Shown here piece after piece: positions 1 through 43,144 of a DNA stretch of 43,144 bases. Every line of letters begins with the position of its first letter. Within the stretch, counting starts at the first letter, position 1. Both the position numbers and the translations under genes were made by a program. Location of the stretch: NCBI GenBank assembly GCA_012522755.1, contig JAAYJV010000143.1:1-43144 (forward strand), written 5' to 3'. The notes beneath the pieces are model-generated. The model searched no databases, was not told where the DNA came from, and was given only the letters and a program-made list of their open reading frames with translations. This DNA is from Candidatus Hydrogenedens sp. Lineage in GTDB: Bacteria > Hydrogenedentota > Hydrogenedentia > Hydrogenedentales > CAITNO01.

Positions 1-300
1 GGGAAGGCGACCGCTGACTTGCTCAGGAGACCAGCCTCGCATGGTCATGTCAATAACATACCGCCTCAGCTGCTCATGATCCCATTTGCGCGGACGCTCA
101 ATCTCCTTTCTGCGTGACTGTGCGCGGTTATGAGCTCTCTGGGCTATATACCTGCCGCCGATGCTGTTTCTTTTAATTTCCCTTCCTATTGAAGAGGGAT
201 GAAAACCCAAATGTTCACCGATGGCTTTCTTGCTCAGCCCGGCTTCCAGGAAAGCTTCTAGTTTTATTCTGTCTTCTAGTGTAAAATGGTGTGGGGACAT
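1..300 (-). CDS. IS30-family transposase, N-terminal part (cut by window edge)
   Basis: One hundred codons are open from an ATG at 298-300 to the first base of the window, with no stop. The protein starts MSPHHFTLEDRIKLEAFLEA and continues with LSKKAIGEHLGFHPSSIGRE, a helix-turn-helix of the kind that opens IS30 transposases, in which a simple HTH precedes a DDE catalytic core. After it come a basic stretch (RAHNRAQSRRK) and WSPEQVSGRL, a typical IS30 phrase just before the core domain. The DDE residues are outside the window, so it cannot be said whether the enzyme is intact. It catalyses cut-and-paste or circle-based transposition in this family. The start codon lies inside one arm of the element's inverted repeat. 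Confidence 0.85.
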   Translation of the reverse strand, partial: MSPHHFTLEDRIKLEAFLEAGLSKKAIGEHLGFHPSSIGREIKRNSIGGRYIAQRAHNRAQSRRKEIERPRKWDHEQLRRYVIDMTMRGWSPEQVSGRLP

Positions 301-370
301 TGTGTGCTCCTTCGGTTGTTTTGTTTCAAAAACCCATTCTACCGAAGAGGGCCGCAATGTCTCCTCTTTT
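1..370 (-). mobile_element. IS30-family insertion sequence, left end (runs off the window)
   Basis: The stretch holds the beginning of an IS30-type transposase gene plus about 70 bp of upstream terminal sequence. The outer boundary near 370 is set by comparison with a second, decayed copy near 30.2-30.34 kb: both share sequence up to CAATGTCTCCTCTTTT and diverge after it. The terminal part contains an imperfect inverted repeat (about 292-305 against 353-366) built on GACATTG/CAATGTC. The other end of the element lies outside the window, so neither its full length nor any target-site duplication can be seen. Confidence 0.7.
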
Positions 371-563
371 TGTCTACAAAAAATTGCGTTTCGTTCTTGA
401 ACTCACGGTTTGTTTTCCCTGATTTCTCAGTTCAAGTGAATTTCAAGTTTCAGCATAAAATAGAGGGAGGTTGAAGGTGGAAAGTGATTGCCCATAAAGT
501 GTACTGTATTCATAACCTGGAGCAAAATTCATTGATTGAAAAACTTCAAAGGAGATCCTTTTC

Positions 564-1334
564 ATGTCAGGTACTGTATTGGCTGTAGGGGCTCATCCCG
601 ACGATATTGAGTTCATGATGGCGGGAACACTTTTGCAACTGGTCAGAAAAAACTGGGAAGCCCATGTTTTTGTCGTGGCCAGCGGCAGCTTGGGCAGTGC
701 CGTAACAGACAGAGATGAAACGGTGAGAATCCGCCATGAAGAAGCGCGCAGGGCTGCTGAAATCATGGGTGCACATTTTCATTCTCCCATTGTTGACGAT
801 CTTGAAATTTTTTACACACTCCCGCTATTGCGTAAAGTTTCCGCTGTCATTCGCCAGGTAAAGCCGACAATCATACTGACTCATTCTCCTTCAGAGTACA
901 TGGAGGATCATGAATGCACTTGCCGTCTGGTCGTCTCTTCCGCTTTTTGCAGAGGAATGCAAAACTTTGAGACTGATCCCGCTGTAAACATCATGACAGA
1001 AAATCTCACAGTTTATCATTGCCTGCCCTATGGATTGCGTGACCCTTTGAACAGAATTGTGAGCCCTGATTTTTATGTAGACACAGGGGAGTGCCTGGAA
1101 AGCAAAAAGAAGGCTCTCGCCTCTCATCGCAGTCAAAAAGAGTGGCTCGACCAAAGTCAGGGGATAGACAGTTATATTCATTCCATGCTCGACATGAGCC
1201 GCAGGATGGGAAGGGACAGCGGAGTCTTTGAACATGCTGAAGGCTGGATTCGCCACAATCCTTTGGGTTTTTGTGAAGAAAATGACCGTCCACTTGAAAA
1301 TGCCCTCGGTCCTCAGCTCATTCGTCACACCTGA
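564..1334 (+). CDS. PIG-L family deacetylase (LmbE-like)
   Basis: This 256-residue protein belongs to the PIG-L/LmbE zinc deacetylases, which remove acetyl groups from N-acetylglucosamine-type sugars (MshB, BshB and related enzymes). The opening VLAVGAHPDDIEF carries the family AHPDD motif, whose His and Asp bind zinc and act as base. The third zinc ligand is probably the His of MEDHECT near residue 115. AAEIMGA and the LTHSPSEYMEDH region also fit the family. The start is well supported by AAAGGAGATC just upstream of the ATG. There is no signal peptide, so it should act in the cytoplasm. The substrate cannot be read from the sequence; it could be a glycan precursor or a thiol-cofactor intermediate. 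It stands alone on the plus strand beside the IS30 end. Confidence 0.85.
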   Translation: MSGTVLAVGAHPDDIEFMMAGTLLQLVRKNWEAHVFVVASGSLGSAVTDRDETVRIRHEEARRAAEIMGAHFHSPIVDDLEIFYTLPLLRKVSAVIRQVKPTIILTHSPSEYMEDHECTCRLVVSSAFCRGMQNFETDPAVNIMTENLTVYHCLPYGLRDPLNRIVSPDFYVDTGECLESKKKALASHRSQKEWLDQSQGIDSYIHSMLDMSRRMGRDSGVFEHAEGWIRHNPLGFCEENDRPLENALGPQLIRHT

Positions 1335-1553
1335 GTTCGCAGCCTGTTCACCCTTTGTTTATGGGCCTGATACTATATATTCTTGTCCTTTCTTTCTGTT
1401 GTGTATAACTTTCCCTTTCTTTTCTCAGATTGGTGAACAACTTTCTGTTAATTTCATTGATGGCTTTTATCTTGTTGATAACAGGGATGTTAGCTATAAT
1501 CCAAGCTTTTCTCAAAGAAAGAATTAGCCTGTGGACAGATTGTGGATAAGTAC

Positions 1554-1588
1554 AAAAAAAAGCGCGTTACTTTTAAAGCAACGCGCTT
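1554..1588 (-). terminator. Rho-independent terminator of the outer-membrane barrel gene
   Basis: Read on the minus strand, a perfect 9-bp stem (AAGCGCGTT / AACGCGCTT, 1580-1588 and 1560-1568) with an 11-base loop is followed directly by a run of T (1560-1554). It sits about 20 bp past the stop of the minus-strand gene ending at 1609. Confidence 0.85.
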
Positions 1589-1608
1589 AAAACCAACAAC
1601 AAAGGGGA

Positions 1609-3216
1609 TCAGAATTTTAAACAAGCCATCCAGAAAAGGTAGCCTGCATTGCTTTTCCCTGATCCGCCACTGTATTCCGTTCCATAGAAATGGATGAAGG
1701 AGCCTCTTGTCAATGCTTCACCCGTCCAGAGATAGTTTCCATAGAGCATAAACCAGAGGTCGGGCGAATAATTGTATCTGGCGAAGGCGGCAACTTCCCA
1801 CCCCAGATCGCGGCTTCCGCTATCGGTCCAGAAGCTCAAATTGGGTGCGATGAAGGCTCGTTGTCTTCCGAAGCGAATGGACTTGGGCGGGTTGAAGGGT
1901 TCATAGACCCAGTCTTTTGCGACGTGCACATGAATTCGGAGTTTTTCAGTGGGCTGCACTTCTATACCAGCGGAAAGCTGCATGAAATTTGAGACCCAGC
2001 TGTTATCATTGACAGTGGCCATATAGTTCTTATCGGTGAACAGGCGATTGAAGGAAACACTGGCCTTGGGTCGGTAAAATGGATTGAGCCAATCTCCGAA
2101 GTTGATGTCTCTGTTGTCTTCTCCGCTGAATACAACGCCCTGAACGTAAAGGCGAGGTTGCCAGGAAGTCTCCTTGAAGGTGTAACCGACTGTTGCATCC
2201 ACAGCAAAGTTGTCATATTTGGCCCGTGTATCACCGAAGAAACGTCCTGCGGGCTTGAACAGGGAACCCAGGTGATTTGCATCTCCCCACTGATAGGCGA
2301 GTTCAAGATTATAATCAAGACCGCCCACACCGCCGAAGAGACGGTAGCCGAGGGTATGAAGTTTGGTGGATCCATACTCCAGACCGCGCCTGTTGTTTAC
2401 CCAGCGCCCCAGGGCGGTACTTTCCGAGCGGGGGATATCCGTGCTGTCCCGGACATAGAGCCAATACAAGGACATGGACGCTTCCGGTATTCCCGTATAG
2501 GTACCGTAAATACCGTAGAGGTTCACAGAATCTTTAAAGTAGCGGTCATTATCATCAAGTTTGGAAGCAAAGGCATCGATAGTGAAATCACCGGGAGAAT
2601 AGGTGGCGCGAATGGCATCAAAAGAAATGTATTGTGAAGGGGTCATCATTCTGGACAGGAGCCATCCACCGCCAAAGTGAAGGTTCTGCCTTCCCACACG
2701 AAGTTTAAGAGGCTGATCGAAGAGATTGCCCATTTCAATCCAGGCCTGATTCATGATTGTGAAATCAACGTTGTTTGCCCGGCTGTCGGCGCCTGTCAGA
2801 TAGTTGGAGCGAAATTCTTCTCCCCAGATATGAAAATCATACAGTTCAATGAAGGCGGAAACGTCATCAGTGAAATCAGCCTGTACGTTTAACAGTACGG
2901 AAGATTCATAGCGGGTCCAGTCTTTGCCGCGACTGTTCCATTTGAATTTGGACATGGTGCCCGTGGGCCCGATGGGACGCCAGGGCAAGAGATTGTCTGC
3001 TATGCGCCGGGGGAGAGGGCGTTGCTCTTCCCAGGCATTACTGTAGTAACGACCGCGAATACGGATTTCCCCGCCAACAGAAACTTGCTGCAATTCGGCT
3101 ACAGCACTGAAAGAGAGTGCGCCGAGCAGCACAACGAGCGTAAGCAGAAATAATCTTTTCTGGACACCGGACTTATGACCCATACTCACACCAAGAAGTC
3201 TTGTACCAACTCGCAT
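1609..3216 (-). CDS. AlgE-like (alginate-export family) outer-membrane beta-barrel protein
   Basis: A secreted 535-residue protein with a Sec signal peptide (basic stretch then LFLLTLVVLLGALSFSAVA) followed by a long series of alternating aromatic and polar strands and a C-terminal Phe (ACLKF), the hallmark of an outer-membrane barrel. The early RIRGRYYSN, the YDFHIWGEEFR segment and LKLRVGRQNLHFGGGWLL match the layout of alginate-export/AlgE-like barrels (PF13372-type), which pass anionic polysaccharide or sugars across the outer membrane. I place the start at 3216, not at the ATG at 3231, because GGAGGAAGG lies between them, four bases before the second ATG. The true substrate is unknown. 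The gene is monocistronic with its own terminator; no alginate synthesis genes are nearby. Confidence 0.75.
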   Translation of the reverse strand: MRVGTRLLGVSMGHKSGVQKRLFLLTLVVLLGALSFSAVAELQQVSVGGEIRIRGRYYSNAWEEQRPLPRRIADNLLPWRPIGPTGTMSKFKWNSRGKDWTRYESSVLLNVQADFTDDVSAFIELYDFHIWGEEFRSNYLTGADSRANNVDFTIMNQAWIEMGNLFDQPLKLRVGRQNLHFGGGWLLSRMMTPSQYISFDAIRATYSPGDFTIDAFASKLDDNDRYFKDSVNLYGIYGTYTGIPEASMSLYWLYVRDSTDIPRSESTALGRWVNNRRGLEYGSTKLHTLGYRLFGGVGGLDYNLELAYQWGDANHLGSLFKPAGRFFGDTRAKYDNFAVDATVGYTFKETSWQPRLYVQGVVFSGEDNRDINFGDWLNPFYRPKASVSFNRLFTDKNYMATVNDNSWVSNFMQLSAGIEVQPTEKLRIHVHVAKDWVYEPFNPPKSIRFGRQRAFIAPNLSFWTDSGSRDLGWEVAAFARYNYSPDLWFMLYGNYLWTGEALTRGSFIHFYGTEYSGGSGKSNAGYLFWMACLKF

Positions 3217-3446
3217 AAAACCTTCCTCCATTACGTATGAATACCCTTGAAATAATATCTTTCAGCTGAAGAGAGCAGACCTGAATACTTTAGCAGTTTT
3301 CAGCATAGGGGCATTATAGCAGGTTGAGAGGGCGGATGCTAATTTTCAATCTGATTATTTGTCCGCCTGGTTTTCAAGCCCTGCATCTGACCAGTGTCTG
3401 TTCAGCTTTGATGTCAGGACACCTCTATCAGTGTGATGAAAACAGA

Positions 3447-4388
3447 TCATCGGGGAGGGGAAAAGCTTCCATGAAGAAAGCCGCACAGGTATCCGGCGGC
3501 GAAGAGAGCACTTCCGAAAAGAAAAGACAGTGTAATGAAACGGATCCGTTTTTTATGTTTTCGGAACCAGGCCTTGCGACGTTGTCTGCGCAACTTTGAT
3601 TTTTTGGGATTCACCGTTATGAGAATGAGGGTAATATTATCTTTCCCGCCATTTTCCAGGGCTTTTTCAATGAGTATCTCCACTTTTTCCTGCGCCGTCA
3701 GATCGCGGGCAAGTATTTCCTGAGACACTTCATTGCAGACCATGTTGAGAAGACCATCCGTGGCGATGAGCAATTGATCGTTGTCACGGAGATACCATTG
3801 GTAGGTATCCACCTCAATGGTCTCATGGGTTCCTATACTTCGAGTAAGCAGATTGCGCCGTTTATCCTTCTCAGCTTCCTCTTTGCTCATCAACCCTTTC
3901 ATCACCTGCTCATCCACCCAGCTGTGATCCACAGTCTGCCGGACAAAAAGACCATCCCTGAAGAGCAGTGCACGGGAATCGCCCACGTTGCCCACATAGG
4001 CGACACCGGATTTTATCAAAGCTGCACAGAGGGTTGTACCCATGGGACGCTTTCCCTGAATCACCTCTTTATTGGTCTGATAAATACTCTCATTGGCTTT
4101 GAGTATGGCTTCGCTGATGGTATCCAGAAAATAGGCATCTTCTCTTTCTGAACCTCTGTCATCATCGGGGGGGGCATCTTTTTTAAGCGCATCTTTGAGC
4201 ATGGAAACAGCCAGTTTGGAGGCGATATCGCCTCCAATGTGTCCTCCCAGCCCATCGGCAACAGCCGCCAGGGTGCCCTCATGAAAGAGACTGATATCCG
4301 TATTTATATTGTCAAAGATTCCGAAGCTGTCCTCATTTTTGGCTTTCTTCAAGCCTATGTGAGTCCCGGAGCCTATATCTACAAACAT
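3447..4388 (-). CDS. PP2C-family protein serine/threonine phosphatase with C-terminal membrane anchor
   Basis: A 313-residue PPM/PP2C phosphatase that removes phosphate from Ser or Thr using two Mn/Mg ions. The family motifs appear in order: NEDS (18-21), ADGLGGH (44-50), MGTTL, VGNVGDSRA, ATDGL and GGKDNITLI. The metal-binding Asp residues of ADG, TDG and KDN are all present. After the catalytic domain a very basic linker (about 263-282) leads to one hydrophobic segment (about 283-305), so the enzyme is probably anchored in the inner membrane with its catalytic domain in the cytoplasm. GAGGAAAA precedes the ATG. It lies 61 bp after the CoA-binding protein gene and may be co-transcribed. No kinase partner is seen nearby. 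Confidence 0.9.
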   Translation of the reverse strand: MFVDIGSGTHIGLKKAKNEDSFGIFDNINTDISLFHEGTLAAVADGLGGHIGGDIASKLAVSMLKDALKKDAPPDDDRGSEREDAYFLDTISEAILKANESIYQTNKEVIQGKRPMGTTLCAALIKSGVAYVGNVGDSRALLFRDGLFVRQTVDHSWVDEQVMKGLMSKEEAEKDKRRNLLTRSIGTHETIEVDTYQWYLRDNDQLLIATDGLLNMVCNEVSQEILARDLTAQEKVEILIEKALENGGKDNITLILITVNPKKSKLRRQRRKAWFRKHKKRIRFITLSFLFGSALFAAGYLCGFLHGSFSPPR

Positions 4389-4449
4389 ATGATGTTTTCC
4401 TCGGGGCTGAACAATTTATCCTTTCGCCCGGCTTTCCCTTCCTCAAGTT

Positions 4450-4827
4450 TCAGTCATCTGAAAACATGTCCGGGCGCAACCCGATATTGACGATGCTGCA
4501 TGCCTGAATGGGCTCAAGCCCTTTTTCCCGGGCCAATGCGATCAACTCATCACTTTCTGAGCCGGGGTTCAAATAAAACTCACAAGGCATTTTGCGAAGC
4601 ACCTGATCAAGCATGGTGATTCCCAGTGCGGCGGGGAGATACATGGATACCCTGTCAACTTTTTCCGTGATCTCATCGAGGCTTGTGAAGACCTCAAGAC
4701 CTTCAATGATGCCACCGGCCTTGTTCACTGGAAACACCTTCCAGCCTCCTTCAACAAAGGCGCGTAAAGCCTTGTTACCGTATTTCTTTCTGTCTGATGA
4801 GGCTCCGACAATGGCAATGCTGTTCAT
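4450..4827 (-). CDS. CoA-binding domain protein (YccU-like)
   Basis: A 125-residue single-domain Rossmann protein of the CoA-binding family (as in E. coli YccU and the N-terminal part of succinyl-CoA synthetase alpha). The nucleotide-binding start SIAIVGASSDRKKYGNK, the inner VFPVNKAG segment and the ending PIQACSIVNIG correspond to the family pattern (VGAS.. then VnP.. then ..a.C..v). Length is normal for the stand-alone family. GGGAGA is placed five bases before the ATG. The physiological role of this family is not settled. It sits 86 bp downstream of serC and 61 bp upstream of the PP2C gene, so the three may form one transcript. Confidence 0.85.
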   Translation of the reverse strand: MNSIAIVGASSDRKKYGNKALRAFVEGGWKVFPVNKAGGIIEGLEVFTSLDEITEKVDRVSMYLPAALGITMLDQVLRKMPCEFYLNPGSESDELIALAREKGLEPIQACSIVNIGLRPDMFSDD

Positions 4828-4913
4828 ATTGTCTCCCTGTTGTTCATTGATTCTCAGTATCTCAGGATGAGAACGGGTCTTTCAAGAGAGCTGCACGGAA
4901 AACATGAGAACGC

Positions 4914-6002
4914 TCAGCCCTTTACCCGCTGAAATTCTTTCATGAAATCCGCAAGTGCCTGCACGCCTTCTGTCGGCATGGCATTGTATATGGAAGCGCG
5001 GCAACCGCCTACAGAGCGATGTCCTTTGAGTCCGTCCAGTCCCGCAGCAGTGGCTTCAGCAATGAATTTCCCTTCAAGCTCCTCTGAACCCAGACGGAAG
5101 GCCACGTTCATCAGAGAGCGGTATTCTGGCAAGGCATGTCCTTTGTAAAAACCCTGGCTGTTGTCAATGGCATCGTAGAGCAGGGCTGCTTTGTTTTTGT
5201 TGATGGCATGCATCTTTTCGAGACCGCCCACTGTCTTCAGAAGCCAGCGGCTCACAAGGCCGATGATATAGATGGTGAATGTGGAAGGCGTGTTGTAAAG
5301 AGAATCGTTGTCATAAAGGACTTTGTAATCCAGAAGGGGAGGCAGCCCTTCAGGCACACGCTCGAGCAAGTCTTTACGCAAAATCACAACGGCTGTTCCT
5401 GAAGGACCAATGTTTTTCTGCGCCCCGGCATAGAGGAGTGCATACTTGTTCATATCCGTGGGACGGCTGAGAAAATCTGAGGAGGCATCGCAGAAAAGGT
5501 CTTTGCCATTCACTTGCGATTCCCGGGAGAACTGGATCCCCTGAATGGTTTCATTGGAAGTGAAGTGGACATAGGCGGCTTGTGGGTCCAGATCCAGTTC
5601 ATCATCGGCTGGCAAGCGGTTGAAATTGTCTTCCTTGCCGCTCCATGCCTTCCGGACTGTACCATGGGGACTGGCACCCTGGATGGCTTTGGTGGCCCAG
5701 GTGCCCACATGCAGATAATCCGCTGATGCGCCGTTCAGAAAATTCATGGCAAGCATGGTGAATTGCATTGTTGCGCCGCCCGGCGTGAAAAGAATGCAGT
5801 AATCATCGGACATGCCCAGCAGTTCTTTAATATTGCTTTTCGCCTCATCCAGGACGTTCAGAAAAGTTTTAGTGCGATGGCTGATTTCCATAATGGAGGC
5901 GCCTGCACCGGGATAGCAGAGAAAGTCTTCTTTGGCCTGTTCCAGAACGGGAAGAGGCAGTGTGGCGGGACCAGCCGAGAAATTGAAATTACGTGTTGAC
6001 AT
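4914..6002 (-). CDS. serC: Phosphoserine aminotransferase
   Basis: SerC converts 3-phosphohydroxypyruvate and glutamate to phosphoserine, and also aminates 4-phospho-hydroxy-oxobutanoate in vitamin B6 synthesis. The start MSTRNFNFSAGPATLP is diagnostic, and the PLP-binding lysine is K196 in YAGAQKNIGP. GRSVGG-type ending is seen as GHRSVGGCRASIYNA. The open frame extends 61 codons further upstream, but the homologous protein starts at 6002, where AAGGA precedes the ATG and the length becomes 362 residues, the usual family size. PLP-dependent, cytoplasmic. The presence of pdxB about 30 kb away suggests that it serves both the serine and the B6 pathway. Confidence 0.95.
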   Translation of the reverse strand: MSTRNFNFSAGPATLPLPVLEQAKEDFLCYPGAGASIMEISHRTKTFLNVLDEAKSNIKELLGMSDDYCILFTPGGATMQFTMLAMNFLNGASADYLHVGTWATKAIQGASPHGTVRKAWSGKEDNFNRLPADDELDLDPQAAYVHFTSNETIQGIQFSRESQVNGKDLFCDASSDFLSRPTDMNKYALLYAGAQKNIGPSGTAVVILRKDLLERVPEGLPPLLDYKVLYDNDSLYNTPSTFTIYIIGLVSRWLLKTVGGLEKMHAINKNKAALLYDAIDNSQGFYKGHALPEYRSLMNVAFRLGSEELEGKFIAEATAAGLDGLKGHRSVGGCRASIYNAMPTEGVQALADFMKEFQRVKG

Positions 6003-6184
6003 ATAAGGGTTCCTTAAATTGCACTGATACAGATGCAAAAGTAATTGTGGAGATAAAAACATTTCCGGGCCGATAGCACAAGGAAACGGCCCGGGGGAAA
6101 GGACACTGTATTTCTCACATGTCGGCATATTATACGGTTTTATTCTGACAAACACCAACCCGGGAGAGTGCAGAAAGATCAGCA

Positions 6185-6213
6185 TGACTCTTTACAGATG
6201 AATTTGTTACAAT
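6185..6213 (+). promoter_or_regulatory. Candidate sigma-70 promoter of tRNA-Ser
   Basis: A TACAAT hexamer (6208-6213) lies 14 bp before the tRNA 5' end, with a weak -35-like TGACTC (6185-6190) exactly 17 bp upstream. The -10 is convincing; the -35 is poor. Confidence 0.45.
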
Positions 6214-6226
6214 AGGGCCTTCCAGT

Positions 6227-6316
<90 letters not shown>

Positions 6317-6371
6317 TTGAAAGCCCCCGATCTTCCCCTTCATACCGATATGCTGTATCCCCACAGGCTCC

Positions 6372-6405
6372 GCTGCTCAGCAGCACCTCAGCTTCTGATC
6401 AGAAG
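6372..6405. promoter_or_regulatory. Paired short palindromes at the end of dtd
   Basis: GCTGCTCAGCAGC (6372-6384) and the perfect 14-bp palindrome CTTCTGATCAGAAG (6392-6405) lie next to each other; the second spans the dtd stop codon. There is no T-run, so these are not a classical terminator. They may be 3'-end mRNA structures for the tail-to-tail dtd and tRNA-Ser transcripts, or chance. Confidence 0.3.
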
Positions 6406-6851
6406 AGTTTCTTTGTATCAATCAATAAGGTGACTGGTCCTTCATTGACCAGGCTGACGGCCATTTGTGCGCCGAAAACACCTGTTTCTGTATGTATTCC
6501 ATAAGTGTTTTTCAAAAGGAAGCAGACTTTTTCATAAAGGGGAATGGCCTGATCGGGTTGTGCCGCTTTGATGAAAGAGGGGCGTCGCCCTTTTCTGCAA
6601 TCTCCATGCAAGGTGAATTGTGAGATGAGGAGAATTTCCCCTTCAACTTCTTTAATGCTCAGATTCATTTTCCCGTTCTCATCATTGAAGATACGCAGGG
6701 AAGCAATTTTATCAGCCATGAGGGAAGCATCTTTTTCCGTGTCTTCCACATCCACACCCAGAAGAACGAGCAAGCCTGAACGGATTTCTCCGCTCACATC
6801 TCCCTCAATACTTACCTTTGCTTCTGTAACCCGTTGAATGACGGCTCGCAT
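6399..6851 (-). CDS. dtd: D-aminoacyl-tRNA deacylase
   Basis: Dtd hydrolyses D-amino acids from mischarged tRNA (proofreading in translation). The 150-residue length and the opening [21 protein letters not shown] are typical. The two signature motifs are present: SQFTLHGD (usual SQFTL) and [10 protein letters not shown] (usual NxGPVT, which provides the cross-subunit Gly-Pro that rejects L-amino acids). It is a cytoplasmic homodimer in known cases. It is the last gene of the apparent lepB-hemW-aat-dtd operon, 41 bp after aat, and therefore in a translation-related context. Confidence 0.95.
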
Positions 6852-6892
6852 GATCTATGAATCCTTATCTTTAAAACAGTCCAATGCAGCTC

Positions 6893-7609
6893 TTAATCGA
6901 TTCTCAGAATTTCTTCAAGAAGTGCTTCTTCATCGGCCTTCCATTTGCCTCTTTTTTCTGGAACAGTCAAGGCATCTTCCAGCATCTGCAAAAATCTCTG
7001 TCGACCTACAACCCGGGCACCCAATGTTTCCAAATGAGGATTGTAGACCTGACAATCTATAAAAGTGAATTCCCAGAGACGGCATTGGGCAACAAGACAT
7101 GCCATGGCGAACTTGGAAGCATTGTTCACCAGAGAGAACATGGACTCCCCGAAAAAAGTCTTGCCCAGATTAATGCCATATAAGCCTCCCACCAATTGTC
7201 CCTTCTGATAACATTCCACCGAATGAGCGAAACCAAGTTCATGGAGGCGGCAATAGGCCTCGATCATTTCCGGAAGAATCCACGTGCCACTTTCATGCTT
7301 TCGAGGAGTATACGCACAGGAACGGATGACTTCAGGAAAACAAGAATCCATTTTTACAGAAAAGTGCCTCTGTCGGCAGAGGCGGCGCATGCTCCCGGAC
7401 AAGTGAAATTCGTCAAGATGTAAAAGCATGCGTTCTTCAGGACTGAACCAGAAAATAGGTTCACCAGCGGAATACCAGGGAAAGATTCCTCTTCCATAAG
7501 CATGAAGAAGACGTTCCGAAGACAAATCACCTCCAATTGCCACTATATCATCAGTATCATCCAGGTTAGCCGGGAAGAAATCATCATCGTGTAAAAAAGA
7601 ATCAGCCAT
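6893..7609 (-). CDS. aat: Leucyl/phenylalanyl-tRNA--protein transferase
   Basis: Aat adds Leu or Phe from aminoacyl-tRNA to N-terminal Arg or Lys of proteins, marking them for ClpS-ClpAP (bacterial N-end rule). Motifs visible are GGDLSSERLLHAYGRGIFPW near the start, FWFSPEERMLL, and VGGLYGINLGKTFFGESMFS, the family hallmark around the active site. The frame is open up to 7774, inside hemW, but homology begins at MADSFLHDDDFFPAN, so I choose the ATG at 7609. This gives 238 residues, close to the 234 of E. coli. No strong Shine-Dalgarno precedes it; it starts 28 bp after the hemW stop and may depend on coupling. Confidence 0.93.
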   Translation of the reverse strand: MADSFLHDDDFFPANLDDTDDIVAIGGDLSSERLLHAYGRGIFPWYSAGEPIFWFSPEERMLLHLDEFHLSGSMRRLCRQRHFSVKMDSCFPEVIRSCAYTPRKHESGTWILPEMIEAYCRLHELGFAHSVECYQKGQLVGGLYGINLGKTFFGESMFSLVNNASKFAMACLVAQCRLWEFTFIDCQVYNPHLETLGARVVGRQRFLQMLEDALTVPEKRGKWKADEEALLEEILRID

Positions 7610-7637
7610 CAGATCTTGTAAAATCTTATTGTTTGCC

Positions 7638-8747
7638 TCAGTTGTTTTGTATTGCCAAAACCAAAGCCAGTGCCAGAGAATCGTTGAGATAAAAACCTTT
7701 ACGCGTTGGATAATAAACGCCATCATTATAGCGGATAAAACGATCTTCCACGAGCTTTTGAAGGACCTTTCCAAAGAGCACGGAAATATCTTCCTGAAAA
7801 CGTTGGAAGAAATACGCTTCGGAAATGCCTTCCCTCAGTCGCATGTGCTGTATGAGAGTTTCCAGTTTCAATTGAAGAACGGAGAGTTTCTGTGTCTCCA
7901 TCTTATGCAAAGGATCCGCAATATAACTGTCTGTAAAAGGCGTGTTCTGCAGTCGACTTCCTTCGCGCAATGCATAGGCTCCGGGTCCGAAAGCATCATG
8001 CTCTTCATTCCGCCAGTATTTCAGATTGTGGCGGCTTTGTTTGCCAGCTTTGGCGAAGTTGGATATCTCATAGTGGTCATAGGCACGCAAGACATCTTCA
8101 CAACGTCGATACAGCCGAAGAATCGTAAGATCTTCATATCTCTTTTCATCGCCATCACCCAAAGGAGTACCCGCCACCAGCCCCAGTGCATAGGCTGCAA
8201 TATGAGGTGGTTTGAAAGAAAGGGCCCGGAAAAGCGTGTCTTTCCAATCGCACAGACGTGGTGCACCGTAGATGAGATCCAGGTTCCAATTTTCAAAATT
8301 ATCGGAAACGAGTCCCAGTGCTTTCCGGGCCGAGTCCGCATCATGCCTGCGCCCGAGATAACGCAGCGTCCTGTCTGAAAAACTCTGAACACCCAGGCTG
8401 ATACGGTTCACACCACAGGATTTCCAGATCCTGATCTTTTCCGCAGTAACATCGTCCGGATTGGCTTCCAGCGTGAACTCGAGATCAGTGAAACTGTATT
8501 TGTCATGAAGGGCATTCAGAATGAAATGCAGATCTCTTTCCGACAGGAGAGAGGGGGTGCCGCCGCCGAAGAAGAGCGTGTCAGCCTGGCCGCCCCGGGC
8601 TGTGATACGGATCTCATGGATCAGTGAATCCACGAATTCGTGAGGAATGCATCCACTGCAGGGGTCATGAACAAAATCACAATAGCCGCAAATACTGCGG
8701 CAATAGGGGATATGGACATAGACACCCAGGGGTGAAGAAAAGTTCAT
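7638..8747 (-). CDS. hemW: HemW-like radical SAM heme chaperone (coproporphyrinogen III oxidase-like)
   Basis: A 369-residue radical SAM protein. The SAM-cluster cysteines are C16, C20 and C23 in HIPYCRSICGYCDF, followed by the FFGGGTPSLL motif, LEANPDD and GVNRISLGVQSF, all standard for the HemN/HemW group. RHNLKYW matches the HNxxYW signature that separates HemW from true HemN. HemW inserts heme into respiratory proteins instead of oxidising coproporphyrinogen. The 15-bp gap after lepB and the 28-bp gap before aat indicate one operon. Annotation as coproporphyrinogen oxidase would probably be wrong. Confidence 0.9.
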   Translation of the reverse strand: MNFSSPLGVYVHIPYCRSICGYCDFVHDPCSGCIPHEFVDSLIHEIRITARGGQADTLFFGGGTPSLLSERDLHFILNALHDKYSFTDLEFTLEANPDDVTAEKIRIWKSCGVNRISLGVQSFSDRTLRYLGRRHDADSARKALGLVSDNFENWNLDLIYGAPRLCDWKDTLFRALSFKPPHIAAYALGLVAGTPLGDGDEKRYEDLTILRLYRRCEDVLRAYDHYEISNFAKAGKQSRHNLKYWRNEEHDAFGPGAYALREGSRLQNTPFTDSYIADPLHKMETQKLSVLQLKLETLIQHMRLREGISEAYFFQRFQEDISVLFGKVLQKLVEDRFIRYNDGVYYPTRKGFYLNDSLALALVLAIQNN

Positions 8748-8762
8748 CGCTTCCAGTCCGAC

Positions 8763-10163
8763 TCAGGATGGTGAGGCTTTGTCTGCGGAAGGGTGGGAAA
8801 AGAGGACTTTCCCCAGAATGTCTCCCTGAGAAATCCATCCCAAAGTGCGGCTGTCATTTTCGTACTGTTTTTCAGCGGCATCATCAGAAAGAATATAATA
8901 AGCCCCTTCGGGTACTCGGGAAAAATCTTTTGATTTTACCTTGCCATATTTGATGTCAGGCCCGTCCATTTCGTAGCTCCGGCTTGCAAAGGGCTCGGAA
9001 TCGAGTAATGTGTCATCTATATGCAGCTTGCCTTCTCTAAATGAGATAGCTTCCTTTTCTGTGCCGGCAATACGACCAATAAGAAGGACATGTTCTTTTG
9101 AGTCCTCCAGCCTGACTTTGAACAAAACCAGATCGCCCCGACCGGGTTTGCGCCAGCTGAGGATGCGCCGTTGTACCACAGGCACCAACAAGCCATAGTT
9201 GAGAAAAGAAACAAGATGTCTGCGGGATACAGAAAAGTCCTTTTTTCTTGTGGTGCAGATGCGACCGACAAAAAGCCGCAGGAGAATGAGACCGCCCAGC
9301 AGAGTGATCAGAGAGCGCCACCAGAGTTCCCCTGTGAATCCGGTGAAGTCGCGCCAGCGGGGCGGGGGCCACCAGATTCCGGAGACACGGCCGACAAGAT
9401 GGTTGTTGGGTACCCAGCCGAAATAGCGTCCATCACGACTGTGTGCGCTGTTATCGCCAAGAAGCAGATAATGGTCTGGAGGAATTTGAGAATAATCAGG
9501 GGAAGACTGAACGCCCCAGGGGCCATCCAGGGGCGTGGTGAAATAGATATCCTGGCCAACGCTTTCAGGAACAGTAAGGGGAACGCCATCAGCATAAACA
9601 CGGCCGTTGCGTATCTGAATTTCTTCTCCCGGAAGACCGACAACACGTTTGACCAGGGTTTTATGAATGGCATCTTTTTCAACAGTTTTGAAAACAACGA
9701 TGTCCCACCGTTCCGGAAGTTTTCCACGCCAGATACGTTTATTAAGAAAGGGATATCGCAAGCCGAAAATAAATTTATTGACGAAGACCCGATCGCCACG
9801 TCCGAATCGGGGGTCCCCGTGAAGGGCCGTTTCCATGGAGCCTGAGGGGATGCGATAAGGTTCCGCCACGGCCCAGCGTATGGTAAGGGCAAGCAATAAG
9901 GCAATGAGACCGCTTCGGACCCACTCAATGACCTGACTGCGATCCATGCCGCTGACAAACCAGAGAATGGCGCTGCATACAACAAGCGCAATGGCGAGAT
10001 AGTTTTTCCAGGTAAAGGCATCCTGTCCATTGCGCCCCAGAAAATAAAGTGCGGCTATACCGCATGCAAAAAGAACAGCAGCCAGATAAGAGGCCTCAGC
10101 TGGAATCAGAGGGTTCACCTGTTCATCTACGGGATCGTCAGATCTTTTTTTCTTTTTAGACAT
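8763..10163 (-). CDS. lepB: Signal peptidase I with a second, degenerate S26 domain
   Basis: Type I leader peptidase that cuts Sec and Tat signal peptides on the outer face of the inner membrane. Three hydrophobic segments (about 24-44, 53-71, 80-98) precede the first S26 domain. This has the catalytic Ser109 in IPSGSM, Lys172 in KRVVGLPGE and the GDNSAHSRDGRYFGW box (236-250). A fourth hydrophobic stretch (282-299) follows. Residues about 333-455 then repeat the fold: GRGDLVLFK, GRIAGTEKEAISFREGKLHI and LSDDAAEKQYENDSRTLGW line up with the first copy, but the Lys position is Gly363 and no PSGSM is present. The second domain therefore cannot be a Ser-Lys protease. At 466 residues it is longer than most bacterial LepB. 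It heads the hemW-aat-dtd group. Confidence 0.93.
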   Translation of the reverse strand: MSKKKKRSDDPVDEQVNPLIPAEASYLAAVLFACGIAALYFLGRNGQDAFTWKNYLAIALVVCSAILWFVSGMDRSQVIEWVRSGLIALLLALTIRWAVAEPYRIPSGSMETALHGDPRFGRGDRVFVNKFIFGLRYPFLNKRIWRGKLPERWDIVVFKTVEKDAIHKTLVKRVVGLPGEEIQIRNGRVYADGVPLTVPESVGQDIYFTTPLDGPWGVQSSPDYSQIPPDHYLLLGDNSAHSRDGRYFGWVPNNHLVGRVSGIWWPPPRWRDFTGFTGELWWRSLITLLGGLILLRLFVGRICTTRKKDFSVSRRHLVSFLNYGLLVPVVQRRILSWRKPGRGDLVLFKVRLEDSKEHVLLIGRIAGTEKEAISFREGKLHIDDTLLDSEPFASRSYEMDGPDIKYGKVKSKDFSRVPEGAYYILSDDAAEKQYENDSRTLGWISQGDILGKVLFSHPSADKASPS

Positions 10164-10289
10164 GATTACACAATCTTATCACAGGCTGGGGGGAAGTTCT
10201 CCATATGGACTTTCATTAAATGATCAGAGACCACCCACTATTGACCCTCTGTAAATATGAAAGTATCCGTTGACGGGCATGAGGCCAGT

Positions 10290-10676
10290 CTAACGATAAC
10301 GATAAGGAGAGCTTTGGCTTTCGAGTTCATTCTGATACTCGATGCAGTAACGGGCCGAAGGAATCGCTTCCAGGCGTTTGATGGGAATGGGTTTGCCGCT
10401 TCCTTCGCAAATGCCGTAAGTCCCCTTCTCAATACGTTGCAAGGCGTCCATCACCTCACGCAGACGTTCAGAGTCATTGCTGGCAATACTCAAAATTGTT
10501 TCCAGATGGAAGTTGTCCGTTCCCAGTTCGGCATAATCGGACATGTCCTGCCCATGGTCGCGATCGGCTTCCGTCCGCGAAGTCTGTTCCGCATTGGAAA
10601 TACTTGAAATCAAACGATCTCTTTCATCAAGGAGCAATTTCTTGAACTTTTCAAGATTAATCTTTCTTTTTGCCAC
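10290..10676 (-). CDS. TraR/DksA-family RNA polymerase regulator with reduced zinc finger
   Basis: A 128-residue DksA-type protein that is expected to reach into the RNA polymerase secondary channel and modulate transcription. It has an N-terminal coiled-coil region (about 7-85) with the DxxDxA tip motif as DMSDYA (44-49). The C-terminal finger GTYGICEGSGKPI...RYCIEYQ keeps only C90 and C111; the second cysteine of each pair is Ser93 and Tyr114. A full C4 zinc site is thus unlikely. I place the start at a GTG (10676) because AGGAGA precedes it by eight bases; the frame is open further upstream without a site. It lies 126 bp before lepB and 228 bp after a PP2C gene, so it may have its own promoter. 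Confidence 0.85.
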   Translation of the reverse strand: MAKRKINLEKFKKLLLDERDRLISSISNAEQTSRTEADRDHGQDMSDYAELGTDNFHLETILSIASNDSERLREVMDALQRIEKGTYGICEGSGKPIPIKRLEAIPSARYCIEYQNELESQSSPYRYR

Positions 10677-10904
10677 GGAACTTTTCTCCTGTCTGTTGGA
10701 CCAACACCTTAACCTCTCAGACTTCCCTTTACAGCTATCGATCAGCATTCTGGTTAAAGGAAAGCAAGTGTATCAAAAGTGTTCCTCCTTTTCAACTCTC
10801 GCTTTCAATCATCACAAGCACCCGGAAAAAAGACGGGGATACCTGTGGTTTTCGGAAGGCCTCTGCAAAGGGACAAGAGAAAGACACAATCCTGTTTCAG
10901 ATCG

Positions 10905-11870
10905 TTATTGGCGTGAAAAGATGGAAAAAAGGCTCTTGAAAAATCCCCTTTTATTAAAGGAGATCAGTTTTGCTCCCTGCTGATAATTGGACTCTTTGAC
11001 AATCTCATGGACACGCACTGCAACGAGTGTGATGTTGTCAGTTCCTCCGGCTTCCAGCGCATAATCTATAAGCGTGGGCGCCAGCGCATCAAAATCCTCT
11101 TTCAACATCTCTTCTTCAAGCGTTTCATCACTGACCATATTTGTCAGTCCGTCTGAACAGAGAATGAGTGTGTCCTCGGGCTGGAGCTCCAGAGAGAATA
11201 AATCCACATCCACGGTGTCCCGAATACCGACAGCCCGGGTAATGAGATTTTTCAGGGAATGGGTGCGTGCTTCTTCTTCGTTTATCAGACCGTTTTTGAT
11301 TTGTTCCGCAACCAGTGTGTGATCTGGAGTCAATTGTTTCAGTGGCTGTCCCGGTCTGCAAAGATAAACTCTGCTGTCGCCAACATGAGCGATATAGGCC
11401 CAATTGCCCAACAAGGCTACAGCACTTACGGTGGTGCCCATGCCGGCATATTCAGAATTTTGTTCCGACTCGCGAAAGACAAAACTGTTGGCTGTTTCAA
11501 TGGCCTGGCGCAAGGCCGCCGGCACCAAAGCGTGGGGAGTATGACCGTAGTAGACAGGAAAAAGACATCGCAGTGCATTGTGACTGGCATATTCCCCGGC
11601 TTGAGCGCCGCCCATGCCATCAGCAACAGCAACAAGAATCCCCCGGGAATCCAGCAATGCTTCATCAGTGGGAATATAGAGCAGGCAGGAATCTTCGTTG
11701 TTCTGACGCTTCTTGCCCAGATCACTGAGAAGCCGGATGGATAAAGCCGGATCTGAATATTGCCCTTCGAAACCGTGTCCATCAACGGGACCCAGCATGG
11801 CCTCTGGTATTTCCTGGTGCAAATCCAATCCCTTTAGCACGTTTAAGGAAGGTGGGTACTGAGGCTGCAA
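10905..11870 (-). CDS. PP2C-family protein serine/threonine phosphatase (cytoplasmic)
   Basis: A second PPM/PP2C phosphatase, about 321 residues from the earliest start. Its motifs are LSDLGKKRQNNEDS, VAVADGMGGAQAGE (80-93), GMGTTVSA, AHVGDSRVYL, CSDGLTNMV and GGTDNITLVAV, covering all metal-binding Asp positions. No membrane segment is visible, unlike the paralogue ending at 3447. The start is uncertain: the frame opens at a TTG (11868-11870) with no clear Shine-Dalgarno, and an in-frame ATG exists 24 codons later, still before the catalytic domain that begins around residue 43. The first 40 residues show no recognisable motif. Partner kinase unknown. Confidence 0.88.
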   Translation of the reverse strand: MQPQYPPSLNVLKGLDLHQEIPEAMLGPVDGHGFEGQYSDPALSIRLLSDLGKKRQNNEDSCLLYIPTDEALLDSRGILVAVADGMGGAQAGEYASHNALRCLFPVYYGHTPHALVPAALRQAIETANSFVFRESEQNSEYAGMGTTVSAVALLGNWAYIAHVGDSRVYLCRPGQPLKQLTPDHTLVAEQIKNGLINEEEARTHSLKNLITRAVGIRDTVDVDLFSLELQPEDTLILCSDGLTNMVSDETLEEEMLKEDFDALAPTLIDYALEAGGTDNITLVAVRVHEIVKESNYQQGAKLISFNKRGFFKSLFSIFSRQ

Positions 11871-11965
11871 CGCTGCAAGATTTCAGTCCAGCAGCACTGT
11901 ATCTTGAGAATACCTTCAAACCGCACCTGAAAAGTTCAACACTTCAGTTGCCTGAAAAGGTGGCC

Positions 11966-12003
11966 GGGAGGACAGGAAGCATGACAGCTGTCCTGTCCCT
12001 CCC
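11966..12003 (-). terminator. Probable terminator of ilvC
   Basis: On the minus strand GGGAGGGACAGGA pairs with TCCTGTCC-TCCC (one bulged G) around a 13-base loop, 15 bp after the ilvC stop. The following sequence has only a short TTTT eight bases later, so termination may be weak or factor-aided. Confidence 0.55.
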
Positions 12004-12017
12004 AACCAGAAAATATT

Positions 12018-13115
12018 TTAGTTGCGGGAACGTCCGGAAGTGCCCACATTGGATTTAATCAGTTTCCCTTTAGGGGTCTTGGGACGCAGGGCGCGGGAAG
12101 CCGCACCGGCACGCCACATTTCAGAATTACGGATAATATCCAATTCCTTCTGCAGGGTTTCCTGATAGTTCTTTCTACCGGTGCTGTTCAGAACACGCTT
12201 GCATTCTTCACCGCTGGCAACACGTTTATACAGTTCTTTAAAGAGAGGCAGAGTCGCTTTTTTGAATTTCGGTTTCCAGTCCAGAGCACCGCGCTGAGCC
12301 GTAGCCGAAGTATTCATGTACATCCAGTCCATGCCATTTTCATCAACAAGACGGATCAGACTCTGAGTCAATTCTTCCACAGTTTCATTGAATGCCTCAC
12401 TGGGGCTGTGACCATTCTTGCGAAGCACTTCGTACTGCGCTTCCATGATGCCCGCCAGAGCACCCATGAGCACTCCGCGTTCGCCAACCAGATCACTGTA
12501 CACTTCTTTTTGAAAGGTGGTGGGGAAGAGGTAGCCGGAACCGATACCGATTCCCAGAGCCATGGCGCGTTCTTCCGCTTTACCCGTATAGTCCTGATCA
12601 ATGGCAAAGCTGGAGTTGATGCCGGCGCCACTGAGGAAATTTCTGCGGACAGAAGTACCGGAGCCTTTGGGGGCAACGAGGATGACGTCCACATCTTCGG
12701 GCGGAACCACTTTGGTCAGATCTTTATAGGTAATGCTGAAACCATGAGAGAAATACAAGGCATCGCCCGGTTTCAAATACTTTTTGATGGTGGGCCAAAG
12801 TTTCTTCTGGGCTCCATCGTTGATCAGCAATTTGATAATGGTTGCTTTTTCACAGGCTTCTTCGATGGTAAAAAGACTGACGCCGGGTTTCCAGCCGTCC
12901 TTTACAGCGCGATCCCAATCACGCTTGAATTCTTTTGCCTGACCCACGATCACATTAAAACCGTTGTCGCGCAGATTCAGACTTTGAGCCGGTCCCTGAA
13001 CACCATAGCCGATGACAGCAATGATTTCCTTTTTGAGAACGCGCTTGGCCTTGCTCATGGGGAATTCTTTGCGAGTAATGACTTCTTCTTTCACGCCGCC
13101 AAAATCGATTTCCAC
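12018..13115 (-). CDS. ilvC: Ketol-acid reductoisomerase
   Basis: IlvC isomerises and reduces acetolactate or acetohydroxybutyrate with NADPH and Mg, in valine, leucine and isoleucine synthesis. Visible marks are the nucleotide loop VIGYGVQGPAQSLNLRDNG (from residue 35), LVAPKGSGTSVRRNFLSGAG, the Mg-site stretch DLVGERGVLMGALAGIMEAQYE and NTSATAQRGALDW. The 365-residue length and the GVQGPAQSLNLRDNG wording resemble the branch found in Bacteroidota and fungi more than the short enterobacterial-independent form, which is an impression from memory. Start is GTG at 13115 with AGGAG seven bases before it. No other ilv genes are nearby. It is divergent from hisK across a 245-bp intergenic region. 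Confidence 0.95.
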   Translation of the reverse strand: MEIDFGGVKEEVITRKEFPMSKAKRVLKKEIIAVIGYGVQGPAQSLNLRDNGFNVIVGQAKEFKRDWDRAVKDGWKPGVSLFTIEEACEKATIIKLLINDGAQKKLWPTIKKYLKPGDALYFSHGFSITYKDLTKVVPPEDVDVILVAPKGSGTSVRRNFLSGAGINSSFAIDQDYTGKAEERAMALGIGIGSGYLFPTTFQKEVYSDLVGERGVLMGALAGIMEAQYEVLRKNGHSPSEAFNETVEELTQSLIRLVDENGMDWMYMNTSATAQRGALDWKPKFKKATLPLFKELYKRVASGEECKRVLNSTGRKNYQETLQKELDIIRNSEMWRAGAASRALRPKTPKGKLIKSNVGTSGRSRN

Positions 13116-13360
13116 TGTTTTTCTCCTTAGTGTTTTACGTTAGTTTCTGAAGGGTCTTCAAACTCATATATTTTAAGATGGTTGTGCTATCTTATGCAAA
13201 CTCTGTACCAGACAACACAGGTTGACTATCTCTCGGTCAATCTTAAACTTATCAAAAACGAAACCTGAGCCTTCGCCCGGGTGTCATATTCACTGAAAGT
13301 CTTATGCGTGAACTTTCTTCTGTTCAGTAAAAGAAGAGCCATTTCATAGGGTGGATCATT

Positions 13361-14245
13361 TTGAAAAAGCACTCCTGGCGTATATCCCTCCATGGCGGAC
13401 ACAGCTCGGCTTATTGTGACCATGCTGATGATCCGCTGGACACTCTTGTTTCTGCGGCTGTTGAAGCCGGTTTCCATACATATGGTATCACAGAACATGC
13501 CCCTCGTTTCAGAAATGAGGATCTTTATGCCGAAGAACTTGAATTGGGCTGGACTGTTGAGACTCTTTTGAGCCAGTTTGAGGCCTATGCGGCTGAGCTC
13601 GACAGGCTTGTTCAGACGCATGCACATCACCTTCATCTTTTAAAGGGATTTGAAGCGGAAGTTATTCCTGCAGAATCATATAAAGAAAAAATGCTGCACT
13701 TAAAAAACACTTTGAATTTTGATTATATGGTGGGATCAGTGCACTATGTTCACGAAATAAGCATTGATTATACCCAAGCGCATTTTGAAGATGCTCTTGA
13801 CCGATGCGGAGGGCTCGAAAAACTCGCCCAAGCCTATTATGAGCACGTGCAGATCATGGTGGAAGATCTCAAACCTGACATTGTGGGACATTTTGATCTC
13901 ATCCGAAAATTGGCCGGTCCCGCTGCTGAACTGGAAAGCCCGGATGTACTGCGAGCGGCTGAGAATGCGCTGGAGACAATCCGTGAGACAGGTTGCATTG
14001 TGGATGTGAACACTTCCCCTTTGCGAAAAGGAGCTCCTTATCCTTATCCGAGTCCTGTATTCATGAAAATGATCCGCCATAAAAACATTCCCCTGTCTTT
14101 CGGTGACGACAGCCATGCAGCCGCTCATGTGGGCGCCGGACTCCCCGAAGCACGCAAGTATCTTCTGGATCATGGCATTCGTCTGATAACAAATCTTGTA
14201 AGAGTCGGAGGAAGGATAGAAAAAGAGTGTATCCCTCTCCTCTGA
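13361..14245 (+). CDS. hisK: Histidinol-phosphatase, PHP type
   Basis: A PHP-domain phosphoesterase of 294 residues, most like HisK/HisJ, which removes phosphate from histidinol phosphate in histidine synthesis. Metal ligands typical of the fold are visible: SLHGGHSSAYCDHADD near the start, YGITEHAPRF, GFEAEVIP, MVGSVHYVHE, DIVGHFDLIRK and FGDDSHAAAHVG. The first PHP motif reads LHGGHS instead of the usual HxH-containing LHxHS, a small deviation. The start is TTG at 13361 with AGGGTGG upstream; no ATG is suitable. It runs directly into the DUF4838 gene, 18 bp apart, an odd pairing of amino-acid and carbohydrate functions. Activity on another phosphate ester is possible. Confidence 0.8.
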   Translation: MKKHSWRISLHGGHSSAYCDHADDPLDTLVSAAVEAGFHTYGITEHAPRFRNEDLYAEELELGWTVETLLSQFEAYAAELDRLVQTHAHHLHLLKGFEAEVIPAESYKEKMLHLKNTLNFDYMVGSVHYVHEISIDYTQAHFEDALDRCGGLEKLAQAYYEHVQIMVEDLKPDIVGHFDLIRKLAGPAAELESPDVLRAAENALETIRETGCIVDVNTSPLRKGAPYPYPSPVFMKMIRHKNIPLSFGDDSHAAAHVGAGLPEARKYLLDHGIRLITNLVRVGGRIEKECIPLL

Positions 14246-14263
14246 ACAATGAGGAACACACCC

Positions 14264-16804
14264 ATGCCACTATCATACTCATTTCGTTACTCTCTGTTTT
14301 ATATGCTGGCCCTTTGTTTTCTCGCCAGTCAACCCCTTCACGGACAATCGCTGACTCTGGCTGAGAAGAACCACAGCAGTTACACCATTGTCCTGGCCAC
14401 AGATGCCAGTCCCTCGGAAGTATTTGCAGCTGATGAACTGCAACGCTGTGTCCATCTGGCAACAGGCGTCCGGATCCCTGTGATACGTGAAGATGAACAA
14501 AGCGACGGACCCTGGATCATCATCGGCTTCAACAATTCTCTGTGCCCTTCTCTTGGACTGATTGAAGAGGATGGAGAACTGGACGATCAGGGTTTTGTCA
14601 TAAGGACGCTGACGCCTCATCTTTTCATCGGCGGTACACGAAAAGCGGGAACACTCTACGGTGTATTCCATTTTCTTCAGGATTATATGGGAATACGCTG
14701 GTATGCCCCGGGTATGGAAGACGTACCACAAACAGACTGTCTTGTCATTCCTGAACTGCATCGCAAAGAACAGCCGGCCTTCAAATGGCGGCACACTTCC
14801 TATGCCTGGCCGGGTAAAGATGATTTGTTTCTGGCACGTATGGGCGACAATGAAGGAGCTGGACAGGCTGACCGGGAACTGGGTATTCAATATACACAGG
14901 ATGGAACCTGTCACAGTTATTTCCGCTTTCTTTCTCCCTCTGAATTCTTTGACAGCCATCCGGAATACTTTTCTGAAATAGGAGGTGTCAGACGCAGACA
15001 TGAAACACAACTGTGTCTCAGCAATCCCGACGTGCTTGATATTGTCACTGAAAGAATGCTGCAACGCATGGAATCTCAGCCGGATACAGCACAACATAAT
15101 TTTTCACAGATGGATTATTACAACTATTGCGAATGTGAGAAGTGTTCCGCCATCAATGAACAGTATGGCACTTCCGGGGGCACACAATACTGGTTTTTAA
15201 ATCAGCTGGCGGAAAGAACCAGTGCTGTTTATCCTGAGAAACTCATCGGAACCCTGGCCTACATGTACACGGAGGAAGTTCCCCGGGGTCTGGAGCTTCA
15301 CCCGAATATCGCCGTATGGCTCTGTCACATGTTCCCTTCTTGCGACAGCCACAGTATAGATTCCTGTCCGCTCAATGAAGACTTCAAGGAAGGTGCCCGG
15401 AAATGGGCTGCTCTCAGCGAACATCTGTACATCTGGCATTACATTGTGAACTTTGTGCACTATTACAGTCCCTTTCCCAATTTCGGGGCACTGGCTTCGG
15501 ATCTGCGCTTTTACAGGGATCTTGGCGTGGAAGGGATTTACCTGCAGGGTATGGGACACAGAGGCGGAGGCGGTGAATTCAGCATGCTCCGTCCCTGGTA
15601 TGTCATGAAACTCGCCTGGAATCCCGATCTTGATGAAAAAACACTTATGCAGGATTTCCTGAAAGGCTATTACGGAAAGGCCTGGGAACCCATTTACACG
15701 TATATCTCCCTCTTGCAGGATAAGGTTGATCGTGAAAACATCCATATGCATCTCTATACCAACCCGGCTCAGGGTTATTTGCCGGATGAGATCCTGCAAC
15801 AGAGCAGTCTTCTCTTCGATGAAGCGGAGAAGCTGGCTGGTGAGGATGAAACACTTCTGGAGAGGGTCCGTGTGTGTCGGATGCCTTTGCAATACGCAAT
15901 GTTTTTCCCGCGTAATGGATACAGGATTGAAGAAGAGCAGCTGATTTTCAATGAGCCTCTTGCTTCCCTGGATGACATGAGCAACTTTCTGGACCGTCTC
16001 AAAAATCACGGCTTTGATACTGTCCGGGAAGTGCAGGGAGATCCTTCCCTGCTTTTCTTTCTGGCCCTCGCTTTCTCCTCACCTCTGCACGCTCCCACAA
16101 TTTCCTCTGACTTTATTGAGCTGACAGCCGTTCCCTTTCTCGGCGGACGTGCCCTGCGTATTCATGATAAACAAACGGGACTTGATATCACCGGTCTGAA
16201 CCTGACACGCAATCTTTTCTTTCCCTTCTGCGGAGGAGAAGAGCTTCGTATCGGAGGACAATTTGACCCTGAAGGACTCTTCTTCCAATTTGAAGTGCTT
16301 GCAAAAAGCCCTGACTCTCTGACCTTGCAGGCGGAGGCGGGAGAGTGGCTTGTCACCAGAGAGTTTTCCCTCCATCCCGACAAAGCAGCCATCACTTTCC
16401 GCTCCACGGTGAAAAACCTGAGTGCACAAACGCGGGAAGCCATCCTCCATTCTCACAGCAATATCATGCTGGGCGCTCTGGATAAATTCTCTGTATCTTT
16501 TACAGACAGGGAAGGCATGGAACAGACACGCCAGGCACCTTCAATCATTGCCGGGCTGCGTGAAGGGGAAAAATACCGGGATCGCCGGGCCCCGAAAAGT
16601 GAGTGGATTTTGAGAGGCGAATACCCTCTGGAAATTGTGCAAGCTTTTCAGGATGAAGAGCTGGACTTCGCCTGGCTTTATGCTTACCCTGATTACCTCA
16701 ATGATCTTGAAGCTGAGCTCTGGGCAAAACCCGCTCTTTTGGAGCAGGGAGAAGAATATTCCTTTTCCATGGAATGGGAAATCCGGCATAAGAACCAGCT
16801 CTGA
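14264..16804 (+). CDS. Secreted DUF4838-domain glycoside-hydrolase-like protein
   Basis: An 846-residue exported protein with a signal peptide (FYMLALCFLASQPLHG). Residues about 35-160 look like the small alpha/beta domain that precedes catalytic barrels in GH20 and GH67 (YTIVLATDASPSEVFAADEL, and the ending GTLYGVFHFLQDYMGIRWY). The DUF4838 barrel-like domain follows, with HPEYF, LCLSNPDV, YNYCECEKCSAI and a WLCHMFPSC stretch. The last 250 residues are beta-rich, probably a sandwich accessory domain. The family is common in Lentisphaerota, Planctomycetota and relatives and is thought to act on polysaccharide, but the substrate is unknown. I choose the ATG at 14264 because GAGGA precedes it by seven bases; the ATG at 14249 has no site. 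Probably co-transcribed with hisK. Confidence 0.85.
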   Translation: MPLSYSFRYSLFYMLALCFLASQPLHGQSLTLAEKNHSSYTIVLATDASPSEVFAADELQRCVHLATGVRIPVIREDEQSDGPWIIIGFNNSLCPSLGLIEEDGELDDQGFVIRTLTPHLFIGGTRKAGTLYGVFHFLQDYMGIRWYAPGMEDVPQTDCLVIPELHRKEQPAFKWRHTSYAWPGKDDLFLARMGDNEGAGQADRELGIQYTQDGTCHSYFRFLSPSEFFDSHPEYFSEIGGVRRRHETQLCLSNPDVLDIVTERMLQRMESQPDTAQHNFSQMDYYNYCECEKCSAINEQYGTSGGTQYWFLNQLAERTSAVYPEKLIGTLAYMYTEEVPRGLELHPNIAVWLCHMFPSCDSHSIDSCPLNEDFKEGARKWAALSEHLYIWHYIVNFVHYYSPFPNFGALASDLRFYRDLGVEGIYLQGMGHRGGGGEFSMLRPWYVMKLAWNPDLDEKTLMQDFLKGYYGKAWEPIYTYISLLQDKVDRENIHMHLYTNPAQGYLPDEILQQSSLLFDEAEKLAGEDETLLERVRVCRMPLQYAMFFPRNGYRIEEEQLIFNEPLASLDDMSNFLDRLKNHGFDTVREVQGDPSLLFFLALAFSSPLHAPTISSDFIELTAVPFLGGRALRIHDKQTGLDITGLNLTRNLFFPFCGGEELRIGGQFDPEGLFFQFEVLAKSPDSLTLQAEAGEWLVTREFSLHPDKAAITFRSTVKNLSAQTREAILHSHSNIMLGALDKFSVSFTDREGMEQTRQAPSIIAGLREGEKYRDRRAPKSEWILRGEYPLEIVQAFQDEELDFAWLYAYPDYLNDLEAELWAKPALLEQGEEYSFSMEWEIRHKNQL

Positions 16805-16941
16805 GTTCATCCCCGACAAAGGCCCTGTCCAGGCCATACTTGAAACCTTGTCGCATATATATGGACAATGGAGGCAATAACCCGTTCCCGTCCTGTTGTT
16901 CTTTTTAAGCAGGAATCCTATTTTCAGTGGGAGGTCAGTTT

Positions 16942-18477
16942 TTGCTTGCTATTGTTCAATCCAGTGCTGTGGTCGGTATTGATGCTTATCCTGTAGCCGT
17001 AGAGGTGCATGCTACCAAAGGTCTTTTCAGATATAAAGTTGTGGGCCTGCCTGATGCCGCTGTAAAGGAGAGTGAAGACCGGGTCCAATCAGCCGTGAAG
17101 AATTCCGGATTCAAAATGCATTTCGGAAAGACAGTTGTCAATCTTGCTCCAGCCGATATGCGCAAACAGGGAAGTGCTCTGGATCTCCCCATTGCTCTGG
17201 GGCTTCTCGCAGCGACAGAGCAGCTCATCCCCGATAAAATTGCCGACTATCTCATTGCCGGTGAGCTCGCTCTTGACGGTTCAGTCCGACCCGTGACCGG
17301 TGCTCTTGCCATGGCTATTGCCGCCCGGAAAGACGGCAAGAAGGGGATCATCATTCCTGTCGAGAATGCGGAAGAAGCGGGCGTCGTCACGGATATAGAA
17401 ATTCTTCCTGTGAAAAGCCTGCACGATGCCCATGCCTTTCTCAGTGGGGATATAGAGATCAGCTCTTTTGTCACCAATCTGGACAATGCCTATGCTGAAT
17501 CATCACGGCGTATCATGGACTTTGCGGATGTGAAAGGGCAGTCTCATGTGAAGCGGGCTCTCACGGTTGCGGCCGCCGGGGCGCACAACCTGTTGATGGT
17601 GGGTCCTCCCGGAACAGGCAAGACCATGCTCGCCTCCAGACTTCCGGGCATCCTGCCCGAACTGACTTTTGAAGAGGCTCTGGAAACCACCAGAATTTAC
17701 AGTGTGGCTCCAGGCATTCAGATGCGAAACAAACTCATCCTGCACAGGCCTTTCCGCAGCCCCCATCACACGGCCACAACAGTATCCATCACAGGTGGCG
17801 GAGCGAACCAGCCCATGCCCGGAGAGGTGAGCCTTGCCCATAATGGCGTGCTTTTCCTGGATGAACTCCCGGAATTCAACCGCTCGGCTCTGGAAGTGCT
17901 GCGCCAGCCTCTCGAAGAGGGAGAAGTGCACCTGCGCCGTGCCAGTTATGCCATTACTCTGCCCAGCCGATTCATGCTCATTGTGGCCATGAATCCATGC
18001 CCTTGCGGTTGTCGTACCCATCCTCAGAAAAGATGCAAGTGCAGCGTCGGCGAAATTCAACGTTATATGGCTCGTATTTCCGGTCCCTTGCTCGATCGCA
18101 TCGATATACATGTGGACGTACCGCCTTTGCGCTTTGAGGAACTGCATTCCACGGCAAAAGAAGGGCCGGACAGCGCTGAGGTACGGAAAATCGTTCAGAA
18201 AGCCAGAGATGTCCAGCGGGCGCGAAATGGAAGCTATAACATATGGAATGCCTACATGGATACCCGCCAGCTGCGCCAGCATTGCCAGCTGGAATCAAGT
18301 GCCCTTTCCTTTCTCGAAGCAGCTGTTCTGCGTATGGGACTCAGTGCCAGAGCCCATGACAAGGTCTTGCGTGTGGCAAGAACCATTGCCGATCTGGATG
18401 GAGATGAAAGGGTTGTTGAGCGGCACCTGGCCGAAGCCATCCAATACCGTTCTCTGGACGAAGAAATATTTTTCTGA
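16942..18477 (+). CDS. YifB/ComM-family Mg-chelatase-like AAA+ ATPase
   Basis: A 511-residue member of the YifB (ComM) family. The N-terminal Lon-protease-like domain starts LAIVQSSAVVGIDAYPVAVE and includes GLPDAAVKESEDRV and LPIALGLLAA. The AAA+ module has Walker A GPPGTGKTM, Walker B VLFLDELPEF and the ITGGGANQPMPGEVSLAHNG segment. The C-terminal part contains the cysteine-rich NPCPCGCRTHPQKRCKC and an ARTIADLDG sensor region. ComM helicases drive branch migration of incoming single-stranded DNA during natural transformation. The start is placed at a TTG (16942) because GGGAGGT lies six bases upstream and homology begins exactly there; the GTG at 16927 is part of that ribosome site. Confidence 0.93.
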   Translation: MLAIVQSSAVVGIDAYPVAVEVHATKGLFRYKVVGLPDAAVKESEDRVQSAVKNSGFKMHFGKTVVNLAPADMRKQGSALDLPIALGLLAATEQLIPDKIADYLIAGELALDGSVRPVTGALAMAIAARKDGKKGIIIPVENAEEAGVVTDIEILPVKSLHDAHAFLSGDIEISSFVTNLDNAYAESSRRIMDFADVKGQSHVKRALTVAAAGAHNLLMVGPPGTGKTMLASRLPGILPELTFEEALETTRIYSVAPGIQMRNKLILHRPFRSPHHTATTVSITGGGANQPMPGEVSLAHNGVLFLDELPEFNRSALEVLRQPLEEGEVHLRRASYAITLPSRFMLIVAMNPCPCGCRTHPQKRCKCSVGEIQRYMARISGPLLDRIDIHVDVPPLRFEELHSTAKEGPDSAEVRKIVQKARDVQRARNGSYNIWNAYMDTRQLRQHCQLESSALSFLEAAVLRMGLSARAHDKVLRVARTIADLDGDERVVERHLAEAIQYRSLDEEIFF

Positions 18478-18510
18478 TAGACTCTTATATATTTCAAGAG
18501 ATTGCTGATC

Positions 18511-19620
18511 GTGAAAAAAAATATACAAATCATAGCGGGTCTGCTCATCGGCCTTTTTCTTCTCTGGTTTCTTTTTAAGGATACCGACTGGCAGAAAGTT
18601 CTGCAGGCCTTTCACAATGCCAGAAGCGACTGGCTCATTCTGGCATTCATCAGTATTGTACTGAGTTTTTTCATCCGGGTCTGGCGCTGGTCCTATATTG
18701 TGAATCCCGTTGAAAAAGTTCCCTACTGGCGCCTTTTCAGTGCAACGCAAATCGGATTTCTGGGTAATTTCGTTCTGCCGGCGAGAATAGGGGAAGTGGT
18801 TCGTGCGCTCGTCCTCAGCAAAAGCAGAAATATCCCGTTGCCCAAGACCATGGCTTTTGTGGCTGTGGATCGCCTCACAGATCTTTTCGGACTTGTCTAC
18901 ATTTTTCTTGTTACGCTGCTGGTTTTCCGGCCTGAGAGAGATGTTTACCTTCCTGAAGACATGCAGGGTCTCTATTCCGGCGCTATTTCAAAAAATATGG
19001 TTCAGGGGGCCCTCTTTGCCGCAACAGGCGCTCTCATAGTCGGCGTTGCCTTCCTGATTCTGCTCCTCGCCAAAAAAGAATTCTTTCTTCGTGTTTCCGA
19101 TGCTGTTTTCGGTCGCATCTCTGTAACTCTCTCGAATTTCATACGCAAAATATTTTTGAATTTCGCTGAAGGCATGCAGGTCCTCCTTTCAGTCAAAGAT
19201 CTTATCAAAGCCTCCCTCGTATCCCTGCTGCTCTGGACTTTTTTTGCCATCTCCCAGGTCTGCGTCTATAAAGCTTTCGCACTGGACATACCCTGGTATG
19301 CGCCTTTTGTTGTCCTCTCTCTGCTCTCTGTGTTCATCAGTGTCCCCGGACCTCCGGGCTTTATAGGTCCCTTCCATGCCGGAGTGGTAGGTGGCCTCAT
19401 CCTGGTCAACAGCGCACTGGATCTGGATACCCTCCGTGCAGTTGCCATTGTCGCTCACCTTTTCAATCTGCTGCCTATTCTTATCATAGGAATCCCCTGT
19501 CTCTCCTTCGAGAAGATCGGGCTGCGTGAACTGGCCCGGGAAGGCGATACGCTGGCCGCCGCCCGTGCAGACAATGGAGACAGTCCTACGGAGCCTCCGC
19601 AGGAGAAGGAAGACGCATAA
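18511..19620 (+). CDS. UPF0104 / lysylphosphatidylglycerol synthase transmembrane-region family protein
   Basis: An integral membrane protein of about 369 residues with roughly eight hydrophobic segments. Family marks are SFFIRVWRWSYIVNP, GFLGNFVLPARIGEVVRALVLS and the later SVPGPPGFIGPFHAG, matching the flippase-like part of MprF/AglD2/YbhN proteins. It lacks the soluble lysyl-transferase domain, so lipid movement or modification at the inner membrane is a reasonable guess, not proven. Start is probably GTG at 18511 (AAGAGA upstream), with a TTG nine bases earlier as an alternative. The gene follows yifB by 33 bp. Its last 35 bp overlap the end of the convergent glycosyltransferase-TPR gene. 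The C-terminal tail is acidic and Pro-rich. Confidence 0.85.
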   Translation: MKKNIQIIAGLLIGLFLLWFLFKDTDWQKVLQAFHNARSDWLILAFISIVLSFFIRVWRWSYIVNPVEKVPYWRLFSATQIGFLGNFVLPARIGEVVRALVLSKSRNIPLPKTMAFVAVDRLTDLFGLVYIFLVTLLVFRPERDVYLPEDMQGLYSGAISKNMVQGALFAATGALIVGVAFLILLLAKKEFFLRVSDAVFGRISVTLSNFIRKIFLNFAEGMQVLLSVKDLIKASLVSLLLWTFFAISQVCVYKAFALDIPWYAPFVVLSLLSVFISVPGPPGFIGPFHAGVVGGLILVNSALDLDTLRAVAIVAHLFNLLPILIIGIPCLSFEKIGLRELAREGDTLAAARADNGDSPTEPPQEKEDA

Positions 19621-20749
19621 GCCCTTCCACAGCCGCTTGATTATCGGGCCAGTATTCCAGACAGCTTTCATAATGTTCTCTTGCCTCTGTGTACCGGTCC
19701 AGTGTTTCCAGGGCCCGACCCAGATTCAGATGTGCACGGGGATAGGGGGAAGGAGATTCCAAGGCCCGATAAAACCATTCCAAGGATGCTTGAACCTCAT
19801 TGTTTCGCAAAAGTGCCGCCCCCAGATTATTGGCACTGTCCGCATTCTCCGGATCCAGTTCACAGGCATGTTGAAAGGCATCACGGGCTTGTTCATATTC
19901 TTCTGTTTCAAGAAATACATTGCCGAGATTGTGCCAGGCCAGGGCGTAACGCTGTCTCCTTGCCAGAGCCTGTTCATAATAACGTATAGCAGCCGGGTAG
20001 TCTTTCTTCAGATAAAATTCATAGCCCAGATTATTCATAAGATAGGGATTTCCGGGCATGCTTCCCAGAGCACTCAGATAGAATTGCAAAGCCTGGTCAT
20101 GGTCTCCACGGGCTGCATGAATATACCCGGCCTGAAGCCCGGCTTCCCCATTGGCCGGGTTCACCGTCAGGGCTTTCTCAAAACAGGCGAGTGCTTCCGT
20201 TGTCTGTTGCTTTCCGGCAAAGGCAAAACCCCGGTGAAGATACCAGGTCGATTCATTGGCTTTGTATGGGAAGAGTTCCGTACTCAGAAGGATCAAAAGC
20301 AGAAGGATCAGAAATGATTTGCCGATAAAGTGCTTGCCGGATTTCTCTCTGAGGGCTGTCTCCAGATGAATCAGTGCCAGAGCCGAAAGGGGTAATAGAA
20401 AAGGCACTATGGGAAAACGGTATCTCTCAGACATGAAAAAGGGAAGAACGGAAAGAAAATAGCTGAGTATGAAGATCAGGAGAAGACTCGTTTTTTGATT
20501 CAGACCCCGTTGAACAGTGAAGAGAAAAAAGAGGCCGCTCAAGGCCAGCGCCGCTATTATGGTGAAGCCGGGCAGAAAGCGCAGGACGGGGGAATACTCT
20601 TTCTCAAAATGAACCACTTTGCTGTCCGAGATGATATGGGGTCCCCAGAAATACCAGGATTTTTTCAACGTCAAGGCCAGGGCATGAAAAGGATCTTCAA
20701 GCCAGAAACGCATTGCTTTTTTATAAAAAATATGAGGAAGCCTCTCCAT
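19586..20749 (-). CDS. Glycosyltransferase-TPR protein, C-terminal part (after a frameshift)
   Basis: This frame encodes the end of a membrane glycosyltransferase followed by tetratricopeptide repeats. After YKKAMRFWLEDPFHALALTL come three or four hydrophobic segments (to about residue 170). From about 170 to 380 there are six consecutive TPR units, seen in phrases such as ALACFEKALTVNPANGEAG, AIRYYEQALARRQRYALAW and ARDAFQHACELDPENADSA. An ATG exists at 20749, but it starts in the middle of the membrane domain with no ribosome site. The sequence continues the upstream frame exactly if one T is removed from the run at 20725-20730. The two frames therefore look like one gene. Proteins of this layout attach sugars to lipids or to proteins at the periplasmic side. 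Confidence 0.75.
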   Translation of the reverse strand: MERLPHIFYKKAMRFWLEDPFHALALTLKKSWYFWGPHIISDSKVVHFEKEYSPVLRFLPGFTIIAALALSGLFFLFTVQRGLNQKTSLLLIFILSYFLSVLPFFMSERYRFPIVPFLLPLSALALIHLETALREKSGKHFIGKSFLILLLLILLSTELFPYKANESTWYLHRGFAFAGKQQTTEALACFEKALTVNPANGEAGLQAGYIHAARGDHDQALQFYLSALGSMPGNPYLMNNLGYEFYLKKDYPAAIRYYEQALARRQRYALAWHNLGNVFLETEEYEQARDAFQHACELDPENADSANNLGAALLRNNEVQASLEWFYRALESPSPYPRAHLNLGRALETLDRYTEAREHYESCLEYWPDNQAAVEGLMRLPSPAEAP

Positions 20750-21689
20750 AAGAAAGGTCTGGCTTATTCAGACGCTCGCCAAGTCCCTTCACCAGTTCCG
20801 GATAATTGAAACAATTCCAATCGTCAACACCCGCTTCATCATACAAATCAGGAATCGTGGGGGAGACCCCGTCGGCTTTGGGATTGTTGCCGATATAGGC
20901 GTTCACACCGCCATAATAAGAAATGAAAACGAGTTCGCCCGATACTTTCCAATTGCGGATGAGAACAGGAAATACGGGCAAAGCAGCCGCCAGGATAAGA
21001 ATAAGAATTCGGATCCCTGTTGCTCTCAAGGAAAGTTTTTCAAGATAACTGTTCCCCGCCAGATAAAGGACCATGAAGAACAAAACGACAAGAAGATTGG
21101 GCCGAAAAAGAAGAGAAATACCACAAAGAAGCCCTGTGCAGAAAATCAGGTGGATTTTACGGGTCTGTATATGACGCAGAAAGAGCAGAAAGATCCCCAC
21201 GAGAAGAGCACATTCCCACACAGGCGAATTCAGTTCTCCTTCAAAGTAGGGATTGCCCCAATAGACAGCCATTAAAGCTGCAGAGACAAGGCCTGTCTTC
21301 ACGTCAAACAAACGGCTTCCCAGTAAATACAAAAGAGCTATCAGGAACATTCCCGTGAAAAACTGAAGGATGCGCGGACTGTGATAGCTGCTTTGGGATA
21401 AAGAATAAAGTGCAGCCAGCAACCAGGGATAGCCGGGCGGGCGGCCGTAGGGGCTTTCTCTTATCTCCGGATTGTCAGCGTGGGGGGGCACTGTCCAGTC
21501 ACCGGATACCAGAGCCCTGGCCCAATAATCGTTCAGCTGCGGATCAAGAACAGGGGAGTTGTAATCAGGTTCACGCACATGTTGAACATGGTAGATGCCG
21601 CGCACAGAGAGCCCGGTCAGCAGTATGAGACACAAAGCAGCTGCTTGCAGATAGGTGGACAAACTTGTATTTTGCTTTTCTGAGGACAT
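20721..21689 (-). CDS. ArnT/PMT-like membrane glycosyltransferase, N-terminal part (before a frameshift)
   Basis: About 322 residues with many hydrophobic segments and the features of GT-C enzymes of the PMT/ArnT type: an Asp in the first periplasmic loop (SPVLDPQLNDYWARALVSGD) and SPYGRPPGYPWLLAALYSL, matching the family's PxYPxFLA pattern. These enzymes use polyprenyl-phosphate sugars. The frame stops at a TAA (20721-20723) straight after SSYF, at an A6 run on the plus strand. One base fewer would join it to the TPR-containing frame that begins there. Start is probably ATG 21689; the frame is open to a TTG at 21710 but neither has a clear ribosome site. Either a true frameshift mutation, a sequence error, or slippage. 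Confidence 0.75.
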   Translation of the reverse strand: MSSEKQNTSLSTYLQAAALCLILLTGLSVRGIYHVQHVREPDYNSPVLDPQLNDYWARALVSGDWTVPPHADNPEIRESPYGRPPGYPWLLAALYSLSQSSYHSPRILQFFTGMFLIALLYLLGSRLFDVKTGLVSAALMAVYWGNPYFEGELNSPVWECALLVGIFLLFLRHIQTRKIHLIFCTGLLCGISLLFRPNLLVVLFFMVLYLAGNSYLEKLSLRATGIRILILILAAALPVFPVLIRNWKVSGELVFISYYGGVNAYIGNNPKADGVSPTIPDLYDEAGVDDWNCFNYPELVKGLGERLNKPDLSYGEASSYFL

Positions 21690-21784
21690 GAGAAGTTTTA
21701 CAAATTTCAAAGAGTGAGGTGACTTCTAATGATAATGCTCCTCATGAAGATAACGTAACTGATCAGGCTGATACAAGAGACATT

Positions 21785-21825
21785 AAAAAAGCAGACCCCT
21801 TTCGTTGCAGACAAAAGGGGTCTGC
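21785..21825 (-). terminator. Strong rho-independent terminator of the pseudopilin gene
   Basis: On the minus strand, GCAGACCCCTTT (21825-21814) pairs perfectly with AAAGGGGTCTGC (21802-21791) across an 11-base loop and is followed by TTTTTT (21790-21785). It lies 31 bp after the stop of the gene ending at 21856. Confidence 0.92.
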
Positions 21826-21855
21826 CTGAAAACAAATCAACTTACCAAGAGATCA

Positions 21856-22863
21856 TCAGATACTCAGGTTTGCACCAGCCATGAGATATCCGACAAAGGT
21901 GGCAACGGGTCCATTGACAGGACCGGCGCCATGCTGTTCATAACGCTGGAATTCCACATGGCCATCCATATACAGGATATTGGATCCACCGGGAACGTGG
22001 TTGAATTCGTTCAGATTGGTGGAGACACCGTCAGCCATGACGAAAATACCGCTCTGTGCGATGGCACTCGCAGCCGGATTGTTGATGTCCGTAATCATGA
22101 AACGCTCAATACCTTCGCGAAGACGATAAACGGTGTCACGAGTGTTGGTCGGATCATTGTACGCACCGCCATTACCAAAACCCGGTGTTACAGTAACATC
22201 CTGATCAACACGTCGTTCCACAGTTTCAGGGGTGGAGCTTCCCAGAACCAAACCAAGCAGATCAATGTTGATGGCCGCTTCAAGCATCTGCCGGGGTCCG
22301 GTGAAATCCTGAATACCGGTTACAAATTCATCTTCAAGCATGTCAAAAACATAACCCGTATACCAGTAGCTCTCGTCAGAATTCTGAAGACCTTTGGTCA
22401 TCTGCATGCAGGGGATACCGAAGATGGGATCACCTTTGTTGACCATCTGCCCGGTAAGAGGATTGGGGAAGTCAACTGTCGCATAGGCTTCAGTGGGTTT
22501 GTTCACAGGATCTGAGGGACAGAAGTTGATGGCCGGATCCGTGAGGTATTCGGGATAGATGGCACCAATGTACACCCCGGCGGCAATGACGAAGTTACGT
22601 TGTGATCCGCCTTCCAGGTTGCAATCAACAAGACCCAAGGGCATATGATGGGCTGTAATGGGAGGGAATTTTTCGCCGGGTGACTCGCCAGCATACATCT
22701 TGAAAATAATTCCCCATTGTTTCAGATTATTTTGACAACTGGAACGGCGTGCTGCTTCACGGGCACGGGCAAGAGCTGGAAGCAAAATAGCCGCCAGAAT
22801 GCCGATAATGGCGATCACTACCAGCAGTTCAATCAGCGTAAAACCTCTATGTCGTCTATTCAT
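21856..22863 (-). CDS. DUF1559-type pseudopilin (type II secretion G-like prepilin)
   Basis: A 335-residue protein with a class III prepilin leader: MNRRHRG then [20 protein letters not shown], cleaved after Gly7 by prepilin peptidase with a Glu at +5, and a hydrophobic helix. [20 protein letters not shown] and the C-terminal [12 protein letters not shown] are signatures of DUF1559 (also called H-X9-DG family), which is greatly expanded in Planctomycetota, Lentisphaerota and relatives. Start at 22863 is fixed by AAGGAGAA seven bases upstream; an ATG 24 bp earlier precedes this site. Predicted location is the inner membrane and periplasm as part of a pseudopilus or a surface structure; the true role of this family is unclear. 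It has its own strong terminator and so is probably highly expressed. Confidence 0.9.
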
Positions 22864-23245
22864 TTTAATTTCTCCTTTGTTCTCCAAGTCGCACGATGGA
22901 AAAGGAACTCATGAAAACTCACTCTATAAATGGAGCGGATGAAAAAAAGACCATTGTCTTTTCCAGATCGCCGGGAGCCTCCATATCCTGACCTGTTGGA
23001 TCCTTACAACCGCACACTGGAACATACCCGAACAGAATAAACTCTGTTACAAGAATGTTTCTAGTCTAACAGAAGTCTGGAAAAAAAGCAAGCCTTTCAG
23101 TGTCACCGATGCACAATAATCAGTATAAATACCGGTGTTGCAGATCACTGAATTACAATACTGAGAATTATCCAGAGGCAAACACAAAAAAGAAGCAGAC
23201 GCAGAGAAAACTTACTGAAGACAGGGCAATACAAAAAAATTCCTG
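22864..23245. other. Intergenic region upstream of the pseudopilin gene
   Basis: About 380 bp between the pyk stop and the pseudopilin start. On the minus strand a short hairpin AAAAGAC-AATG-GTCTTTT followed by three more T lies at 22942-22962, about 80 bp before the pilin ATG. It could be a leader structure or a weak terminator for pyk read-through. GGGCAATA and TATTGCCC just after the pyk stop (23224-23255) could also pair, with a large loop. I see no convincing promoter or open frame. Confidence 0.35.
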
Positions 23246-24685
23246 CTATTGCCCGGTCTCTTTATCAGGTAAAATCAGTTCCATGGATGGATTGGTGTCC
23301 GGATGAGAAGGTGAGGGACCTTGCAGAAGGATACCCAGACCTGATTCATTTCCATTGAGCGATTTGATCCATTCTTTTGAAAACTCAGTCCAGTCTGTTA
23401 TACCGTCCTGAGTCAACACGGGCTCGACGCCATATGAAAACATAAGTCCCTGTGATACACGTGGTGAAGGGGTGATGGCCGCAACCCACAGTGGCAGCTT
23501 GAATCTGGATACCATCCTCGCTGTATATCCAGAGGATGTGGGTACGATCACAGCTGCAGGCTGCAGGTGGTCCACAGCGTGGTTCACATTGCGCGAGATA
23601 TAATCCACATAGGCACTGTCCATCTTGACGCCCTTATCGACCAGGCTTTCCCAGGGACATTCCATGGGCCGTTTGGCTTCCGTAGCCTGTGCAATTTTTG
23701 CCAGCATGGTCACCGCTTCCACAGGATAATCACCCATGGCTGACTCCTCTGAAAGCATGACCGCATCTGTGCCGTCAAGAATGGCGTTGGCCACGTCAGA
23801 CACCTCGGCGCGCGTCGGTCTGAGTCTGCTCGTCATGGAATCAAGCATGTGCGTGGCGGTGATGATGGGTTTGCCCAGAAGGTTTGCATGATATATCAGT
23901 TTTTTTTGTGCGAGGGCAATGGTCTCCAGAGGAATCTCAACACCAAGATCACCTCGGGCAATCATGATGCCATCGGCTGCATACATGATGGTTTCTCTGG
24001 CTTCCAGAGCCTGGCAACGCTCAATCTTGGCGATAATGAAGGGAGAAAATCCCATCTCCGCTGCGGCATTACGCAGACATTCAATATCCTGCGCACTGGT
24101 CACGAAAGATTGGCCTATAGCGTCAACCCCTTCATTGAGAGCGAATTTGAGGCATTTGCGGTCATAGGCTGTGAGAGCATCCGTATCCAAGTCCACTCCG
24201 GGAAGATTCACACCTTTTCTGGAACGCAGTTCGCCTCCTACAAGAACACGGCAAATGACATCATTGCCTTCCACTTTTTCTATTTCAAGATGAATGATTC
24301 CATCGTTGATGAAAATATTGTTTCCTGGTTTCAAAGAAGAGGGAAGCTTTTTCAGGCTGATTTGAATGCGATTTTCATCTCCTTCCACTTCTTCCGTGGT
24401 AAGGACGATGGTAGCGCCTTCTGTAATTTGAACGCCCTCTTCTTTCATGCAGCCTATGCGCACTTTCACTCCGGGAAGATCAGCCAGAATCGCCAGAGGA
24501 CGGCCCACTTTTGCGGCGCATTCACGAAGACGGTGAATCATGGTTCCATGCCAGGCAAATTCACCATGCGAAAAGTTCAGGCGCGCCACGCTCATACCGG
24601 CCAAAAGCATTTGGGTTATTGTTTCCGGCGACTCGGAAGCCGGGCCAATGGTGCACACAAGTTTTGTAAGGCAATTATTACGCAT
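23246..24685 (-). CDS. pyk: Pyruvate kinase
   Basis: Pyk transfers phosphate from phosphoenolpyruvate to ADP in the last step of glycolysis. The 479-residue protein has the full barrel: TKLVCTIGPASESPETI, ARLNFSHGE, ADLPGVKVRIG, the metal and catalytic part FIIAKIERCQALE, GIMIARGDLGVEIPLE and ITATHMLDSM (usually TQMLESM), then RPTRAEVSDVANAILDGTDAVMLSEESA. The regulatory C-terminal domain is present (PAAVIVPTSSGYTARMVSRFK). CAGGAG precedes the ATG. It is cytoplasmic and single. The phosphofructokinase in this window is of the PPi type, so Pyk may run in a PPi-linked glycolysis. Confidence 0.96.
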   Translation of the reverse strand: MRNNCLTKLVCTIGPASESPETITQMLLAGMSVARLNFSHGEFAWHGTMIHRLRECAAKVGRPLAILADLPGVKVRIGCMKEEGVQITEGATIVLTTEEVEGDENRIQISLKKLPSSLKPGNNIFINDGIIHLEIEKVEGNDVICRVLVGGELRSRKGVNLPGVDLDTDALTAYDRKCLKFALNEGVDAIGQSFVTSAQDIECLRNAAAEMGFSPFIIAKIERCQALEARETIMYAADGIMIARGDLGVEIPLETIALAQKKLIYHANLLGKPIITATHMLDSMTSRLRPTRAEVSDVANAILDGTDAVMLSEESAMGDYPVEAVTMLAKIAQATEAKRPMECPWESLVDKGVKMDSAYVDYISRNVNHAVDHLQPAAVIVPTSSGYTARMVSRFKLPLWVAAITPSPRVSQGLMFSYGVEPVLTQDGITDWTEFSKEWIKSLNGNESGLGILLQGPSPSHPDTNPSMELILPDKETGQ

Positions 24686-25008
24686 AACACAACTCCTGCC
24701 ATCTGAAATGAGTTTTCAGCACGTTAAAAGTCCTATGGTTTGTGATTGATAGTTTTCAGGAAATTCGGATCTGAAGGAAAGGACAGGAAGCGACCCCAGC
24801 CCTTCATCGACCTCCTCTAAGAGAGTATACTATTTCGACCGTGCACGCAAATTTATCCTGACCGGCGTGGCCCCATATATGTGCTTCTGTTCTGATCTTT
24901 CCCGACAAGTCTGATTTATTATCTTCAGTTGCAAGTCGCAAACAATAAAAGTCCATGGGGCTGGCTTGTCATGGAGCTTCTCACAGACCTGGGATCTTTT
25001 CAAAATGC
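24686..25008. other. Intergenic region between pyk and the beta-helix gene, without recognisable gene
   Basis: The pyk and beta-helix genes are divergent across about 500 bp. I find no conserved open frame or RNA in 24686-25008. The short frames here lack ribosome sites and protein-like composition. The pyk promoter must be in this part but no clear -35/-10 pair is visible. Confidence 0.4.
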
Positions 25009-25037
25009 TTGTTTGTTTACAGAATACACAGTATAAT
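25009..25037 (+). promoter_or_regulatory. Candidate sigma-70 promoter of the beta-helix gene
   Basis: A perfect -10 TATAAT (25032-25037) lies 17 bp after TTGTTT (25009-25014), a four-out-of-six -35. Transcription would start near 25044, leaving a leader of about 145 nt before the ATG at 25189. Confidence 0.6.
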
Positions 25038-25188
25038 GCTTTTTGGAAATCCTATGGAAATCAATATTCTCGGCAAAGATGGATTTGCACGAAGGAAAGT
25101 CTGTGCAACGCAGCCCCATGAATGTGCGTTCTGACCAAAAGGAATTGAAATAATTGTCCATGCGATCTTAATACAAGGAGTCGTTGCC

Positions 25189-26871
25189 ATGAGATCTTGC
25201 AGCACTATCAAGTCTTTTATCAACCAAGCTGTGACAGTAATTCTCATCTCTCTTTCGATCTGCTTTCTCGCCAATGCTACGGATGTTCATGTTGATCTGC
25301 GAAACCAAAGCAAGGTTGCCGACGGTACGATGACATATCCCTATGGAGATATACAGAGCGCCCTGAATCATGCCCAATCCGGCGACTCCATTTTGATTGC
25401 TCAAGGCACATACACTGAAGCTCTGACTGTTGACGACAAAAAACTCTTCCTTCGAGGTGGATATGCAGGGGGAACTGAAGCGGACTACAGCAACGACCAG
25501 GGCGGAAACTTTGAACAATCTGAGCCGGAAAAATATACCACCCGGGTACAAGGAAGCTCTGGAAAGCCAGTCCTCTTATTGCAGGGCTATGAAACATCAG
25601 GCTCAGAGATCAGTGGCTTGACTGTATCAGGAGGAGATGTGGGTGTCCACTTTGAGGTGGATGTCACCTGGCCGTGGTTGGACAGCATCGTGCTCTCAGA
25701 TATGGTTGTCGAGGATAACGGAACGAAAGATGAATATACCCGGGGAGGCGGACTGTATATAACGGGAAGCAAGCATGTTATTCGACGAAGCGTTATAAGA
25801 AATAATGAAGCTGGCTTTGGAGCCGGCATCTATCTTGACGCTGATGAAGTTAGCATAGAAGACAATCACATCACCGGCAATCGGGGGCATGGCGATCACG
25901 GTGCTGGTATTTATCAGACGGGTAAAGTGACCATAACCGATAATACAATTTCTGGAAACCGTGTGGGTATAACGGCCGGCTATGGATGGGGCGGTGGCGT
26001 GTTGATTCTGGGCCAGGCATTCATGGGACACAACCGCATTCACGGCAATGAGTCCCCTTCTGGAGGCGGAGGTGTCTTCGCAGATGATGGTGCTGAACTT
26101 ATCATGGAACACGATCTCATCTATGCCAATATTTCGCATGACAGTGCGCGCGGTGCCGCTGGAATCTATGTGGATGGAGATACGAACGCATCTTCTGAAG
26201 TTAAAATGACCAACTGCACCATTGCCTGTAATCAGGGAGCAGGTATCTTTGGCGGGAATGGGGTTTATGTGGAACAGCAGTCATCTGCGGAGCTGATAAA
26301 CTGCATCCTCTGGGGCAATGGTGGTAATGACTTTTATCACGACGAAACTTCCAGCATTAGCGCTGTTTATACACTCAGTGAAGAAAACATATCAGGTAAG
26401 GGAAACTTCTCTGCTGACCCCCTTTTTGCTGACGCCGACAATTACGATTTTCACCTGCGCTCTCAGTCCGGGCGTTTTTATCGCGCTGATGACGGTACGG
26501 AACAATGGGTCATTGATGAAGAGCACAGTCCGGCTATTGACGCCGGTGCTCCTTCAAGTCCTTACAATATTGAGCCCGAACCCAATGGATCGCGGATTAA
26601 TCTCGGAGCTTATGGAAATACTGTGGAGGCAAGTAAAAGCATAACGGAATCAGAAGGAGAAGGGCCTGCTGAGCCTCATCCAGCTGATGGGGACGGTAAC
26701 GGCATTATCACTGAGCAGGAGGCACAGGGATTTATACAAAGCTGGCAGGATGGGACTGTTTCCATGAGAATCGCCATCCACGGACTTTTTCTGGCAAGAA
26801 AAGGCGGTTCCTATAACTATGTTGAAACATTGCCCGAGCCGGAGTGCTGGACTCCCTATGGCGCCGATTGA
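25189..26871 (+). CDS. Secreted right-handed beta-helix protein with EF-hand/dockerin-like tail
   Basis: A 560-residue exported protein (signal peptide AVTVILISLSICFLANA). PYGDIQSALNHAQSGDSILIAQGTY is the standard opening of pectate-lyase-like parallel beta-helices. The following 300 residues contain helix rungs rich in Gly, Asn and Ile, for example GGGLYITGS, VIRRSVIRNNEAGFGAGIY and VTITDNTISGN. SPAIDAGAPSSPYN and RINLGAYGN are typical rung-end phrases of such proteins. A short linker (ESEGEGPAEPHP) leads to DGDGNGIITEQEAQ, an EF-hand calcium loop like half of a dockerin. The fold usually binds or cuts polysaccharide, but no catalytic set is evident. AAGGAG precedes the ATG. The EGEG linker recalls secreted proteins of Hydrogenedentota. 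Confidence 0.85.
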   Translation: MRSCSTIKSFINQAVTVILISLSICFLANATDVHVDLRNQSKVADGTMTYPYGDIQSALNHAQSGDSILIAQGTYTEALTVDDKKLFLRGGYAGGTEADYSNDQGGNFEQSEPEKYTTRVQGSSGKPVLLLQGYETSGSEISGLTVSGGDVGVHFEVDVTWPWLDSIVLSDMVVEDNGTKDEYTRGGGLYITGSKHVIRRSVIRNNEAGFGAGIYLDADEVSIEDNHITGNRGHGDHGAGIYQTGKVTITDNTISGNRVGITAGYGWGGGVLILGQAFMGHNRIHGNESPSGGGGVFADDGAELIMEHDLIYANISHDSARGAAGIYVDGDTNASSEVKMTNCTIACNQGAGIFGGNGVYVEQQSSAELINCILWGNGGNDFYHDETSSISAVYTLSEENISGKGNFSADPLFADADNYDFHLRSQSGRFYRADDGTEQWVIDEEHSPAIDAGAPSSPYNIEPEPNGSRINLGAYGNTVEASKSITESEGEGPAEPHPADGDGNGIITEQEAQGFIQSWQDGTVSMRIAIHGLFLARKGGSYNYVETLPEPECWTPYGAD

Positions 26872-27053
26872 AATTGGCTTTTCTGAAGTTGCATTAACTG
26901 CTGTTGAAATCAGGACAACAGTGTTGAAGAATTATTCAAGTATCCCTTCACAAGCCGATGAAAAACTTGAGGTTCTTATAAAGCCAATCCGAACTTTAAA
27001 AAACATTCCTTTTCACAACAAGCGTTATAAACAACTCACCAGGAAAAACAGTC

Positions 27054-28277
27054 ATGAAAAAAGCAGCGCTTATTTTTGTGGCGACCTTGCTGATAAGCCC
27101 TTTTGTCGGCATGGCTCTTTCCCGGGGCGCTTATTCACGATCGTCGGCCCTGCTTCCAGTCATATCCTGGCCACAGGTCACAGCACCTCACCATCACACC
27201 TCCAGTCAAAAGATCAACGAAGAGGAAACCCTCATCCTGCGTTACAATCAGGAAAGGGAGATCTTTTCTCTCAGTATGGAGAAGCAGGATACGGCTCAGG
27301 ATCCACTGTGGGAACTGAAGATACTGGAAAGCAGTCTTCCTTTCACATACAGTTTTTCTTTTAACGGGCTGGATTTACTTTATCTGGATCTGCGTTTGCC
27401 AAAGGCCTGGGAGGAGAGCTGTGAAGAGAAATCATCTGTTATTCTTATGCCGGACAGCGGTTCCGAACAGAAATTTATCTGGAATGGCCGCCCTGATAAT
27501 TTTTCCGAAACATCAACTTGTTTTGGTCGCGTCCTGATCAATACAGCGGGAGAACTCCTGCAGATGCAGTCGGGGCCTCTTCTGCATAAGAGGCAAAACA
27601 ATTGCCTCGCCGATGATAGCAATACTGCACATCGGGATCACACAGCCTTTCTGGAGGCATTGGAAGAAGCAGGAGCCCAACTCATGCTCATCCGGGAGAA
27701 TGAAGCCCTGAACAAATGTTTTGTCCTGGCCCGAGTCAAAGAGACGCTTGTTTTGCAGGATGGATACACCCTTTCTGTTCCTCCACTCCGGGAATCAATA
27801 TTGAATTACTGTATAGCCCTGCTTGTTTTTGACTGCACTACAGAGGAGCTTGAAAGCAGTGTTATCGGTCCCTTCAGAAACAGCAGCATTGGTTGTCTGA
27901 CTTTTGATGTGAACGACGAGGGCCAGATTTTTCTCATGGCCAGTTTCAAAGAAACAGTGGAATATTGGCATAAGGGAGAGAAATCTGTCGTCAGGAAAGC
28001 CATCAGCGGAAGACTCTGGCGCTGGTTCAAGAATGTGGATCTCGGCCAGGCTCTTTTCGTCTTTGACCAGCAGGGGCATTTGGAATACTCGGGGCTTATT
28101 GCCAATGGATACCTCTACGAACCGACCAGCCTCATCTCCTTGCCCAATCATTCCCTGGGTCTGTACGCCAAGACTTATTCCACTGAGTTTTTCAATTCTG
28201 AAGAGCAGTGCATAATTCGAAAGAAGCCCGACCATGCCTCATCTTTTGTCTTTTTACAAATGCCCTTGCCCTTGTGA
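27054..28277 (+). CDS. Secreted protein of unknown function
   Basis: I do not recognise this 407-residue protein. It starts MKKAALIFVATLLISPFVGMALS, a good Sec signal peptide, after AGGAAAA eight bases upstream. The rest has no repeats, membrane segments or motif that I can name, and is mixed alpha/beta by appearance. Cysteines at several positions (for example SCEEK, STCFG, NNCLADD, NKCFV, NYCIA, FDCTT, IGCLTF, EQCII) could form disulfides in the periplasm. It lies on the plus strand 182 bp after the beta-helix gene and 126 bp before a small membrane peptide gene, so these may share a transcript up to the terminator at 28586. Confidence 0.7.
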   Translation: MKKAALIFVATLLISPFVGMALSRGAYSRSSALLPVISWPQVTAPHHHTSSQKINEEETLILRYNQEREIFSLSMEKQDTAQDPLWELKILESSLPFTYSFSFNGLDLLYLDLRLPKAWEESCEEKSSVILMPDSGSEQKFIWNGRPDNFSETSTCFGRVLINTAGELLQMQSGPLLHKRQNNCLADDSNTAHRDHTAFLEALEEAGAQLMLIRENEALNKCFVLARVKETLVLQDGYTLSVPPLRESILNYCIALLVFDCTTEELESSVIGPFRNSSIGCLTFDVNDEGQIFLMASFKETVEYWHKGEKSVVRKAISGRLWRWFKNVDLGQALFVFDQQGHLEYSGLIANGYLYEPTSLISLPNHSLGLYAKTYSTEFFNSEEQCIIRKKPDHASSFVFLQMPLPL

Positions 28278-28403
28278 AGCAAAACGCTGAATTTGAAATA
28301 AAACTTTTTATACTTGATTAGTTCGATAACTTATGTTTAAAATGGTTGAGTAAAGCAGAATCTTTTTTATGCGGTGGAAGCTTAACAATATGGAGACACA
28401 CTC

Positions 28404-28541
28404 ATGGACAACAAAGGACTCTTCAGCGCCTTGCAGACTACAATCGTTTATCCTTTTGCTTTTGTTTTCGGAATCATAGCCGGGCTCCTCTGGTATCCCT
28501 ACTCTATTCTCGAAGCCCTTATTGACCCCAATACTCCCTGA
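28404..28541 (+). CDS. Small membrane peptide (45 residues), unknown function
   Basis: A short gene: ATG at 28404 preceded at seven bases by TGGAGA, 45 codons and TGA at 28539-28541, then a strong terminator 44 bp later. The peptide begins MDNKGLFSALQTTIVYPFAF, continues into VFGIIAGLLWYPYSILEALI and ends DPNTP. It thus has a polar N-terminus and one hydrophobic segment (about 14-33). Ribosome site, length, composition and terminator together favour a real gene. No homologue comes to mind. Single-span small proteins often bind and tune larger membrane proteins; nothing here shows which one. Confidence 0.6.
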   Translation: MDNKGLFSALQTTIVYPFAFVFGIIAGLLWYPYSILEALIDPNTP

Positions 28542-28575
28542 GTCTCTCATCTGATTCCAAGCCTTGATTTCCTTT

Positions 28576-28623
28576 AAAAAAGAGGTGGCTGGACAAGCAT
28601 CAAAACTTGTCCAGCCATTTTTT
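28576..28623. terminator. Strong bidirectional terminator between the small membrane peptide and gnd
   Basis: TGGCTGGACAAG (28586-28597) and CTTGTCCAGCCA (28606-28617) form a perfect 12-bp stem with an 8-base loop. T6 follows on the plus side (28618-28623), and an A-rich tract before the stem (28576-28581) gives a T-run on the minus strand, so it can serve both convergent genes. Confidence 0.92.
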
Positions 28624-28640
28624 GTTGAATTCAGTTCAAT

Positions 28641-30092
28641 TTAAACGATGTAGGTACTGGCAGCCGTATCACCGCCGCGCCCTGTCCAGTTGGTGTGGAA
28701 GAATTCGCCTCTGGGCTTGTCCACACGCTCATAGGTGTGAGCGCCGAAATAGTCGCGCTGTGCCTGCAGAAGATTCGCCGGAAGACGCTCTGTTCTGTAT
28801 CCATCAAAGAAGGAAAGAGCCGAGGAGAGGGAGGGCGTGGGAATTCCCATTTCCGTCGCTTTCACAATGACCCGTCTCCAGGCGGCCTGACTGCTTTTTA
28901 CGATCTCAGCAAAGAAAGGATCCAGCAGAAGGTTCTTCAACTCAGGGTTTTTATCGAAGGCCTCTTTGATTTTGCCCAGAAAAACGGAGCGGATAATACA
29001 ACCGCCGCGCCACATGAGGGCGATGCCGCCATAATTGAGATGCCATCCGTAGCTGGCTGCCGCGGAGCGCATGAGCTGATAGCCCTGAGCATAAGAGATG
29101 ATTTTGGAGGCATACAAAGCCTTGCGCAAGTCATCAATAAAGGCACGCTTATCGCCGTCAAAGGGCTTTACCATTCCCGGAAGCATCTTGGCCGCTTCAA
29201 CACGTTCGTCCTTCAGAGCGGAGAGACAACGGGCGAATACAGCTTCTCCGATGAGTGTGAGGGGCTGTCCTTCATCAAGAGCTGCAACAGCTGTCCATTT
29301 CCCCGTGCCTTTCTGACCGGCTGTATCCAGAATCAGATCCACAACTTCATTACCCTCTTCGTCTTTATATCCGAGAATGTCCCGCGTGATCTCAATGAGA
29401 TAAGAATCGAGTTCGCCCTCATTCCATTCAGCAAAGACTTCGTGCATCTCCTGATTCGACATTCCCAGACCGGCACGCATGAGATGGTAGCTTTCGCAGA
29501 TCATCTGCATATCACCGTATTCAATGCCATTATGGACCATTTTCACAAAATGACCGGCGCCATCTTCGCCCACCCAATCACAGCAGGCTTCCCCTTCGTC
29601 CGTCTGGGCACAAATGGTCTGGAAAATTTCTTTCACTTCCGGCCAGGCGCTGGGGGTACCGCCGGGCATCATGGAGGGCCCGAGAAGAGCCCCTTCTTCT
29701 CCACCTGATACACCCGTTCCGATATAGCGAAGGCCTTTGCTTTCCACATAGGCCGTTCGACGGATGGTATCAGGGAAATGACTGTTTCCACCATCAATAA
29801 TGATGTCCCCTTCTTCCAGATGCGGAATAATCTGTTCAATGAAATCGTCCACAGGTGCCCCGGCTTTCACAAGCATCATCACTTTTCTGGGACGTTTCAG
29901 ACTCGCACAAAGCTCTTCAATGGAGTGGCATCCCTTGAAGTTTTTTCCTGCACCGCGACCCTGAATAAAAGCATCCACTTTCTCAACAGTACGGTTGAAA
30001 ACAGCGACGGAGAAGCCTTTGCTCTCCATATTTAAAACGAGGTTTTCGCCCATCACAGCGAGACCGATGAGACCGATATCCATTTTTTCCAT
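28641..30092 (-). CDS. gnd: 6-phosphogluconate dehydrogenase, decarboxylating
   Basis: Gnd oxidises and decarboxylates 6-phosphogluconate to ribulose 5-phosphate with NADP in the pentose phosphate pathway. The 483-residue, long (dimeric) form is complete: [21 protein letters not shown] (nucleotide-binding loop), [44 protein letters not shown], and the catalytic [19 protein letters not shown] with Lys and Asn. The all-helical domain includes [14 protein letters not shown], and the tail [17 protein letters not shown] holds the substrate-binding part reaching the other subunit. The first ATG (30092) has AAAGGAAA upstream; an ATG three codons later is an alternative. Cytoplasmic; monocistronic, ending in the bidirectional terminator. 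Confidence 0.96.
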
Positions 30093-30199
30093 CTTTTTTT
30101 TCCTTTGAAACTGATTCGAAAAACTGACTTCTGACGACTATTCTACAGGTGAGAATTTACAGATATCATCATAACAAATGAGATAGTGAAAAAACGAAT

Positions 30200-30345
30200 G
30201 ACCCGCTTAATTCCTGATTTCCGGGAATTTTTACTTTCAACCTGTATTTTGGTGTAAAATAGTGTGGGGACATTGTGTGCTTCCTCCGTTGTTTTCTTTA
30301 GAAAACTTCCCTTTCAAAGTGAGCCACAATGTCTCCTCTTTTACA
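30200..30345 (-). mobile_element. Decayed IS30-family element, left-end remnant
   Basis: About 145 bp align with the IS30 end at the left edge of the window (about 230-370), including the terminal CAATGTCTCCTCTTTT boundary, the inverted-repeat arms GTGGGGACATTGTG and CACAATGTCTCCTC, and the start of the transposase frame (MSPHYFTPKYRLK against MSPHHFTLEDRIK). After about 13 codons similarity continues only at the nucleotide level with a small deletion that breaks the frame, then fades. It is a truncated, diverged remnant in the gnd-mrp gap, in the same orientation as the copy at the edge. Confidence 0.7.
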
Positions 30346-30524
30346 ATGCAGAGGCTTGCCATTCACACTGGAGCTTCGCCTGTCCGATAATTCGGAATTC
30401 CTTTTATCTGAATCGGGTTATAGTATAGTAGTGTTTGACTCTGATTGTCTCTAAACTTTTCTTTTATTTTCTCAGCACAACGGGACAGAAATTCACTTTC
30501 CTGTCCATTTTCGGAGAAACGATC

Positions 30525-31412
30525 ATGACCGACGAAGCCGCCCAAGACGCCAACAATTGTGACAGTTGTAGCAAAGAGGATTGTGCTGCAAAATCCCGCC
30601 TGCATCATGAATCCGATCAGGAGTTCAAGGATCGACAAGCGTTGATGGAACGGATGTGTCATATCAAGCATAAAATCCTGGTTTTATCCGGCAAGGGCGG
30701 TGTGGGAAAAAGTACTGTGTCAGTCAACCTCGCCGTTTCACTGGCTTTATCCGGCAAATGCGTGGGGCTTCTGGACGTGGATATCCATGGTCCCAGTGTT
30801 CCGAAAATGCTGGGGCTTGAAGGCGAACTCGTTACCAACAATGAAGGCCTTATCGTCCCTGTGGAACTGGGTGACATGAAGGTGGTCTCCATAGGCTTCT
30901 TTCTGCGCAATGCTGATGATGCTGTTATCTGGCGCGGGCCCATGAAAATAGGAGTCATCAAACAGTTTCTGAAGGATGTGGAATGGGGTGAATTGGATTA
31001 TCTTGTTGTGGACTCCCCTCCTGGAACAGGGGATGAACCCCTTTCCGTCTGTCAATATCTGCCCGATGCGGACGGAGCCGTTATTGTAACCACGCCTCAG
31101 GATGTCTCCGTGGCTGATGTGCGCAAGTCCATCAACTTCTGCAAACAGATGCATATGCCCATCATCGGTGTCGTCGAGAATATGAGCGGATTCATCTGTC
31201 CGGGATGCGGTGAACGTCACGACATCTTCAAATCCGGTGGGGGAGAGCGCATGGCCAATGATATGGGGGTTCCCTTTTTGGGGAGCATTCCCATTGATCC
31301 CGATATGGGCCGTGCCGGAGACGACGGTATCGCTTATACGAAAGCCTTTGCAGACTCAGCTGGTGCTCAGGCTTTCAAAGACATTGTTGCAGCCATTACG
31401 GGCGAAGAATAA
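30525..31412 (+). CDS. Mrp/NBP35-family P-loop ATPase (iron-sulfur carrier)
   Basis: A 295-residue MRP/NBP35 protein that carries or inserts Fe-S clusters into client enzymes. The N-terminus has CDSCSKEDC, resembling the N-terminal cysteine cluster motif of NBP35-type members. The deviant Walker A VLSGKGGVGKSTVSVNLA, the switch I LLDVDIHGPSVPKMLG, LVVDSPPGTGDEPLSV and the C-terminal CPGCG (family CPxC, the bridging cluster site) follow. The frame is open 30 codons further upstream, but GGAGA seven bases before the ATG at 30525 and the start MTDEAAQD fix the start. It is probably co-transcribed with the metallo-beta-lactamase-fold gene 29 bp downstream. Confidence 0.92.
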   Translation: MTDEAAQDANNCDSCSKEDCAAKSRLHHESDQEFKDRQALMERMCHIKHKILVLSGKGGVGKSTVSVNLAVSLALSGKCVGLLDVDIHGPSVPKMLGLEGELVTNNEGLIVPVELGDMKVVSIGFFLRNADDAVIWRGPMKIGVIKQFLKDVEWGELDYLVVDSPPGTGDEPLSVCQYLPDADGAVIVTTPQDVSVADVRKSINFCKQMHMPIIGVVENMSGFICPGCGERHDIFKSGGGERMANDMGVPFLGSIPIDPDMGRAGDDGIAYTKAFADSAGAQAFKDIVAAITGEE

Positions 31413-31441
31413 TTCTGGTGTACCCGGATTAAGGGACAGCT

Positions 31442-32284
31442 GTGAACGATTCCATCGATATTTCTGTGCTCTGTGACAACCGTGCGCTGTCCAGCGAATT
31501 CGCGGCGGAACATGGTCTTTCCTTTTACATCAACACCCCTGTGGGGAAAATTCTCTTTGACACGGGACAGAGCGATGTTTTCTTGCGAAACGCAAAACAA
31601 CTTTCCTGTCCATTGCATAAAGTGCAGGCTGTTGTTCTGAGTCATGGTCATTATGATCATACGGGCGGTCTTGCACTGGCCGGTGAGATCCTGAGTCAGG
31701 CCCTTCACTGTTTCCATCCCCAGGCCCTGCAAAAGCGCTATCGGCCTCTGGAGGATGGAAGTGTCAAAAACATAGGCATGCCCGAACCGACACGGGTTCA
31801 TCTGTCCCGTCCGGAAATTCGCTGTCGGCATACCATAGAGCCTGTTGAAATCCTTCCAAAGGTCTGGGTTACGGGAACAGTGCCCCGGATCCATGATTTT
31901 GAGGACAGAGGCGGCCCCTTCTATATGGATCCTGAATGCACTGTCACAGATGAGATTTATGACGACCAGGCCTTGTGGATTGAAAGCTCTCAGGGTCTTG
32001 TGATTCTTATGGGCTGTGCCCATGCAGGGACGATCAATACGCTGGACTATATAAGCCGTGTGAGCGAAAAGAGAAAGATTCACGCCCTCCTCGGAGGCAT
32101 GCATTTGAAAAGCGCCTCAGAGCGGCGTCTGGATGAAACTTTTGCCGCTCTGAGACGCTATGATATTGATTTTCTGGCTCCCTGTCACTGTACAGGGGAT
32201 GAAGTCATTGAAAGACTGGCAAAGGTCTTTCCCGAGTCTTTCCGACATTGTGTCGCAGGAAGCCGCTTCTCTTTTGCAATTTGA
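31442..32284 (+). CDS. Metallo-beta-lactamase-fold hydrolase (COG1237-like)
   Basis: A 280-residue member of the MBL-fold group similar to the archaeal dihydropterin/ribofuranosyl-aminobenzene phosphate synthase-like proteins. The start ISVLCDN...AEHGLSFYI and the metal motif VVLSHGHYDHTGGL are typical; further ligands are probably the His of MGCAHAGTIN and of GGMHL, and CHCTGDEV near the end. Start is GTG at 31442 with AAGGGA six bases before it. The family's real substrate in most bacteria is not known. It follows mrp by 29 bp, and its stop lies 6 bp from the end of the convergent phosphofructokinase gene. Confidence 0.85.
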   Translation: MNDSIDISVLCDNRALSSEFAAEHGLSFYINTPVGKILFDTGQSDVFLRNAKQLSCPLHKVQAVVLSHGHYDHTGGLALAGEILSQALHCFHPQALQKRYRPLEDGSVKNIGMPEPTRVHLSRPEIRCRHTIEPVEILPKVWVTGTVPRIHDFEDRGGPFYMDPECTVTDEIYDDQALWIESSQGLVILMGCAHAGTINTLDYISRVSEKRKIHALLGGMHLKSASERRLDETFAALRRYDIDFLAPCHCTGDEVIERLAKVFPESFRHCVAGSRFSFAI

Positions 32285-32290
32285 GCCTGT

Positions 32291-33580
32291 TTATTTTTTC
32301 CGAAGCCCTTCCAACTCGTAAGCCGGCAGTTTCTTGTCCGCGAAAATGGGTTCAAAGCGGGTAAGCCGCTGACGACCGTTGATTATGGGAGTACTGGGCC
32401 AGTCTTCGCCAATGAGCGGTTTGGCATAGGCAACAAAATCATCGGTCACATCCGTTCTTGAATCTGTGATCCAGGCATCGGGGAAAGTGCGCTCAGAGTT
32501 GGCCACCAGTTCCAGAGGCACTTTGTCATAGCGGACATTGTAAATGGGCCCTGGCTCACGGAGAATGGTCGCCATCCAGCCATTCTCGCCGGATACTGCA
32601 ATGAGAGCCGCCTGCTGTCCCACCTTGTAGGCCTCGTCCAGATCGACGATGGAGGCATAAGCCGTTGTGCCGCGCTGATCTGTCCCGGGCACCTGACCTC
32701 GGGCACTTCCCGCGGCGGGCAAACCATTCTGATTCAGGAGATTCACTACTTTCTGGGCCACAGTCATTTGTGAAGAGCCGAAGCTGGTATGGCCGAAACT
32801 GTCATGGACTTCGCCCAGCTCACCCGCATCAAAGCCTTCACTCACGACTACAAGACAACGGCCATCTTTTCTGACCTGGTCATTGACACGATCACAGAGT
32901 TCCTGAGCGCTCACTTTGGATTCCGCCATGTAAATCTGCAGAGGCATGGCCCGTTCCGGGTCGGCCAGACGTGCCGCCGCGGGAATATAGCCTATGCGCC
33001 GTCCCATGGCCTGCAAGACCAGCACAGGATCGGCCGGGGAGGAACCGGCATTCTCTTCATTGGCATTCTGTACCATGGCCATCCAATAGCGGGCGACACT
33101 TCCATATCCGGGAGTATGGTCAATGAGTTTGAATTCAGAGTCGCCCACATCGTTGTCAATGGTCTTGGGCACTCCCACAGACACAAGGTCCATTCCCTGT
33201 TCAATGGCAATCTGCGCCACCTTATGGGCTGTGTCCATGGAATCATTGCCGCCGTTATAGAAAAAATAGCCGATATTATGGGCCTTCAAAACTTCAATAA
33301 CCCGCTGAAAATCTTCCTGCTGACTTGTTTTCAATTTATACCGGCAGGTGCCAATGGCTCCGGCTGCAGGGGTATAACGAAGAAGCGCGATTTCTTCTTC
33401 CGCCTGGGCACTGAGGTTCAGCAGTTCCTCTTAGAGAACCCCTTCAATCCCATGCCAGCCGGCATAAATGGTACCGAAAGTATCGGGATACATTTTGCAG
33501 GTATCCACAACGCCCCGCAAGGAGCTGTTGATCACAGGACTGGGGCCGCCGGACTGAGCTACAAGGACATTTTTCTTCAT
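32291..33580 (-). CDS. pfp: PPi-type 6-phosphofructokinase, interrupted by an in-frame TAA at codon 50
   Basis: Phosphofructokinase makes fructose 1,6-bisphosphate. The first 49 codons (33580-33434) read MKKNVLVAQSGGPSPVINSS and on through YAGWHGIEGVL, carrying the phosphate loop. Then comes TAA (33433-33431), after which the same frame continues without a break through EELLNLSAQAEEEI and RYTPAAGAIGTCRYK to the main body. The body has FFYNGGNDSMDTAHK, GVPKTIDNDVG and LQAMGRRIGYIPAAARLAD. GGNDSMDT in place of GGDGS points to the pyrophosphate-dependent branch. Total 429 codons is normal for that branch. Both sides of the stop look well conserved, so only one base is wrong for an intact enzyme. 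It could be a recent nonsense mutation, a sequence error, or read-through. Last gene of the minus-strand run. Confidence 0.85.
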
Positions 33581-33626
33581 AATTTCATGGCTCCATAGGG
33601 TTATTGTTATTCAGCTGGAAATAAAA

Positions 33627-34883
33627 TCACGCTTCTGAACGAAGACGATAGAGAATTTCACCTGCATCAGGGACCAATAATTTTCCCTGCTCTTCCCGAT
33701 CACGCCAATCGTCTGGATTGATGCTGTCGGGATCACGATAGCCCAGATTGATGGCCAGGCATTCAGCTTCGGGGATGGCTGTTGCCAGTGTCACCTGCAC
33801 TCTGGGTCGCTCTATGCCATTTTCAAAGGTGCCCATGCCCCGCACATGGGTGGAATGGGCGAGAATACCGCCGGGGATATCCGTAAAGCGATCCATCTGC
33901 TTCACGAAATAATCCCGGACATGATATCCGATTCGGGCAATGAGTTTCCCATGGGTCACACTCACAGCCTTCACGTGTTTCCCGTAAATGATCAGTTCGC
34001 CGCCATCAGCCACAACGGGCTCAAGTTTGTACATGCATTTGCCCGCCACCCACAAATCATCATACATGGGCGGCGCCAGAGCCAGTACACTTTGAAAAGG
34101 CTTCTCTTTATATACGATATGGGTTTCTTTGCTCAGATCCGCAGCGGCACTCCAGGCCTCTTCGGGAGATCCGAAAAACAGTGCCTTCGTATCCTTGCCA
34201 ACAACAGTGAGACAGAAGCAGTGTTTCTCCACGGGAATCATGGAAGCGGAACGGTTGATCACATCTCGGACAGCCGTGTCTTTGGTGCCGTTGATGGCAT
34301 AATTGGTGAGCAAGGCACCCAGCCAGTGAAAAAGATTCAGAATCTCCGCGCCGGAGATGCCCGGATAAAAATATTTATTGCCGCCGCTGAAACCCACCAC
34401 TTCATGGGGGAAAACAGGGCCCACGACAATGAGTTGGTCATAGTCCAGAATACGCTTGTTGATGGTGACTTTGGCTGATTCGTTGAGCAGGCCGCCCGAG
34501 AGCTCTGATATTTCCTCCGCGCTGATTTCGCCCAGACAGGTCAGTGCATCCTGATTCTGCCATTCATGATTGAAAATACCGACATCGGCAAAACGGGTCT
34601 TTCTTTCTTCCGAAGTGATGCCCAGATGCTTTTCAATCATGGACTCCGAAAGGGGAGGATGGGTACCCAGGGCAATGAGAAAGTCCATCTGCGCAACACG
34701 ATCATGAAGGGCTTCATGAACAGCCCGGAACATGGCCGGCATGGGCATGCTGCGGGTCTGATCGGGAATGATGAATAGCAGCCGCTTCCCGTCCGCCGGA
34801 AAATCAGCCAGGGTTTCGAGCACAAACTGACGGATTTCTTCATCCTGGAGAAAGGCATTCTCTTTCACAATACTTTTGATCAT
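33627..34883 (-). CDS. LarA-like protein (DUF2088, nickel-pincer racemase/epimerase family)
   Basis: A 418-residue relative of lactate racemase LarA, whose nickel-pincer cofactor moves a hydride in 2-hydroxy-acids. Visible marks are IIPDQTRSMPMPAMF, ALGTHPPLSESMIEKHLG, IFNHEWQN and HEVVGFSGGNKYFYPG; in the last, His and Lys are ten residues apart as in LarA (H174 and K184 of L. plantarum), and NHEW supplies a third likely catalytic His. The substrate may be another hydroxy acid, since DUF2088 proteins are diverse. I choose the ATG at 34883 since GAGGT precedes it by eight bases; the frame is open to a TTG at 34898. Cofactor genes larB, larC and larE are not in the window. It lies 46 bp before the pfp gene. 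Confidence 0.82.
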   Translation of the reverse strand: MIKSIVKENAFLQDEEIRQFVLETLADFPADGKRLLFIIPDQTRSMPMPAMFRAVHEALHDRVAQMDFLIALGTHPPLSESMIEKHLGITSEERKTRFADVGIFNHEWQNQDALTCLGEISAEEISELSGGLLNESAKVTINKRILDYDQLIVVGPVFPHEVVGFSGGNKYFYPGISGAEILNLFHWLGALLTNYAINGTKDTAVRDVINRSASMIPVEKHCFCLTVVGKDTKALFFGSPEEAWSAAADLSKETHIVYKEKPFQSVLALAPPMYDDLWVAGKCMYKLEPVVADGGELIIYGKHVKAVSVTHGKLIARIGYHVRDYFVKQMDRFTDIPGGILAHSTHVRGMGTFENGIERPRVQVTLATAIPEAECLAINLGYRDPDSINPDDWRDREEQGKLLVPDAGEILYRLRSEA

Positions 34884-34976
34884 CGTGTGATACCTCAATG
34901 GAAAAACAGGGTGCAGTATTTTGATTCTTTCCTGCGCTTTCTTCGGAAAAACGCAGGTATGGGGATGGTTTATCCA

Positions 34977-36113
34977 TCATACCACAGCAAAGCCGATGCC
35001 TGATAAAGAGCGTGCCAGCTTTTCAGATGGACTTTTCAAGACGGCACGGGTATTGTGAAAATCACGACGTACAGGATATTGTTTGAGCAGGAGATCAAAA
35101 TGCGGACCCACCTGATCGGGCGGGAGATCAAGTATTTCACGCATGCGTCTGTCGTCACCGGGAAAATCGTAAACCCCGGTGACAGCCTTCAGAAGACTGT
35201 GTTCTTCATCAGGATCAACAGTCACTTCAGGGCATGGAGGCGGGGGCATGACCTTTGAGGCGGCCCACCGGGATGCTCTTCCGGCATGCGCACACAAGGC
35301 CTCATATATCTGTGTCGTGCCATTCACCTTGCCATCAAAGGAATAGCCGGCTATATGAGGAGTACCAAAAAACACCAGCTTCAACAAGTCCTGATCAATG
35401 GTCGGTTCATTTTCCCATACATCGAGAACGGCCGCGCGAATTTTCTTTGCAACCAGCTTTTCTTTCAGAAGCATATTGTCCACTACAGCACCGCGGGCCG
35501 TGTTGAGGAGTATTGTCCCGGGGCGCAGTTTTTCAAAAAAATTTTCGTCGGCCAGATGCCAGGTGGGCCAGCGACCGTCGCGGATCAGAGGCGTATGAAA
35601 GGTGATGATGTCGCAATCATGGATTTCTTCCATTGGCCTGTATAGGCTGTCACCGGTCTTTTCGGCCAGAGGCGGATCGTTGAGAACACAGTGCATGCCC
35701 AGAGCCTGTGCTTTCGCTGCAACGCGGGAGCCTACATTACCAACGCCGACCACACCCAGGCTCATTTGATCCAGGGAAAGGTTGTATTCTTTTTCGAGAA
35801 GGAGCAGTGCGGCCGTCATATAATCGGCTACGCTGGTGGCATTGCAACCGGGAGCACTGGAAAAAGCGATACCTTCTTTTGACAACCATTCTTTATCAAT
35901 ATGATCTTCGCCTATGGTACAGGTGCCGACAAAACGCACAGCACTCCCGGTCAGCAAGGCCTCATCAACGCGGGTGATGCTTCTTACGATGAGTGCATCG
36001 GCATTGCTGAGCATGGACGGTGAAACAGCACGTCCCGCTGAGAGCTGGACAGAACCCAATGTCCCGAAGGCTTCCTGTCCATAAGGGATATTTTCATCCA
36101 CCACTATTTTCAT
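34977..36113 (-). CDS. pdxB: Erythronate-4-phosphate dehydrogenase
   Basis: PdxB oxidises 4-phosphoerythronate with NAD in the DXP-dependent route to pyridoxal phosphate. The start MKIVVDENIPYGQEAFGTLG is diagnostic and separates it from SerA. Other marks are IVRSITRVDEALL, GTCTIGEDHID, the Rossmann loop VVGVGNVGSRVAAKA, TFHTPL and NTARGAVVDN, then VLDVWENEP and HIAGYSFDGKVNGT (His, Glu and Arg catalytic). Length 378 matches the family, and the C-terminal domain (HSLLKAVTGVYDFPGDDRRMRE) is the dimerisation part special to PdxB. The next enzyme, SerC, is also in this window. Position: 93 bp before the LarA-like gene and 47 bp after the GH172 gene. Confidence 0.93.
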   Translation of the reverse strand: MKIVVDENIPYGQEAFGTLGSVQLSAGRAVSPSMLSNADALIVRSITRVDEALLTGSAVRFVGTCTIGEDHIDKEWLSKEGIAFSSAPGCNATSVADYMTAALLLLEKEYNLSLDQMSLGVVGVGNVGSRVAAKAQALGMHCVLNDPPLAEKTGDSLYRPMEEIHDCDIITFHTPLIRDGRWPTWHLADENFFEKLRPGTILLNTARGAVVDNMLLKEKLVAKKIRAAVLDVWENEPTIDQDLLKLVFFGTPHIAGYSFDGKVNGTTQIYEALCAHAGRASRWAASKVMPPPPCPEVTVDPDEEHSLLKAVTGVYDFPGDDRRMREILDLPPDQVGPHFDLLLKQYPVRRDFHNTRAVLKSPSEKLARSLSGIGFAVV

Positions 36114-36160
36114 GGCGCTTTACTTTCTTGCGTGATGTTCAAGGAGAGGATAAAACTCGC

Positions 36161-37702
36161 TCAGTCTTTGCGCGACTCTTTCAATGCCTGTCTGAAGCCT
36201 TCCATTGCATCCAGATGGAGGATGCTCAGCGCGGCAATACCGAAGCCATCCTGAACAGGGGCGAGCTTCCTGCGGAAATTCGAGTGTTCACCAGTTCCCT
36301 GAAACTTCAGTACATGTTTTCCGGCGTCAAGCCTGTGTGTGTCCAGACAGAGCCATTCATGGTCAAAGCCTACAGCACCGAAGTCAAGAGGACGACCCAG
36401 CGGCTCCTCATCCAGAAAGGCCTGATAGACACCGCTCATGAGGGAATGGACAAAGAGCCCATCAAGCCTGTAGAAGCCTTTTTCAGCTATTTCAAAGGTG
36501 AAACTGATTTCCCCTTTTTCCACCATGGGCAGATAAAGAAGAGCCGGGGGGAGAGGCATGATCACCAGAGGGGGATCGGCTTTGAAGTCCAGATCACTGG
36601 CGGCAATGATCTGATAAGGCGGCATGCGTTCCTCAAAAGACGGAAATGCCTCTGAAGCTCCCACAGCCGGAGCCTGATACCAGAAAGCGACGGAGCTGTA
36701 CCAGTCCTGGCGTTCCAGAAAACCACCCACTTCAAAGCTCGCAAGCGAAGCGTCATTATCGAAAATGCTGCCTCTGTGTTCTATTTCAAAGTGCAGTGAT
36801 TCTTTAAAGGGGATGGGATCGGGTATATGCCAGCGATAGGCCGTCACCCGGTCACCGAGCACAACCCCTTCATAAAGACTCACCCCGTGATAGGGGCTGC
36901 AAAATTCACGGAAGCCCCAGGCATCGTTGAAATAATCTTCCGTGCCTGTTCCGCGCAATTGAGGTTCTTCAGCACCGTCTATATAGAAGAAATCATCCCC
37001 TTCGCCGAACCAGCCGCTTTCCATCTGATGAGCGGACAGGACCGTTCCCACATAATGGCCTTTCCCTTCCGTGTCCAGTACAGTATAGTTGCCGGGTCGG
37101 GCGGGATGCTCCTGTCTGTAACGACTGTGAAAATACAGGGTGTCTTCCGGCAATTCATCAACTTTGTGCCAGTCCACATAGAAATAAAAGGAATCTGTTT
37201 TGATTTCCGGGTGCTCATTGGTCACCGTCATGCGGATGGACTTGCGAAAAGGAATCTTCCAATAGCAGACCTTTGAGCGTCCCAGGGAAGACACAGAGAC
37301 GGGAAAAGAAGTCAGATCTTTCTGGGCTCCATGACCTACAGCAAAGAAATCTCCCAGAGGCACCTCCACAGAGGGGAAGTCCAGACCGTCATAATAAATT
37401 CGGATTATCAGAGAGCGGTTGTAAAAGGGATCATGAGTGCCCACGGTATTCCAGAAGTGATTAATGACGCCGGGTCCTTCCGCTTCAAGCAGGGTAAGAG
37501 TCTCCCCTGCAGGGATGGGACGCGCATCGCCATTGCGATTGAGATCCTTATGACAGCTGCTGGATCGTTGCGCTATGGCATTGATCTCGCGGGTAAGCTG
37601 GTCCATGGCAACAGTGCTGTCTTCCACGATATCGCCGGAAAAGGAAGGCACCGATGCGATCAGTAGCAGTAAAAAGAGTGTCAAAATTGTTTTAGGGTGC
37701 AT
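36161..37702 (-). CDS. Secreted GH172 (DUF2961) glycoside hydrolase
   Basis: A 513-residue exported protein (signal peptide TILTLFLLLLIASVPSFSG). It belongs to DUF2961, now glycoside hydrolase family 172, whose members include difructose-dianhydride and alpha-D-arabino- or fructofuranosidase enzymes. Family features are the early GPGVINHFWNT, IRIYYDGLDFPSVEVPLGDFFAVGHG, the SFPVSVSSLGRSKVCYWKIPF segment, and DGAEEPQLRGTGTEDYFNDAW, where the acidic TEDYF holds a candidate catalytic Glu. Beta-rich throughout, in keeping with the jelly-roll fold. Which furanoside it cleaves cannot be told. It stands between pepF (33 bp) and pdxB (47 bp) in a continuous minus-strand group, together with the GH2-mutarotase gene. 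Confidence 0.85.
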   Translation of the reverse strand: MHPKTILTLFLLLLIASVPSFSGDIVEDSTVAMDQLTREINAIAQRSSSCHKDLNRNGDARPIPAGETLTLLEAEGPGVINHFWNTVGTHDPFYNRSLIIRIYYDGLDFPSVEVPLGDFFAVGHGAQKDLTSFPVSVSSLGRSKVCYWKIPFRKSIRMTVTNEHPEIKTDSFYFYVDWHKVDELPEDTLYFHSRYRQEHPARPGNYTVLDTEGKGHYVGTVLSAHQMESGWFGEGDDFFYIDGAEEPQLRGTGTEDYFNDAWGFREFCSPYHGVSLYEGVVLGDRVTAYRWHIPDPIPFKESLHFEIEHRGSIFDNDASLASFEVGGFLERQDWYSSVAFWYQAPAVGASEAFPSFEERMPPYQIIAASDLDFKADPPLVIMPLPPALLYLPMVEKGEISFTFEIAEKGFYRLDGLFVHSLMSGVYQAFLDEEPLGRPLDFGAVGFDHEWLCLDTHRLDAGKHVLKFQGTGEHSNFRRKLAPVQDGFGIAALSILHLDAMEGFRQALKESRKD

Positions 37703-37735
37703 GATAAAGTGATTTCCCTGAGAGTTCGTGGTGAT

Positions 37736-39541
37736 TTAAAGAAGAGATTCCAGTTCATTGACCAGACTGTCGAATTTTTTCATGGCATCACACACAGCAT
37801 CGGGCCTTGTGAGATCCACACCGGCTCTTTTCAGGGTCATCAGGGGCGGACGTGACCCTCCCGCACTGAGGAAAGTCAGATAGCGATTGCGTTCTTTTTC
37901 TCCGCCGGAAAGCACTTTCTGTGAAAGAGCAATGGCCGCTGAAAGACCTGTGGCGTATTTGAAGACATAAAAGGCACGGTAAAAATGGGGGATACGCAGG
38001 CATTCCAGTTCCAATACCTCATCTATAACGAAGTCTTCACCGAAGTAGGCATCAAGGAGACTGCGGTAGATGGCCCGGAAAGTTTCCACCGTCAGGGGCA
38101 TTCCGCTTTCCGCCTGCTCATGGATGATGGCCTCAAACTCGGCAAACATGGTCTGACGAATGATGGTGCCCCTGATCTCATCAATCTGTTTATTGATCAG
38201 GAAAGCCCGCTCTTTTTTGCTTTTTGCCCTTTCCAGAAGATGGGCACCCAAAAGCTGCTCGTTGAAGGTGGAAGCGATTTCCGCCAGGAAAATGGGATAG
38301 GAAGCATAGTGATAGGGTTGACTGTTCATGCTGCAATAAGAATGCATGGAATGGCCCGCCTCATGAGCCAGCGTGAACATGCTGTTCAACACTTTCTCTT
38401 CGTAATTCATGAGTATATAAGGCGGGCATCCGAAGACGCCATAAGAAAAGGCGCCGCTCATTTTCCCTTCATTTTCATAGCGGTCCACCCAGCGGCCAGT
38501 AGTCAGGCCTTTTCTAAGCGTCTTCACATAGTCCTCACCCAGAACTTCCACGGAATTGCAAATCGTGTCCACAGCCTCGTCATAATCCACAGCGCGGTTC
38601 ATCCCTGACACAATGGGCTGATAGGTGTCATAAAAGTGGATATCCTTCACACGCATCAGGTCTTTACGCAGTGCATAATAACGATGAACGGAAGGCAAGC
38701 CGTCACGGACAGCAGTGATCAGCGAGTCATAGACAGCAACCGGTATTCTGTCAGCGAAAAGTGCCGCTTCCCTGGCTGAAGGAAAGTTGCGTGCCCGGGC
38801 ATAATAAATATCCTGCAGGACAGAGGCATTCAGCATGGACGATACGCTGTATTGATGGTCCTCTAAAACCTCGTAATATTTTTCAAAGGCTTCTTTGCGT
38901 ACGTTTCTTCGCGGCGATTCCAGAAAGGTTATGAAACTGCTCTGGGTCAGGGCACGGACTGTTCCTGTTTCATCCTTCACCGTACCGAATTTCAGATCAC
39001 CGTCGGTAAGCTGGTCGAAAATTTTTGACGGTCCTTCACTCACTTCCCCCTGCATGGCAAGGAGACGCTCTTCGGCTGGGCTCAGAATATGGGGCCTGTA
39101 CCGGAGCAAGTCCTGAAGGAGCACCTTGTATTCAGCCAGTATCTCTTCTTTCAGAAATTCTGCCATCTTCTTTCTCGGAATGGCCTGAATTTCAGGATTG
39201 ATATGACTCAACCCTTCACTGACCAGCATGGCCAGACGTGAAAAACGGGCCACCATTCCCTGATAAGAAGGATTCGTCAGATCTTCGGCATATTTCAGTT
39301 GGGCATAGGCACCGAGTTTTTCCAATTCCAAACGAAGTGTATTGGAAAAAATGCAACACTCATGGATGGTTTTGGCCGATCGATGCAGCTTCCCTTTGAA
39401 TTTGCTCACAGTCGGCAATTGCGCCTCCAGGGCTTTGAAGGCTTTTTCCCAGGCTGCATCACTTTTAAAAATGGGCCGCAGGTCCCAGGTGTGTTCTTTC
39501 AATACATCTTTGCGGGGCTGAGGTGAAGCTGGATTGCTCAT
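37736..39541 (-). CDS. pepF: Oligoendopeptidase F
   Basis: An M3B-family zinc endopeptidase (about 601 residues) that cuts short peptides in the cytoplasm. The zinc motif HEAGHSMHS (H393, E394, H397) is intact, with the third ligand expected in the Glu of PIFLAEIASTFNE. TWDLRPIFKSDAAWEKAF, YADRIP-type IPVAVYDSLI, and NYEEKVLNSMFTLAHEAG fit PepF. The start at 39541 is chosen because GGAG is six bases upstream; the frame is open to a TTG at 39553 without a site, and a second ATG lies directly before it. It follows the GH2-mutarotase gene by 72 bp. The enzyme probably recycles peptides, including cleaved signal peptides. Confidence 0.95.
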   Translation of the reverse strand: MSNPASPQPRKDVLKEHTWDLRPIFKSDAAWEKAFKALEAQLPTVSKFKGKLHRSAKTIHECCIFSNTLRLELEKLGAYAQLKYAEDLTNPSYQGMVARFSRLAMLVSEGLSHINPEIQAIPRKKMAEFLKEEILAEYKVLLQDLLRYRPHILSPAEERLLAMQGEVSEGPSKIFDQLTDGDLKFGTVKDETGTVRALTQSSFITFLESPRRNVRKEAFEKYYEVLEDHQYSVSSMLNASVLQDIYYARARNFPSAREAALFADRIPVAVYDSLITAVRDGLPSVHRYYALRKDLMRVKDIHFYDTYQPIVSGMNRAVDYDEAVDTICNSVEVLGEDYVKTLRKGLTTGRWVDRYENEGKMSGAFSYGVFGCPPYILMNYEEKVLNSMFTLAHEAGHSMHSYCSMNSQPYHYASYPIFLAEIASTFNEQLLGAHLLERAKSKKERAFLINKQIDEIRGTIIRQTMFAEFEAIIHEQAESGMPLTVETFRAIYRSLLDAYFGEDFVIDEVLELECLRIPHFYRAFYVFKYATGLSAAIALSQKVLSGGEKERNRYLTFLSAGGSRPPLMTLKRAGVDLTRPDAVCDAMKKFDSLVNELESLL

Positions 39542-39613
39542 CATTATCTCCAATGGTGAATTCTTATCAGGAAAATATGAAGGTTGAATCGCTGAATTGT
39601 ACAGGATCAGCGC

Positions 39614-42600
39614 TTATTCCACAGAAAAACGATACACGGTTTTACTGCTGTATTTTTCGCCGGGACGCAACAGAGTGGACGGGAACGAGGGGGTATTGGG
39701 CGAATTGGGGAAATGCTGCGTTTCCAGACAGAAGGCGTTTCTATGCTCATAGACTGCGCCACCTTTACCGATATCGGAGCCGTCGAGGAAATTACCGCAA
39801 TAGAGCTGTACGCCCGGCTCTGTGGTCCAGCATTCCAGGACTCGGCCACTGGAAGGAGAAAAGGCACGGGCCGCCCGTTTCATCCGTCCCTGCGGAGCTT
39901 TTTCCACGACAAAGTTATGGTCATAGCCTTTTCCAAAGAGCAATTGTTCGTCATCGGCATCAATACGCGCGCCGATAGCCACGGGCTGACGGAAGTCGAA
40001 GTCCGTACCCGCTACAGGGCGCAACTCGCCTGTGGGGATGAGGGTACTGTCCACAGGCGTCATATGTTCAGCAAAGATGGCCAATTCATGATTCAGAATA
40101 TCCCCCGAGTCATGACCATTCAGATTGAAATAGCAGTGATTGGTCAGGTTTACAGGGGTTGCCTCATCGGTCACAGCCTCATATTCGATTTCGAGACTCT
40201 TGTCAGCAGTGACCCAATAGGTTACTGTACAATCCAGATTTCCCGGATAGCCTTCATCTCCGGCCGGGCTGCGATGGGTCAGGCGAAGACCCACGGCATC
40301 ACTGCGTTCCAGTGCTTCCGCTTTCCAGACTGCTTTGTCAAAGCCGACCACACCGCCATGCAAATGATTTTCACCATCATTTTGTGCCAGCGTATAGGCT
40401 TGGCCATCAATTTCAAAACGACCCCGGGCGATCCTGTTGCCATAACGTCCCACGAGAGCACCAAAATAAGGGTGTTTCCCCTCGTACTTATCCAACGTGT
40501 CAAAACCCAGAGAAAGATCAGCCATTACGCCTTCTTTATCAGGTGCCCAGAGCGACACGATAATGCCGCCGAAATTCGTGATCTCCACTTTAAAATCGTC
40601 AGCAGCTGTAAGCGTGTAGATATCAACACTTTCTCCGGAAGCCGTTTTACCGAACACACGTTTTTCAATATTCATGGATGCTTCTTTCTTCTCTTTCGGC
40701 AATGCAAGCAAAGCCAGGTCTATAAACTGACCACCACCATAATGCTGGCGCACATGGGCCGCCAGAATATTATCTCCAGTTTTGATGGCCGAAGCCACCT
40801 GCTCTGTCAGGTCAAAAGATTCATAGCCATTATTCCACCGGCCCTGACTCAAAATTTCTTTTCCATTCAGATAAAGCTCCACGTCGTCGTCATGATGCAT
40901 GATGACCAGAGCACGCTCCAGATCTTTACCATCAAAGGCGAAGCTCGTACGCAGCCAGATATCATCGCTGTCCCACAGGGTGCGGATATATTGTTCACTG
41001 CCCTCTTTTCTGCCGAAGCCACCGGGTCCGGAGTTCCAGCCACTGTCATCAAAAGACGGTTTTGTCCAGCCTTTACCCGGTTTTTCAAAGCTGTATTTCC
41101 ATTCCTGAGCCTTATCCCGGTCCACGGCCGCACCCACAAGGATCTCATAGGCTGCATCACCTTTTTCAACTTTCAAAGGAGGATCCAGTTCATAGGCCGC
41201 TTTTTGCAGATTCGCTGCACGGATGGGCTCCAGATCAAACTTCAATTGACGATTGTAATCATAGATACCGTTCTGCTCCTGCTCAATATCCGTCAGTTGC
41301 GTATAACAGAAAGCGAAGCAATAGCGGTTGTTCAACAGGGCCGTCGTCAGGCCGTGATAGCGTTCATAAAACTCCTCCAGACTCTTCGGCGTATTGCCAT
41401 ATCCCCAGGCGCCCGAATCAACATTCCAGCCGATCCCGCCATATTCACTGACAAAAAATGGAAGGGACACAGAGCTGCCTCCGTAACGTTGAGGCAGCCC
41501 GTCACCTTGCAATCGCGCTGTCCACCGCGCTTCAAAAGTCTCCGGATTCTGATCGTAATCATGAGCATCCAGCAGCTGGGGCGAAGGATAACCGTGGGTG
41601 TAACCGCTCGTTTCCAGTACGGGCCGCGTCGTATCAATTCGTTTGGTGAGATTCACAACCTGAATTTGCAGAGGAATATCATCAGCCGTTGTTTCATTGA
41701 AAGGACACCAGCCGATTATGGAGGGGTGGTTGAAATCCCGTTCCACAATAGATTGCCATTCACGCAACACAGTGGGAAAGGCCTCTTCTTTACCGGCCTG
41801 GAGACCCCAGTTCGGATATTCGCCCCAGACCAGATAGCCGAGTTTATCGGCCCAGTAAAGAAAACGGGGCTCAAACACTTTCTGATGCAGTCTTGCGCCG
41901 TTGAATCCTGCAGCCAGGGACAATTCAATATCTTTCTTCAAGGCTTCTTCACTGGGTGCCGTCCAAATGCCGTCAGGATAAAAACCCTGATCCAAAACGA
42001 GCCGTTGAAAAATCGCCTCGCCATTCACCAGATAAGAACGGCCTTTCAGCTCAACAGTCCGCAATCCGAAATAACCTTTGAGCTCATCACAGAGCGAAGC
42101 ATCATCAAAAAGGGAGAGTTTCAGATCATAGAGAAAAGGATCTTCAGGCATCCACCAACGGGGCCGGGGCACTGGAAGAAAGAGGAAAGCTTTGGAGCCT
42201 TCGCAAAGCACTGAACTGTCACTGATCATCTTCCCTTCGGCAAAAACCTGCGCAACAACTTTTTGACCCTTGAGGGGCTCAGAAAATCGGATCTCCAGCC
42301 TGGCACCCGAATTCTCTCGATCTGTAATGACCTGATAGGAAAGCATATGCAGAGGATTCACAGCTTCAAGCCACACACTCTGCCAGATGCCTGTTGTCCG
42401 GGTATACATGCAGCCATAACTTTCAAGTTTCGGGCTTTGTTTGCCACCGGCCTGAAGGCCACTGCGAACATCATCAAAAGCATGAATAATCAGTGTGTTA
42501 TCGCCTCTTTGGAGAAAGGGGGTGATATCAGCGCGGATGGGGCTGTTCCCTCCTTCATGAACCCGGGCCTTCTGATCATTCACATAAATGGTGGTCCGGA

Positions 42601-42961
42601 AATCACAGGCGCCTATATGAAGGATGATTGTTTTTTCATCCCAGCTGTCGGGTAAAGAAACAGTTCTTCTGTACCACACGTTGTTGACGAAGGAAGTGCG
42701 GCCCAGACCCGAAAGGCTGCTCTCTCTGCAAAAGGGAACCACAATACGGTCCGGATAGGCGGAATCGCCAAGAAAGCTGTCGTCCCCGTCCGTTTCCGCA
42801 AACTCCCAGGATCCGTTCAAGCTCATCCAGTCCGTGCGCATCAACTGCGGATCAGGATGCTCACTCCGTGGAATTTCCTTCGCCTGAAGGGGAGAACAGA
42901 TTCCAAAGAGACAAAATAACAGGCAAATAGCCAAAAAAGCTTTCCATCGTTTCTGATTCAT
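39614..42961 (-). CDS. Secreted GH2 glycoside hydrolase fused to a galactose mutarotase (GalM)
   Basis: A 1115-residue exported multi-domain enzyme. Signal peptide AFLAICLLFCLFGICSPLQA. A GH2 module follows, with a sugar-binding jelly roll (SLNGSWEFAETD, VWYRRTV), an immunoglobulin-like part and a barrel carrying the acid/base Glu423 in PFNETTADD and the nucleophile Glu506 in FVSEYGGIGW. Residues about 620-755 are a beta-sandwich (WTKPSFDDSGWNSGPGGFG, MHHDDDVELYLNGKEI). From Met763 a complete aldose 1-epimerase follows: FGGIIVSLWAPDKEG, NRIARGRF, NHLHGG and NLTNHCYFNLNG (catalytic His) and FCLETQHFPNSPN (Glu). Releasing and interconverting anomers of the same sugar makes sense; the sugar is probably a beta-galactoside. 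Start at 42961 is set by AGGAG. Alternative: internal translation start at Met763. Confidence 0.88.
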   Translation of the reverse strand: MNQKRWKAFLAICLLFCLFGICSPLQAKEIPRSEHPDPQLMRTDWMSLNGSWEFAETDGDDSFLGDSAYPDRIVVPFCRESSLSGLGRTSFVNNVWYRRTVSLPDSWDEKTIILHIGACDFRTTIYVNDQKARVHEGGNSPIRADITPFLQRGDNTLIIHAFDDVRSGLQAGGKQSPKLESYGCMYTRTTGIWQSVWLEAVNPLHMLSYQVITDRENSGARLEIRFSEPLKGQKVVAQVFAEGKMISDSSVLCEGSKAFLFLPVPRPRWWMPEDPFLYDLKLSLFDDASLCDELKGYFGLRTVELKGRSYLVNGEAIFQRLVLDQGFYPDGIWTAPSEEALKKDIELSLAAGFNGARLHQKVFEPRFLYWADKLGYLVWGEYPNWGLQAGKEEAFPTVLREWQSIVERDFNHPSIIGWCPFNETTADDIPLQIQVVNLTKRIDTTRPVLETSGYTHGYPSPQLLDAHDYDQNPETFEARWTARLQGDGLPQRYGGSSVSLPFFVSEYGGIGWNVDSGAWGYGNTPKSLEEFYERYHGLTTALLNNRYCFAFCYTQLTDIEQEQNGIYDYNRQLKFDLEPIRAANLQKAAYELDPPLKVEKGDAAYEILVGAAVDRDKAQEWKYSFEKPGKGWTKPSFDDSGWNSGPGGFGRKEGSEQYIRTLWDSDDIWLRTSFAFDGKDLERALVIMHHDDDVELYLNGKEILSQGRWNNGYESFDLTEQVASAIKTGDNILAAHVRQHYGGGQFIDLALLALPKEKKEASMNIEKRVFGKTASGESVDIYTLTAADDFKVEITNFGGIIVSLWAPDKEGVMADLSLGFDTLDKYEGKHPYFGALVGRYGNRIARGRFEIDGQAYTLAQNDGENHLHGGVVGFDKAVWKAEALERSDAVGLRLTHRSPAGDEGYPGNLDCTVTYWVTADKSLEIEYEAVTDEATPVNLTNHCYFNLNGHDSGDILNHELAIFAEHMTPVDSTLIPTGELRPVAGTDFDFRQPVAIGARIDADDEQLLFGKGYDHNFVVEKAPQGRMKRAARAFSPSSGRVLECWTTEPGVQLYCGNFLDGSDIGKGGAVYEHRNAFCLETQHFPNSPNTPSFPSTLLRPGEKYSSKTVYRFSVE

Positions 42962-43036
42962 AAGAGCCGCTCCTGAAAATTGTATTGTCGTTTCCAATCA
43001 GAGACACAATTGTAACATCCTTATATGCTGCCAGAA

Positions 43037-43078
43037 CAGGTATACCTGAAACCACTGGTGTCCAAATTAAGGACACCA
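43037..43078. promoter_or_regulatory. Two palindromes upstream of the GH2-GalM gene (candidate operators)
   Basis: CAGGTATACCTG (43037-43048) is a perfect 12-bp palindrome. TGGTGTCC-AAATTAA-GGACACCA (43056-43078) is a perfect 8-bp inverted repeat with a 7-base spacer. Both lie 75-120 bp before the start at 42961, on the upstream side of a TACAAT (minus strand, about 43013) that could be its -10. They may bind a regulator; GGTATACC-like sites occur for GntR-type repressors. Alternatively the second one is the end of a mobile element beyond the window. Confidence 0.4.
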
Positions 43079-43144
43079 TCGAATCCACACAGTTGAATTC
43101 ATTGGTATTTTGGGCAGATTTTGTCTTCATTTTCCCGATTTCCA

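Follow-up and report, generated by a model that had tools for sequence, protein, structure and literature searches.

An in-frame stop codon in a PPi-dependent phosphofructokinase gene of a Candidatus Hydrogenedens genome: wrong base or very recent mutation?

A gene for a central metabolic enzyme that is conserved on both sides of an internal stop codon raises the question of whether the enzyme has been lost or a base is wrong. Such a gene lies in the 43,144-nucleotide stretch analysed here (the window), which is the entire contig 115 (JAAYJV010000143.1) of a 4.0 Mb Candidatus Hydrogenedens genome in 199 contigs. Completeness is put at 95% and contamination at 0.7%, and the genome's relatives and contig number suggest that it is a metagenome-assembled genome (MAG). 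Elsewhere in the window, positions 8763-10163 (minus strand) hold a 466-aa ORF with a tandem pair of signal peptidase S26 stretches, and positions 1-357 (minus), at the contig edge, hold an HTH_38 domain fragment resembling the start of an IS30-like transposase.

The interrupted gene, a PPi-dependent phosphofructokinase (PPi-PFK) of the NCBIfam PRK14072 type, occupies 32291..33580 on the minus strand and comprises 429 codons plus a stop. From the ATG at 33580 down to 32288 the frame reads MKKNVLVAQSGGPSPVINSS...GIEGVL, TAA at codon 50, EELLNLSAQ...ELEGLRKK and TAA at codon 430. The internal stop corresponds to TTA at 33431-33433 of the plus strand, and thus to TAA on the minus strand (33431..33433). 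Before it lie 49 codons (33434..33580, minus) containing the phosphate loop QSGGPSPVINSS; after it, 379 further codons and the terminator (32291..33430, minus) are intact and carry the GGNDSMDTA and PKTIDND motifs. The whole gene stays in a single frame with no indel and no second internal stop. Among ORFs with a listed start, the longest in the part after the TAA opens with a TTG at 33334.

Both pieces belong to the same family. The 49-aa piece matches residues 2-49 of the PRK14072 profile (E 3.4e-13), and the 379-aa piece matches residues 51-414 (E 2.8e-90, 303 bits, above the cut-off). With X at codon 50, the full frame scores 369.1 bits against a cut-off of 273 and spans positions 2-414 of the 416 in the model. 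Judged from these profiles, the matches flanking the TAA are not due to chance. PKTIDND is the catalytic motif of PPi-dependent PFK, and the window gene contains it in VGVPKTIDNDVGD. According to the published motif rule, GGDG indicates ATP and GGDD indicates PPi as phosphoryl donor, the Asp at the fourth position being the PPi signature (PMC12203962). The window gene has GGND, with the signature Asp at the fourth position and Asn instead of Asp at the third. The N-terminal GG phosphate loop (QSGGPSP) precedes the TAA and the other motifs follow it, so that they do not lie in one reading unit; the gene as written is therefore an interrupted PRK14072 member and not a working one. These results bear out the preliminary description, which had reported an in-frame TAA at codon 50 of a PPi-type PFK gene, family sequence kept on both flanks, and a downstream part without the phosphate loop.

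That description had also proposed examining the same locus in related genomes. Of 40 relatives, nearly all carry a gene of the PPi-PFK family, as a rule one that is free of stops. Alignment to the read-through protein gave 99 matches with E of at most 1e-60; two of these are the window, and a few records are duplicated under other locus ids. Outside the window, none of them is interrupted at codon 50. Most close relatives have AAA or AAG (Lys) there and a few have CGC (Arg), while distant relatives are more variable. The Lys codons, AAA or AAG, of the nearest relatives agree with the earlier remark that the stop is one base from a sense codon. The same-genus orthologue in Ca. Hydrogenedentes bacterium ADurb.Bin170 (MWCY01000054) is 90.6% identical to the window PFK over 427 aa and shares its gene order, but is intact and has Lys (AAA) at codon 50. 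In G023, a MAG of the same order but of another taxonomic family, the PPi-PFK orthologue (locus L036) carries an independent lone stop elsewhere, a TAG at codon 148 (near position 2639). Stops flagged in four further loci (L097, L100, L126 and L132) are not interruptions, as they fall at query positions 424-425, where those proteins end.

How old could the change be? The surroundings are collinear with contig 54 of ADurb.Bin170 and comprise genes for a metallo-beta-lactamase, the PFK, a Lar_N (lactate racemase-like) protein, a 2-hydroxyacid dehydrogenase, a DUF2961 protein, oligopeptidase F and a GH2/aldose-epimerase protein. The last of these, at 39614-42997 (minus), is one 1127-aa ORF in which a glycoside hydrolase family 2 protein is fused to an aldose 1-epimerase (Pfam), and a frame of fusion length also occurs in ADurb.Bin170 (72.7% identity). 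Within the block, the PFK is the most strongly conserved gene (90.6% identity to ADurb.Bin170 vs 55-81% for its neighbours) and the only one interrupted, with no stop in any of the six neighbours compared. For the two PFK genes, NG86 gives a nearly saturated pS of 0.69 and a pN of 0.057. At conserved sites the window has two unique changes and ADurb.Bin170 three; the two in the window (L130M and L236V), at invariant or nearly invariant sites, are both conservative and as few as in intact genes. Lineage-unique changes number 18 in the window vs 8 in ADurb.Bin170 with G004 as outgroup, and 16 vs 15 with G003; across outgroups the window has 16-20 and ADurb.Bin170 8-15, a slight and weak excess. 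Looking for signs of a pseudogene in the window PFK, we found neither relaxed constraint nor further lesions, pN being far below pS and no second lesion being present. Because pN is far below pS and conserved-site changes are few, the gene was under selection until very recently, or is still selected and carries a wrong base. If the interruption is a real event, this outcome would allow only a very recent one. The earlier proposal of recent decay or artefact fits the single lesion and the low pN.

An isolated stop also occurs elsewhere in this genome. We sampled the rate of such stops by searches for five families (ABC_tran, GFO_IDH_MocA, Radical_SAM, Aminotran_1_2 and Sulfatase), which is not a genome-wide count, and found one internal stop among 173 matches. 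It is a TAA in a radical SAM gene on a short contig (C143). At this rate, isolated stops are uncommon but not unique in the MAG, and some would be expected among its few thousand genes. The affected radical SAM activase frame (locus L164, about 3-650, plus strand) has one in-frame TAA and adjoins an intact glycyl-radical-enzyme-like ORF. The 20 genomes searched contained no close relative of it, the best matches having 36-40% identity, so that C143 may not be native to the genome.

What would the loss of the window PFK mean for the cell? The preliminary description had suggested that it would affect central glycolysis unless another PFK existed, and had proposed looking for one. The genome contains three further PFK-family genes without stops. 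One (on C6) is an ATP-type PfkA (TIGR02482 PFKA_ATP, 410 bits; GGDGS, PGTIDND); another (C9) is a PRK14072-type PPi-PFK paralogue (467 bits; GGNDS, PKTIDND); the remaining one (C32) is a divergent PFK that reaches no model's cut-off (MGGDN, PKTMDGD). Because these three are intact and two of them are a PfkA of the ATP type and another PRK14072-type enzyme, loss of the window gene would not be expected to abolish the glycolytic step, and the suggested loss of central glycolysis is not supported. The extra PPi-PFK may serve in reverse flux, PPi balance or sedoheptulose phosphate metabolism. A literature search for Hydrogenedentes and phosphofructokinase returned nothing.

We favour, at about an even chance, the reading that the codon-50 TAA arose in the MAG by an error of consensus or assembly, or is the base of a minority strain. 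A single-base substitution would have converted a sense codon, which encodes Lys in the nearest relatives, to TAA in a well-conserved PPi-PFK gene; taken at face value, the gene would yield a 49-residue fragment and no enzyme. This reading is consistent with a full-length gene in one frame with a lone lesion, the intact ADurb.Bin170 orthologue, conservation stronger than that of any other gene in the block, the rarity of stops in the MAG, selection until very recently, the few unique changes at conserved sites and the other isolated stop in G023. Against it count the rest of the collinear block, which is uninterrupted, and the completeness and low contamination of the genome. Nearly as likely is a real, very recent nonsense mutation, giving a fresh pseudogene whose loss is tolerated through PfkA and the second PPi-type PFK. 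The three intact PFK-family genes, the in-frame TAA in one other conserved-domain gene (radical SAM) and the slight, not decisive, lean of the relative-rate counts towards the window point this way, whereas the family is normally kept, intact copies occurring in nearly all relatives searched, and a second lesion and clear relaxation of constraint are missing. It is rather improbable that the stop is not only real but also fixed, one of two PPi-type PFKs having recently been lost in the lineage and its role taken over by the ATP enzyme and the second PPi enzyme; in that case, the independent TAG in G023 would hint at repeated loss of this paralogue in the order.

Alternatively, a working enzyme might be preserved despite the stop. 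A downstream restart, or two fragments that assemble, could draw on the GAGGAA directly after the stop, the open remaining frame and the TTG at 33334, which could start a 347-aa product. However, GAGGAA corresponds to conserved Glu-Glu codons of the relatives, and no relative compared is split at codon 50. Since the stop has no ATG close by and the product would have no GG phosphate loop, a restart is very unlikely. Read-through of the TAA, by a reassigned code or a suppressor tRNA, is the least credible, even with intact flanks and a second in-frame TAA on C143: in the five other families, 172 of the 173 matches are free of internal stops. We rejected recoding by a suppressor tRNA, as the 45 tRNAs found in a genome of this completeness include none with the anticodon UUA and the PFK gene itself ends in TAA.

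Error or mutation alike, the codon-50 interruption has no function of its own. Its importance is small: when a MAG gene shows a single in-frame stop, the reads should be checked before metabolic loss is inferred. If the stop is real, one PPi-PFK paralogue would be dispensable in a bacterium with redundant PFKs.

In comparison with known systems, the window gene has the same full-length match and the GGND and PKTIDND motifs of NCBIfam NF010675 (PRK14072, diphosphate--fructose-6-phosphate 1-phosphotransferase), and differs from it by the stop at codon 50. Over nearly its whole length, the frame is also collinear with two solved PPi-PFKs, 3K2Q (E about 1e-76) and 3HNO (about 1e-74), across residues 3-419/421; these have GGGDS in place of GGNDS and lack the stop. 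In its single stop within a frame that is otherwise conserved, the window gene resembles recent bacterial pseudogenes and the single-stop genes of MAGs, with nothing distinctive. A MAG in which one base puts a lone stop into a conserved but redundant enzyme gene is an ordinary case.
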